64,000 nucleotides of DNA from Zygnema cylindricum (Eukaryota; Streptophyta; Zygnematophyceae; Zygnematales; Zygnemataceae). Both the position numbers and the translations under genes were made by a program. This document shows, one piece after another, positions 1 through 64,000 of the stretch (position 1 is the first letter of the stretch; the number at the start of each line of letters is the position of its first letter). Location of the stretch: assembly GCA_037447655.1 (NCBI GenBank), contig JBBHKE010001749.1:21860-85859 (forward strand), read 5' to 3'. The notes beneath the pieces were generated by a model. That model was not told the origin of the DNA. It ran no database searches and worked only from the letters and a program-made list of their open reading frames with translations.

Positions 1-77
1 GGGAAATGAGTAAAAGGGAAAACGATTTTCTAGGTACACAGAGACCTCCCCCTCTCCCTCTCCCTCTCTCTCAATAC

Positions 78-2597
78 CTCAAGAAAAGATACGGCATCTC
101 CGTCCAATTGGAGAAAAGAAGTCGAATTGTACCAACGAGGAAGCTGGAGAGGCCATGAGGGAGAGGGAGAGGGAGAAGGAGGGTTTCTCAATTCCTGCAA
201 GTAACTGTCACAAAAGAGAGACACATGGATCTTTTAGCAAAAGGGAAAATGAGTAAAGGGGAAGGGAAAAGTTGCAAGATAGAAAGTAAGAGGTAAAAAC
301 AAAAAACAGAACATAAAGGCAAAAGGTTTAAAAGGAAAAGGCAAAACAAAAAACAAAAAAAGGAGTAAAAGGCAAAACATAAAGGTACGAGGTAAAGACA
401 AAAAAGGTATCGTGACTCTCTTTGTGAGCCACTCTTCCGTCCACATTTGCGAATTCTCTTCAACTTTACGAGATTTTTTTTCATCTTTATGAATTCTTCA
501 AATTTGCCAATTCCTCATCATATTTAATTCTCCTCGTCATTTTAAGTCCATTCTGTGATTTTTTTGTCTTTTTGTAAATAAATAACTCACTTCATTAGTG
601 TACCTCCTGCACGTACTCCCGGATTTGTCTTTTCTAAAAACCCCAAATGTTTTAACTGTTCGTCCTCTAGCGAACCCTGTCCAATTACAAAAAAGGGAGT
701 CAAAATAGTAACACATTTTCTTTGGATAGAAGCAAGAATTTAAGGAAATCTGGTTATTACAAAATTACAAAACACACAACACATAATATAATTAACTTAT
801 TGAAAAAATTGGTGACCTTGTGAAATTACTGAATTACTGCAACTCTACAAACAAAAGAAAGTTTCAAGTTTCAGTTTCAGTTTCAGTTTCAATTTCAGTT
901 TCAATTTCACATTTCATCTAAACAGAAGTTAAAAGTTGATTTTTTTGTGAACTCTTTGAATGCTATCTATTATTATCTGTTATTATCTATGATTATCTAT
1001 GATTACCTATTATTATCTATTATTATCGATTATAATCTATTATTTTGAAAGAAAAACTTAAGCGTCAATAAGGACAGGGAGAGGACCTCAGTCACGACAA
1101 AGGCTCTCGGAGAAGACAATCGATCTAAATTTTTTCCAAAAGAATTTGTCCTCCATGACTTCACAGCTTCAATTTCCGCCATTTCCTGCGAATCCATAAA
1201 ATGTACTCCGTCCACCGTATTTAGTGTGGATATGAATAAGTACAGTTAAAATCGGGAAGCTCATTTATACTCATCCACCGAAATTAGTGTGAAGACAAAT
1301 AAGTACAATTACAGTGGGGATACTCATTTTTACCCGTATAAAACAAGCCCACATGATTTCATTGCAAATATGTCCACAAAATAAGTCCCAGAAAATTAGA
1401 GTGGCTTTTTTCTTTTTTTCCTTTCCGTTATAGGATGCCCAGTTTCTCCCCTTTTCTCCTTTTTAGTGAATTTTCAGATCACGCGTGTTCCATGTTTAGC
1501 TTATATTCTGTACTACATGAGATTTGTTGTGTCAGAAAACCGTCAGAGTTTATTACATTTATCTATAAAGTGTTACAAAGATACAATTCTTTACATGAAA
1601 TTTGTTTGTTGAGAGCAGTTTGAGTTTGGCTTGCCCTAAGGGAGCACTGGAAAGAAACTACACTGCCCAACTCTGTTAGTCTTGAACAGTTTTTGAGCAG
1701 TTAAAGGCATTTAACTTATGTTCAACCGTTAATTTTTTTCTTCAAGGCGAGCAATCGGAAGGTAACAGTTTTACCTTTCTATCGTGATCTCACGATTAAA
1801 AATTGAGCAAATTTGTGATGAGAAAAACTGCATTTAGAACTTTGACTGCCCAAAAAATGTTAAACTCTACTAGAGATGGGCAGTGTACTGGTAAGCTAGT
1901 GTTGATACATTTTCGCCACTTAAAACGTTTTTTCTTCGTGCACACTGGTTGGATCGACGGTTGCGATTAAAAGGCTGAGATTCTCACCTTTCGATTGGCC
2001 GTCTCCAGTCAAAAATTGGACATGTGTGCACGGAAAAAAGATTCTTTAGGAGGCAATAAAAATAATAACACTAATAGCGATACACGGTGTACTATCAAAA
2101 TACTTTCAACACTTTTCAATACAGGTCAGGTTTGTGCTCTTTGTAGTTTTCGTATCTCTTCACATCTTCCTAATGGAACAAAAAAATGGCGACAATTCCA
2201 TAATGATAGACTCCCTCCATTCTAGCTTACAGACATCTCATTTCTTTCTTCTCCTCCCTCCCACAACTCTTTTCTTACATTTCACAGCCATTTTTGCTTA
2301 AACGAATAAAAAAAAATACCAAATCCCTGGTTTTATCGACATTCCACACGATGATTTTTAAGAACCAGGTTTTCGTTTTCTACTGAGTGAGATTTTACCT
2401 CAGAAATGACGAGTAATTCTATTGGGTCCAGCCTTTTAAGCTCCTCTTCCAGATTCTCCCTTTTCATCTCAGTCATCCAAAATTCCCCTATCAACCCTCA
2501 TCCCAACCCTCATAAATTATCAGAAATTCTCTTCATTTGAGCCTCTCAATGAGGAGAGGGAGACAGGAGTGAGGAAGGGAGATCAAAGTGAGAGAGA

Positions 2598-2649
<52 letters not shown>

Positions 2650-2654
2650 AGAGA

Positions 2655-2701
<47 letters not shown>

Positions 2702-5700
2702 AAGAAAGGGCGGGACGGTATAGAGAGAGGGAGGTTGGAGGAGCAAAAGATAAGAAAGGAATAGTGGGACGGAAGAGAGGGACAGGAAAGAGGAAGTTGG
2801 AGATAAGAGGAGATAAAGAACAGCCTTCTCTCAATAAGGAGAGGGAGAAAGGAGAGGGAAGAAGTTTGAGAAAGAGAGGAGAGGTAATAGAGAGAGAGAG
2901 ATTTTTGGAGGAAAGAAAGAGTGGGACAGAAGAAGAGCGACAGGAGACAAGCAGTGGGAGATAAGTGGAGATAAAGAACAGCCTTCCTCTCAATGAGGAG
3001 AGGGGGAAAGGAGGCAGGAGGAGGATCGAGAAAGAGAGGAGAGGTAAGGAAGAAAGAGAGAGGGAGATTGGAGGAGAGAAATATTGTAGGAAGATGTTAA
3101 TGACAGGAGGAAGAGAGGGGCAGGAGAGAGGAAGTGGGAGATGAGAGGAGATGAAGAACAACATTTCTCTCAATAAGGAGAGGGGGAGGAAGAGAGAGAA
3201 GGACAGGATAGGGAGAGGGAGATCAAAGAGAGAAAGATAAGAAAGAAAGAGTGAGACAGGCGAGAGGGACAGCAGAGAGAAAAGGAGATAAAAAGAAGAT
3301 AAAAGGTCATAAAAGGAGATAAAAGGTCATAAAAGGAGATACAAGGAGATAAAGAACCAGGATATCAAAGAGAGGGAGGAGGAGATTAAGGAACCTGCGG
3401 CCAACACCTGTTGACACGTCAGCATAGGCAAGTCCAAAAGACTGTCGCTGTCCTCCATAGACTAGTGGACTGTCCTCCTCCATAGACTTAATAATGCTCA
3501 CGATATAATTGTTTCGATTTAATGGGAGAAGATGAGGATCCAATGTAGTCCCAGGAGTCAAAATAGACGAAACTTTCCACCTGGACTGATCCATACTAAA
3601 AGCAGTATCCTTATCAACCTGTTGCAAAGAACCATTTTTAATCATTAATAGAAGGATTACAACATTAATTCCCCATTTATCGTGATTTCTTTCTTGCAAG
3701 AAAGTTAATGTCCACCTTAGCATGTTCTTGAAAAAAATGTAGTTTGATCTAGAATCCTCCAACATAAAAATTTGAACTTTTCCCAGTCAGTCGGTACAAA
3801 AGAGACATCACGAAAGTTAAATACTTTAGATATGCTGCTCCTGGTATTTTTACACAGTGAAGATGGTTACAATAGTCTCCAGGAAAACTATAGAGTCTAT
3901 AATTTTCTGTTCCTTTGAAGAATTTTGAATGGAAGAGGAAAGTACCTCATCATAAAGAGCAACTGAAAAGCCTTGTCGAATGAGACTATGTAGCTCCTCC
4001 TTCACAAGAGTACAAGAGGCTGAAGCTACTGGAACTTGTACCTCAATATCCTGTAGAGAGACATCGACCAGTTTTGAGTTACCGTTTCTGTTTCCGTTTC
4101 AGTTTCCGTTTCAGTTTATGATTTTGTTTTGGTTTTGGTTTAGGTTAGTTCAGCTGCAATCAGTTTAAAACGCAGTTTTAGTTTCAAGTCTAGTTCAAAT
4201 TTCAAATTCTTTCCGTTTCCGTATATGTTTCTATTTCCGTTTCAATCAGTTTTCCAGTTTCAGTTTCAAATTTCAGTTGCAGTTCTGGTTTTAGTTCAGA
4301 TTTCAAAGTTTCACATCAGGGATGTCAGCTATAAGACACTTTAGAAACTTTCATTGCAGAAGAGATACAAGAAAGTCGAACCATAATATGGAGAGAAGAG
4401 AACAAAGATTGCGATAAATCTGTCGACTGTCAAGCTACCTCTTTATTGGCTAATTGCAGCAAGTGTTCGCTCCCGAAGAAATGTTCTGGACAAATTAAAA
4501 ATATTTGTGATCTGCTTAAAAATAATATTTGTACTATGTTTTGACAACCCGACTCTTTTGTGAAAAACAGAGTACAAACAGACAGTTTGCCAGTTAAAAA
4601 TGTGGGGTTTTTGTGAAGTGATTAATGCATGAATCCATGGAACACTATAAGAAAGCTTCAAGATTAACCAGAACCTACATACTGGACAATTTCCAAACAT
4701 GTTTCACTCCTAAGAGAAATTTTCTGATTTTCTGACAAGTGACTGAAAGACATTACACTGCCTATCACTATCAGCGTTATACATGTTTTGTGCACCAAAA
4801 GTCTAGCTTTATCGTCAACCGTAATTTTTTTTTTTTTTATCGGAGCAACCAAAAGGTACAGGTCTCGCCTTTCAATCATGACATCAACATTGAAAATCAT
4901 AAAACTTTGTTATGAGAAAAAGTACTTTCGAGTGCACGAAAAATGTTTAACACGAAACCACTGAAAGGAGATCAACTATATAAGAAACCTCTCATGCCTT
5001 ATGGACTCACCTCTCCCCCGTTCCATGTCGACTTTTTCACTTTTAATTCCTGTGCAATAATTGCTGCATCTTCAAAATATGTCTGCATATACAAGCAGAA
5101 ATTACACTACACGTCAGCGGTTTCCATGTCTTATCCAAACCGTCAGCTAGTATTATTAACTTCAGTTTAGCTTCAGTTTAGAACCATGACAAGCATCGAA
5201 AGGGAATATAAGTTCAAGGGGAGAACATCATTTAATCTTCTGAAACATCAATTACTCTCCACTCACCCTTCACTCACCTTCCCCAAGCCCTGAAAAAATA
5301 CAAATGCCAAGTCCCCACCATTTCTGTAACAGCTTTCTTCTTGAAAATGGCTTATTTCCACCTTGACCCAAAGAATCAAGTCACCTCCCGATTAGAAAAA
5401 GGTACCCTCTCTTTCAGTTTTAGGGGAATGAGATGTGGACTACACACCTTATAGTTACTTCCAAATTGAAAAAGCAAAAGGCAGTATGGTCGAACACGTT
5501 TTATGTTCAACCAAGTCTTTAGCTCTCCTTTTAACCCGTCGATATCCACAGTATTGCTATCAAGTGTCTCTTCCCACACTCTCGCACCACTTTTATCCTC
5601 ACGTCCCACTTCAATAGCTTCCTCCAACGGCCTTCTCACAATAGAACCAGTATACCTCCCTCCCAACTCTTCCACTCTCGAATTCCCCTTAAAGTCCCTT

Positions 5701-8700
5701 TCGTCGCTCACGGTTTTTTCACTTTTTGAAGGCTTCCCAAATCTGGTTTCCGAATATTTCAGAACTACAGAGCCATCAGTCCCATTGGTAGTTTCAGAAT
5801 ATTCACTCAAAGTTGTTTCTACCCATCCTTTTGAATTTCCATCTTTAGAGAAACTTTGGTCTGTTTTATCTCCGTTGGTTTCTGCGATAACCGCGACAGG
5901 ACGAAGCAGGGAACTTTCCGTCGTGCTCCCCTCTAAAAAGGTATCTCCGGATGTTTCTAGGTCAAAAAAGCTTCTCCAATCACTCTCTTCTTCTTCTTCA
6001 CTTTCTGTATAAGCAGCGTGTGTCGAATATTTTCTGCCAGCTCCTATTTTATGCCATAAAGGAATTGTCGGACGTCCTCTCAAATCACTTTCCGAAAAGA
6101 GAGGCAAATTTGAAGAAAGAGGCGCCGTTGAGGACTTTGGCCCTTTTACTTGTTTAATAGCAAAGTCGGCTCTAAACGTAGATTTCTCTAAAGTTTTTGA
6201 AGAAAGCTTAAACTCTCGTATAAGGCATTGAAGTACATCCAGTAGCATAAGGACATCTGCCGCTGCTCTATGAGCCGGTTCTCGGGGTGGTAAGCGAAAA
6301 TGACTATGGAGACTTGTGAGCTTGTAATTCTGCAAAAGAACTGTGACATATTGTAGATGCCGATCAAAAACAGGGTGAAAAGCTCATACAGGTGGGACTG
6401 AAAATGAAGGTTTTTTGAAAGATTATGGATATTGATCAAAAACAGGGCAAATAACTCTTTCCAGGTGGGACTGAACATAAAGGTGCTCAAAAAAGGACTG
6501 GAAAGGAATAAGCCACTCAACTAAGTAATGTTATTAAGACTAATTTATGACTTTGGGTCAAAAAAACACGCAATCAAATTAGAGTTATCAACTCTTAAAG
6601 GCGATGGGCAGTGTGGAGATAAAGTACCTGTTGAATCCTTATAAAGTTCCTTGGAGAGAAGAAAAGTATCAAGAAAAACCCAATCGGATGGCATAGTGAT
6701 GTTACACAGTGAAAACTCTTTGATAAGCATTGGAACATCAAATTTTTTCCCATTGTGAGCGGCTAGACAAAGAGGAATTCCTTTTCTTCGTCGGCTTTCG
6801 ACAAAATCCACAAATGCTCGTCCTACAACATTCCAGCTGTCACCCATCCATCCCATCGTCAGGTTTTCTGCAAAATGTTTTCCACAGTTTAACTCTTTTA
6901 TGACAGAAAATAACAATACGAAGATGTGAATAGAATTAAGTATTCACATGCATATCGTCCAATCAAGCTAAATGATGTGCGCATGACATCGTCTCATACA
7001 AGATACTTTCTTTGCAAGACTTCCTCTTTTAAAACCGCATACAATTTCAGATACAATAAATGCATGAAATCGTCTAAGACAGTTTCTTGCAAGCCTTCTT
7101 CTTGTAAAACGACACACAATATATTGATACCGACTTATTCTACACTTTTGGAGTTTCATTTTGCTCTAAATCCACTGTTTATCTTCTCTTGCCTTTCAAC
7201 TGTTTAACTAAAGGCTTGTTTAATGGTTTCCCAGTTTGACATTCGTCTTATTCTTAAAACGGTTTTGAAGTTTCAACTGTTTGAGTAAAGGCTCGTTCAA
7301 TTGATTTTCATGAAAATCTCCGCAGAGAGGCTGGGATCTTTTAAGGTTCAAAAAATGTATTTGATGTTATCGTAAAATTTTAACATACACCACCTGGTGG
7401 CAGATCCAACCTTCTCCATAGTTAGAACAAACCAAAAAAATCAGTATAGATTGAAATAAGACAATACTATTTGCAAATAGAAAGTGCATTTATCCATCTT
7501 CATTAGTCATCGTTAATGATAATAAGGGCCATCATAACAACTCGAATGTAACTGAATTAAAATTGCTGCTTTTGTACAATGATACATGGAATATGTTGAC
7601 ATTCTTAAGAAAAACATTTCACAATTGATCAATTTGACCTTTCACAACTCCAGCTATTTACATCTTGACCAAAAGGAAAAGGAGGATGAGGAAAAGAAGG
7701 GGATGAAGGTAGAGGGTGTGGAGAGGAGGCAGGCAACAACTCAAAAAAAAGGAGAAGGAAAAGGCAAAACAAAAGGAGAAGGAAAGGGCAAAAAAAAAGG
7801 AAAAGGAAAAAAGGGAGGGAAAAAAATAGAAGGGGGAAACTGACTTCAGTGTATCAAAGTCAGATAGGCAGTAAAGAGGCGAAAGAAAAAAGCAAAGAAG
7901 AATAAGGAGGAGAACAAAAAGGAGAGGAAGAAGGAGAAGAGGAGAGAAAGGAAAATGAAACGGAGGGAATCGGATGTATCTAAGCCAGACAGGGGCAGAA
8001 GGGGCAAAGGAAAAAGGAGAAGAAGAGAAGAAGGAGAACTGTCTCTGGCGTATCTAAGCCAGAAAGGGGGTAAAGAGGCAAAAGAAAAAGGAGAAGGGGA
8101 AGAAGGAGAAGAAGAAAAGGCAAAAGAAAAAGGAGAAGAAGGAGAAGGTAAAAAGGCAAACAAAAAAGGAGAAGAAGGAGAAGATAACGAGGTAAAAGTA
8201 AAAGGAGAAGGAGAGGATACACAAGGCAAAAGAAAAAGGAGAAGGAGATGAAGGAGAAGAAGAAGAGACAAAAGAAAAAGGAAGAGGAGGAAAAGAAGGG
8301 GAATGGAGGTAGAAGCGGAAACTGACTTCGGTGTATCTAAGGCAGAAGAAGAAGGAGAAGGAAAGAAGGCAAAAGAAAAAGGAGGACAAGAAGGGGAATG
8401 GCGGTAAAAGAGGAGAAGAAAAAGAAACAAAAGAAAAAGGAGGAAAAGAAGGGGAACGGTAAAAGAGAAATCTGACTCCAACGATCTACGCCAGACAAAA
8501 GGTAAAAGAAAAAGGAAGGAGAAGAAGAAGAGGCAAAAGAAAAAGTAGGAAGAAAAGAAGGGAAATGGTAGCAAAGAGGAAACTGACTCGGTGTACATAA
8601 GCCAGACAAATGGCAAAAGGGAAAGGAGAAAGAGGAGAAGAAGGAGAAGAAGAATTAAACGGAAGAAAAGACGAGAAATGGAGGCAAAAGAGGAAACTGA

Positions 8701-9702
8701 CTCAGGCATATCAGATCTCCACACATGTTCTGTGCAGATTTTGTGAACTTTCGCGGCTTTGTCATCCACTGCCACCTTAGGGTTCACCAAAGCTTGCATG
8801 GCGCTCATTGGTCCACCTGCCAGGTCACGAGCAGCCACCTCTATGATTTTGCCATGTGGCAGAAAACCAGTAGTTTCCAAGTCAAAGCCAATCACCACAA
8901 TCTCATCGTCTTTTCCGCTAAAAGTCGGATGATGTTCGGCAGCGAAAGCTCGAGGAATGAAGGAAGGTTTTTTAGGTGGATAGGGTTTAGGGGAAGGTCG
9001 AATTAGGGTCACTTTTCTCGGACTGGTCTCACTATGGCTGTCAGTTTTGGTTCCTTGGAAGGGTTTACCAGGGGATGTGAAAACTGTTGGATAGCCTCTT
9101 TTTGCAACTGTGGACATTGTTGCAGTTGAGTTATTTGCAATTTTGCGGAATTTGGAAGGGTTTGTGACGTCAGAAAGAATCAAAAAGCGTCGTGAGGAGG
9201 AGGAGGAGGAGGAGGAGGAGGAGGAGGAGGAGGAGGAGGAGACAGATGGTTTTGTGTGCATGTGAGACAAAATAGAGACTGGACTAAATGACATGTTTTG
9301 AAGAGAAGCTTGAATGCTCGAACGAGATTGGAAGGAAAAACAGTTTCCGGAATTTAAGGAACCGGAAGGATTCGACATCGAAAAAGAGGAAAAAATACGA
9401 AAAGTTCGTGAGTGTTGACGGCAACAAACGGCCAAAACAGAACATTTTGGTCTCACGTTCTGCATTTTAAGTTCTGAATCAAGTGGAAAAGTCCAATTTT
9501 GACCAGAAATTGATAATTTTTTTGCTTCTTTATCTAACAGAAGAGTTGATCGTCCACTGTCGGAAAAGGACAAAAAAGTCAAATTTGAGTGTATGGAAGT
9601 TTTGTCATTATTCGTTACGGATTTCCGAGAGTGACAAACATGGCAGGAAAAAGGAGATGAAATCGAAGAGGAAAGCATGGCATGCCCCTTTTTCTCCCTC
9701 AA
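78..9702 (-). CDS. Organellar DEDDh exonuclease-MutS fusion protein (3' part lies beyond the left edge)
   Basis: Exons on the minus strand: 9702-8702, 6836-6628, 6340-5448, 5082-5011, 4050-3946, 3618-3408, 2487-2399, 1185-1087 (tentative), 676-591, and 186-78 (an alternative acceptor would start it at 194). All junctions are GT-AG and phases agree throughout, giving about 958 residues before the window ends. Seen: a Ser/Thr-rich N-terminus resembling a plastid or mitochondrial transit peptide, a poly-Ser run, a DEDDh exonuclease domain (about residues 270-440), a Ser/Glu-rich linker, then MutS domain I, connector and the start of the core. Known: plant DPD1 is an organellar exonuclease that degrades organelle DNA; MutS proteins bind mispaired or branched DNA. 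Inferred: an organellar DNA repair or turnover enzyme coupling both. The start could be 9702 or the Met at 9678, which gives a more typical transit peptide. The ATPase domain is not in the window. Exon 1185-1087 has a weak donor (GTCCTC). Confidence 0.85.
861..916. repeat. (TTTCAG)n hexanucleotide repeat
   Basis: About nine near-identical TTTCAG/TTTCAA units in an intron of the exonuclease-MutS gene. A second, more degenerate run of the same unit is at 4,084-4,320 in another intron of the same gene. Confidence 0.8.
1659..1887. mobile_element. TACACYG TIR element, subfamily alpha
   Basis: The ends are TACACTGCCCA and TGGGCAGTGTA, exact inverted repeats. The interior resembles the elements at 4,754 and 35,012 (TTTCxATCGTGAT and GATGAGAAAAA blocks). 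It lies in an intron of the exonuclease-MutS gene. Confidence 0.8.
1886..2091. mobile_element. TACACYG TIR element, subfamily beta
   Basis: Right end is CTAATAGCGATACACGGTGTA. The interior has paired CGTGCACAC / GTGTGCACG arms and a GATTGGCCGTCTCC block, as in the copies at 61,221 and 61,869. The left end is degenerate and abuts the preceding element. Confidence 0.7.
2557..3395. repeat. GA-rich microsatellite and degenerate repeat (CT on the gene's sense strand)
   Basis: Pure (GA)n from about 2,584 to 2,700 is followed by degenerate copies of an AGATAAAGAACAGCCTTCTC...GAGGAGAGGG block, roughly 170 bases per unit. It fills an intron of the exonuclease-MutS gene. Open frames through it are only Arg-Glu or Ser-Leu low complexity. 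Confidence 0.9.
4084..4320. repeat. Degenerate TTTCAG/TTTCCG repeat
   Basis: Many imperfect GTTTCAG/GTTTCCG units lie in the intron between two MutS-coding exons. Same unit as at 861-916. Confidence 0.7.
4754..4955. mobile_element. TACACYG TIR element, subfamily alpha, right end lost
   Basis: The left end TACACTGCCTATCACTATCAG is followed by an interior matching the element at 35,012. The expected CAATGGGCAGTGTA end is missing. Confidence 0.65.
6250..8897 (-). other. DEDDh (DnaQ/DPD1-like) exonuclease domain of the fusion gene
   Basis: All five catalytic positions are visible. Exo I is GFDLETTGF (Asp and Glu), Exo II is HNGKKFD (Asp), Exo III is AHRAAADV (His and Asp). The order and spacing match Arabidopsis DPD1, including LAGG after Exo I and NPK..., HKICTEHV before the first intron. 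The donor after ...SDMP (8702, GTCAGT) and the acceptor at 6836 (GACAG) restore exactly the DPD1 spacing between DMP and FVESR, which decided this acceptor over one about 40 bases upstream. The domain appears catalytically intact. Confidence 0.88.
7675..8701. repeat. GAAGGA-rich array containing copies of the exon 1 splice junction
   Basis: Intron 1 of the exonuclease-MutS gene is mostly AAGGAGAAGG-type repeat on the plus strand, pyrimidine-rich on the gene's sense strand. Embedded at about 7,836, 7,960, 8,036, 8,313, 8,465 and 8,575 are diverged copies of a block (GAAACTGACTTCGGTGTATC and similar) that matches the real exon 1 donor region at 8,690-8,725. Confidence 0.75.
9194..9241 (-). repeat. 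(CTC)n trinucleotide run coding poly-Ser
   Basis: About 16 uninterrupted GAG units on the plus strand are read as consecutive serines in the N-terminal region of the exonuclease-MutS protein, upstream of the catalytic domain. Confidence 0.9.
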
Positions 9703-10150
9703 TCTCTCTCTCTCTCCCTCCCTTCCCCTTCAATTTCTTTCTTACACTCTGTAACTCTGTCCTTAGCTCAGTCCTTCCCTCCTTCCTTCCCTCTCCCACA
9801 CATCTCTCCTATATTATGAGCACATATAATACATGTAACCATAAATACTGACGCACTTTCTTCATACGAGTCCTTGGCAGCCATGGATTCGGAGGGAAAG
9901 GGTCCAGAGCTCTGCTCAGATGGTATCATTCAGTGCATCAGTCCATGTAACATTTGAAGTGAACCGGAAAACAAACAACGGACAATTCCCGCCAAAAAGA
10001 GGGCCAAGGGTTCGCTGTTAGACTGTTCAGTTAGAGTTCGCTGTTATACTGTCCAGTTTTTCGCAGCACAGATCCGGACCTGAAATCCTTTCTCAGTTTT
10101 TCTACTGGAGCAGTTTAGTTAAAAAAAAAAAAAATGCGCGAAAATAACAG

Positions 10151-10369
10151 TACACCGCCAATCGCTATTAGAGTCAAGGATTAAATAGCGTCAAAAAACA
10201 ATTAGCGTTATTGATTCTAATTTAGTACCTGAAACGTGGCATATTATGGTCCACGTACTTAAATAGCGTTATTAATCTGCCACGTATCCTAGAACTAAAT
10301 TAGAATGAATGACACTAATTTTTTCTTTAAACTAATAATTTCTATACGCTAATAACGATTCAAGGTGTA
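10151..10369. mobile_element. TACACYG TIR element, subfamily gamma
   Basis: The left end is TACACCGCCAATCGCTATTAG and the right end is CTAATAACGATTCAAGGTGTA. Its first 130 bases are nearly identical, inverted, to the last part of the element at 11,171-11,373. Confidence 0.8.
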
Positions 10370-10554
10370 CCGTACAGTAAAGTACACCATGTGTCACTAT
10401 TATTAGTGTTAATGTTCCGTGCACACATTTCCAAGGTTTTAATCTGACGGATGCGATTGAAAGACAGGATTTTTACAAGCCGATTGGTGGTCTCCGATCG
10501 AAAATTAGGCAGGTGTGCACGAAGAAAAGATGTATTGAGTGGCGAAAAAAACAC

Positions 10555-11167
10555 TACACCGCGAATCGTAATTAGAGTAAATTACTCTAATTCGGTCGCC
10601 CCGAAATTTCGACTCTATGACATCAAATAGAGTAAATGATTCTAGATTTTTTCATTATTCTAAGTTTAATTAGCGTAACAGAATTGTAATATAGGTTCTT
10701 TTTAAATAGTGTGGAGTACGGACGAAGTTCGACCGTGCAAAACTGTACTTTTTTAAGTAAAAAAGTACAAATAATGATTTAATACAATCGCGCTCGCACG
10801 TGAAATCGGACTAAGCGAAAAATTAATCACATAAAAAAAAAGCCATTCGCATAACTCTCGTCCGTCGACAGCATCGTCGTCAGTGTGAACATTAACTGAC
10901 ATTCAGCGCGACAAATAGTACTGGCGTAATAATGACGTCAAAAATATACGGACTGACAGATTTTGTACGCCCACGTAATTTAGTGTATATAATTTCAGCG
11001 CGGATATTTATTGCCGACATAACCCAATATAGAGTACTTAAATAAATTAGAGTAAACTTCGACTGTGAAAAAGTTCTATCACATAAATTAGAGTTCATTA
11101 CTCTAATTATTTTTTTTGGCTTTTTTACTCTAATTTTTTCATTACTCTAATTACGATTCGCGATGTA
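10555..11167. mobile_element. TACACYG TIR element, long subfamily epsilon (about 0.6 kb)
   Basis: The ends are TACACCGCGAATCGTAATTAG and CTAATTACGATTCGCGATGTA. A homologous copy lies inverted at 19,622-20,244, sharing blocks such as CACGTGAAATCGGACTA, GACAGCATCGTCGTCAGTG and AACTGACATTCAGCG. No long open frame was seen, so it appears non-autonomous. Confidence 0.8.
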
Positions 11168-11170
11168 CAG

Positions 11171-11373
11171 TACACCGCCAATCGCTATTAGAGTATATAA
11201 CGCCAATTCGGTGCCCTTTTTTCAAAAAAAAAAAAACCTGAAATACAATTAATAACGCTATTTAAGTACGTGGACCATAATATGCCACGTCTCAGGTACT
11301 AAATTAGAATCAATAACGGTAATTGTTTTTTGACGCTATTTAATCCTTGACTCTAATAGCGATTGGCGGTGTA
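11171..11373. mobile_element. TACACYG TIR element, subfamily gamma
   Basis: The ends are TACACCGCCAATCGCTATTAG and CTAATAGCGATTGGCGGTGTA, perfect inverted repeats of 21 bases. It lies next to the long element and inside the interrupted beta copy. Confidence 0.82.
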
Positions 11374-11991
11374 TAACACTAATAGGGATACATGGTGTAC
11401 TGCATTTGTTGCGTAACCATTCCGAATTTCGTCCAATATACCGCGGTAATAATTCCTTTACGCTGTTAACGATACATCGTGTACTGAACCGTATTGGGAA
11501 ATGTCGCACGCTATGTTGATTGCGTGCGACTTTCGTACCAGATGTCTGCACTTTTTAGAACATTGCTCCGTGCTTTATATTGACAAATCATATTTTCTCA
11601 AACCACGAGCTTCCACCGTCGATTCCCGCTGCCACCTCGTCACATCCAGCCCCGCAATACCAACCGTCCAGCAAATCTGTAAAATCATAAATCTCGACCG
11701 CCCAAACCACAATCGAACGTCCAATTTCGCTTTCAGTACTTTCTGAAACACTAAACCGTCCGATACTCACAACTATCTCATTCTAATACTTAACAGTTAA
11801 CACAGTTCCAATTGTCCACCTGTACCTCCACATTCCATCTGAACCGTTGCCCGTCGTCCCATCTCCACCGTCCCATTCTCAGATTCTCAAATCTCCACCG
11901 TCGATCGAGTCGCACAACCATCGCCCCATCCATACTTTGCCTCCTCCTCTGTCCAACATAGGTCTCTTTTGCGCGCTCGCCGTCTCCCCGG

Positions 11992-12050
11992 ATTAGGGTT
12001 TGCGCCGCTCTGTCCTTTCTTTCTCTCTCCGTACTCTTTTTTCGCCCGCC
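11992..12050 (+). promoter_or_regulatory. Telo-box and pyrimidine-rich leader of RPL13a
   Basis: ATTAGGGTTT at 11,992-12,001 is the plant telo-box (AAACCCTAA on the other strand), typical of ribosomal-protein promoters. It is followed by a CT-rich stretch (TCCTTTCTTTCTCTCTCCG) up to CCGCCATGG at the start codon. Transcription start cannot be placed from sequence alone. Confidence 0.65.
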
Positions 12051-15000
12051 ATGGTGGCCGGCTCCGGGATTCACGCCAAGGTGGTGGTGGTAGATGCCAG
12101 GCACCACATGTTAGGACGCCTGGCGTCTATTTTGGCAAAGGAACTTTTAAACGGACAGAAAGTGGTGAGTAGGGAGGGTGAGGGAGAGGGAGGGAGAGGG
12201 AGAGGGAGGGAGAGGGAGGGAGGGTGAGGGAGGGGGAGGGAGGGAGAGGGAGAGGGAGAGGGAGGGAGAGGGAGGGAGAGGGAGGGAGAGGGAGGGAGAG
12301 GGAGGCAGGGTGAGGGAGGGTGAGGGAGGGAGAGGGAGAGGGAGAGGGAGAGGGAGAGGGAGAACAAAGAGATTTGGAGAATTGAGAGGCAAAGGGAAGA
12401 GAGATAGAGGCGTGGGACAGGGAGAAATATGTCACTGAGACAGGGAGAGGGAGAAGGAGAAGGAAAGCCTTAGGGATCCAGGGAGAGGTCGAAGGTGAGG
12501 GAGAGACCTATGAGGAAATGCAGAGGCTGAGGGAGAGGGAGGGAGAGGGAGGGAGGGTGAGGGAGGGTGAGGGAGGGAGAGGGAGAGGGAGAGGGAGAGG
12601 GAGAGGGAGAACAAAGAGATTTGGAGAATAGAGGGACAGGGAGAAATATGTCACTGAGACAGGGAGAGGGAGAAGGAGAAGGAAGGCCTTAGGGATCCAA
12701 GGTAGGTCGAAGGTGAGGGAGGCGGGTGAGGGGAGACCTATGAGGAAATGCAGGGCTGAAGAAAGGTAGGTTAGGGGGGAGAGAGGGGGAGAGAGATAGA
12801 GGAGAGAAAAAGAGAGATGCTAGAGGTGAGGATGGAGAGACCCGGACGCATAATGTGTTTATGTGAGAGGTAGAGAATGAAAAGTAGGGAAAGAAAAACA
12901 GAAAGAATGAGTTCATTTGGTGTAGGGAGACTGAGACAGATGGAGATGAATGAAGGGTCTAGAAAGGAAGAGAGAGTGCAAGAGATATGAGAGATTGAAA
13001 GGATGTTTCAAGAGGAAATCCAGTATATTAAAAAGCGGGATTAGGGTTTAGGAGAGCATTCAGTCAAGTGGAAACGATGGCTAAGGGATTAAAATTCAGT
13101 ATTATTCAGGAATGGTCAGGGTTTAAGATGAAATTTAAGAGAGTGAGAAGAGGGTTTAAGGGGAGCATTGGTCAGCGAAAATGTAAGGAACATAGGGATA
13201 AACTAGTTTTTGTTTAGGAAAAAATTAATCTTACGTTCAGTTTTAGGGAGATAAAAGTAGGTTAAGGAGAAATTGGCCCACCCTATTTTTTGCTGTTTTG
13301 ATTTTTACTTTCTTATGTTTCGAATGTTTGGAATTTTGAGTCACTGATTGTGAAATTGGAAAGAGAGACTTGAAGATTAGGACAGAAGCAAAATTGAGGA
13401 ATAGTGAAAACCCTAATAGGGGTAGGGAAATGGTGAAAGGAGTACAGGGAAATGGTGGAAGGCGAAGAGGGTTAGAGAGGAAGGGAGGGGGGGAAGAGAT
13501 GGAGGGAGAGAGGGAGAGAGGGAGAGAGGGAAAGAAAGGGAGGCAGGGACGGAGGGAGGGAAGGGGGGTGGGAGGGAGTGAGAGAGGGAGAGAAAGGGAG
13601 AAAGAGAGGGATGGAGGATTGAATGTGGGGAGAAGAAGGGAGAGAGGAGGAAGAGAGCCAGAGAGGAAGGAAGAGGGAAGAGAGAGGGAGAGGAGGGAGA
13701 GAGCGAGGGAGAGAGGGAGAAGGGGGGAGAGTGGGAGGGAGAGATGGAGGGAGAGAGCGAGAGAGGGATAGAGAGAGTGAGAGAGCAAGAGGCAGAGACA
13801 CATGGGGGATTTAGCAGAGGGAGGGAGAGAGATAGAGAGTGTGAGAGAGAGTGAGTTGCGAGCTTGGATATTCTGTTAATAGTGGGATTTCCACACAATA
13901 ATTCCCTTGTTGATTCGGCTTTTGATTGGATAATTTTCATGTGATGAATTCGACCTGATTTGGTTTGATTTGACTTGCTTTGATTTGAATTGAACTGATT
14001 TCAATTCACTTCATATCAATAGATTGACTTTGGGGGAATCTAGGAATTATACCTTTCCGGAGGATTGGTTCTATGAAAATTCTTTGACTTTTGTATGTTA
14101 AGACGGAATTTTTTTGGCCAATTATGAATGGCATTCAAAGTTTTGTTTTTGGGCGTGTTTTTTGTTTGTCTTTAACCAGGTTGTCACTCGATGTGAGGAG
14201 ATTTGCCTTTCCGGAGGATTGGTTCGTCAGAAAATGAAATATCTTCGATTTTTGAGAAAACGAATGAACACAAAGCCTAGCAAGGGACCCATTCACTTCC
14301 GTGCCCCTGCAAGGATTTTGTGGAGGACTATCAGGGGGTAAGTGTATTCATGCTGTTATTATATTTTTTCAGTTTTTCTGTTACAATTCCTCATGCCAAG
14401 AAAGAGCTGTATTTGGAGGATGAGGGAGTGGGAATAGAAGAGGGTGAGGGAGAGGGAGAGAGAGACTGCATTTTTTAGTAGCTGAGAATTAAACTTACTT
14501 TAGTACATCTCCACTGTAGTAAATGTGTACCACAATTGATCGGACCGAGTTGTTTTTTTGCCATGTGAAAACATGTAACGTAGATTATAATAATTCTGTA
14601 CATGTGACTGCTGATTGTGATTGAGCATGTTTGTTTTGGTTTAAGTTCTGTTTGGCTGTGGTGTGGTTTGGTAACTTGTGGTTAAGGTTTGGATTTGTTT
14701 GGTTTGGATGTGTTTGGTTTTGATTTGGTTTGGTTTAGGTTTGGAGTAGGTCTAGGTTCTGGTTAGGTTTAGGTTGCGTGTAGGTGTAGGTTTGATGCAG
14801 GTTTAGGTTCAGGTTTGGACTGGGTTGGTTTGTTTTCTTTGTGGTTCAGTTCTTTTTTAGATTTGGTTTAGGTCTGGGTTTAAGGTCAGGGTTCAAGTTT
14901 AGGTTTGGTTTGGTCTGGTTTGGTCTAGGTTTGTTTCTGGTTTTTCAGTGTTTACATTTTAAGAAAGGATTTTCATAATGGTAGATTTTTCCTTAAGTTT

Positions 15001-17606
15001 CTTTTGTTAGATTTTTATGCTGAATTAATAAAGGTAGGCAAATAGATGTGCACAAATCGCATAAATCACATGTTAGTCATCATAATTGCTTAGGTGAATA
15101 TGTCATTGCTTTTGCGAATATTACCTCGCGTGAAGGTTTTTTCCCTAGCTGTTAACTTGAATGGAATAGTAAATATTGTCAAATACTTCTCATAGCATGC
15201 AAATATACCATCATCAATTTATTCTTTAGTTTCCTGAATTGAATTTATTATTGGTTTTCAGAATGATCCCACACAAGACCAAGAGAGGCGCAGCTGCCTT
15301 GGAGAGGCTTAGGGCATTTGAGGGAATTCCCGCTCCTTACGACAAGGTGAAACGTGTGGTCATCCCCGATGCTCTCAAGTAAGTTGCAGAAATACTTCCA
15401 TTTTATTTGCTTAAAGAGTTTTTGTTTTGTTTCTCTAATGTTTCCTTTTCATTTCTCTAAATTGTCCTTTTTTCTTTTGTAAAGTTTCAATCTTATTTTC
15501 CCTTAGTTTTTATTTTATTTCTTTAATTCTCTGTTTTTTTTTTTATTGTCGTTCTTATTTTTAGAAAAAATCTGTTCTTTTTCTGTAAATTCTCCTTTTT
15601 ATTTTCCTGGAGTTTCTTTTTCACTGTAAAGAACTTTAGTCTGAAAACCTTTTTTTCTTATTGGTACTTTCTTTTCACTTGATGACACGGCATTTCTCTA
15701 TCTCTATTGCCCTTTCTTGCCTCCGTATTTTTTGTTCTGGTACTTTTTTTGAGGTTTGTTAGGTCCTATATGACAGGGACTCTCTATCATCCTCTCTTAC
15801 CTCTGTGTTCTTTGTTTGGGTACTTCTTTCTGACGTCTGTTCTCTCACTGTATGACAGGGTGTTGCGACTCCAGCCCGGCCACAAGTTCTGTCTTCTCGG
15901 CCGTCTTTCACACGAAGTGGGCTGGCACCACTGGGATACCATCAAGGTTTGTTTTTTTTTACATTTTTTGGTTTTTTTTCCTCCTTTTTTGTATTTTTTT
16001 CATTTTTGAGGGATTACTTTTGAAGCCTTCTCCTAACTGCTCTGGAGGCATAGTAAGCCTGGAAGAAAGCCGTTTGCTTTTAGTCTCGGTCTAGAGTTTT
16101 GAGTTTTTTGTTCTGGTTTTCTGTTTGGATTAGGGTTAAAGTGAGGGTTTGGAAAGGTCGCTGTGAACCCCTATTAGTGTAATGATACTTATCTGGTGTC
16201 CTTTTTTGCTGCCCGCTGAATGTAAAATACTATTAATAATACCAGTTGCTATTTTCTTAACTCTCATTTGGTAAACGGTCGAAAATCATCCAAACTTGAA
16301 CCTAAGCTAGACTTATCCCCCCGCCATGTATTTTTTATCACTAATAATGATTCACGGTGTAGTGTGGCGATGAAGCTTAAGATTTTTCTCCCCGGTCAGA
16401 CACAATTTTTCAATTGGACTTAGATTGATTATTTGGTAGTCAACCTTAATTCTTGTGTATAATGTCTAATTTTATGACCAGCGGCTGTACTTGTCGGTGT
16501 CGAGGTTCGCTTGTTGACTTCATATTGGATTATGAACTTCATAGTTCGGAATTGTTAAAGGAATTATTAGTGTAAAGGCGAAGTTAGTGTTGTACTAATT
16601 TAATGTAGGGATATGTGGCGAATTGTAGTTGATCCCCAACTTTTATGTAAATTAGTACAACACTATTTTATGAATTTGGGCTAAAAAACACTCGACCGAA
16701 GTTTGGTTTTAACGCTGTAGATGTGAATGTAGGTTGAGAAGACTTGCAATTTTTTTTGATCTTCAATATCGCTGTAGTGTCAAGCAGGTTGTGTATATTG
16801 TTTATCGCTAGTACTGTTAAAGAAACATGAGAATTAATGACAAAAAAGGGTCCATAATACTAGTGTAGTCCAGTATGGCGTGGCCGATTTAAGGCCACCC
16901 CACTTAATAGTGTTAATGCTACTATATTATGATTTTCGGCCAGAAAAAATGGCCTTCCTATTAGTGTTATTAACACTAGTAGAGATAGGTAGTGTAGTTT
17001 GTCTTTTTCTGTGTCGCCGTCAAGCTTGTCTACGAATAACCTAAAAACCTGTGGAAAAACACCTTAAAAAACCCTTAGAATTCTAGATACCCTAGGAACT
17101 CTAGTAACCCTGAGAACCTGACAAACAACCTAAAAAACATCACAAAAACTGCAAGAAAACCCTGAAAAAGCTCTACAGCAATCCTCAAAATATCCCGGAA
17201 AAGACCCATGAAATCCCTTCGAAAGCTCAAAAACCCTGTGAAAACCCGAAAACCCAGTGAAAACCCGAAAACCCTCTGAAAACCCTTTGAAAACCTGCAA
17301 ATTGAAAACTCTTCGAAAACCCTCCAAAAACCCTTCAAAAACCCTTTGAAAACCCTTTGAAAACTCGTTGAAAACATGAAAACTGTTGGAATACCCTTAA
17401 TTTCCCGTGAAAGTAAAAGTTTCTGTAAAGTATGTTGGTGTGAGCAGGAGTTGGAGGAGAAGCGAAAAGAGAAGTCGGCCGAGTACTACAAACAGAAGAA
17501 GGTCGCGGTACAGAACCGGCTCAAGGCCCAAAAAACCGCCACAGAGCAGCTCACGGACGACCAGAAGGCTGTTTTGGCGACGATTTCCTACACCGGGACA
17601 GAGTGA
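12051..17606 (+). CDS. RPL13A: 60S ribosomal protein L13a (uL13)
   Basis: Five exons: 12051-12164, 14180-14337, 15262-15378, 15859-15946, 17448-17606 (stop TGA at 17,604). All junctions are GT-AG with matching phase; the product is 211 residues, close to the roughly 206 of plant L13a. It is a structural protein of the cytosolic large ribosomal subunit. Seen: [15 protein letters not shown] at the N-terminus, [73 protein letters not shown], and the basic C-terminal helix [18 protein letters not shown]. The start has a good context (CGCCATGG). Intron 1 is the longest (2,015 bases) and holds GAGGGA repeats. AATAAA at 17,939-17,944 is a possible poly(A) signal. Identification is secure. Confidence 0.97.
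12165..12612. repeat. GAGGGA minisatellite in RPL13a intron 1
   Basis: Near-perfect GAGGGAGAGGGAGG units run from the exon 1 donor to about 12,365. A second block at 12,520-12,612 shares the flanks AACAAAGAGATTTGGAGAAT and GGACAGGGAGAAATATGTCA, showing a segmental duplication of about 240 bases. The repeat is purine-rich on the sense strand, unlike tracts in the other genes. Confidence 0.9.
13480..13860. repeat. GAGGGA/GA-rich degenerate repeat, RPL13a intron 1
   Basis: Nearly pure purine sequence on the sense strand. Open frames on both strands here are low-complexity artefacts. Confidence 0.88.
14640..14945. repeat. GGTTTAGG-type degenerate repeat in RPL13a intron 2
   Basis: G/T-rich stretch of imperfect GGTTTAGGTTTGGTTTGG units. 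It resembles degenerate telomere-like sequence but has no regular (TTTAGGG)n array. Confidence 0.6.
16162..16371. mobile_element. Degenerate TACACYG TIR element
   Basis: The right end CTAATAATGATTCACGGTGTA is clear. The left end (near CCCCTATTAGTGTAATG) is worn. It lies in RPL13a intron 4. Confidence 0.5.
16840..16995. mobile_element. Degenerate TACACYG TIR element
   Basis: The right end is CACTAGTAGAGATAGGTAGTGTA. The left boundary is uncertain. It is in RPL13a intron 4. Confidence 0.4.
17040..17400. repeat. GAAAACCCTTT minisatellite immediately before RPL13a exon 5
   Basis: About 30 imperfect AAAACCCTTTG / AAAACCCGA units of 10-11 bases lie in the 3' part of RPL13a intron 4, about 50 bases from the exon 5 acceptor. 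Confidence 0.8.
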
Positions 17607-18528
17607 AAAACACACAGGGAAACATAACATAAGAGGGAAAAATTCAGGGAAACGTAAATGTTGTAGTGTTGTGAAAAATGTCTCTGTCTTTTCGTCTTTT
17701 TGTGATCTGTAGTCACTGATCGACACCGGCGAGCATGTATTTGGAGGAGGAAGGAATGAAATATATCTATCCGTCAGAGGATGTATGTGTCACATGCCGC
17801 TCTGTTTTTTTATTCCGTTCCGTTCCGTTGTTCTTTGTCCCGAAGTTTGGAAATATTCGATTATGGCGTCTGGGAAGCTTTTTTTTGGTATGGGCTCTGG
17901 TATTTGTTTTTTTTATGTCATGGTGTGATTCGTGGGATGAATAAAAAATATATTTTTGCTTACTTTCCGTCATGGTGTATCTCACTCCTACAGTCAATAT
18001 TCAATGTTTTCAGTTTGCTTATTGAGGTTTTTTTTATTTCTTCGTTTTGTTTTTTGTGATTAAAAAGTTATGTTTACACGATTACTTCCTTGTTCAGTAT
18101 TGGAGTAATTGTCTTTCCTTGTTTGGTAAGTTGCCAAAAGTTGCTTGCCTTGTCTTCTTTGTTTGTACTAGAGACATTTCCCGTTTTTATTTTTTTCCAG
18201 TGTTCCTCGATAACGCTTCTTCCAAAACGGAAATCTCATTGCAAAATCGGAAAATTTGTAAAATTTGTAAAATTTGTGACATAGAATGTAGAGGGATTTT
18301 AGTATGCTGGTCAATCAAGTGCATGATCTACGCACTAAATCAAATTTTACACTAAAGTGCACAAAAGACGCACTAAATCAAACTTCTTGCCAAGATACAA
18401 AGTATGTTAATATTGTTGTTCTGCGGGTGAAATTCATACCTTTCGATTCACAGATGTGCGTGTTGAGAAGGTGATCTAACTGATGAAAAACATTATCAGC
18501 ACTAATAGAGGTATGCGATGTTGTAAAC

Positions 18529-18746
18529 TACACCGCAATCGTTATTAGCGTTGTGTACGCTAATTCCGTCCCGCTTTTTTTTTTTTATTCTCAATAGAAT
18601 TATCCACACTATTTAGAAAAAAACCCTAATTCCTAATTAGAATAGTCGATTTCTTCGAAAATTTTCAAATTCCCAATTAGGGTAAACCACGCTAATTATT
18701 CGTATACGCTAAAAAAACTTACACGCTAATAACGACTGGCGGTGTA
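18529..18746. mobile_element. TACACYG TIR element, subfamily delta
   Basis: The left end is TACACCGCAATCGTTATTAG and the right end is CTAATAACGACTGGCGGTGTA. The interior starts GTGTACGCTAATTCCGTCCC, shared with 20,765-20,954 and 62,099. Confidence 0.8.
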
Positions 18747-19354
18747 CTTAACTGCAACGTGGGTCGATATCAGTGCAAATAACATTAACGGTGCCCCTAA
18801 ATTACGACTCTTGAATTTAAAATGCTGGTTATACAGTATTTTTCCCTTACGATATAAGTACAGATTAATTGGTGTGTTGTCAATTACACTATTGTACATG
18901 AGGAGGTATTCCAATGGTGTTGTACGAATTTTGCCATTTTTACGTCACCTAGATAATGGCGTCAACATCAAAATCGCTGTCGATTCGCTTCGATTACAAA
19001 TAGTAAAGACGGAGGAAAAGCGCGAACCTGTTCTCACATGTTTAAACATCGATTATGTGAACAAAGCAGAGGTCGCAAACGGTCAGCCGAAACCGTGACC
19101 GACCGTTAACCGACCACCCGCGCCGGATCCGGAACGGATTCGGTTGCAAAATTTTGGGGGTCGGGCGGTTATGGTCGGTTGACTCACTAGGAAGAAAAAA
19201 AACGGTCAGTTACGGTCGGTCAAACAAAAAACCAAAAAAAAAGAAAATTTTGTACTTTTTTTTTCCAACATTATTGTTCTTTGTACTTTTGGTATCGTGG
19301 AAGTACATGGCATCATGATTCGTACAAAAAATCATACCAAAAAACGTACGGACT

Positions 19355-19412
19355 CCCCCCCCCCCCCCCCCCGTGGCGCGCGCTCAGTGGGGGCGGGGGG
19401 GGGGGGGGGGGG
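19355..19412. repeat. Poly-C run facing poly-G run (hairpin)
   Basis: About 18 C, then GTGGCGCGCGCTCAGTGGGGGC, then about 18 G. The arms can pair over their whole length. Run lengths in such sequence are often unreliable in assemblies. Confidence 0.75.
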
Positions 19413-19621
19413 CTTTGAGAAAAAAATCGGGAAGAAAAAATAAATCGCATAAATATCCGGATATTTAGCTTCTAGGTACGTGGATTCGATATATCGATTA
19501 TCGGACACCTAAAGTTCGATATATGTCGAATATCGGAAATAGGTCCTCGATACCCAACACTAATAGCGGCTACACAATGGGAATGCGTAGATAAACCTTG
19601 TAATGTGGACATGTGGTTAAC

Positions 19622-20244
19622 CACACCGCGAATAGTAATTAGAGTAATGAAAAAATTAGAGTAAAAAAAACAAAAAAAACAATTAGAGTAATGAACGCTA
19701 ATTTATGTGATAGAGCCTTTTCAATTATGAAGTTTACTCTAATTAATTTAGTTATTCTATATTGGGTTATGTCGGCGATAATTATGTGCGCGATAATTAT
19801 GAACACTAAATTACGTAGACGTACAAAATGTGTCAGTCCGGTATAGTATTGACGTCATTATGACGCTAATAATTTTTGTCGCATTGAATGTCAGTTAATG
19901 TTCACACTGACGACGATGCTGTCGACGGACGAGAGTTGTGCGAACGACTTTTTTTTCGATGTGATTGATTTTTTTGTTTAGTGCTATTTCACGTGCGAGC
20001 GCGATTCTATTAAATCATTATTTGTACCTTTTTACTTATAAAAGTACAATTTTGCACGGTCAAACGTTGTCCGTACTCCATGCTATTTAAAAATAACCTA
20101 TATTAGAATTTTTTACGCTAATTAAACCTCACCTAAATTAGAATAATGAAAAAATTAGAATCGATTACTCTATTTGATGTGATAGAGTCGCAATTTCGAG
20201 CGACCGAATTAGAGTAATTTACTCTAATTACGATTCGCGGTGTA
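19622..20244. mobile_element. TACACYG TIR element, long subfamily epsilon, inverted copy
   Basis: Homologous over its whole length to the reverse complement of 10,555-11,167. The right end is CTAATTACGATTCGCGGTGTA. The left end has lost one base of identity (CACACCGCGAATAG). Confidence 0.8.
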
Positions 20245-20247
20245 CAG

Positions 20248-20954
20248 TACACCGCCAATCGTTATAAGCGTGTAGGTTTCTTTAGCGTATACAACTAATT
20301 ACAGTGGTGTACGCTATTTAAGAATTTGGAAATTTTGGAAAAAATCATACATTCTAATTGTTTGATTATGGTAATTTGGATCTTTGAAAAATAAAATGTC
20401 GGTCGCAAACACGGTGACACTAATATAGGTCTCCGTACAAAATCTGAAAAATCGTACACAAATCGTACATTCACACCGTCGAAACGCGGTTGTCGGACGA
20501 ATATGTGCGAACGGGATTTTTGACGACCTTGTTTTTTTCCCTTTTTAGAACGCATATTCTCATGCGTCCGCAGTTACTAAAACTAATTCCTTGTACTTTT
20601 TAACTTAAGAAGGTACATTTATGTACGGTCTGACACTGACCGTACACCACTCTATTTAAGAGACAACGTACTGAAAAAAACCCTAAATAGAATAAAGAAA
20701 AAAATAGAATAAACTACACTAATGGAGAATAAAAAAAAAAAAAAAGCGGGACGGAATTAGCGTGGTGTACGCTAATTCCGTCCCGCTTTTTTCTTTTTCT
20801 CAAATAGAATTATCCACACTATTTAAAAAAATCCTAATTCCTAATTAGAATAGACGATTTCTTCGAAAATTTCCAAATTCCCAATTAGCATAAACCACGC
20901 TAATTATTCGTATACGCTAAAAAAACTTACACGCTAATAACGATTGGCGGTGTA
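20248..20954. mobile_element. Composite TACACYG TIR element (about 0.7 kb)
   Basis: The ends are TACACCGCCAATCGTTATAAG and CTAATAACGATTGGCGGTGTA. The left two-thirds contain blocks similar to epsilon (GTACTTTTTAACTTAAGAAG, GTCCGTACACC-type); the right third matches delta. The two parts meet at a near-perfect palindrome (20,741-20,790, GCGGGACGGAATTAGCG / CGCTAATTCCGTCCCGC). Confidence 0.72.
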
Positions 20955-20957
20955 TTG

Positions 20958-21160
20958 TAGACCTTGAATCGTTATTAGACTATAGAAATTATTAGAGTAA
21001 AGAAAAAATTAGCGTCATTCATTCTAATATAGTGCCAGGAGACGTGGCAGATTATGGTCCACGTTATTAAATAGTGTGATTTATTCTATTTAAGGTATCA
21101 ATGACAAAATTTTGGGGTGCCGATATAGAGTACACAAGGCTAATAACGATTCACGGTGTA
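20958..21160. mobile_element. TACACYG TIR element, subfamily gamma
   Basis: The left end is TAGACCTTGAATCGTTATTAG and the right end is CTAATAACGATTCACGGTGTA. The interior has GACGTGGCAGATTATGGTCC, shared with 10,151 and 11,171. It directly abuts the preceding element. Confidence 0.72.
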
Positions 21161-21683
21161 GCGTTTATATTTTGTGGACGTCAGGTCGTTGGATTTAAAT
21201 AGCATTGATAGTACAATCTTTTTTATCTACACTAAAAAATTAGCAATAATAGTGATTCTCTCTGTACTTTCTAGTTCTAGTCTCGTACGGCTTTTCGTAT
21301 TGTGAACACCGGAAGTCACCGAACGCTTTTAAACTTTTAATGCGCACCGAGAAATTCATTCGTATCCGTAATTTTTAGTTTCTCTGTAGTTCGGCCGACA
21401 AAACGGCAAGTTTTCAACCAATCAAAATTTGCCATGCAAGTTTTCGTCGGTCCTTGCTGGTCCAAAGCTGTGTATCGGCTTTTGTCGTCACCGACCTTTC
21501 GTACATCTACTTTTTCTTTCGTCGCCACGTGTCTAAATGTGCTGGAAGTGCGCTAAGTTAGCGCCTACACGTGGCGACTAACCTCAACTTCAGAATCTTT
21601 CTTCATATTTTCTGGCGTCCCTTATTTTATACTACTCTTCTGTCATTCCTAAGCATTTTAGGTTCAAAAACCTTTCAACTTTT

Positions 21684-21697
21684 TTAGGGTTAGGGTT
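21684..21697 (+). promoter_or_regulatory. Double telo-box upstream of the low-complexity protein gene
   Basis: TTAGGGTTAGGGTTT lies about 215 bases before the start codon of the gene at 21,913. A further TTAGGGTTT ends 8 bases before that start. Telo-boxes mark many plant housekeeping promoters. Confidence 0.5.
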
Positions 21698-21912
21698 TAT
21701 AACCTTCATTCTCCTATCTGTTTCTTCTAAATTCGTTTTTTTTTCATCTCTCCTTTTCACATTAAAGAAATTGTGAGAATCTTACTTAACCTTTACTATA
21801 CTTAAAAAAAAAAAAAAAAAGTTTCGACTATATTTATTCGACGTGACAAAAAATACATAGAATCCGTTAAAACCTCCGTAAAAACAATCGTCTTTTTTAG
21901 GGTTTCCACACC

Positions 21913-23310
21913 ATGACTCAATTTGCCAAACCTAAACCACAACCTAATCCAAATCAAGCTTTTCGTCGTCTTCGTGAATTTGTTACGGAATGGGAAACGG
22001 AACAACCTCACATGGACACTGTTATGGCTTCCCCGGAATCTCAGGCAGCTTTAAAAGAAGTTTACATCAAAATTTCACCTGCCCAAAAATCTTTTCTTCT
22101 CGTCCCAACTGCGTCAGGAATCCATTCTCAACCGAAACTTGTTTACGCTCTTCTCGACGTTTTAAAAAGCCATAATGTTCCTGGATCCACTTTAATGGGT
22201 ACAAATGCGGTTAAATTTGGTATCGGTAACTGCGGTTCCGTACTTTTGTCGTACTTTGATTCCATTAGACCGGCGGCTTTGCATGTTGCAACGGAACTGG
22301 AAACGGAAAATAATTCTGAATCAACAACGGAAACTGAAACAGCGGTACCGACTGGAACTGTTACCGGAACTGAAACTGAAACTGGAAGTGGAACTGGAAC
22401 TGAAACTGAAACTGGAACTGGAACTGGAACTAGAGCTGGAGCTGGAACTGAAGCTGTAATTGGAACTGTGGCTGGAACTGTGGCTGGAACTGTATTAGGA
22501 CATGGAACTGCATCCACGACGCCTTCCCAGGAATCTTCCGATCCGGAGATTCCCGAAGAAAAAGTCAACGGGGAGGAAAGAGACATGGGTTTATTGGAAA
22601 ATGAGGAGAAGCTTCCTGGAAGCAACATGGAAGCACGAGAAGGCGGCGGTGTGGAAACTGAAGAGGGAACGCAAGAGAGAGAGGGAGAGGGAGTAGGAAT
22701 GGGAGTGGGAGCGGAAAAGGGAAAGGATGAGGGAGAGGGAGAGGGAGAGGGAAAGGAAGAGATATCGACGATCGAGGGTTTAGCGATGGCTGGAGGAGCT
22801 CTTGTAGCAGGAGGAGTAGCAGCTGCGACAGGTGTCACGTTTTTGGCAGTTAGTGGGGCGGCCATAGCTGGAGGAATGGCGGCGGCCACCCTGGCTTCGG
22901 GATTGACCGGAAATACGGATTCGAAGGACAAGGATATCGTCGATAAGGTAGAAAAGGAGATGGAAGGGAAAGGAGAGGGAGAGGGAGGGGTTCGAGGAAC
23001 AACGGTCGAAGATAAGCGGATGGTTAGTGAGGAGAGTAGTATGGGAGAGACAGGATTGGAGGGAGGGGAGAAGGTGGGAGTGGGGAAGGAGGAAGGGATT
23101 GGAAAGAGTGGGAGAGTTGGGACGGGAGGGAAGGAGGAGGGAGAGGGAGAGGGAGGGGGAGAGGGAGAGAAAGTGGGGAAGCCCATGGGTTCGAAAGTGG
23201 CCGCGGCTCCGGAGGAGGGAGAAAAAGTAGAAAAAGTCAAAGGGAATAAAAAAAAGTCAAAGTGGAGAATGACATGTTGTACTGATCCTAAGGCTCGAGA
23301 TGAGTGGTAA
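21913..23310 (+). CDS. Low-complexity protein of unknown function, intronless, 465 residues
   Basis: I do not recognise this protein. Residues 1-130 are an ordinary, probably helical globular segment (FRRLREFVTEW, LVYALLDVLKSHNVPGSTL). Residues 135-205 are Thr-Glu-Gly repeats from a GGAACTGAAACT-type DNA repeat. About 295-335 is a Gly/Ala-rich hydrophobic stretch (MAGGALVAGGVAAATGV, then FLAVSGAAIAGGMAAATLA) with a glycine-zipper pattern that could form one or two membrane hairpins. The rest is Gly/Glu/Lys-rich, ending SKWRMTCCTDPKARDEW. ATG context is CACACCATGA. The complex N-terminus, telo-boxes and an open frame with no introns support a real gene. The antisense frame of 505 residues is a shadow. 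Function unknown. Confidence 0.65.
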   Translation: MTQFAKPKPQPNPNQAFRRLREFVTEWETEQPHMDTVMASPESQAALKEVYIKISPAQKSFLLVPTASGIHSQPKLVYALLDVLKSHNVPGSTLMGTNAVKFGIGNCGSVLLSYFDSIRPAALHVATELETENNSESTTETETAVPTGTVTGTETETGSGTGTETETGTGTGTRAGAGTEAVIGTVAGTVAGTVLGHGTASTTPSQESSDPEIPEEKVNGEERDMGLLENEEKLPGSNMEAREGGGVETEEGTQEREGEGVGMGVGAEKGKDEGEGEGEGKEEISTIEGLAMAGGALVAGGVAAATGVTFLAVSGAAIAGGMAAATLASGLTGNTDSKDKDIVDKVEKEMEGKGEGEGGVRGTTVEDKRMVSEESSMGETGLEGGEKVGVGKEEGIGKSGRVGTGGKEEGEGEGGGEGEKVGKPMGSKVAAAPEEGEKVEKVKGNKKKSKWRMTCCTDPKARDEW

Positions 23311-23625
23311 GATTGTTTCTCAAGAAAAGTGAAGGAAAAGTAGGGAAGGAAAGAAGGGAAGGAAAAGGAGTGAAGGAAAAGAATGGAAAAAAAAGAGGAG
23401 AAAAAAAAAGAAGGGGAAGAAACAAAAAAGGGAAAGAAAAACGAGGGAAAGAAAAACGAGAGGAAGAAAAAAACGGGAAAGAAAGAGAAGGGGAAAAAAA
23501 GAAGGCAAAGAAAAACGGAGTGGAAAAAGAAAGGAAAGGGAAAGAAGTCAAACGGGAATAAAAATAAGTCAAAGTGGAGAATGACAAGTTCAACAAATTT
23601 GAAAACTCGTGATGAATGATAAAGA
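23230..23625 (+). repeat. Duplicated C-terminal coding segment downstream of the stop
   Basis: The block AAGTCAAAGTGGAGAATGAC ... GATGAxTGxTAA ... TTTCTCAAGAAAAG at 23,255-23,335 recurs at 23,565-23,655. The second copy would encode SKWRMTSSTNLKTRDE then a stop. Between them is a Lys/Glu-rich AAG-repeat segment. Confidence 0.75.
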
Positions 23626-24109
23626 GTGGATAATGGAGGATTTCTCAAGAAAAGGGTCACAGGCCATAATGTGGTTTTTATGGTTTGTGGTTTTTTATGT
23701 GGAAACCGAGAAAAAGTGCTTTTGTTTTTTTTTTGTACAGGTGTATAGTAGTCAAACTTGTTTTGTAAAGTTTTAGAATGTTTTTTTTTTTGTTTTCGTT
23801 AAGGTTTCGATAAATGTTTAGTTACCTTTTAGTTTTCGATTTAGAAAGGAATTTTTTTTAAAAGCTCATACTATGTTGGGCTCAACTTCTTTTTAGATGG
23901 TCGAATGGAGAAGTTTAAAATACTTTTAAGATGCTTTTTTTTCGGAGAAAATGTTTCCTTTTCGGAGAATGTTTCCTTTTCGGAGAATGTTTCCTTTCCG
24001 GAGAATTTCCTTTTCGAATAATTTTTTTCTATGGAAAATGTTTTCTTTTTGGAGAATGTTTTGTGAATAGTGGCAATGTATATTTTCTTGTAGACTAAGT
24101 CCTTAAGAT

Positions 24110-24200
24110 GTGGGAGAGAGGGAGAGAGGGAGAGTGGGAGAGAGGGAAAGAGGGCGAGAGGGAGAGAGGGAAAGAGGGAAAGAGGGCGAGAGGGAGAGTT
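24110..24200. repeat. GAGAGGGAGA microsatellite
   Basis: Imperfect GAGGGAGAGAGGGAAA units. Confidence 0.8.
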
Positions 24201-24627
24201 GAAAATTCTTACAGCTTTACTTGGTTTGTTGTGAAGTTAATGATATAAATAGATACTGTGGTTTGGGAGTGGCTTGAAATTACAATTGTTAACCACACAC
24301 TAAACATTTCCTTAAAGATACTCTATAGAATCATGCTCTTGTATTGGACTAAAAACAATCAAACGTTCGCAATTGGTGACAAATTGGAGGGAGGAGAAGG
24401 AGAGAGGAGGTAGAGGAAAGGGGCCGAGGAGGGGATGGAGAGAAGGAGAGGGAGTGAGAGCGCTTGGGTTCAATTGTATCAAGTCATACTGTTTCTATGA
24501 TATTCATCATTACTTGAATATAACGCAATAATTTGCAAAAATAGATTCACATGTATATATATTTATTTATTATAAAATTATTAATATATTGATTACATTA
24601 TTATTTATTAATTCTGTCCTGTACTAA

Positions 24628-24660
24628 GATGGTTTACCATCGTGCTTTCTTACTAAAATC
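24628..24660 (+). mobile_element. LINE-type 3' tail with terminal hairpin
   Basis: GATGGTTTACCATC forms a perfect stem of five pairs and is followed by GTGCTTTCTTACTAAAATC. It matches the tail of the LINE remnant at 32,006. Confidence 0.5.
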
Positions 24661-25117
24661 AAAACTTCTAGGGTTATAAATTTTTAAGGTTATAAATCGA
24701 TGTTGTAAAAGTAACTTTTATTTCCAATGTGAATTGCGTGCACTCCCCCAGGCTTGGGAAACTTACGAGGTTGATTTTAATAAGGTTTTGTTAAAGTCAT
24801 TTTGGTTTAAGCTCTCTACCTGGGTCTTTCCTTTGGTGGTTGTTGTTTCTTTGAGTCTTCTTTTATTTATTTATTTATCTGTTCCTTTTTTTGTGTGTTA
24901 GTCGTTTTTGCCTTTCTTATTCTTCTTGCATTCCCTTTTTGTTGGGTCATTTTGGTTAAGTCTTTTCTTCTTAGGTTTTGTTGCTTCTCCTTTTTTTACT
25001 TGTCCTTTTTTTTCATGTGTTCGTTGCTTTTGCCTTGCTTATCCTTTTTGTTCGCTTCCCTTTACGTGTAATTTTTCAGTTTTAGCATTGCCGGCCGTTT
25101 TTGTTCCCGTGGATTAA

Positions 25118-25150
25118 GATGGTTTATCATTGCGTTTTTTACTTTAAAAA
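25118..25150 (+). mobile_element. LINE-type 3' tail with terminal hairpin
   Basis: GATGGTTTATCATTGCG is followed by TTTTTTACTTTAAAAAAAAA. Same layout as at 24,628 and 32,006. The preceding 300 bases are T-rich like the LINE 3' region at 31,800-32,000. Confidence 0.5.
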
Positions 25151-26796
25151 AAAAGGGGATCCCTTTCACCCCTTTTTTTTCGGGTAATAAAGCCGAGTAC
25201 TCATTGCGAATGAGAAAGGTGGGATGGCTTGGCGACCTTCCCAATGACATTTTTGTCCTGTTCTGCCTTGTCTTGTTCTGTCTTGTCCTGTTTTTTCATG
25301 CTTACTTTTTAATTAAGTTAGTATTTTTGTCGCCGTGCATACAAGGAGATGCCTTGGGAATGTCATCGATGACTCCATTTCTCCACCATTAATATGTCAT
25401 TGATTCGCGCTGAATGTTTCAGTATTGGAAACTTCTTTTCTAGTTGTGACACGTGAACAACATAACTGGGTGACTTTGCTTTCCATATTTCCTACTGTCA
25501 CTCTAATCCATGTACATAGGTCCGAAGTGATACTTTCAAGTGAAACTAGTCCCGGTATTGGAAATGGACCGTACATACGATAGGTTTTTTAATTTTTAAG
25601 TCCTTAACACTAATAGATGTAGGCAGTGTAAATTCCTGTCAAAAACCAAATTATATTAATCATAATATTATAAAATTATATTATATTTATATTATATTAT
25701 GTTATTATAGTCAATCGAAGGTGAAGCAAATTGACGCCACTTATTAAGATAATTGTTCCTTTCACATTAAAGTTCATATGCGTATAAAATATCCACTCCA
25801 AAAAAGTCATTTCACATAAAACTAAAAACAAAAAAAACAAACTTTTAAACTTTATAGAAATGTGATGGTAAACAATCTCTCAACATAAAAACTAAAAGGA
25901 CAAAAATGAAGGTGAAAATGTCACACATGGTCAAAGAACCAAGTAAGAAAAAAAAAACAGCAAACAAAACAAAAATGACGAGATGTGTAGGAAAAAAAAA
26001 AACAAACACAACACAAAACAAACAAAAATACAAAAACAAACACAATGATGATGTAACAGAACTACGATGTATGCAATGGAAAATATAAACCATAGATCAC
26101 CTGACATAGATTATAACCTGTACTGTGTTAAAAGACAAAGACGACAAAAAAAAACAAAAAACAACAAAAAACGACATGAAAACAACAAAAAAACAAAAAA
26201 CGACATTAAAGCAACAAAAAAACAAAAAACATGGCATCATTCATAAGCAGGCTTTCATATATAGTCATACATCTCAAAAAAAAACTAAAACTCAAAACTC
26301 AAACTCAACTGACTTCCACAACTGAACTGAACTCCCAAACTTCATTCGCTGCGTTGACAGGAACCTGAACCCTAGGGAAATATCCTCAAGAATTCCCCAA
26401 GGTTCTATATTGGCTCTAAAATGCTCCACGTGTACATCCTCCTTTTTTTCCACTAAAGAGAGAGGGAAAAAAAGAAAGGAAGAAGACAATGCCGTAAAAT
26501 AAAGAGAGAAGACTCCTCCGTAAAGACTCCTCCAAATGACAAAATTCTTCAAAATGAAAACATCTTCGGAACAAAAAAAACTTCAAAAGACCATCTGCAC
26601 CTAACCGAATCTTTCTGCCTATGTTTGGAAAAACACATTAAATATCCAAGAAGAAAAAGAAAAAAGAGCAAAAACTCCAAAAGGATACAACAATCCTGAC
26701 TTCAGAACTAAACCGATACATCTTTGATTGTAAGGAGAGTCAATGTGGGAGTTATTGTATGTTTTTTAATGTAAGTTTTTTGCTTTACCTTTCTCT

Positions 26797-29700
26797 TCAA
26801 GCTACCTCATTTGCAGTCGAAGGACCGGCTGTTAAACGAAGCTGATCATTTCTAAGTTTCAAATTCTCCTCTGCCTTAAGATTTTCTAGGTCACTTCCAT
26901 TCGCCAAACTGTTAAACTCCACCGATTTCGAGGGAAGAGCCGGATAATTTCGTTGACAAAGTGTCATAAGTCGTTTCACCGATTGTAGATATTTTCGAGT
27001 GGTCTCGTCGTTCATAATATGAGCCACACTATTAGTGTGGATCTTTTCTCGAGCACTACGTTCGTGGATACCCACCATAGTCACACCAATGGGCCATGGA
27101 GCGTTTCCGATAGCGAGTTTAATGTATTTATCCATGGCCGCCAAATAATTTCGTTCTCGACAAGCCTTTACTATAAACATGAGAGCCTCTCTAATGTCAT
27201 CGTATAATTGCTGCAATCACCGATCAAAAGGACACAGTCAAAAACGACTCGCCAAAGCAGAAAGGACAGGAAAATGTTTTAATAACAGAGTAGGCGGAAG
27301 ATTTGAAAGAAGAAAGGGAAAATGGTTTAATAGAAATTATTTTAATAGCTTTTACTGTAATGAGGGGAGCTTCCATTGCCGTCGCAAAAAGGACAAGTCA
27401 ACCAACTGGTAAAAAACGCAGAAAAACAGGAAAATAATAGAATAGAAGGAGAGGAAGACGTTTTAACAGATGGAAACCCAGTAGACAGTGAGGCTCTTTA
27501 TGATGTTTGGAAGGTATAGAACGCTGTCATATGTTGAGTGCTTAAACTTAACGGTAATAAGACAGAAGTTAAGCGAGCACAAACGGTGCAAGCTCACATA
27601 TAGTAGTAAAATAAAAAACTGCTGGTGTGATAATGAATACAACAATCAATTGATCTTAATCTACAAGAACAATGATCGACAGGGTCCACTTGACCTCTAA
27701 TTGACCTCTCCAGTGGGCTCCTCCATCCTTAGGGGGTTTACGGAGTTGCAGCTATATTCTAGTTCTATCTGTTTTAGGGTTTTGGTGAACTTTGGGTGGA
27801 TTTGACTCTAGGCCGGGATTGATTTGGTTAGGCCTGGAATGAGTTCAATTAATTTGATTAGGCTTTCTATGGAATTTGTCTTTTTTAAGTCTTTAATTTT
27901 GGATTTGGTTCTTAATCTTCTATATTAATTCACGACCCAGGGGTTTTGGCATTCTTAATTTGTTTCTCCATTTTTCCATTGTGTTCGAGTTGTCTTCCTT
28001 CAAGGGCTGTTCTTTAGCAAATAATATCATTATAAATGAAACAAAAACAAATCTAAAGATATAATCGCTATGAGCGTTAAGAAACATATAGCGTGGGGCT
28101 TATTTTAGCAATTTTTAATCCTAATATCACTCTGAGCGACGTGGAGGATTTGCAAACGCTTACTAAACTAGCATTAAGAAAAATTATTTAATATTGCTGA
28201 AGTTAATTTATGCTCAGGGGTCAAACAAAACCGGTGCCAAATTAATATTTTAACGCTAATAGCGATTCACGGGCGAGAGAGGGACAGAACGTAAAGGAGA
28301 GGAAAAGAGACGGAGGGAGAGGGGGGGGGGAAGTCGGATAGAAAGAAAAGGGAAAGAGAAAGAGGGAGGAAAGGAGACATTGAGAGAGAAATGGTAGGGA
28401 GAGAGAGAGAGGAAAAGGGACAGACAGAATTACTGGGCACATTTATGATTATCATAGTTATGACTGATTATTGTTATGTAAGTTTTTTTCTTAATATAAT
28501 TCAGACACATCCTAGAAAGCGCATCGAGATACTGAACAAATTATGATAAATATGTTATAACTAATTATTACTACAATTATATTAACTAATTATTACTACA
28601 ATTATATTATTAACATTAGTATCTTCAGATTCATAATTCTTTTTTTTAGACATTCAAAAAAGAGGAAAGAGCATTATGAGCATTATTGCCATAATTAATT
28701 ATTCACGATTGGGGTTAAGAAACATTCATGAATTTAAACTACATTACAACGTGAAACACTATTAAGTTTAAGAAGCATATATCTGGGGATTAATTGGGTT
28801 TATCAAAACAAATTAAGGTCCAAACGACGTGGATTATTTTTTATCACTTACCAAATTAGGGTTGTGCACAGAAATGTTAGAATTATTAACGTGTGTTTAG
28901 GAGCAGATTTAATACTGAGCACATTATCATTATTATTGTTATGATTACTATCATATTAGCCCATTATAATTAGCCAATAAGTTATGATTCCCAGACTCAA
29001 AGGATGCCAAATCAATGTTGGAATTCTCAGATTGAAAGGATTTATGAAATTGATTCAAGCAAATTATAAACCTTTTTCGACACATTCGATAAAAGAAAAT
29101 CGAGATACCGAGCACATTATGACAATTACTGTTAATTTGTTACTTATTGTTATGATTATATAATTAGTTTTAATACGATTTTCAGATTCATACCTTTTTT
29201 CGACACATTCGAAAAAGGGGATCGAGATATCGAGCGCATTGGCGATAAGTTGCAAAAACGGCTCTCCCAAGTTGAGTCCTTTTCTCTGCCTCTGGCCTCT
29301 CCTCCAATTCCTTTTCCCACTCTTTCAGTATCCTTTTAAAGAAAACCAGTATCTTATCTTCCTCACAAAGATCTTCAAATTTGGCTCGTAATCTCTTACT
29401 ATCGATATCATTATCATCATCATCGTTGTCATCTTTTCCATTTGTTCCCTTCCCTCCCTCTCCATCTTGTTTGCCTTCTCCCTCTCCCTCGCCACCCTCC
29501 TTATCTGTATGCTTCTCCTTCTGATTCTCTACAATTCCTCCCTTCAATTTTCTCATATCTCTCAAAAAGTCATTTTGTTGACCGTCCGTAATTTCTGCAT
29601 CTCCTTCCACTTCTCCTGTCTTCATTAAAACCTTTAACCTTATTAACCTATCCTCATCATCTTCTCCAAAAATAGTTATTGGCTGTTTTAAAAGACGGAG

Positions 29701-30024
29701 ACGACGAATTACTTCGGTTTTCGGTAAAACTAATTTGTCGATTACATCTTCACTATTATCAGTAGAATCATTATTTAAAACATTTGATTTTCCAGAACTG
29801 CCTCCCTGCTGTTGAGAAGAACCTTCCCTCACTGTTTTAGAATCATGACCTAAAAAAGATTTGAAACTAGAGTTTTTCTTCTTCTCTATTTCTTGTCTCT
29901 CTTCTTCTCTCAGTTGGTCAAGTTTCTTCTGCTCAATATCTCCCCTTCTTATGTACTTCTTTCCACTACCGGCTTCCGCCAAAGCTTTCCTTTTCTTTTC
30001 TAATTCTTTTTTTAAAAAGTCCAT
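26797..30024 (-). CDS. PRP18: Pre-mRNA-splicing factor 18 (PRP18)
   Basis: Two exons, 30024-29194 and 27210-26797, joined GT-AG in phase 0, give 414 residues; plant and animal PRP18 are about 340-420. It is a U5-associated factor acting at the second step of splicing in the nucleus. Seen: MDFLKKELEKKRKALAE start; the SFM/PRP4-type motif VIRRLRLLKQPITIFGEDD (about residues 105-125); an acidic linker with an Asp-rich run; KILVFFKRILKEWEKEL and the PRP18 domain with the signature KLAIGNAPWPIGVTMVGIHE and RKYLQSVKRLMTLCQRNYP. The exon junction falls after LFRMCRKK and resumes QLYDDIREALMF, matching the family. The 1,983-base intron holds a degenerate TIR element. The C-terminal tail after EFNSL is longer than in human PRP18. 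Confidence 0.95.
28061..28273. mobile_element. Degenerate TACACYG TIR element in the PRP18 intron
   Basis: Left AATCGCTATGAGCGTTAAG and right ACGCTAATAGCGATTCACGGG resemble the family ends. Outer bases are lost. Confidence 0.4.
28274..28425. repeat. GA-rich tract in the PRP18 intron (CT on sense)
   Basis: GAGAGGGACAG / GGAAAGAGAAAGAGGGAGG purine-rich stretch on the plus strand. Confidence 0.75.
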
Positions 30025-30192
30025 TCTAAAAAGAGTGCTAAAAAAGAAAATAAAATAAAAAACTGTCGATAATAACTAATAAACTATACGGAAATGCTCA
30101 AATATCAGAAGCTAAATTAGGGAAAAGGAGGAAAAGAAATAAAGACGCCTCTGCTCGGGAATAAGATGCGCGGAAACTCTATTCTAGAGATT

Positions 30193-30201
30193 TTAGGGTT
30201 T
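30193..30201 (-). promoter_or_regulatory. Telo-box upstream of PRP18
   Basis: TTTAGGGTTTC on the plus strand (AAACCCTAAA on the gene's strand) about 170 bases before the PRP18 start codon, followed by a second TTAGGGT. Confidence 0.5.
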
Positions 30202-30962
30202 CTTAGGGTAACTGCAGAGAAACTCCTGCCAGCAGTACTAATGAGTAATGAACATTTATCAGACGAAAATAAACACTGTGAATCGTTTTTAACTTGTTAC
30301 TGTTGTTTTTTCATTTTGCAACGTTAATGAGCTTTTCTCGTTGACGACGTGTCCAATTGTTACTTGAAGGCCGCCAATTGGAATTTAAGAGAGTCGGAAT
30401 TTAAGTCGTACTTTTCATTTTTTGTTAAAGATTTTCCGTACCATCATTTTGGTTAACAATTGTTAGGCGTTTACGGAACTGAATTCACATTCTGACGGAA
30501 TTGACTTCACTCGTTGGGTTCTGACAGTCAAGCGCCCCTGCCAGTAAAATGCAATTTATCCATGTGCGAGAAGTCGTCACCAATGGGGATCGTTTTGTTC
30601 CACGGGCTAAGCTTTTCATGAAATAATACACAATAATAAGATTGCAGGTACGGATGTTTCTAAAATAAAAAAACTTACGGAGCCAAGGTCAGAAAGGAAA
30701 AGGTTTGCAAGGGTTCTCGAAGTCTCTGATGCTCGTTTCCATGGTTACAAATTGTTCAGCCGTAGTGTGAAAATGTTATTTCCAACAGTGTTTCCAACTG
30801 TCACAACGCAACTGCGCGTAATGTGAAGTCGATTCCATCACAATGTGAAGTCGATTTCGTAAACTCCTATCCACAATCACAGCATTAATTACTAAGTTTT
30901 GGTTGGGAATATAGCAATTTGCTAACAATAACTTCCATTTGCAACAACGCATATCCGAGTAG

Positions 30963-32040
30963 TTGGCAGCCGCTGAATTCCATGATCTTTTAAACGAGCT
31001 ACCTTCAGCTCAATCGTGTGCTCGTTTTCGCTCGTGTTTTGCGCCGGAGGTTGGTGCTTGGTTACAAGCCACACCCATTTTTTTGACACTTCGTCTGACG
31101 TCTGACCATTTCACCGCTGCTATCCGCCTGCATTTGGGATTGCCTCACCCTTCCCTTCTTGGCCGCCCCAACTGTGTTTGCAACCAACCTATTGACTCCA
31201 ACGACATCCATTTACTTCGTTGCTCGCAGGGGGTGAAGGTACGGTCGCGCATGATTTGGTTCCTGATGCGATTGTTGCAACCGACGTCAAAGCACGCTAC
31301 AATGTGAATCGAGAAGGTTCTCATATCTTACCTCCTCATTCACAATCTAGTGGTCTCCGAAGTCCTCGAGTTAACTTGGTTTTCCTCCACCGGACTGGGC
31401 GGACCTTGGGTGATGTGGTCCTTACCGATCCGACTAGGAACCACGTTCCTTCTCGCGCGGCAATGCATATGGGCGTGGCGGCTAGGGACACAGCAACTTC
31501 TAAAGAAAGGGATTACGCTCATCCCAACCAAACGGACAAGATTTGCAACAAAAAAAATGGTACCTTAGACAAGTCTTTCGATGATTTTCTTTGCAATTGT
31601 GCTATGAAAGCTTTTGAATCCTGGGGTCCAAAGAGTCATCCCCCAAGCTCTCTCGTTACTTTCTACCGTCAACGTGTATCCGTTGCCTTTCAACAAGCGC
31701 AAGCCGCGTCCCTTCTCTGTCGGGGCACGGTGGCGGATGATTGGCGCGGCCTCCCAGACCTTCCTCCACGAGATCCTGTCCACATCCACGATCTTTAGGG
31801 GTGTGGGATTTAGTTTGTTAAGGTTGTGGGAATCATATAAAGTGTGTTTTTCCTTTTTTTGTCGTATCATCTTTGGTACTTTGTTTAGTCTTGCATGCTC
31901 ACCTAGTTATCTTTAGTTTCCTCGTTTGTTTTATTTTATTTTAGTATTTGTTGCCTCTTGTAGTCTTTAGAAGTTGTTTTTCTTTTTTTTACTCCTTTTG
32001 TACCTCGATGGTTTTTCCATCGCACTTTCGGTAATAAAAA
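30963..32040 (+). pseudogene. LINE retrotransposon remnant: C-terminal zinc knuckle, restriction-like endonuclease and 3' tail
   Basis: Two overlapping frames cover a typical LINE C-terminal region. Frame 1 (30,963-31,230) has SCARFRSC, VGAWLQATPIFLTLRL, AAIRLHLGLP and a C-x-C ... H-x4-C knuckle (CVCNQP...DIHLLRC). Frame 2 (31,220-31,798) continues GGEGTVAHDLV and has the endonuclease-like block LVFLHRTGRTLGDVVLTDPT, then AAxDTATSKERDYAHP and SLVTFYRQRVSVAFQQAQA. The frame change sits at a GGGGG run near 31,228, so one base appears lost. The reverse transcriptase itself is absent: a 5'-truncated copy. The end is a CGATGG/CCATCG hairpin at 32,006-32,022 and an AATAAAAA tail. The RLE-type LINE assignment is by recall of the family layout. 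Confidence 0.75.
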
Positions 32041-32254
32041 TTTCACATTTGCACATTGGGACACGGAAAATGGTCGTACAAAAAATCCTCAAAACACGAC
32101 AAACATTTACTGCAAATAATGACCTTAGCATTTACAAAATGCGTGTGTCACTTTTTTCTCCTCCCTCATGGATATATAATTAAATACAACCTTTGACTGC
32201 AGTAGATAAATCAATCCCGGGGTTCTAAAGAAAAAAAATCGAAATTATTTTGCC

Positions 32255-32910
32255 ATAAATTGCTATGGTAAAACCATTTTTGTACAAAACGGGTAAAACT
32301 AAAAATTAAATTATAGACTACACGAGTCGCAATAATGTAAACTACATCTAAAAGATCGAAACAAACAAAATAGCACTAATAAAAATAGAAATCCAAAACA
32401 AAAGTACCAAAGATGACAACGTACAAGGGGAATAAACCCTTAGTACACACAATTCAAACAAGTAAAGTTCCACATCTACGTAAATCAATGATGCGTTCCG
32501 AGTCCCATGGTGGCATATCTGGACAAATTCTCTTGTCATCCGCCATCGTGCTTCGTCGAAGGAGGGCAATAACTTCCGCTCGTTGAAGAGCATTTGGTAC
32601 ACGTTGACCATAAACGGTAACTAAAATGCTCGTTGGGGACCTTTCCACGACACGTGGATGTAAACACATTTCGCGCACACTTCACAAATAAGTCACAAAT
32701 ATAATTATCTAAATATCCCAAAATCTCCACTACAAATGTGACAAGCTGATCTAAGGGGTCTCGGTGAGCGTAGTCTTTTTCTTTGGTAGCATCAGCGTGA
32801 AGTGCCGCCATTTTTGTACGCAATGCTGCGCGAGGTGAAACGGGTGTCCAGGTCACATCCGTGAAGACCACATTACCGTGGGTTCTCCTAGCCACAAGGA
32901 GGAAAACCAA
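32255..32910 (-). pseudogene. Second LINE remnant, inverted, more decayed
   Basis: On the minus strand, 32,910-32,536 encodes MVFLLVARRTHGNVVFTDVT, which aligns with the endonuclease block of the neighbouring plus-strand copy, followed by ALHADATKEKDYAHRDP. After a frame change, 32,640-32,454 gives SILVTVYGQRVPNALQRAEV and MADDKRICPDMPPWDSERI, matching the other copy's LVTFYRQRV... and ADDWRGLPDLPPRDP. Its 3' region shares TCATCTTTGGTACTTT, and its tail has an ATGGTTTTACCAT hairpin (32,265-32,277). The two copies converge tail to tail. Confidence 0.72.
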
Positions 32911-34395
32911 GTCGACTCAAGGGCATTGAAGCCTCATAAAGTATAGTGAGGGATGGACTATATGAGAAAAATATTGTTTTACGATGTAGCCAACCATATC
33001 GCTACCAACAACAATATGATCTCACGCCAAATCGTTTTGGAACAATACGTTTCCAACCGTGTGAGAAACGAAATAGATGTGTTACTTCTCTATCGATAAG
33101 TTGGTTGTAAACACTCCAATGCAAACTTGTGAGACAATAAACAAAGTGTGGATATAATTGGTGTGACATGCAAGCACGCACAATTGCATGGCCTAAAACA
33201 TGAAGGTAAACATGCAGGCTATTAAAAAAAAGTAGCGCCTCTAATCGCCTATGAAATGAATAACAACTATTTACTCTCGTAAGCGTTGTTGTATTTACAA
33301 ATTAGTCTCACTAACGAGGGTAAAAGTTAAACCTGATTTCAACAATAAACAGGTAAAAGTGCACGAGCCGATAGAAGAGGTGTTGAAATGGGAAGAGTGT
33401 AATGTTGTATCCCCCATAATATTACAAAATTCCCTTTCTAATATTAACCCTCGAGTTAATTTTCAATGGCTCCCTTGCTCCCAAATCTAGTGCCACCCTG
33501 GCAGGCAAAGTTTAAGGATGACTACAAAGTTTAAGGATGACTACACCTTTGTGTAGTCTGGACTCCCAATTAGTATTTTGTTTACATTAGCAACATTTTA
33601 TATAAATACATATTAATAATTCTATGGCTTCTTGAGTTGTCTTTTTACTTAACGTTGATTTCATTAATTTGTTTTTGTTATAAATGAGTCCACAGGAAAA
33701 TAAATCTCTTAAAGCGCCCAACCAGACGATCAATTATGAAGAGGCAAATATGTTTATTTGTACACAAGCTCTGTGGGAGAGAGGCGGCTACCTACAAATT
33801 TATCTATGTCATAAACCCCTCTCTAAATTTCTCTGTACTGCTTTTCAGCACCAATCATAAGACTCTACCGTAAAAGAAGGTATTGGACCCGTGGTACTTT
33901 CTTTACGGTCAAGGTACGGCATAGCTATGGTGAGGACGTCTACCACTTTAAGACTCGTCTTAATGCTGTCCGGTGATTCCGCATTTCAAGTACGCTGTGA
34001 CACGTGTCATCCGGTGACGTAATATCCATACACCGCCAAAAATGCCATATCGTGATGTCGGCTTGAATAGTAGCCGTCCAATGCAAACTAACTTTTAATG
34101 TTTGCGTTAAAAACAAATGTTCGATTCATTTGTTGGGTGCGATACCAGCGGGCATACGGAATTCTAACTGATTATATGTGATATTTTCAGGATACCTAGT
34201 TAATTGGTTTAATCTGCATGTATCTCTTTAAGCAGCTATCTAACCTTATATATCCCAACACAGTTCGTAGACTATAGGGTGCCGATTATTCCGACGAACC
34301 GCAGGGACCAAGATCAATTCCTAATTGGTCCATAATCTTTGTTGACACAGTCTTTTTGGACTGTCCCCTGTCTCCTCTTGGCTTCTCAAGCAACC
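32911..34395. other. Intergenic region upstream of the PATROL1-like gene
   Basis: No coding sequence recognised. A short tandem duplication (AAAGTTTAAGGATGACTAC twice) is at 33,508-33,545. The promoter of the PATROL1-like gene probably lies in the last few hundred bases but no motif stands out. Confidence 0.5.
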
Positions 34396-34495
34396 ATGGA
34401 TCTATCTCGCTCTTTCTCTCTGGTCTTCGGTGACTACAACAAATGTGGGGATCTGACAATGTCACTCACTCACACAATTAGTTGCACCTCACTTT

Positions 34496-34534
<39 letters not shown>

Positions 34535-35250
34535 CCCCCTCTTGCTGACTACTATCTTTTCCTCCCTTCTCCTCTCTTTTGTATTTGCATTTTTCTCTTT
34601 TTCTTCTCCCTCTCCCTCTCTTATTTTTTCCCTTTTCTTTTTTTTTCTCTTTCTCCCCCTCTCTCTCCCTTCCCTCTCTCTCTCCCTCTCCCTCTCTCCC
34701 TCTCTCCCTCCCTCCCTCTCTCTCTATATGTTACCACCTTTAATGCTATACACTGATTTGCATTTTACAAAATGGACTGTAATTGGCTTACAACTGAGCT
34801 ACTAATGCCTTTACATATGGCATGACTATTGATCATAAAGGGGTTATGGTTTTATGTTCAGGTCTGACCGATGATGATCTGAAAAAATGCGCCTTTGAAC
34901 TCCTCTTGGCTTCTGTTGCCACTTCTGGGTATGATCGTTTTTTCTTTTTTGATGCGTTTTATTTTTTTTCTGGGCGGGAAGGCTGATTTTTTGTCTGAAT
35001 CAGGCTTTTAGTACACTGCCTATCGCTATTAATGTTAAATTTTCGGCACTTAATCGTCTTTAACTCTGTAGTCAACTGTTGGAGTTTTTTTTTTTGGATG
35101 GAACCGATCGAAAGGTAGTCTTACCTTTCGATCGTGATGATTGAAAATTGGAAAACTCTGTGATGATAAAAAGTACTTTGATGAGTGCTTGAAAATCGTT
35201 TAACACTAATAACAATGGGCAGCATGCCTTGCAACTTGAAGCTTTTGTTG

Positions 35251-35295
<45 letters not shown>

Positions 35296-38200
35296 GTATG
35301 ATTAGATGAGGATGATACACTTCTGACTGGATTTGCCTTCTTGTTACCACCTTTGGGCACTTGGGAAACAGTGCCTTACAGTTGCCAATCAAAGAGAAGG
35401 TGAAGGAGAAGGTGAAAGAGCCGAGTATGACGAAGGCTATGATGGGACGTTTTGTTCGAAAGGAGAACAAGACAAAAGCAGCTCCTACACGAGGCCCTTC
35501 TGATACTACAGTTCTTTTGGAACTAATCCGTTACCAGCTTGAGGTATGAGATATGTGGGAAGTCTTAATCAGGTTTTGTCAGAATAGGAACATATGCGAC
35601 TTTCACTCGTTTTGGTTTCGTGGAATACATGCATTTAAGCTTCTCTTGTTGATCCTGAAGGCCTCCGTTGAAGAAGAAAATGGTACTTTTCTTCAGTTAT
35701 TGTATAATGTTTTGGTAAGTGATGGTACTAGGCTTTATGTTGCATTCTCTCATGGCAGATTCCAGAAGCAATTGATATTTTGACTCGTGAAGCTTTGCTT
35801 CGAGTTATGGCTCAGCAAGTTGGGCAACAAGGAAATTTCATGGTGGTACCTTTGGAGCTTCTCTGTTATGTTTCAAGTAGCCATTTTTCCGATACAAAGA
35901 GTTATATGCGATGGGCAAAGCGTCAGGTAAGATATCCCTGAAACTCTACTCTGCCCATCGCTATTAGAGTAGATCGCTCTAATAGTTGCAGTACATGTTT
36001 TTTTGACCCAAAATCGTAAAATAGTGTTGAAAACACCATTTAGTTAAGTGGCCCGTAACGAGCCCACTTGACAAAACACGATTTAGTGTAGTTAATAAAG
36101 TGTCAATGCTAATAATTCGCTAGCAGTAATAGTGATGGGCGATGTAGATCACTGTCAACGAATGGGTCAGCTGTTAACGTATAACTGGACCATCTTTACT
36201 AGCAGGGAGAAGGAGAGGGAGGGGAAGTTTGGAAAGTAGTATCGGATGTGATGACCTTTTCCCACTAATCTATGTGAAGTGCAGGTTTTCTTTAACCATT
36301 TTTATGAGGGACTTTATTGTCTAGTATGTAGGAACAGAATCTGATTTCTACCGAGTAGGGATTGGAAGGGACAGCTTAATTTGTTGCAGGAGGGTCTTCT
36401 TTTTCACCCGCTTGTCCGTCTTGATGGGGCAACTCGACTTGTGGCCGATATGAAGGCCTTAGTTTCTCAGTTTGAGTCTGCTGAGGTCAGCAACAGCATC
36501 ATCACTGTTAAACAATAATGGAGGTTCAAATACACAATTGTTCAAATGTTTGTTCATAGAACATTCACTTAAAATTTGCAGAATAGTTGAAGAAAACTAC
36601 CAGGAAATGTAACAGTACATTGGCATAAAATTTGCAGAGAACAATCTGAAACAAGTTTGCAGAAAATTTTCAGAAAACTCACGGAAAAATCACAGGAAAC
36701 TCACAGGAAATTCACAGGAAATCTTTAGAAACAAATTTCTGCATACCATTGTCGTTAATAGACATTTGTAAGCGTTTTTTCATCATCGCTGTCAAAAATG
36801 GATGTTAAAATAGAGGATTATTTTACTGTTTGATCCACAATCATATCAAAAAATGGAGATCCAGATAGACTAACTGTTACCATCACTGTCAAACAACGGA
36901 GGTTTAAATAAGCAACTGTAAGCGTTTTTTTCATCAATACTGTTAAAGAATGGATGTTCAAATAAACGATTGCTCGTTTTATTCAAATAGACGATTGTTC
37001 AAATGTTTGGTTTACCATCACTGTCAAACAATGGAGGTTCAAATAGACAATTGGAAGGGTTTGGCTCATCATCACTGTCAAAAATGAATCATCGTTCAAA
37101 TAGAGAATTGTTCTACTGTTTGGCTCACCATTACTCTTAATCAATGGAGGTTCAGATAGATTATTGCTTTGGTGTCCGGTTTGGAGAATAAAATAACGTT
37201 GTATGTAGACATTCCTATCTGTTGATGCAGAGCCTCAACCATCAAAAGGATATACTGAAAGGACTTTGCGATGTTGTAGCTTATTTGGCCTCCCGACCTT
37301 CACGAGGCGAGAATTCTGGAGAGTCTTGTCATTGGGTGGATGGGTATCATCTAAATGTGTCTCTCTATAAACATCTTCTTCAAGCTTGTCTTGATTCAAA
37401 CAAGGATGGGGAATTGCTGGAGGTACTCACTTCTCCATTGAGCTTCAAATTTCTGCGTTAAGTAACTCCACTTAGTATCACAAAATGTCCTAAAATTTTT
37501 GTAGAAAATTTAGTTTCGATCTACTTGGTGTTTATAAAGCAGAAGAATGCTTTTTGAAGTTGATATTGTTAATATAGAAAGATGACGATGGTCATAATCT
37601 AGTATTCATGTATATACGTATGATTTTCTATATAGTCTTATGTGAGGCTTGCGATCATCATATAGATCTCATGGATCTCCTCTCTCTCTCTCTCCCCCTC
37701 TCTCTCTCTCTCTCTCTCTCTCCTCTCTCTCCCTCTCTTGTGCGGTTGGATATTGCGTCAAGGTATAGTCCTTCATCACCTCTGTTGTTTTACAGTTAAT
37801 ACTAATCCCGGAGATCCAATATGGCTTTCCTGTGGTATTTATGGAGTACTACACTGCCCATTGCTATAGGTGTTAATAACACTAATCCAGTTTCAACTTA
37901 TTCTTTGGCCAAAAATCATGGAATAGTGTAAATAACACTATTTAAGGGAGTGGGTTACAATTCGCCGTCTCCCTACAATACCGTAGTTTTAAACATTCTA
38001 ATTCCGGATTTACACTAAAAAATCCTTTTACACTGAGAGCAATGGGCATATACTTCGCCATGTTGGATTTCAGTGGTAAAAAAGACTTGCAATATTTTGG
38101 ATTCTGATTGGTTTTCTAATTATTATAATTTTGCAGTTTCTGACAGTAATTGAATGTCTCTTGTGATCTGCCATATTCCATTTTCAAATCACGCTATTTG

Positions 38201-41200
38201 TGTTGGTTTTATTTTATTCTTTTAATTATTTGTAAATTTATTTGATTTCTATGTGCACAATCCTTTTTTTCTGGCTTATTTATATGGATGTGGAATCGGG
38301 GTGACTGCAACATGGAACACATCACTATTCTCTTTTTGTTTTCTCTTTTTTTTTCTCTTTGTAGTATACTGAAAATCGCTAGCGGCGTTTTAGTCCTATT
38401 AACTCTAATTTAGTGCCAATCAACGTTTCTGATTTTGAACCGATAAAAGAATAAGCAATAAGAAAAAACACATTGAGTGTTATCAATGCTATTTTGTGGT
38501 CAGAGGGCAAAAAAAACCGCCACCCAATTAGTGTTATTAACGCTAATGTTGATTCATGGTGTACCATGGGCATATCAATGCAGCTTTTTGTTCCATTTTT
38601 CTGGAAGGATTCCTTTATTGAATTGAGGATTAGCAGTAACCTTACTTTTTTGCCTCTTGCGAATATGTGTGACATCGGACTATGCTGCATTTACTGATTC
38701 GATCCATTGATACTTACAATCAATTCTTTAGTTTCTCATTTTAAGGGGGGACATTTTTGTTACCAGCTTTTATGGATTGGATTGACTCCTTAGCCTAGTA
38801 GCCCGCACACTAATCCAGATGGGGAAATCTCATGGAGTACTTTGATGAGTTTCTTTTTTGTTTGTTTTTTGTTTCCTATATTGAAGCTCACTGCTTTTTA
38901 TGTTCTCAAGCTGAAAATCACTTACAAGACACTCACATGTGGATGTTTTTGTTTGTCTTCACCTTCCTATACTGAGGCCCACTGGTATTTATTTTCTCAA
39001 TAAGAGCAATTTTGGGCATACAGGAGGTCGATGCTATTCAGGAGCTTTTGAAGTCTACTCGACGTCCGTTAGGGATAACTCAAACAATGCATTCCGTGGT
39101 TTATGCGGGAGTTTTATTTCAACAGGTTGGTATTGAAAATAGGTTCTTCTTTCCTTAAATCTCGTTGAAAACCTTATGTTGGTAAGATTAAAGACAGGTT
39201 CTCCTTTCTTGAATCACTTTGAAACCTAATGTTGGTAAGATTAAAACAGTGGGGAATGATAGGTGGCTGTTGACATTTTTTTTTTCACTAATGTGAACAT
39301 TTCACCAATAACAACATTTTTTTTTATGAAAGGCATTTTAACCACTTATGGATGAAGTTCAGTCAAAAACCATCCGACCACACATCTTTTCGAGAGACAG
39401 GATAGAAAGACAAGAGAAAAACAAGATAAAGAGGGAAGGCAAAAATACGGATGATGGTGTTTATTGCTCCCTTGTTGAGCTCATTCCTCTCTTTCCCTTA
39501 AAAAAAAGAAACAAAAAAATGTAAAATGAAAAAATTCTCTCTCCCTCTCCCTCTCCCTCTCCCTCTCCCTCCCTCCATTTTTGTCTATGGTTTCCTGGGT
39601 CAGTTTATGGCCACTGGAGCTGACAGTCCGCTCCAAGAATCTCTTGTCCAACTTAGAAATATTCCTTTGGAAGGACAACGGTCCTCGGAGGAAAAAATAC
39701 ACCTCAATACATTATGTACACTTGTACAAACCTCTGAGGGTCCACGATCTCTCACTTTCCTCCACACCTTTTTAAAACCTATTAAGCTTTGGATCGATCA
39801 ACAGCTCAAGGATTACCATCGTTATTTTCCACAGGTGCTTTGCCTGGAAAATTTTTGCTTCATCTTTTTTTGACGATGTTTTTTTTTGTTTTTTATCTCG
39901 TTGTCGTTTTATCTTTTTTGTTTGTTTTTGTCAATTGAATGCATGTTTTTGTAAGAGCTTATCTGGTGTAAAAAGTCGCATAGTACTGAATGGGAGTCCT
40001 TTTAGTTGTGAAATCGGCTTGAAAAGCTCATTCTTTGTATAAATGGTTTGAGTGTAAATTAATATTCTGTTAAAAATTGCATATTTAGAAAATTGTGTAA
40101 ATTTTGTTGTTCGATAAATGAAAAACAAATCAATAGATAAACTTATTATTGTTCATATTCAACATCACACAAAGGGTTTTTATGCATATAATATATAATC
40201 AGGTGATAACTAAATTGATTTGTGTATTCTCAGGGAGGTAGTGGAAGGATGGAGAGCTTGTTACCTACAGCCATGACTGTTTGGCAATTGCTTTTATCGG
40301 AAGAGGAGAGGAATGAGGTACTCTCCCGGTTTCTGCACTTTTTGTTTTTGGTTTCCTAACTCTCTGTATTTTTCCGTTACTTTTGGTTTCTTAACTCTCT
40401 TTTTTTTTCCTCTGCTTTTGGTTTATTAACTCTCTATATTTTCCTCTACTTTTGGTTTCTTAACTCTCTATATTTTTCCACTACTTTTGGTTTCTTAACT
40501 CTCTGTATTTTCCTCTACTTTTGGTTTCTTAACTCTCTGTATTTTCCTCTACTTTTGGTTTCTTAACTCTCTATATATGACTTGATGGACTTTTGGTTTC
40601 TTAACTCTCTATATTTTTCCCCTACTTTTGGTTTCTTAAATCTCTATATTATTCCTCTACTTTTGGTTTCTTAACTCTCTATATATTTTCCGCAACTTGA
40701 CTTGATGGGAGATGGTTTGATAAGCTTACGGCAATTAAAGTTCATGAAAGTTTTTTTTTGCATACAAGTTATTATGTATTAATTTCAATTTTTTAACACT
40801 GTCGGTTGTGGGAGGAACAGCAAGATTTAAATATTGACTAAAGTTGATATAAGTTTTTTTAAGTATACAAGTTATTTTGTATTAATTTCGATTTTCAACA
40901 TTGTCGGTTGTGGTACGAACAGCAAGATTTAAATACTGTGGATGAGAAGGGCAAAGCACAAATCTGTGAAGAATACATCAAGAGTTCATTATCTACCGCA
41001 TTTCGACAGGTAAGGGCATTTTACAAAAAAAGATATTTACTGTTTCTTCTTACAATTCTAAATCTCCTCTTAGAATAGAACTTGGTTCAAAAAACTTGTA
41101 AGTTTTCTTGTAACAGTGCAATTTTTCTTCTTAAAAAAATGAAAGAAAAGAAAAGAAAAGAATAGAATAGAAAAGAAAAGAAAAGAAAAGAAGAGAAAAA

Positions 41201-44200
41201 GAAATGGAAAAAAAAGAAAAGTGTGGTGCAATGATTAACGACCCTAAGATGTTTTCTGATTCTATAATAATTTTATTTGAATGAGGGAAAAGTGGGACAA
41301 AAAATTGACCGGCTTTTAAGGATTTATTTTTGCTTTGTTTGTTTTTGACAAAGCTTTCTCCTAGTCTTGGTTCATTTTGGCGCTATGGTAATTTTAGTAA
41401 TTATGATTACATCAGATTACAATGGATACAACCTGGTGTAAAATATCAAGTATTCGAGGCTCTATCGAATTCATATAGATTATACTTTTTAGGTCAGAAA
41501 ACGACAAAGCCTTCCTCCCCTCTCCCTCTCCCTCTCTCTGTAGCTTTCTCTCTCCCTCTCCCTCTTTCCCTGTCCCTTTCCCTTTCCCTTTCCTCCTCCC
41601 ACTCTTCCCACTCTCCTCTCTCTCCCTCTCCCTCTCCCTCTCCCTCTCCCTCTCCCTGTCCCTTTCCCTCTCCCTCTACTTCTCCCTCTCCTTCTACTTC
41701 TCCCTCTCCATCTCTCCCTCTCTCCCTCTCCCACTCATTTCCGCCTTTGCCGACATTTTTGTCTTTTTTGGGTCGGACAGCTGGCAGAGTTGGGAGAAAG
41801 AAGACCAGAAGCCAATGAGAAACATCCTTTAGCTCTTCTCGCAAATGATACGGGTTCCCTAATTCGTAAAGAAGTCGAGGGTTTCTCTCCCATTTTGAAA
41901 CATTGGAATAGACTATCGGTTGGGATTGCTGCCTCTCACCTCCATTGGTTATATGGCTCTCAACTTGTAAGTTTCTAGGGAACTTTTTTTACTTTGAGGT
42001 TTTACTAAAGTTTTCTCTTTGTCCTCATGGGTATTTTTTTTTTTTTTTTTTGGGCTCCAAATGCCTTGTTTATAACTGGTTGAAAAGTTAAAAAGTAACA
42101 GCATCTGGCTGTGCCTGTGAAGAACATTTTTTTTCTCCGTTTTTAGAGGAAGTTTTTGTGAAAAAAAATGAAAAATTTATGCTGAAATAGTATTTGAAAG
42201 TGACAGCATCTGGTTGTGACTACTGTCAAGGGTAACATCTTCTCCTTTTCCAAAACATTTTTTTATCGATTCTGCAAATTTTCTGCTTAAAAAGTACCAA
42301 AACTGAGAGTATCTGGTTGTGACTGTGAAAGACAAAACCTTCTCCTTTTTCAACAGATCTTTTTGTGATTTTCTTTTCAAGGTTTCTGCAAAATGTTGGG
42401 CATTTTTTACTGAAATAGTATCAAAAGCTGTGGGCAACTGGCTTTGACCGTAAAAGACAAATTCTTCTCCTTTCCCAAAACATGCCTTTATGAGTTTCTG
42501 CAAAATTTCCTCAAAATCTCTTCAAAACCTTGTCAAAACCTCTTCAAAATCTCTGCTTTATCTCATCAAAATCTCATCAAAATCTCTTCAAAATCTCTTC
42601 AAAATTTCTGCTGAAATAGTGGGCAACCGGCTGTGACTCTGAAGGACAAATTCCTCTCCTTTTCCAAAACATCCCTTTATGAGTTTCTGCAAAACTTCTT
42701 CAAAATCTCTTCAAAATTCTCTTCAAAATCTCTTCAAAATTCTCTTCAAAATCTCTTCAAAATCTCTGCTGAAATAGTGCCAAAAGGTGTGGGATGTGAA
42801 GGACAGAAGCCTTTTTTGGCAGAAGTGAATGTTTTGACCGACGACGCTCGGCAAGTCCTTCCTGCAGCAGATCGTTTGGAAACTTATCTTCTTAACCTAA
42901 TTTCCGACCTTCAAGAGGAGGAAGGAGAAGCTGTCTCCCTCCTCAGGTCCCGAATCGTGCCTTATGAGGTATACTGCTGGTCGATGTTAAAGTTGATAAT
43001 CACTCTAATTTGAGTGAGTGTTTTACTGACCCAAAATCAAAAATTAGTGTTAATAACATTGTTTAATTATGTGGGTTGTAATGGAGCCACGGTTCTGAGC
43101 ATATTTTACTGTAGCTGATTTTAATAAAGTGTTAATGCTAGTAATATTTACGAACTCTAATAGCGATGGATGGTGTAATTTTTTTTTCTTCCTTAGCTCG
43201 CAGTGAAGGTGAGTAATCATAGTTTTTTTTTTTTTTTTTTTTGACTTTTAGCAGATTTCAGCAGTTGGTGGGAAGAAGGAAAACGGCGATGTGATTGTGA
43301 TACTTGTGATTTTGAAAAAGTTTAAGTTTTTGTTTTTAAATTTATGGGGGACAGGTAACCGAGGCAACTGGGAATATGGCAATGCGGTGGGTTAATACCC
43401 AATTGGGAATGATCCAAGAATGGACTGAACGATCAGTTACTGCAGAGGTGCGCATAACTTTCTTCAAACATCTCTCTCCCTCCCTCTCTCTCTCTCTCCC
43501 TCTTTTCCCCTCTCTCTCCCTCTCTCTTCCCCTCTCTCTCTCTTTCCCTCTTTCTCTCTCTCGCATAAAGTATTTTGTTAAAAAACAGCAGTCACCAGAT
43601 GCAATTTACTTTAAACATATTTAAGCTGTCAATGTTTTACTTGAAGTAAGGCAAGATGAGGTGATATTGGACAGAGGGAGTTTCAAAACGAAACAGATAG
43701 TTATTGTGGGAGGTGAGGACTTTTTTTATGTTTTTGTTAGTGTTACTACCGTAATCGTACCGGCAGTTCCGGGTACGGCGTATCGGCAAGGGTGCTGGTC
43801 TCTGCTCGGTATGTATGTATGTATATATATATATATATTCATCGGCACCTTAGTCCTATTGTTCTTTCCATCCTCCTTCCCCTCCACTTCCCCTCTCCCT
43901 CTCCCCTCCCTCTCCCTCACTTCCCAAACTTTCCTTTGGACGGTTGTTGGTAGCAGAAGTGGGAGGCGGCTTCTCAGACGAAACGATACGGTCATTCGGT
44001 GTGGACGTTTTTCGAATCATTGAAGAAGTAAGTTTTATTTTTTTATTATTTTCTTTTAGTCATGATGTTTTGTTTTTTTTTCGTTATTTTCTTTTAGTGA
44101 TGGTGCTGACCTTTGGGTGTCAGACATTGAAGACGGTTTTGGATTTTGTATAAAATGTAGGCTATAGAGAGAGATTATAAGGAGAGATTAGGGAGAGATA

Positions 44201-47200
44201 TAAGGAGAGATTATAAGGAGAGATTATAGGGAGAGATTATAGGGAGAGATTATAGGGAGAGATTATAGGGAGAGATTATAGGGAGAGATTATAGGGAGAG
44301 GCATGTAAGAATTGTGAGTGAAGGAGTTTTTCCATCGATAGAATATTGGATACCTTCCATTCATTCCTTAATACAAAATCTCCTCTAATTACTTACAATC
44401 AGGGTTAAAACATTTTCGATTTTTTTGAGCTTGTCGAGTTTAGCGCCGAGAGACCTTTATCAAGATCCTCGAAAGTTTTAACTATCGGTCAGAAAGGCTG
44501 ATAGGACGACACATCACTATGAGTATTTAAAGAAATCGATGGTGTTTTAAAAGAAAACTGAGTTTGTATCTTTGAAAATTTTGTTGTTTTTGTTGATGTT
44601 TGTTGTTGGGACTTTATTTTTTCAGTTGTTCCTTCATCTCTGATACGATTGTTTCTCTCTCTTTTGTACTTTGTGCTTTCCTTACCTTTTCCGTAATTTT
44701 CCGTACTTAATGCACTTTCCGTACTTATGCACTTTCCATGCTTTTCATACTTTTTTGGCAGACGTTGGAGCACTTCTTTGAACTTGGGATTCCTCTTCGA
44801 GTTAATCTTTTGAGAGCCCTCACTAACGGAATCGACAACTGTGCACAACTGTGCCGATCTGCCCGATCATTTTTGATCTATACCAATGTTTTTTTGACTT
44901 TTCAAAAAAAAAAAAAAAACTCGAAATTTTTTTGTTCCATCAACATGCCGATGACATGTTTGTACTAAACCATCTGATCCTTGCCACTTTATTTTATTGT
45001 TTTATTTTGATTTGCCCTTTTTTTGGGGGACAATACAATCTGTACAGAAACGACGTTTGGTAAGACAGTCGACAATTGCCCCTTTTTACAGAAAGATTTT
45101 GTCTGTCAAAAAACGGGTAAAACGGGTAGAAATAATTATGTACAGTTTGTCAGCTAGTGCCATCTCATTGACATTTTCTGCGACAATTTTTTTCTTCAGT
45201 ATGGACCCAGAATTGGACCATATTAATTATATATTTGTATCTGTTTTTGTCTCTGTAAGTCTTGAGTTGTGAAACGTTTTTCGGAGAAGCAGCCATTCAG
45301 CATAAAGCTGGGTTTTTTTTTTGTCCTCCCCGTTTAACTTGCATTTATAACAGCGTGTAATGTATGATTATTATTATGATAATTTTGAACTGTTTATAGA
45401 AAGTCAAACAAGACTTATTCGAAGGCTCGTGGTACATTGTTATTGGTCGAGACATGTCTATGGTTATTATTATGATAATTTTATACTCTTTATAGAAAGC
45501 CAAACAAGACTAAATGGAAAGTTAGTGGTACATTGTTATTGGTTGAGACAGGCCCGAAGGACGATCTGATGCCCCCATTAGCTCCACTCACACGATTTAA
45601 AAAGGACGTTCCTCAAAAACAAGCCACATTGTCGAGCCGGAGAACAAGAGATCAACGGCTTTTGGACGAAACTCGTATTACTGAACTTAAACAAATGACT
45701 ATTTCTACTCTTTGTGTTCGACTCAATTCGCTGCATGTAAGTTTTCTTTTTTGCCTACGTGAATGGTTATCTACTAAATTGACATCGTAATGAAGATAAA
45801 TGAAGATAAATGACTCGTGGACAAAAAAAGAAGTAGAAAAAGAAGAAGTCACCTAAAAAAAAGGCATTTGCAAAAATGATCAAGGTTTTAAGTTTTTTTG
45901 ACAGTACCTTTGCCAAGGCTAAGTTTAGAGTAGTTATACCGAAAACCTTCACTTGCACGTTAATTAGCGTGGTAGAGCTGTCTCGTACAAAGAATCCTAT
46001 ATTGCTTACGTTTTCCTTAAGTGACTTTTTTGTGTGATCTCCTTAGTTGAGTTGTGACATTGTAGTTATTGTAGAGTTTTCTGCTGAAAGATTCTCACAT
46101 TACTACCTGTATCAACTTTAGCACCTATATCACATATATTACCTCTATATAAAAGGACCCAAAACGAACCCTGAAAGAACCCCAAAAGAATCCAAAAATA
46201 ACCTTAAAAGAACCCTGAAAGAACCTGAGGAGAACCAAAGAACCCAAAAAAAACCCTAAAAGAACCTAAAACGAACCCAAAACGAACCTTAAAAGAACCA
46301 TAAAATAACCATAAAAGAATCATAAAAGAACCCAAAAAAAACCCAAAACGAACCCAAAAAGAACCATAAAAGAACCATAAAAGAACCATAAAAGAACCTT
46401 AAAAGAACCATAAAAGAACCATAAAAGAACTATAAAAGAACCATAAAAGAACCATAAAAGAGCCTCAAAAGTACCATAAAAGAACCCTATATATCACCTG
46501 TATTCACATGGTAAGATGTTTTTTGGGAAAATGCAGTTTGTTTTGGAGCAACTAGATGCTGTAGAGGAAAGCATCCGGGTGCATTGTCAGGGTAAGTACT
46601 ATCGGTCAAGTTATTATTTTTTAAGTTTTTCACCTTTATTAGTGCGTAATGTTGTTCATGTTTTTTGTATAAACAAAAGTTTTTTAAGTACTAGGTCAAG
46701 TTATTGTTTTTTAAGTTGTTTACCTTTATTAGTGTGTAATGTTGTTCATGTTTTTGTTTAAACGAAAGCTTTTTTAAGTACTATGTCAAGTTATTATTTT
46801 ATTAAGTTTTTCACCTTTATTAGTGTGTAATGTTGTACATGTTTTTGTATAGACGAAAGCTTTTTTTTCAATGTGGAGATATTGGGAGCCTTATGTCAGA
46901 AAAGAAAAGGAAAAGAAACACGTTCTTGTGAATATTGCAAGTACACCACCATTTGCTATGAGTATAGACTATAGAAGAACCAATAACATCATAACGGTTG
47001 TATTTGAATTCGATCATATTCTTACAATTCCCATATGTGTTTGGGAAAAAATCCCAGGACCGAACTGTAGTTGTTAGTTCAAATAGCCAATGCAGCTTTC
47101 AATGTTTGCAGCAAAATCAAATTGTTGTTTGGAGAGTCATAGGGTAGTTTCAATAACAAAATTACTCAATTTGTTGAATAAACGAGTAAATATACGGCTT

Positions 47201-50200
47201 TCGGTTGTTTTTTTGAAGTACGGTCAATGTAGGTCAATGTACGCTTAACAAAAACTAAGACCGTGAGTATATTACTCACGGTAAATTACACCTAAAATAG
47301 TTTCCTAAAATAAAAAGGAAAGTTACTCATGGCACAGAATACTGTGAGAAATCGTGCTTCACACATGTGAAACCCTCGAAGAGACATGCAAATATTGTTT
47401 TGGTGTCTTGCAAATTCAGGGCCTTTTCCTTTTATTACTACCATGGACTGTACTTGCGAGTAAATTGTCCAGACAGTGTAACAACATGAAAGTATTTATT
47501 TGATTTTGCCCTTACACTTCACTTCCATGCACTACACATTTACTCAGAAAACTTGAGGAATCCTTTTTATTGTAACCAGCCTATCAGGCTCGCTAGATAT
47601 TGTGAAAGGAAGGAAGGAGTCGGTATTTGTTGTTTGGAGGTCATGGTAACTAGACATTGTGAAGAGAGTAAGAATGGGTAGTATTGCAAGTTTATCAGTA
47701 AAATTGGTTGTTTTCTGGCGAGTCAGGGTAGTGAGGCATTGTGAAGAAAAGAAAGGATGACTGTTCTTTGTAAGCTTAATAAGTAAAATGATTTTTTTAG
47801 GAACAGGGAAGAGGGTTGTGGAGGAGAAGTCTCAGAGTCGTCGTCACAAAGGAGATGACTTGGCGGGAATGTTTGAACAATCGAGGAGAGTGATCAACAC
47901 CAGCATCGAATTTTTTTGTGATTTTACAGGTGTACTAATCACCTCTTAAAAACTACACTGTGAATCCTGTGAAATACACCGTTATTAGTGTTAATAACAC
48001 TAATTCGGTCCCGGTTTTTTTTGCTCCCTGATCATGAACTAGCATTAATAGTACAAATTGCTTTTTTTCTAATGATAACTTAAAAAGCGGTTGAAAGTCG
48101 ACCAGGTCGCTCGAAGTTAAACTAGAATAGATAACACTAATAATATAATCACATGCTATATGTTTCTTGACACTAATAATGATTCACTGTGTCCCAAATT
48201 GAGGCGTAAAAATCATGAACCGGTTCTTCTCTACAAATGAGAGTTGTGTTGACTGTTCAAAATTGTACTGCCAATGCTAACCTAAAGTAGTGTCAGAATA
48301 GTTTTAGCAAATTAAATGCCATTTATGTTCATAACTAACTACATTATTTGGAATCTACGCATGTTTCATTAATAATTGGACAGTTTTGCGATAATGTGAT
48401 ATGTTTACTCGCGATATTGTACGAGTGTCTGAGGTTACTCATAAAATATAAGTACACTTTTTTGTGATGCACCTAATGTTCAAGTTTTTACTTGGCAATT
48501 CACGTTAAAGAGACTACCAATTCTGCGTTAAATAGACCAAACGTCATAAATTGTGTAGACCATACTAACTGTAGTGGAGGATGAAGTGCTTTTTAAAATT
48601 TTCCTTCTGCTGTTTGTTTTGCGATTTCTGGTCTAAGTTCAATATTGCATTAGCTGACATTATAATTATTATTAATTATTATAATAATTTATATATATGT
48701 TTCTTAAATATTTCAGGCACAAAAGTTGTCTTTTGGGACATGCGCGAATCTTTCCTGGAGGGACTCTATAAAGCAAGCGTGGCTTCTGCAAGAATGGATG
48801 GAGTGTTGAGTCTTTTGGATTCGGTAAATCTTTTCTTATCACTCTTTCCTCACACTCACAGTGTAAGAAAATCTTTTCTTATATCTCTTTCCTACACTCA
48901 CAGTAAGAAAATCTTTTCTTATCTCTTTCCTCACACTCACAGTGTAAGAAAGGTCCCCAAGGTTGAAAGTCTACAACATAGGAGGTTCACCTTTCACCTA
49001 GCAAGATTTAAAAGCTTCTCAATAAGATTTCATTATCTGGATAGGTACTGCAAGATTGCAAAACTCTTAAAATACTTTTTTTGGTTAAATAGAGCACAAT
49101 TGTACAAACTTTCAGTGATAAATACTGCAAGATTAGAAAACGTTTCAACAAGCTGCACGAGAAGGATAGATATTATCTACATTCTTTATGTTTCAAAGGT
49201 CATTTTACTACCGATTTCCCGTTTCCCAGTTTGTGAGTTAAAGTACTAATAGACAGTTTGAAAAACTATGTCACAGTGACTTTTTAATATCGATTTCTTG
49301 CTTGCATTTGTTAATCCACAAGCCTGTCCCTCTCTCATGTTCCTCTTTATGCATTTCATTGTTTTTATTATGGCATGTAAATCTGGTTTCTTTCAAAATT
49401 TGTTCCAATGTTAACAATACTGACTGAAACTTCAATATCAAAAGCTTTTGTGCACTCATTTATGCTCTCTTTATTTTCTTACTTCTCTCTTCTCTTGCCT
49501 CTCGTCTCTTCCCTCTTCTCTCTTCTTTCTTCTCTTCTCTCTTCTCTCTTTTTTTCTCTCTTCTCTAATCTCCCTTCTCTCTTCTCTATTCCCCCTCCCC
49601 CTCCCCCTCCCCCTCCTCCCCCACTCCCTCTCCTCTCCCTCTCCCTCTCCCCTCCCTCTCCCCCTTCCAATCCCCCCTCTCCAATCAATCAGGTTCTGCG
49701 CGAAATTTGTGATATCATAGCAGAGCATCTACGTGACAAACTGGTCCTCAGCCTCCTCCAATCATGCCTGGTCAGTTTTCTCTCACTCACCAAAAGCCTT
49801 CCCCTCGATATAAGCTAAACACTCCATGCCTCCCTCTCCCTCTCCCTCTCCCTCTCTCCCTCTCTCTCCCTTTCCCTCTCTCTCTAAAAGCCGTCCACAC
49901 TTGATAAAGCTAAGCATCTCGTCTCATTAGCCGTTTATTTTTTATCTATTTTCATGTCGTGGGTTTTTTCAAAGAAAAACGTGTATTTATTTCTTCTCTA
50001 TTTGTATGTTTGCTGATTATAAGTTATGGGTTTCCCGTCTTTCTCGAAAACAGGATGGACTTGATCGGGTTCTTTTGGACGGAGGTCCCTCGAGAGCCTT
50101 TGCCCAGGAAGATGCTGATATGTTAGACGAAGATGTCCACAATCTCAAGGTAAATTGTATATTGTAATTAAACCGTATTTTCATTTTACAGAATGTTATG

Positions 50201-51803
50201 TTACATAATGTTATGCTATTGAATGTTATGTGATGTATTGTTATGTTTCTCTAATTCTAGACAGATTTTTGAAACCTCCACTGTAATTAGTGTCGGTAAT
50301 ACAAGTAAACTGTAAACTGCAATTAAACCCTAATGTTATTTTTTGATGTTTTCACTGTAATTATTGTGGGTAATAATAGTTTTTTATGCAGATAAAGAAG
50401 CCTATAGACAAATATGTTTCAACCATACGAACTCTAAAAGTCGTTAACAAAAAGCATCCTCAGAGCCCGGTTATCTGTGACCATATTGTTTTTCTATTCA
50501 TATTGTTGGTTAGAAAATTGTTATGCGAAGTTTTCTTATGCAATTTGTGCACGTTTCGATTTTGTATGATTACTTCAATTAAATTTGTTTATATAACTCT
50601 CCTATTAGTCCCTCTAGACTTATCCTAAAGTAGGGCACCATTGGTGTAGTCTCTTTTGCTTGTGAACTAGGGCTAATAAACAGTCAATTCTGTGAATTAA
50701 CAATATTTAATAGTAACACTGTAACTTCTTGTTTTGGTAACTTCCCTGTCAGTCCCTCTAGACTTATCCCAGAACGGGGCATTATTAGTGTAGTACATTT
50801 TGCTTATAAACTTTTTTTCGCCTTTTTTGCCTTTTTGTCTTTTTGCCTAATCAATGGTCTACTGTGAATTAACTGTATTGCAAACATAAGCTGGTTTGAA
50901 AATCTGGGAAAATTAATCCAATGTTTTACTGGGTCGTCAGAATTTCAAATAATAAAGCTCCAGGGATGGTGTTAAATATTGTTCATTTTACGATACTTTT
51001 TATCTCAAAAATATTGAGAAATTAAGAATTGTCCTTTGTTTTTTGCAGGATTTTTTTATAGCAGGAGGAAATGGATTGCCTCGGAGTGTAGTAGAAAACG
51101 CCGCGGCTCCGGTCCAACGAGTTCTCAACCTTTATTCTCTCGATGTGAGTGAAATTTTAGCAAATTCTTAACCTTTACTCTCTCAATGTGAGTGAAAGTC
51201 CAAAAAATTCTCAAATTTCTCTCTCGATTTTTCGCGTGTCGACGCCTTTATCTGACACTCTTTCTGTATGATTGTACGAAATAACGAGCAATTTTAGTAC
51301 GGACTGACACATTTCAGACAATACACTAATTAGAACTGTCCAAATTAACCTATATTAACGTAAAAAAACAATTAGAGTTACTAACTTATATTAACGTAAA
51401 AAAACATTTAGAGTTATTAATTCTATTTAGGTTCAAGGCTCAAAATTTGGGGGAGCTGAATTAGCGTTATTAACGCTTATGGCGATTCACGGTGTAGTAT
51501 ATTAATTTTGTTCAAAAACTGTATGTTCCTGACCAATAAATGTGTACGTGTGTGTTCTCACGGATTCTGACGGATCATAGCGGCTGAACGGGTTTTGACG
51601 TGTTCCATGTGCAGACTCAAACTGTAGTTGACAATTTTAAGCGGTCCGGTGATATTATGGGGAGTGGCAAGAATTTGGGGTCATCCAAAGTTCGATCGGC
51701 AACCGACTCGGAAACATTGTTGAGAGTTCTCTGTCATCGAGCCGATCGAGAGGCATCGAAATTCTTAAAGAAGCAATTTAAGCTTCCAAAAACAGTGACT
51801 TAA
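34396..51803 (+). CDS. PATROL1-like Munc13-related protein (DUF810, MUN/MHD domains)
   Basis: Exons: 34396-34429, 34862-34928, 35372-35543, 35759-35926, 36390-36485, 37231-37422, 39024-39125, 39604-39834, 40234-40317, 40923-41009, 41781-41966, 42807-42968, 43355-43447, 43957-44027, 44762-44840, 45552-45736, 46537-46591, 47801-47929, 48717-48823, 49693-49770, 50054-50149, 51049-51144, 51615-51803. About 920 residues; Arabidopsis PATROL1 has about 1,100 with a longer N-terminus. Known: PATROL1 tethers vesicles delivering the plasma-membrane proton ATPase. Seen: TDDDLKKCAFELLLA, VPLELLCYVSSSHFSD, SCHWVDGYHLNVSLY, ELLKSTRRPLGIT, NEKHPLALLANDT, QVLPAADRLETYLL, KDDLMPPLAPLTRFKK, DFTGTKVVFWDMRESFLE, LDGGPSRAF, FIAGGNGLPRSVVEN, TLLRVLCHRADREASKFLKK at the end. 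Problems: exon 43957-44027 has an apparent one-base deletion; the junction 44,840/45,552 lacks about 12 family residues; exon 1 rests mainly on phase. Confidence 0.88.
34498..34730. repeat. CT microsatellite, PATROL1-like intron 1
   Basis: (TC)n and CCCTCTCT-type sequence just after exon 1. Pyrimidine-rich on the sense strand. Confidence 0.88.
35012..35225. mobile_element. TACACYG TIR element, subfamily alpha
   Basis: The left end is TACACTGCCTATCGCTATTAA and the right end is CACTAATAACAATGGGCAGCAT. The interior carries an inverted repeat CGATCGAAAGGTAGTC / TACCTTTCGATCG. Confidence 0.75.
35255..35294. repeat. (CT)20 microsatellite, PATROL1-like intron 2
   Basis: Pure CT dinucleotides ending in CTAG, about 75 bases before exon 3. 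Confidence 0.92.
35947..36146. mobile_element. TACACYG TIR element in PATROL1-like intron 4
   Basis: The left end is TACTCTGCCCATCGCTATTAG and the right end is GTAATAGTGATGGGCGATGTA. It begins 21 bases after the exon 4 donor. Confidence 0.75.
36520..37160. repeat. Diverged tandem repeat (about 50-base unit) in PATROL1-like intron 5
   Basis: Repeated blocks of the type CATCACTGTCAAACAATGGA GGTTCAAATAGA recur at least eight times with substitutions and indels up to about 70 bases before exon 6. Confidence 0.75.
37677..37735. repeat. CT microsatellite, PATROL1-like intron 6
   Basis: (TC)n with a few CCCC interruptions, pyrimidine-rich on the sense strand. Confidence 0.88.
37850..38052. mobile_element. 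TACACYG TIR element in PATROL1-like intron 6
   Basis: The left end is TACACTGCCCATTGCTATAGG and the right end is CACTGAGAGCAATGGGCATATA. The interior has AACACTATTTAAGGGAGTGG, shared with 59,399. Confidence 0.75.
38367..38563. mobile_element. TACACYG TIR element, degenerate, PATROL1-like intron 6
   Basis: The left end is TACTGAAAATCGCTAGCGGCG and the right end is AACGCTAATGTTGATTCATGG TGTA. Confidence 0.6.
39126..39245. repeat. Tandem copies starting at the exon 7 donor
   Basis: The first 52 intronic bases (GTTGGTATTGAAAATAGGTT...) are followed by two further copies beginning GTTGGTAAGATTAAAGACAG and GTTGGTAAGATTAAAACAG. The later copies carry a better GTAAG donor-like motif than the real one. 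Confidence 0.75.
39538..39576. repeat. CTCCCT repeat before exon 8
   Basis: Hexanucleotide CTCCCT run ending 27 bases upstream of the exon 8 acceptor (CAG at 39,601-39,603). Confidence 0.88.
40345..40690. repeat. Minisatellite of about 33 bases, PATROL1-like intron 9
   Basis: About ten copies of TTTTGGTTTCTTAACTCTCT ATATTTTCCTCTAC with small variations, beginning about 30 bases after the exon 9 donor. Confidence 0.88.
40736..40945. repeat. Duplicated intron end and exon 10 start
   Basis: The block CATACAAGTTATTATGTATT...GTCGGTTGTGG...GAACAGCAAGATTTAAATA occurs twice, about 110 bases apart. The second copy holds the real exon 10 acceptor (40,922). The first holds a decoy acceptor and 16 exon-like bases that then diverge into a stop. 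Confidence 0.82.
41508..41735. repeat. CTCCCT/CT tract before exon 11
   Basis: Nearly 230 bases of pyrimidines on the sense strand, ending about 45 bases before the exon 11 acceptor. Confidence 0.9.
42085..42815. repeat. Tandem array leading into exon 12
   Basis: Five or more diverged copies of a roughly 110-130-base unit (GCTGAAATAGTxxCAAAAG, GGCTGTGACTGTGAAGGACA, TTCTCCTTTTCCAAAACAT), with an inner (TCAAAATCTCT)n run. The real exon 12 acceptor (GTGAAGGACAG) is the last unit's GAAGGACAA with A changed to G. Confidence 0.75.
42972..43177. mobile_element. TACACYG TIR element abutting the exon 12 donor
   Basis: The left end TACTGCTGGTCGATGTTAAAG begins four bases after the exon (exon end 42,968). 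The right end is CTCTAATAGCGATGGATGGTG TA. The element interior contains AACATTGTTTAATTATGTGG. Confidence 0.65.
43472..43562. repeat. CT microsatellite after exon 13
   Basis: CTCTCTCCCTC-type run, pyrimidine-rich on the sense strand, in PATROL1-like intron 13. Confidence 0.88.
43870..43925. repeat. CTCCCC/CT tract before exon 14
   Basis: Pyrimidine-rich run ending about 30 bases before the exon 14 acceptor at 43,956. Confidence 0.85.
44164..44300. repeat. 15-base minisatellite GAGAGATTATAGGGA
   Basis: Eight or nine nearly perfect tandem units in PATROL1-like intron 14. Confidence 0.9.
45360..45551. repeat. Tandem duplication ending at the exon 16 acceptor
   Basis: A unit of about 95 bases (TATTATTATGATAATTTTGA ... 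GTGGTACATTGTTATTGGTC GAGACA) occurs twice; the second copy ends in the acceptor GAGACAG at 45,551. The first copy has GAGACATG and no AG. Confidence 0.82.
46153..46490. repeat. AAAAGAACCAT minisatellite
   Basis: About 30 imperfect 10-11-base units, AAAAGAACCAT / AAAACGAACCC, in PATROL1-like intron 16, ending about 45 bases before exon 17. Confidence 0.88.
46592..46870. repeat. Three tandem copies starting at the exon 17 donor
   Basis: Units of about 95 bases begin GTAAGTACTATCGGTCAAG (real donor), then TTAAGTACTAGGTCAAG and TTAAGTACTATGTCAAG. Each contains CCTTTATTAGTGxGTAATG. Confidence 0.82.
47954..48191. mobile_element. TACACYG TIR element in PATROL1-like intron 18
   Basis: The left end is TACACTGTGAATCCTGTGAAA, followed by a second TACACCGTTATTAG start. 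The right end is CACTAATAATGATTCACTGTG. Confidence 0.65.
48824..48960. repeat. Three tandem copies starting at the exon 19 donor
   Basis: GTAAATCTTTTCTTATCACT CTTTCCTCACACTCACAGT is followed by two close copies beginning GTAAGAAAATCTTTTCTTAT and GTAAGAAAATC. The later copies have a stronger GTAAGA donor-like motif than the real GTAAAT. Confidence 0.82.
49470..49680. repeat. CTTCTCT / CCCCCTC tract before exon 20
   Basis: About 210 pyrimidine-rich bases ending 13 bases before the exon 20 acceptor. Confidence 0.88.
49828..49887. repeat. CTCCCT tract after exon 20
   Basis: Pyrimidine-rich on the sense strand, flanked by copies of AAAAGCCTTCCC / AAAAGCCGTCC. Confidence 0.85.
51111..51195. repeat. 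Tandem duplication of the exon 22 end with its donor
   Basis: GTTCTCAACCTTTATTCTCTCGATGTGAGTG spans the real exon-intron junction (51,144/51,145); the next block, TTCTTAACCTTTACTCTCTC AATGTGAGTGAAA, repeats it about 45 bases on, including a GTGAGT decoy donor. Confidence 0.85.
51322..51496. mobile_element. TACACYG TIR element, degenerate left end
   Basis: The right end CGCTTATGGCGATTCACGGTGTA is clear. The left end TACACTAATTAGAACTG is worn. PATROL1-like intron 22. Confidence 0.55.
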
Positions 51804-53295
51804 AAGGCTTTTTCCCATCTTTTTCCTATCTTTCTCCGACCGTCTTTTGGAGAATTGTTATTATAAAATGTAATAATAAGGGGGCCTATATGGTGCTTAT
51901 TATTTGCTTCAAAATCATATGGTGAGAGAATAGGCTCGTTCCTTTTTGTGGAAGCACACTGAGTCAGGTATTAAAGGAATTGAAAAGATGGTTCTTTTTT
52001 TTATATTATTTTGCAGGAAGTTGAGCCGTTTTCTATGCAAGTGAAAGCTTATTAGAACCTAGATATTTTTGGAATCGAGTATCAAGAAGATCTGGTCAAT
52101 AGTAACCTAATTTTTGCGTTCTTTTGTTTTTCCTTTTTACTGTAGAATATTCTGCTAGCCATATTGAAGTGACTGCTGTTATTTAACAGGCATAAATAGA
52201 CTTACCAAAAAGACGTGTCAGACGCAAATCTGACGCGTCTTTTCTTCTGGTCTTTTTGTCAAATGATTGAATACTTCCAGTTCCGTAACTATATTTTATT
52301 GGCCATCTTTTATTCTTTTTAGTGCGTGTATTCTCTTCATACCGTTTAATTTTTTCTTTGTTTTAGGATATGGACGAGCGAGGTATTGAAATCTGCAACT
52401 TGCCTAACAAATCCGTCAAACGTTTTTTGGTAGGAAAACCGTTTTAGTCAGAATGTCTACATTGTATTTCATGTACATTTTTGTTTTAGACTTCTGTTAA
52501 TAAAATCTCTTTATATACTAAATTGCAGCAAAGGTCTTGCATTATAACTTCATGAAAGACAATTACGTTTGGCAAGTATCTAATATGCCTAACACTGCGT
52601 TTACTTATCCACGCCACAGCACATTTCACAGCACAGAACAACTATATCCCCATTGGTGTTAAATGCTTTTTTAACTACTTTCAGTACACATCCTCTTGTT
52701 GATTAGACACCGCCAAGCGGAAGGTGCCAGCCTTAAATTTCAATCGTCAGAATCCAGCAAAATGTGCACAAAGAAAAGTTGGTGGCAAAAGAAACGTCAA
52801 CCCTAATAACAATACAGTGTACTGTGAAGAAATAAAACCGATGCATTGCTACAGCAAGAACAACCTTATTGGATAATTCAAATTTGCACAACTTCTAAGA
52901 GCCGTGGATCAGACATCATTTCATCAGTACAAGTCCACATTGCTAAATAAGCTCCCTTTCCACCATAAACAAGAAAAAAAATGAAACATTACATATATAT
53001 TACATCACAAAACACAGTTTGTCCTTTGAAGACCATTAAACAGATCACCCGTAACAAAACCTCCTTGTAAAAAATACGCAAGCAAATACTTACACAAACT
53101 AAATTTCCTTACCAATGACATAGGTTCAAACTATCCCTTATCATGAAACTGTGACCAAAAAATTGTGACCACTAAGGCTAAATTTTTTACCAGGTGTCGG
53201 TTCAAACTGCAAAGCTAGTCTTTCCCTTAGTATATGTTGGTGGTAGCAAATGCCCCTATTGAGGCTTTTTGTTTTGGTCTCAAAGACCTACACTA
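51804..53295. other. Tail-to-tail intergenic region between the PATROL1-like gene and MIPS
   Basis: Holds both 3' untranslated regions. A hairpin is at 52,209-52,242 (AAAGACGTGTCAG / CTGACGCGTCTTT). A degenerate beta-type TIR remnant (GACACCGCCAAGCGG ... AATACAGTGTA) lies at about 52,704-52,821. No additional gene recognised. Confidence 0.6.
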
Positions 53296-60874
<7,579 letters not shown>

Positions 60875-61220
60875 GATTGCTTAACTAAACTGCAAAGGTA
60901 AACTCCAAAGGTGACAGAGAAATACACAAGAGATAGGATTGACAAGAAAGTTATAAAGAACAGAAAAAGCGAAAAAGAAAGGAAAGTAAATTGCTTGATG
61001 AATCACTATCTGAACAAGAAATTACAGGTCTTCAATGCAGCACAATTTGAAGGTTACAATTTGCTTGTTTCCGGTACTCTAGTGATCGGCCGGAAAAAAA
61101 AGAAGGTTAAATGAATAGCTTTAAGAAATGGAACGGAATTTATGGAACTCAGAACTCTGACTTCTGACAAATAATTCTCTACCTTGGAAGTTGGAAAGGC
61201 CAATGTTTCTAATGGTACAG

Positions 61221-61442
61221 TACACCGTGAATCGCTATTAGCGCTAAATGTTTTTTTCTTCTCTTAAAACATTTTTTCTCCGTACACACATGTCCGATTG
61301 TGGATCTGACGGTTGCGATTGAAAGGTAAGATTATCAGCTTCCGATTGGCGGTCTCAAATTGAAAATCGGACAAGTGTGTACGGAGAAAATATGTTTTAA
61401 GTGGCGAACAAATTATTAACGCTAATAGCGATACACGGTGTA
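61221..61442. mobile_element. TACACYG TIR element, subfamily beta, well preserved
   Basis: The ends are TACACCGTGAATCGCTATTAG and CTAATAGCGATACACGGTGTA. Inner arms TTTCTCCGTACACACATGTCC / GGACAAGTGTGTACGGAGAAA form a second inverted repeat. Confidence 0.85.
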
Positions 61443-61647
61443 CTTGTGCGACAATCTACGTACGAAAACCGCACGAAATTAGCATAAAGTTGCACTGTTG
61501 CAGCGATTCCCACGTAAAATATATATAGTGCGAATAAACTCTTGCCGCTGCATGGAACTTCTGATGGACAACCGTTAGATCAAATCTATCGACGGCAATA
61601 TTTAAAAGTACGGTTCTGTGCAGCTCTATACTGACATACCTTTTTGG

Positions 61648-61859
61648 TACACCGCCCATCGTTATTCGAGTCAATAACATTAATTTGGTCGCGACTAATA
61701 AAATTAGAGCTAATTTAATAGAGTTAATAAAGTAGCCACCACTATTTAAATTCAGTTTACAAAATTCTGCCACGTCTCCTGGTACTAAATTAGAATTGTA
61801 CATTGTAAATTCCGCATTAATAATAATAAATCTATACGCTAATAACGATGGGTAGTGTA
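61648..61859. mobile_element. TACACYG TIR element, subfamily gamma
   Basis: The ends are TACACCGCCCATCGTTATTCG and CTAATAACGATGGGTAGTGTA. Confidence 0.8.
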
Positions 61860-61868
61860 CCTGTACAG

Positions 61869-62085
61869 TACACCGCGAATCGCTATTAGTGTTAATGTTT
61901 TTTTGACACTTAATACATCTTTTCTCCGTACACACTTGTCGGATTGTGGATCTGACGGTGGATATTGAAAGGTAAGGTATCAGCTTCCGATTGGCGGTCT
62001 CAAACTGAAATTGGACAAGTGTGTACGGAGAAAAGATGTTTTTAGTGCGAAAAAAATATTAACACTAATAGCGATACACGGTGTA
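61869..62085. mobile_element. TACACYG TIR element, subfamily beta, well preserved
   Basis: The ends are TACACCGCGAATCGCTATTAG and CTAATAGCGATACACGGTGTA. It is nearly identical to 61,221-61,442 across the GACGG...GATTGGCGGTCTCAAA core. Confidence 0.85.
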
Positions 62086-62098
62086 CAGCACAGTACAG

Positions 62099-62220
62099 TA
62101 CACCGCCAATCGCTATTAGCGTTGTGTACGCTAATCCCGTCCCGCTTTTTTTTTGTTTTATTCTCAAATAGCGTAGTTTATTCTATTTTTTTCTTTATTC
62201 TATTTAGGGTTATATTTTGT
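62099..62220. mobile_element. TACACYG TIR element, subfamily delta, left part only
   Basis: TACACCGCCAATCGCTATTAG then GTGTACGCTAATCCCGTCCCG, as in 18,529. No matching right end was found. Confidence 0.65.
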
Positions 62221-62929
62221 ACCGTATCATCGTACTTTAAACCATGCGTTCAAACAGTCGACTTTGAAACATTCAGCAGCAGCAATTCTTCTTTTACTTT
62301 TAGGACCCTACAACTTTTTTTGGAATCAAAACAAAGGAAAAAAAAAACAAAAAACGAGGCAGACAACCATTGTGAAGAGAAGGACGGCCCCGAATATCCA
62401 ATCAAAAAGGTGAAATTCTAGTCACGTGACGTCATGTCACGTCTAATCTTTCTTGTCGAATTTTACAAGTTCCTGTTGGAATTGTCTTCCGCTGACCTTA
62501 AGGAGCCCTAAAAACCTTCAAAACCCTAAAAAACTTGAAACCTCCATAAATCACATTCTCGTAGCCCATACCTCTGGAAACTTCCCCGAAACATACAGGG
62601 TTTTTTAAGGGTTTTTTTAAGCCTAAGCTAGTTGAGATTCAGGATTTTGTGTCTTTTTGGAGTCTTTTTGAGGTAAAGGATTGCATTCAATTTTCTCCGG
62701 TTCTTGAAATTTTACATATGGATTTATTAGTGTTTTTTATTGCGCATTTAGGATAGTACAATTTTTTTTTAGGCTTCATTTTGGAAAATGGTAGTGTTTT
62801 TGGAGATGTCAAATTGCCGCTGATGTTTCAAGGTTTTTCTTGTCAAATTGCGGCTTTTTTCTCAGCCTGGCTGCTATTTGTAGTGTGCTTTTGCAGTTTT
62901 TAGGAAGTTGTTTACAGGGTGTTCTACCG

Positions 62930-63830
62930 ACCGCCTCTCTCTTTGCCTCTCTCTTTGCCTCTCTCTCTTTGCCTCTTTCTTTGCCGCTCTCTTTGCCTCT
63001 CACTTTGCCTCTCTCTCTTCTTCTCTCTTTTTCCTCTCTCTTTTCCTCTCTTTGTCCTCCTCTCGTTGCCTTTCTTTGCCTTTTTCTTTCCCTCTGTCTC
63101 TGCTGCTCTTTTTGCTGCTCCCTTTGCCGCTCTCTTTTCTCTTGTTTTTCCTCTCCTTTTGCATCTCTCTTTGCCTCTCTATCTCTCTTTGCCTCTCTCT
63201 TTGCCTCTCTCCTCGACTCTCTCTTTGACTCTTTGCCACTCCTTATGCCGCTCTTTTTGCCTCTTTCACTCTCTCTCTTTTTGCCACTCTCTTAGCCTCT
63301 CTCTTTGCCTCTCTCTTTGCCTCTTTCTTTGCCTCTCTCTTTGCCTCTCTTTGCATCTCTTTGCATCGCTTTGCCTCTCATTGCTTCTCTTTGCTGCTCT
63401 CTTTGCGTCTCCCCTGCCTCTCTCTTAGCCTCTCTGTTTGCCTCTTTCTTTGCCTCTCTTTGCATCTCTTTGCATCGCTTTGCCTCTCTCTTTGCTTCTC
63501 TTTGCCGCTTTCTTTGCGTCTCCCTTTGCTACTCCCTTTGCTACTCCCTTTGCCTCTCTCTTTGCCTCTCTTTTTGCCTCTCTCTTTGACTCTGTCTTTT
63601 TCCCTCTCTTTGTCCCTCTCCTTGCCCCTCTCCTTGCCTCTCTCGCTTCTTCTCTCTTTTGCCTCTCTATTTGCCTCTCTCTATCCCCATCTTTGCCTCT
63701 CTCTTTGACTCTCTCGTTGCCTCTCTGTTTCCTCTCCCTTTTCCTCTCTTGTCTCTCCCTTTGTCTCTGTCCTTGCCTCGCTCTGTGGCCCTCTCTTTCC
63801 TCCCTCTCTACCCCTCACACTGCCCCCCCT
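62930..63830. repeat. CTCTCTTTGCCT repeat, about 0.9 kb
   Basis: Imperfect tandem units of about 12 bases (TTTGCCTCTCTC) with variants such as TTTGCATCTC and CTTTGCCGCTCT. A higher-order duplication is visible: TTTGCATCTCTTTGCATCGC at about 63,351 and again at 63,461. All frames across it are Leu/Ser/Phe low complexity. Confidence 0.9.
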
Positions 63831-64000
63831 CCCCCCGCCTGCCTCTCTCGCGTCTACCATTTCTTTCTCTCATGTTTCTGTCTTTCTTTCCTATCCCTTT
63901 CTCTCTTCCTCCTTTTTTTTGGTGGTGACATGAGCTTCTCTGACGATAACGGATGATTCCACTTTTTTCATTTTGTTTTTTCCCCCTTTTTTTTTTCAGG

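Follow-up and report, generated by a model that had tools for sequence, protein, structure and literature searches.

The closest described relative of the gene analysed here is DPD1-MutS1, named by Sloan et al. 2024 (Plant Cell, PMC12292046); that paper describes it, in many Viridiplantae, as a MutS1 of cyanobacterial-like type that carries DPD1 at its N-terminus, with examples that include Physcomitrium and the chlorophyte Cymbomonas. According to the same paper, some land-plant copies, from Diphasiastrum and Ceratopteris, are without DPD1, which may reflect incomplete gene models; organelle targeting is predicted for many members, not all; and the proposed roles are to remove the strand during mismatch repair or to act on invading strands during recombination. 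Its authors write that they are aware of no functional study of DPD1-MutS1 in any plant. Hofstatter and Lahr had reported earlier, in 2021 (PMC7884376), that photosynthetic eukaryotes possess a mutS of cyanobacterial origin. Arabidopsis DPD1 (AT5G26940), which degrades organelle DNA, is likewise a DEDDh exonuclease and is called orthologous to the fused domain (PMC12292046), but it is a stand-alone protein, whereas in the present gene the domain is fused to MutS. Plant MSH1 also pairs a MutS with a nuclease and is organellar, a location that we presume for the role of the present protein; its nuclease is GIY-YIG, as opposed to an N-terminal DEDDh exonuclease, and the 3′ part of our gene lies beyond the analysed DNA. 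In an exonuclease-RecG fusion, a like exonuclease is joined to an organelle DNA-processing protein, the partner being the helicase RecG and not MutS.

The 64,000-nucleotide stretch of DNA that we analysed, hereafter the window, very probably holds the 5′ part of a nuclear DPD1-MutS1 gene from a green-lineage organism, judging from its sequence; membership in the family is assigned from the published description. A preliminary description of this DNA knew of no described fusion of this kind, but the architecture, which is real, was already published in 2024 under the name DPD1-MutS1 (PMC12292046), the only paper in which a full-text literature search found DPD1 together with MutS1. The one feature of some interest is a lost F-x-E motif.

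Our model of the gene has ten exons on the minus strand, running from 9,678 to 78 (Table 1), and reads through 956 codons without a stop; all nine introns are GT-AG, and exon phases are compatible throughout. The openness of the frame is in part a product of our manual choice of splice sites; independent support comes from the Pfam matches and from the score gains on adding exon 3. In the protein a serine-rich N-terminus leads into a complete TREX/DPD1-like DEDDh exonuclease, and MutS domains I and II follow after a linker of 237 residues. The joined protein has Pfam matches to RNase_T at residues 263–431 (1.3e-15), MutS_I at residues 669–779 (1.6e-16) and MutS_II at residues 789–921 (6.8e-15). 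The acceptor of exon 2 was selected for its phase and because it suits the exonuclease family. The AG that directly precedes 6,867 does not agree in phase with the exon 1 donor, and an alternative in-phase pair, with the exon 1 donor moved by +3 bases and an acceptor further upstream, may be used instead and would give about 20 extra residues. Three details of the preliminary description change in this model: exon 2 most likely starts at 6,836, the start codon lies at 9,678, and exon 3 is followed by seven exons rather than five, which reach the start of the MutS core. After exon 10 the gene leaves the window, which holds the 5′ part with the first third of MutS, the ATPase half presumably lying beyond.

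Table 1. Predicted exons and features of the gene, in window positions
Feature	Positions	Strand	Basis
Exon 1: start codon, Ser-rich presumed transit region, exonuclease motif I FDLETTG (D266, E268)	8702..9678	-	splice model, RNase_T match
Exon 2: exonuclease motif II AHNGKKFD (D359)	6628..6836	-	splice model, Pfam
Exon 3: exonuclease motif III AHRAAAD (H419, D424), linker, start of MutS domain I; the fusion rests here	5448..6340	-	splice model, Pfam scores
Linker, residues 432–668 (237), without Met and without a Pfam match above cut-off	5523..6233	-	Pfam
Codons AAC TAT AAG = N691 Y692 K693, at the F-x-E motif position	5448..5456	-	alignment and census
Exon 4: MutS domain I	5011..5082	-	splice model, Pfam
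Exon 5: MutS domain I	3946..4050	-	splice model, Pfam
Exon 6: MutS domain I ends (ILTPGT) and domain II begins (YADVSTG)	3408..3618	-	splice model, Pfam
Exon 7: MutS domain II (connector)	2399..2487	-	splice model, Pfam
Exon 8: MutS domain II	1087..1185	-	splice model, Pfam
Exon 9: end of MutS domain II	591..676	-	splice model, Pfam
Exon 10: start of MutS core (domain III)	78..204	-	splice model; NF003810 match reaches last residue

The exonuclease domain retains the full DEDDh catalytic set, D266, E268, D359, H419 and D424, with spacings of 2/91/60/5. The catalytic residues given for Physcomitrium DPD1-MutS1 are D276, E278, D370, H431 and D436 (PMC12292046), from which we worked out spacings of 2/92/61/5. 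Among 33 matching PDB sequences, TREX2 comes first (8e-08 and 1e-07), followed by an exodeoxyribonuclease III chain (1.3e-07) and then TREX1 (2.5e-07); for the Physcomitrium exonuclease domain, too, TREX2 is the nearest solved structure (PMC12292046). The present protein shares with the published DPD1-MutS1 the N-terminal DPD1/TREX-like DEDDh exonuclease, the MutS1 domains that follow, five catalytic residues whose spacings agree to within one residue and TREX2 as the nearest solved exonuclease, and differs in the loss of F-x-E (N-Y-K), over the compared domains I–II and the start of domain III. From the catalytic residues and their spacings we infer exonuclease activity. Organelle targeting through the presumed transit region is plausible; its first 70 residues contain 17 Ser, but the 6 acidic residues and the low number of Arg (2) among them count against it.

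By its matches, the MutS part belongs to the bacterial MutS1 type and includes domains I and II. The 16 PDB sequences that it matches are all named MutS, the best (9.5e-15) being one taken to be E. coli MutS, in line with the naming of entry 7AI6 in PMC12292046. The NCBIfam matches NF003810 (3e-34) and TIGR01070 mutS1 (1.4e-29) both score under their curated whole-protein cut-offs, as expected when the window covers no more than the first third of MutS. These NCBIfam and PDB matches, with the clear match to MutS_II, bear out the early suggestion that this MutS is nearer to the bacterial type than to plant MSH1, and membership in plant MSH1 is not favoured.

For its origin, a five-row alignment (A1) served to scan prokaryotic genomes, and we used the best 80 of 545 confirmed loci, a partial sample of MutS; four plasmid loci, from 4 of 24 matched plasmid records, bring the set to 84, in which score ranks 1, 2 and 6 are cyanobacteria. 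The tree has 57 rows, 56 loci and the window, leaving out 27 Bacillota or Chloroflexota rows in excess of a cap and one locus, L084, whose translation was too short. In the best tree, a MutS phylogeny of the kind that the preliminary description had proposed as a check, the long-branched window row joins eight cyanobacteria with support of 76/59.8, and a wider set that adds four Melainabacteria and a ninth cyanobacterium has 92/88.5, neither set being starred. The end branch of the window row measures 4.02 against a median of 0.34, and the row to which it is most identical is one of Chloroflexota (33% over 248 columns). Placement with alphaproteobacteria (p-AU 0.375), with Bacillota (0.228) or with Chloroflexota (0.321, a test added post hoc with the tree already seen) is not rejected. 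The best tree, weak in this placement, leans towards a cyanobacterial or plastid origin, which the literature also favours. A viral source was set aside, since a single-protein scan of viral_contigs gave six pattern matches and no confirmed relative.

Phe36 and Glu38 of E. coli MutS contact the mismatch (PMC12292046). At this motif alignment A1, free of gaps here, reads G-S-N-Y-K-T-Y-F-E-D-A in the window against G-D-F-Y-E-M-F-F-E-D-A, so that the triplet is N-Y-K, compared with F-x-E in all 83 bacterial rows (FYE in 75, FFE in 8). This census comprises the best 80 of 545 loci and the four plasmid loci, minus L084, and one of the two retrieval patterns spanned the motif with N and K permitted. 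Substitution of one or both F-x-E residues is also reported for Zygnema circumcarinatum and for two ferns, Ceratopteris and Adiantum (PMC12292046). Mismatch recognition in the usual way, via Phe-x-Glu, appears unlikely for this protein, which makes the 'MutS sensor' of the preliminary description doubtful; with N-Y-K in place of F-x-E, the protein is more likely a clamp plus exonuclease for recombination or strand ends than a mismatch sensor.

The action that we consider most likely, with confidence just short of even, is 3′ trimming by a clamp-held exonuclease on branched or recombining organelle DNA. The protein would be a MutS1 of plastid (cyanobacterial-like) descent, fused at its N-terminus to a TREX/DPD1-type 3′–5′ exonuclease and probably imported into plastids and/or mitochondria; its MutS core and ATPase domains are presumably encoded beyond the window. 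The MutS clamp would load onto branched or recombining DNA and keep the exonuclease near 3′ ends; trimming of these ends would then limit recombination or clear its intermediates. We put forward, tentatively, that DPD1-MutS1 of this lineage has lost mismatch sensing and is now a dedicated recombination or end-processing enzyme acting on organelle recombination intermediates, which, if true, would make it a natural separation-of-function form of DPD1-MutS1. This further copy, in which the exonuclease is intact and the mismatch motif lost, offers a useful natural test of DPD1-MutS1 function: should copies of this kind still protect organelle genomes, the fusion would act via recombination or end trimming and not via mismatch repair.

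The same protein might instead repair organelle mismatches, with other residues making the contact or with a partner MutS, such as plant MSH1, sensing the mismatch, and with the fused exonuclease removing the nicked strand. MSH2, which is without the mismatch motif, works with MSH6. Domain I is kept whole by Pfam, and removal of the strand by the fused DPD1 is among the published suggestions (PMC12292046), but both contact positions are changed, F to N and E to K, against an F-x-E that is invariant across the 83 bacterial rows, and we regard this alternative as rather unlikely. Decay of the gene, with the MutS half no longer under selection, would account for N-Y-K and for the end branch of nearly twelve times the median; 956 open codons, nine GT-AG introns and matches to MutS_I and MutS_II that are still far over cut-off make it improbable.

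That MutS and exonuclease belong to one protein is argued by exon 3. Its 893 bases (6,340–5,448, minus strand) are open in a single frame, the other two frames having 16 and 24 stops, and none of 20,000 first-order Markov sequences of equal make-up had any frame open from end to end. The exon starts within the exonuclease (KLTSLHSHF...AHRAAADV) and ends within MutS domain I (RPYCLLLFQFGSNYK). Adding its head to exons 1–2 raises the RNase_T score from 46.4 to 63.8 bits (a gain of 17.4), and adding its tail to exons 4–6 raises MutS_I from 42.6 to 65.7 bits (a gain of 23.1); searched by itself against Pfam, exon 3 matches neither domain family and gives just a HigB-like hit of 12.5 bits, under the cut-off of 27. 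The joined frame has no Met between residues 427 and 761, which would leave a separate MutS mRNA without an ATG start ahead of domain I. The open frame, both score gains and the Met-free stretch together support the fusion well, and the predicted model is confirmed, from sequence, as a single gene that would encode the exonuclease N-terminal to MutS in one polypeptide. Two central claims of the preliminary description stand with it: that this exon is one open frame from exonuclease motif III into MutS domain I, as the frame and the Pfam gains agree, and that a DPD1/TREX-like DEDDh exonuclease is fused to MutS in a single gene, to which the Pfam and PDB matches also speak.

As a control, no MutS locus out of 97 in the prokaryote, plasmid and viral collections has at least 150 open codons upstream of domain I; the longest such stretch is 141, 93 being closed by a stop and 4 running to the end of the sequence, with the prokaryotic loci drawn from the best 80 of 545. 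The viral share of this control is the 13 MutS loci from an alignment scan of viral_contigs, none with at least 150 open codons upstream. Two adjacent genes, an organelle exonuclease and a MutS1, falsely joined over exon 3 would be compatible with a model predicted from DNA and with an exon that matches neither domain by itself, but the single open frame that finishes one domain and opens the other, the missing in-frame ATG between them and the same fusion published in relatives (PMC12292046) leave this extremely unlikely. Chance joining of unrelated frames is ruled out by the ten-exon phase, Pfam, the score gains and the frame statistics of exon 3.

Elsewhere in the 64,000-nucleotide window no tRNA was found, and there was no Rfam match at the gathering threshold. 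A neighbouring gene for RPL13A has its start codon at 12,051 and extends to about 17.6 kb, its frames having been joined by eye. Among the matches listed (60 of 91), it scores 334–343 bits with six uL13 chains, compared with about 248 bits for another chain; the six are taken to be from plants (tobacco, Arabidopsis, tomato, wheat) and the other to be human, and no green-algal chain was recognised among those listed. A 398-residue chain with two matched stretches and a higher summed score (437.9) was set aside. RPL13A thus appears closest to plant ribosomal chains among the matches listed, which fits a green-lineage host, perhaps a streptophyte. Further right in the window lie PRP18 and myo-inositol-1-phosphate synthase.

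To the right of DPD1-MutS1, the exonuclease-MutS fusion gene, the nearest matches of the RPL13A (uL13) product in sequence comparison are ribosomal chains, presumably of plants. The PRP18 gene carries a Prp18 domain together with a PRP4-like motif, spread across at least two exons. Long simple repeats with purine/pyrimidine strand bias give rise to long, low-complexity open frames that are spurious; several of these repeats are intronic, in the fusion gene and in RPL13A. A Pfam search of the 469-codon frame gave zero matches at 0.01, and its 5′ start, judged by eye, resembles a coding exon.

Features to the right of and within the fusion gene (positions within the window)
Feature	Position	Strand	Basis
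RPL13A (uL13) gene, multi-exon	12051-17606	+	frames and sequence matches to ribosomal chains
Open frame, 469 codons	21901-23307	+	
PRP18 splicing factor gene	26800-30075	-	domain matches
myo-Inositol-1-phosphate synthase exons	55884-57699	-	
Long simple repeats, purine/pyrimidine strand bias	2551-3353, 7742-8703, 12171-12610, 13474-13855, 22664-23546, 62933-63807
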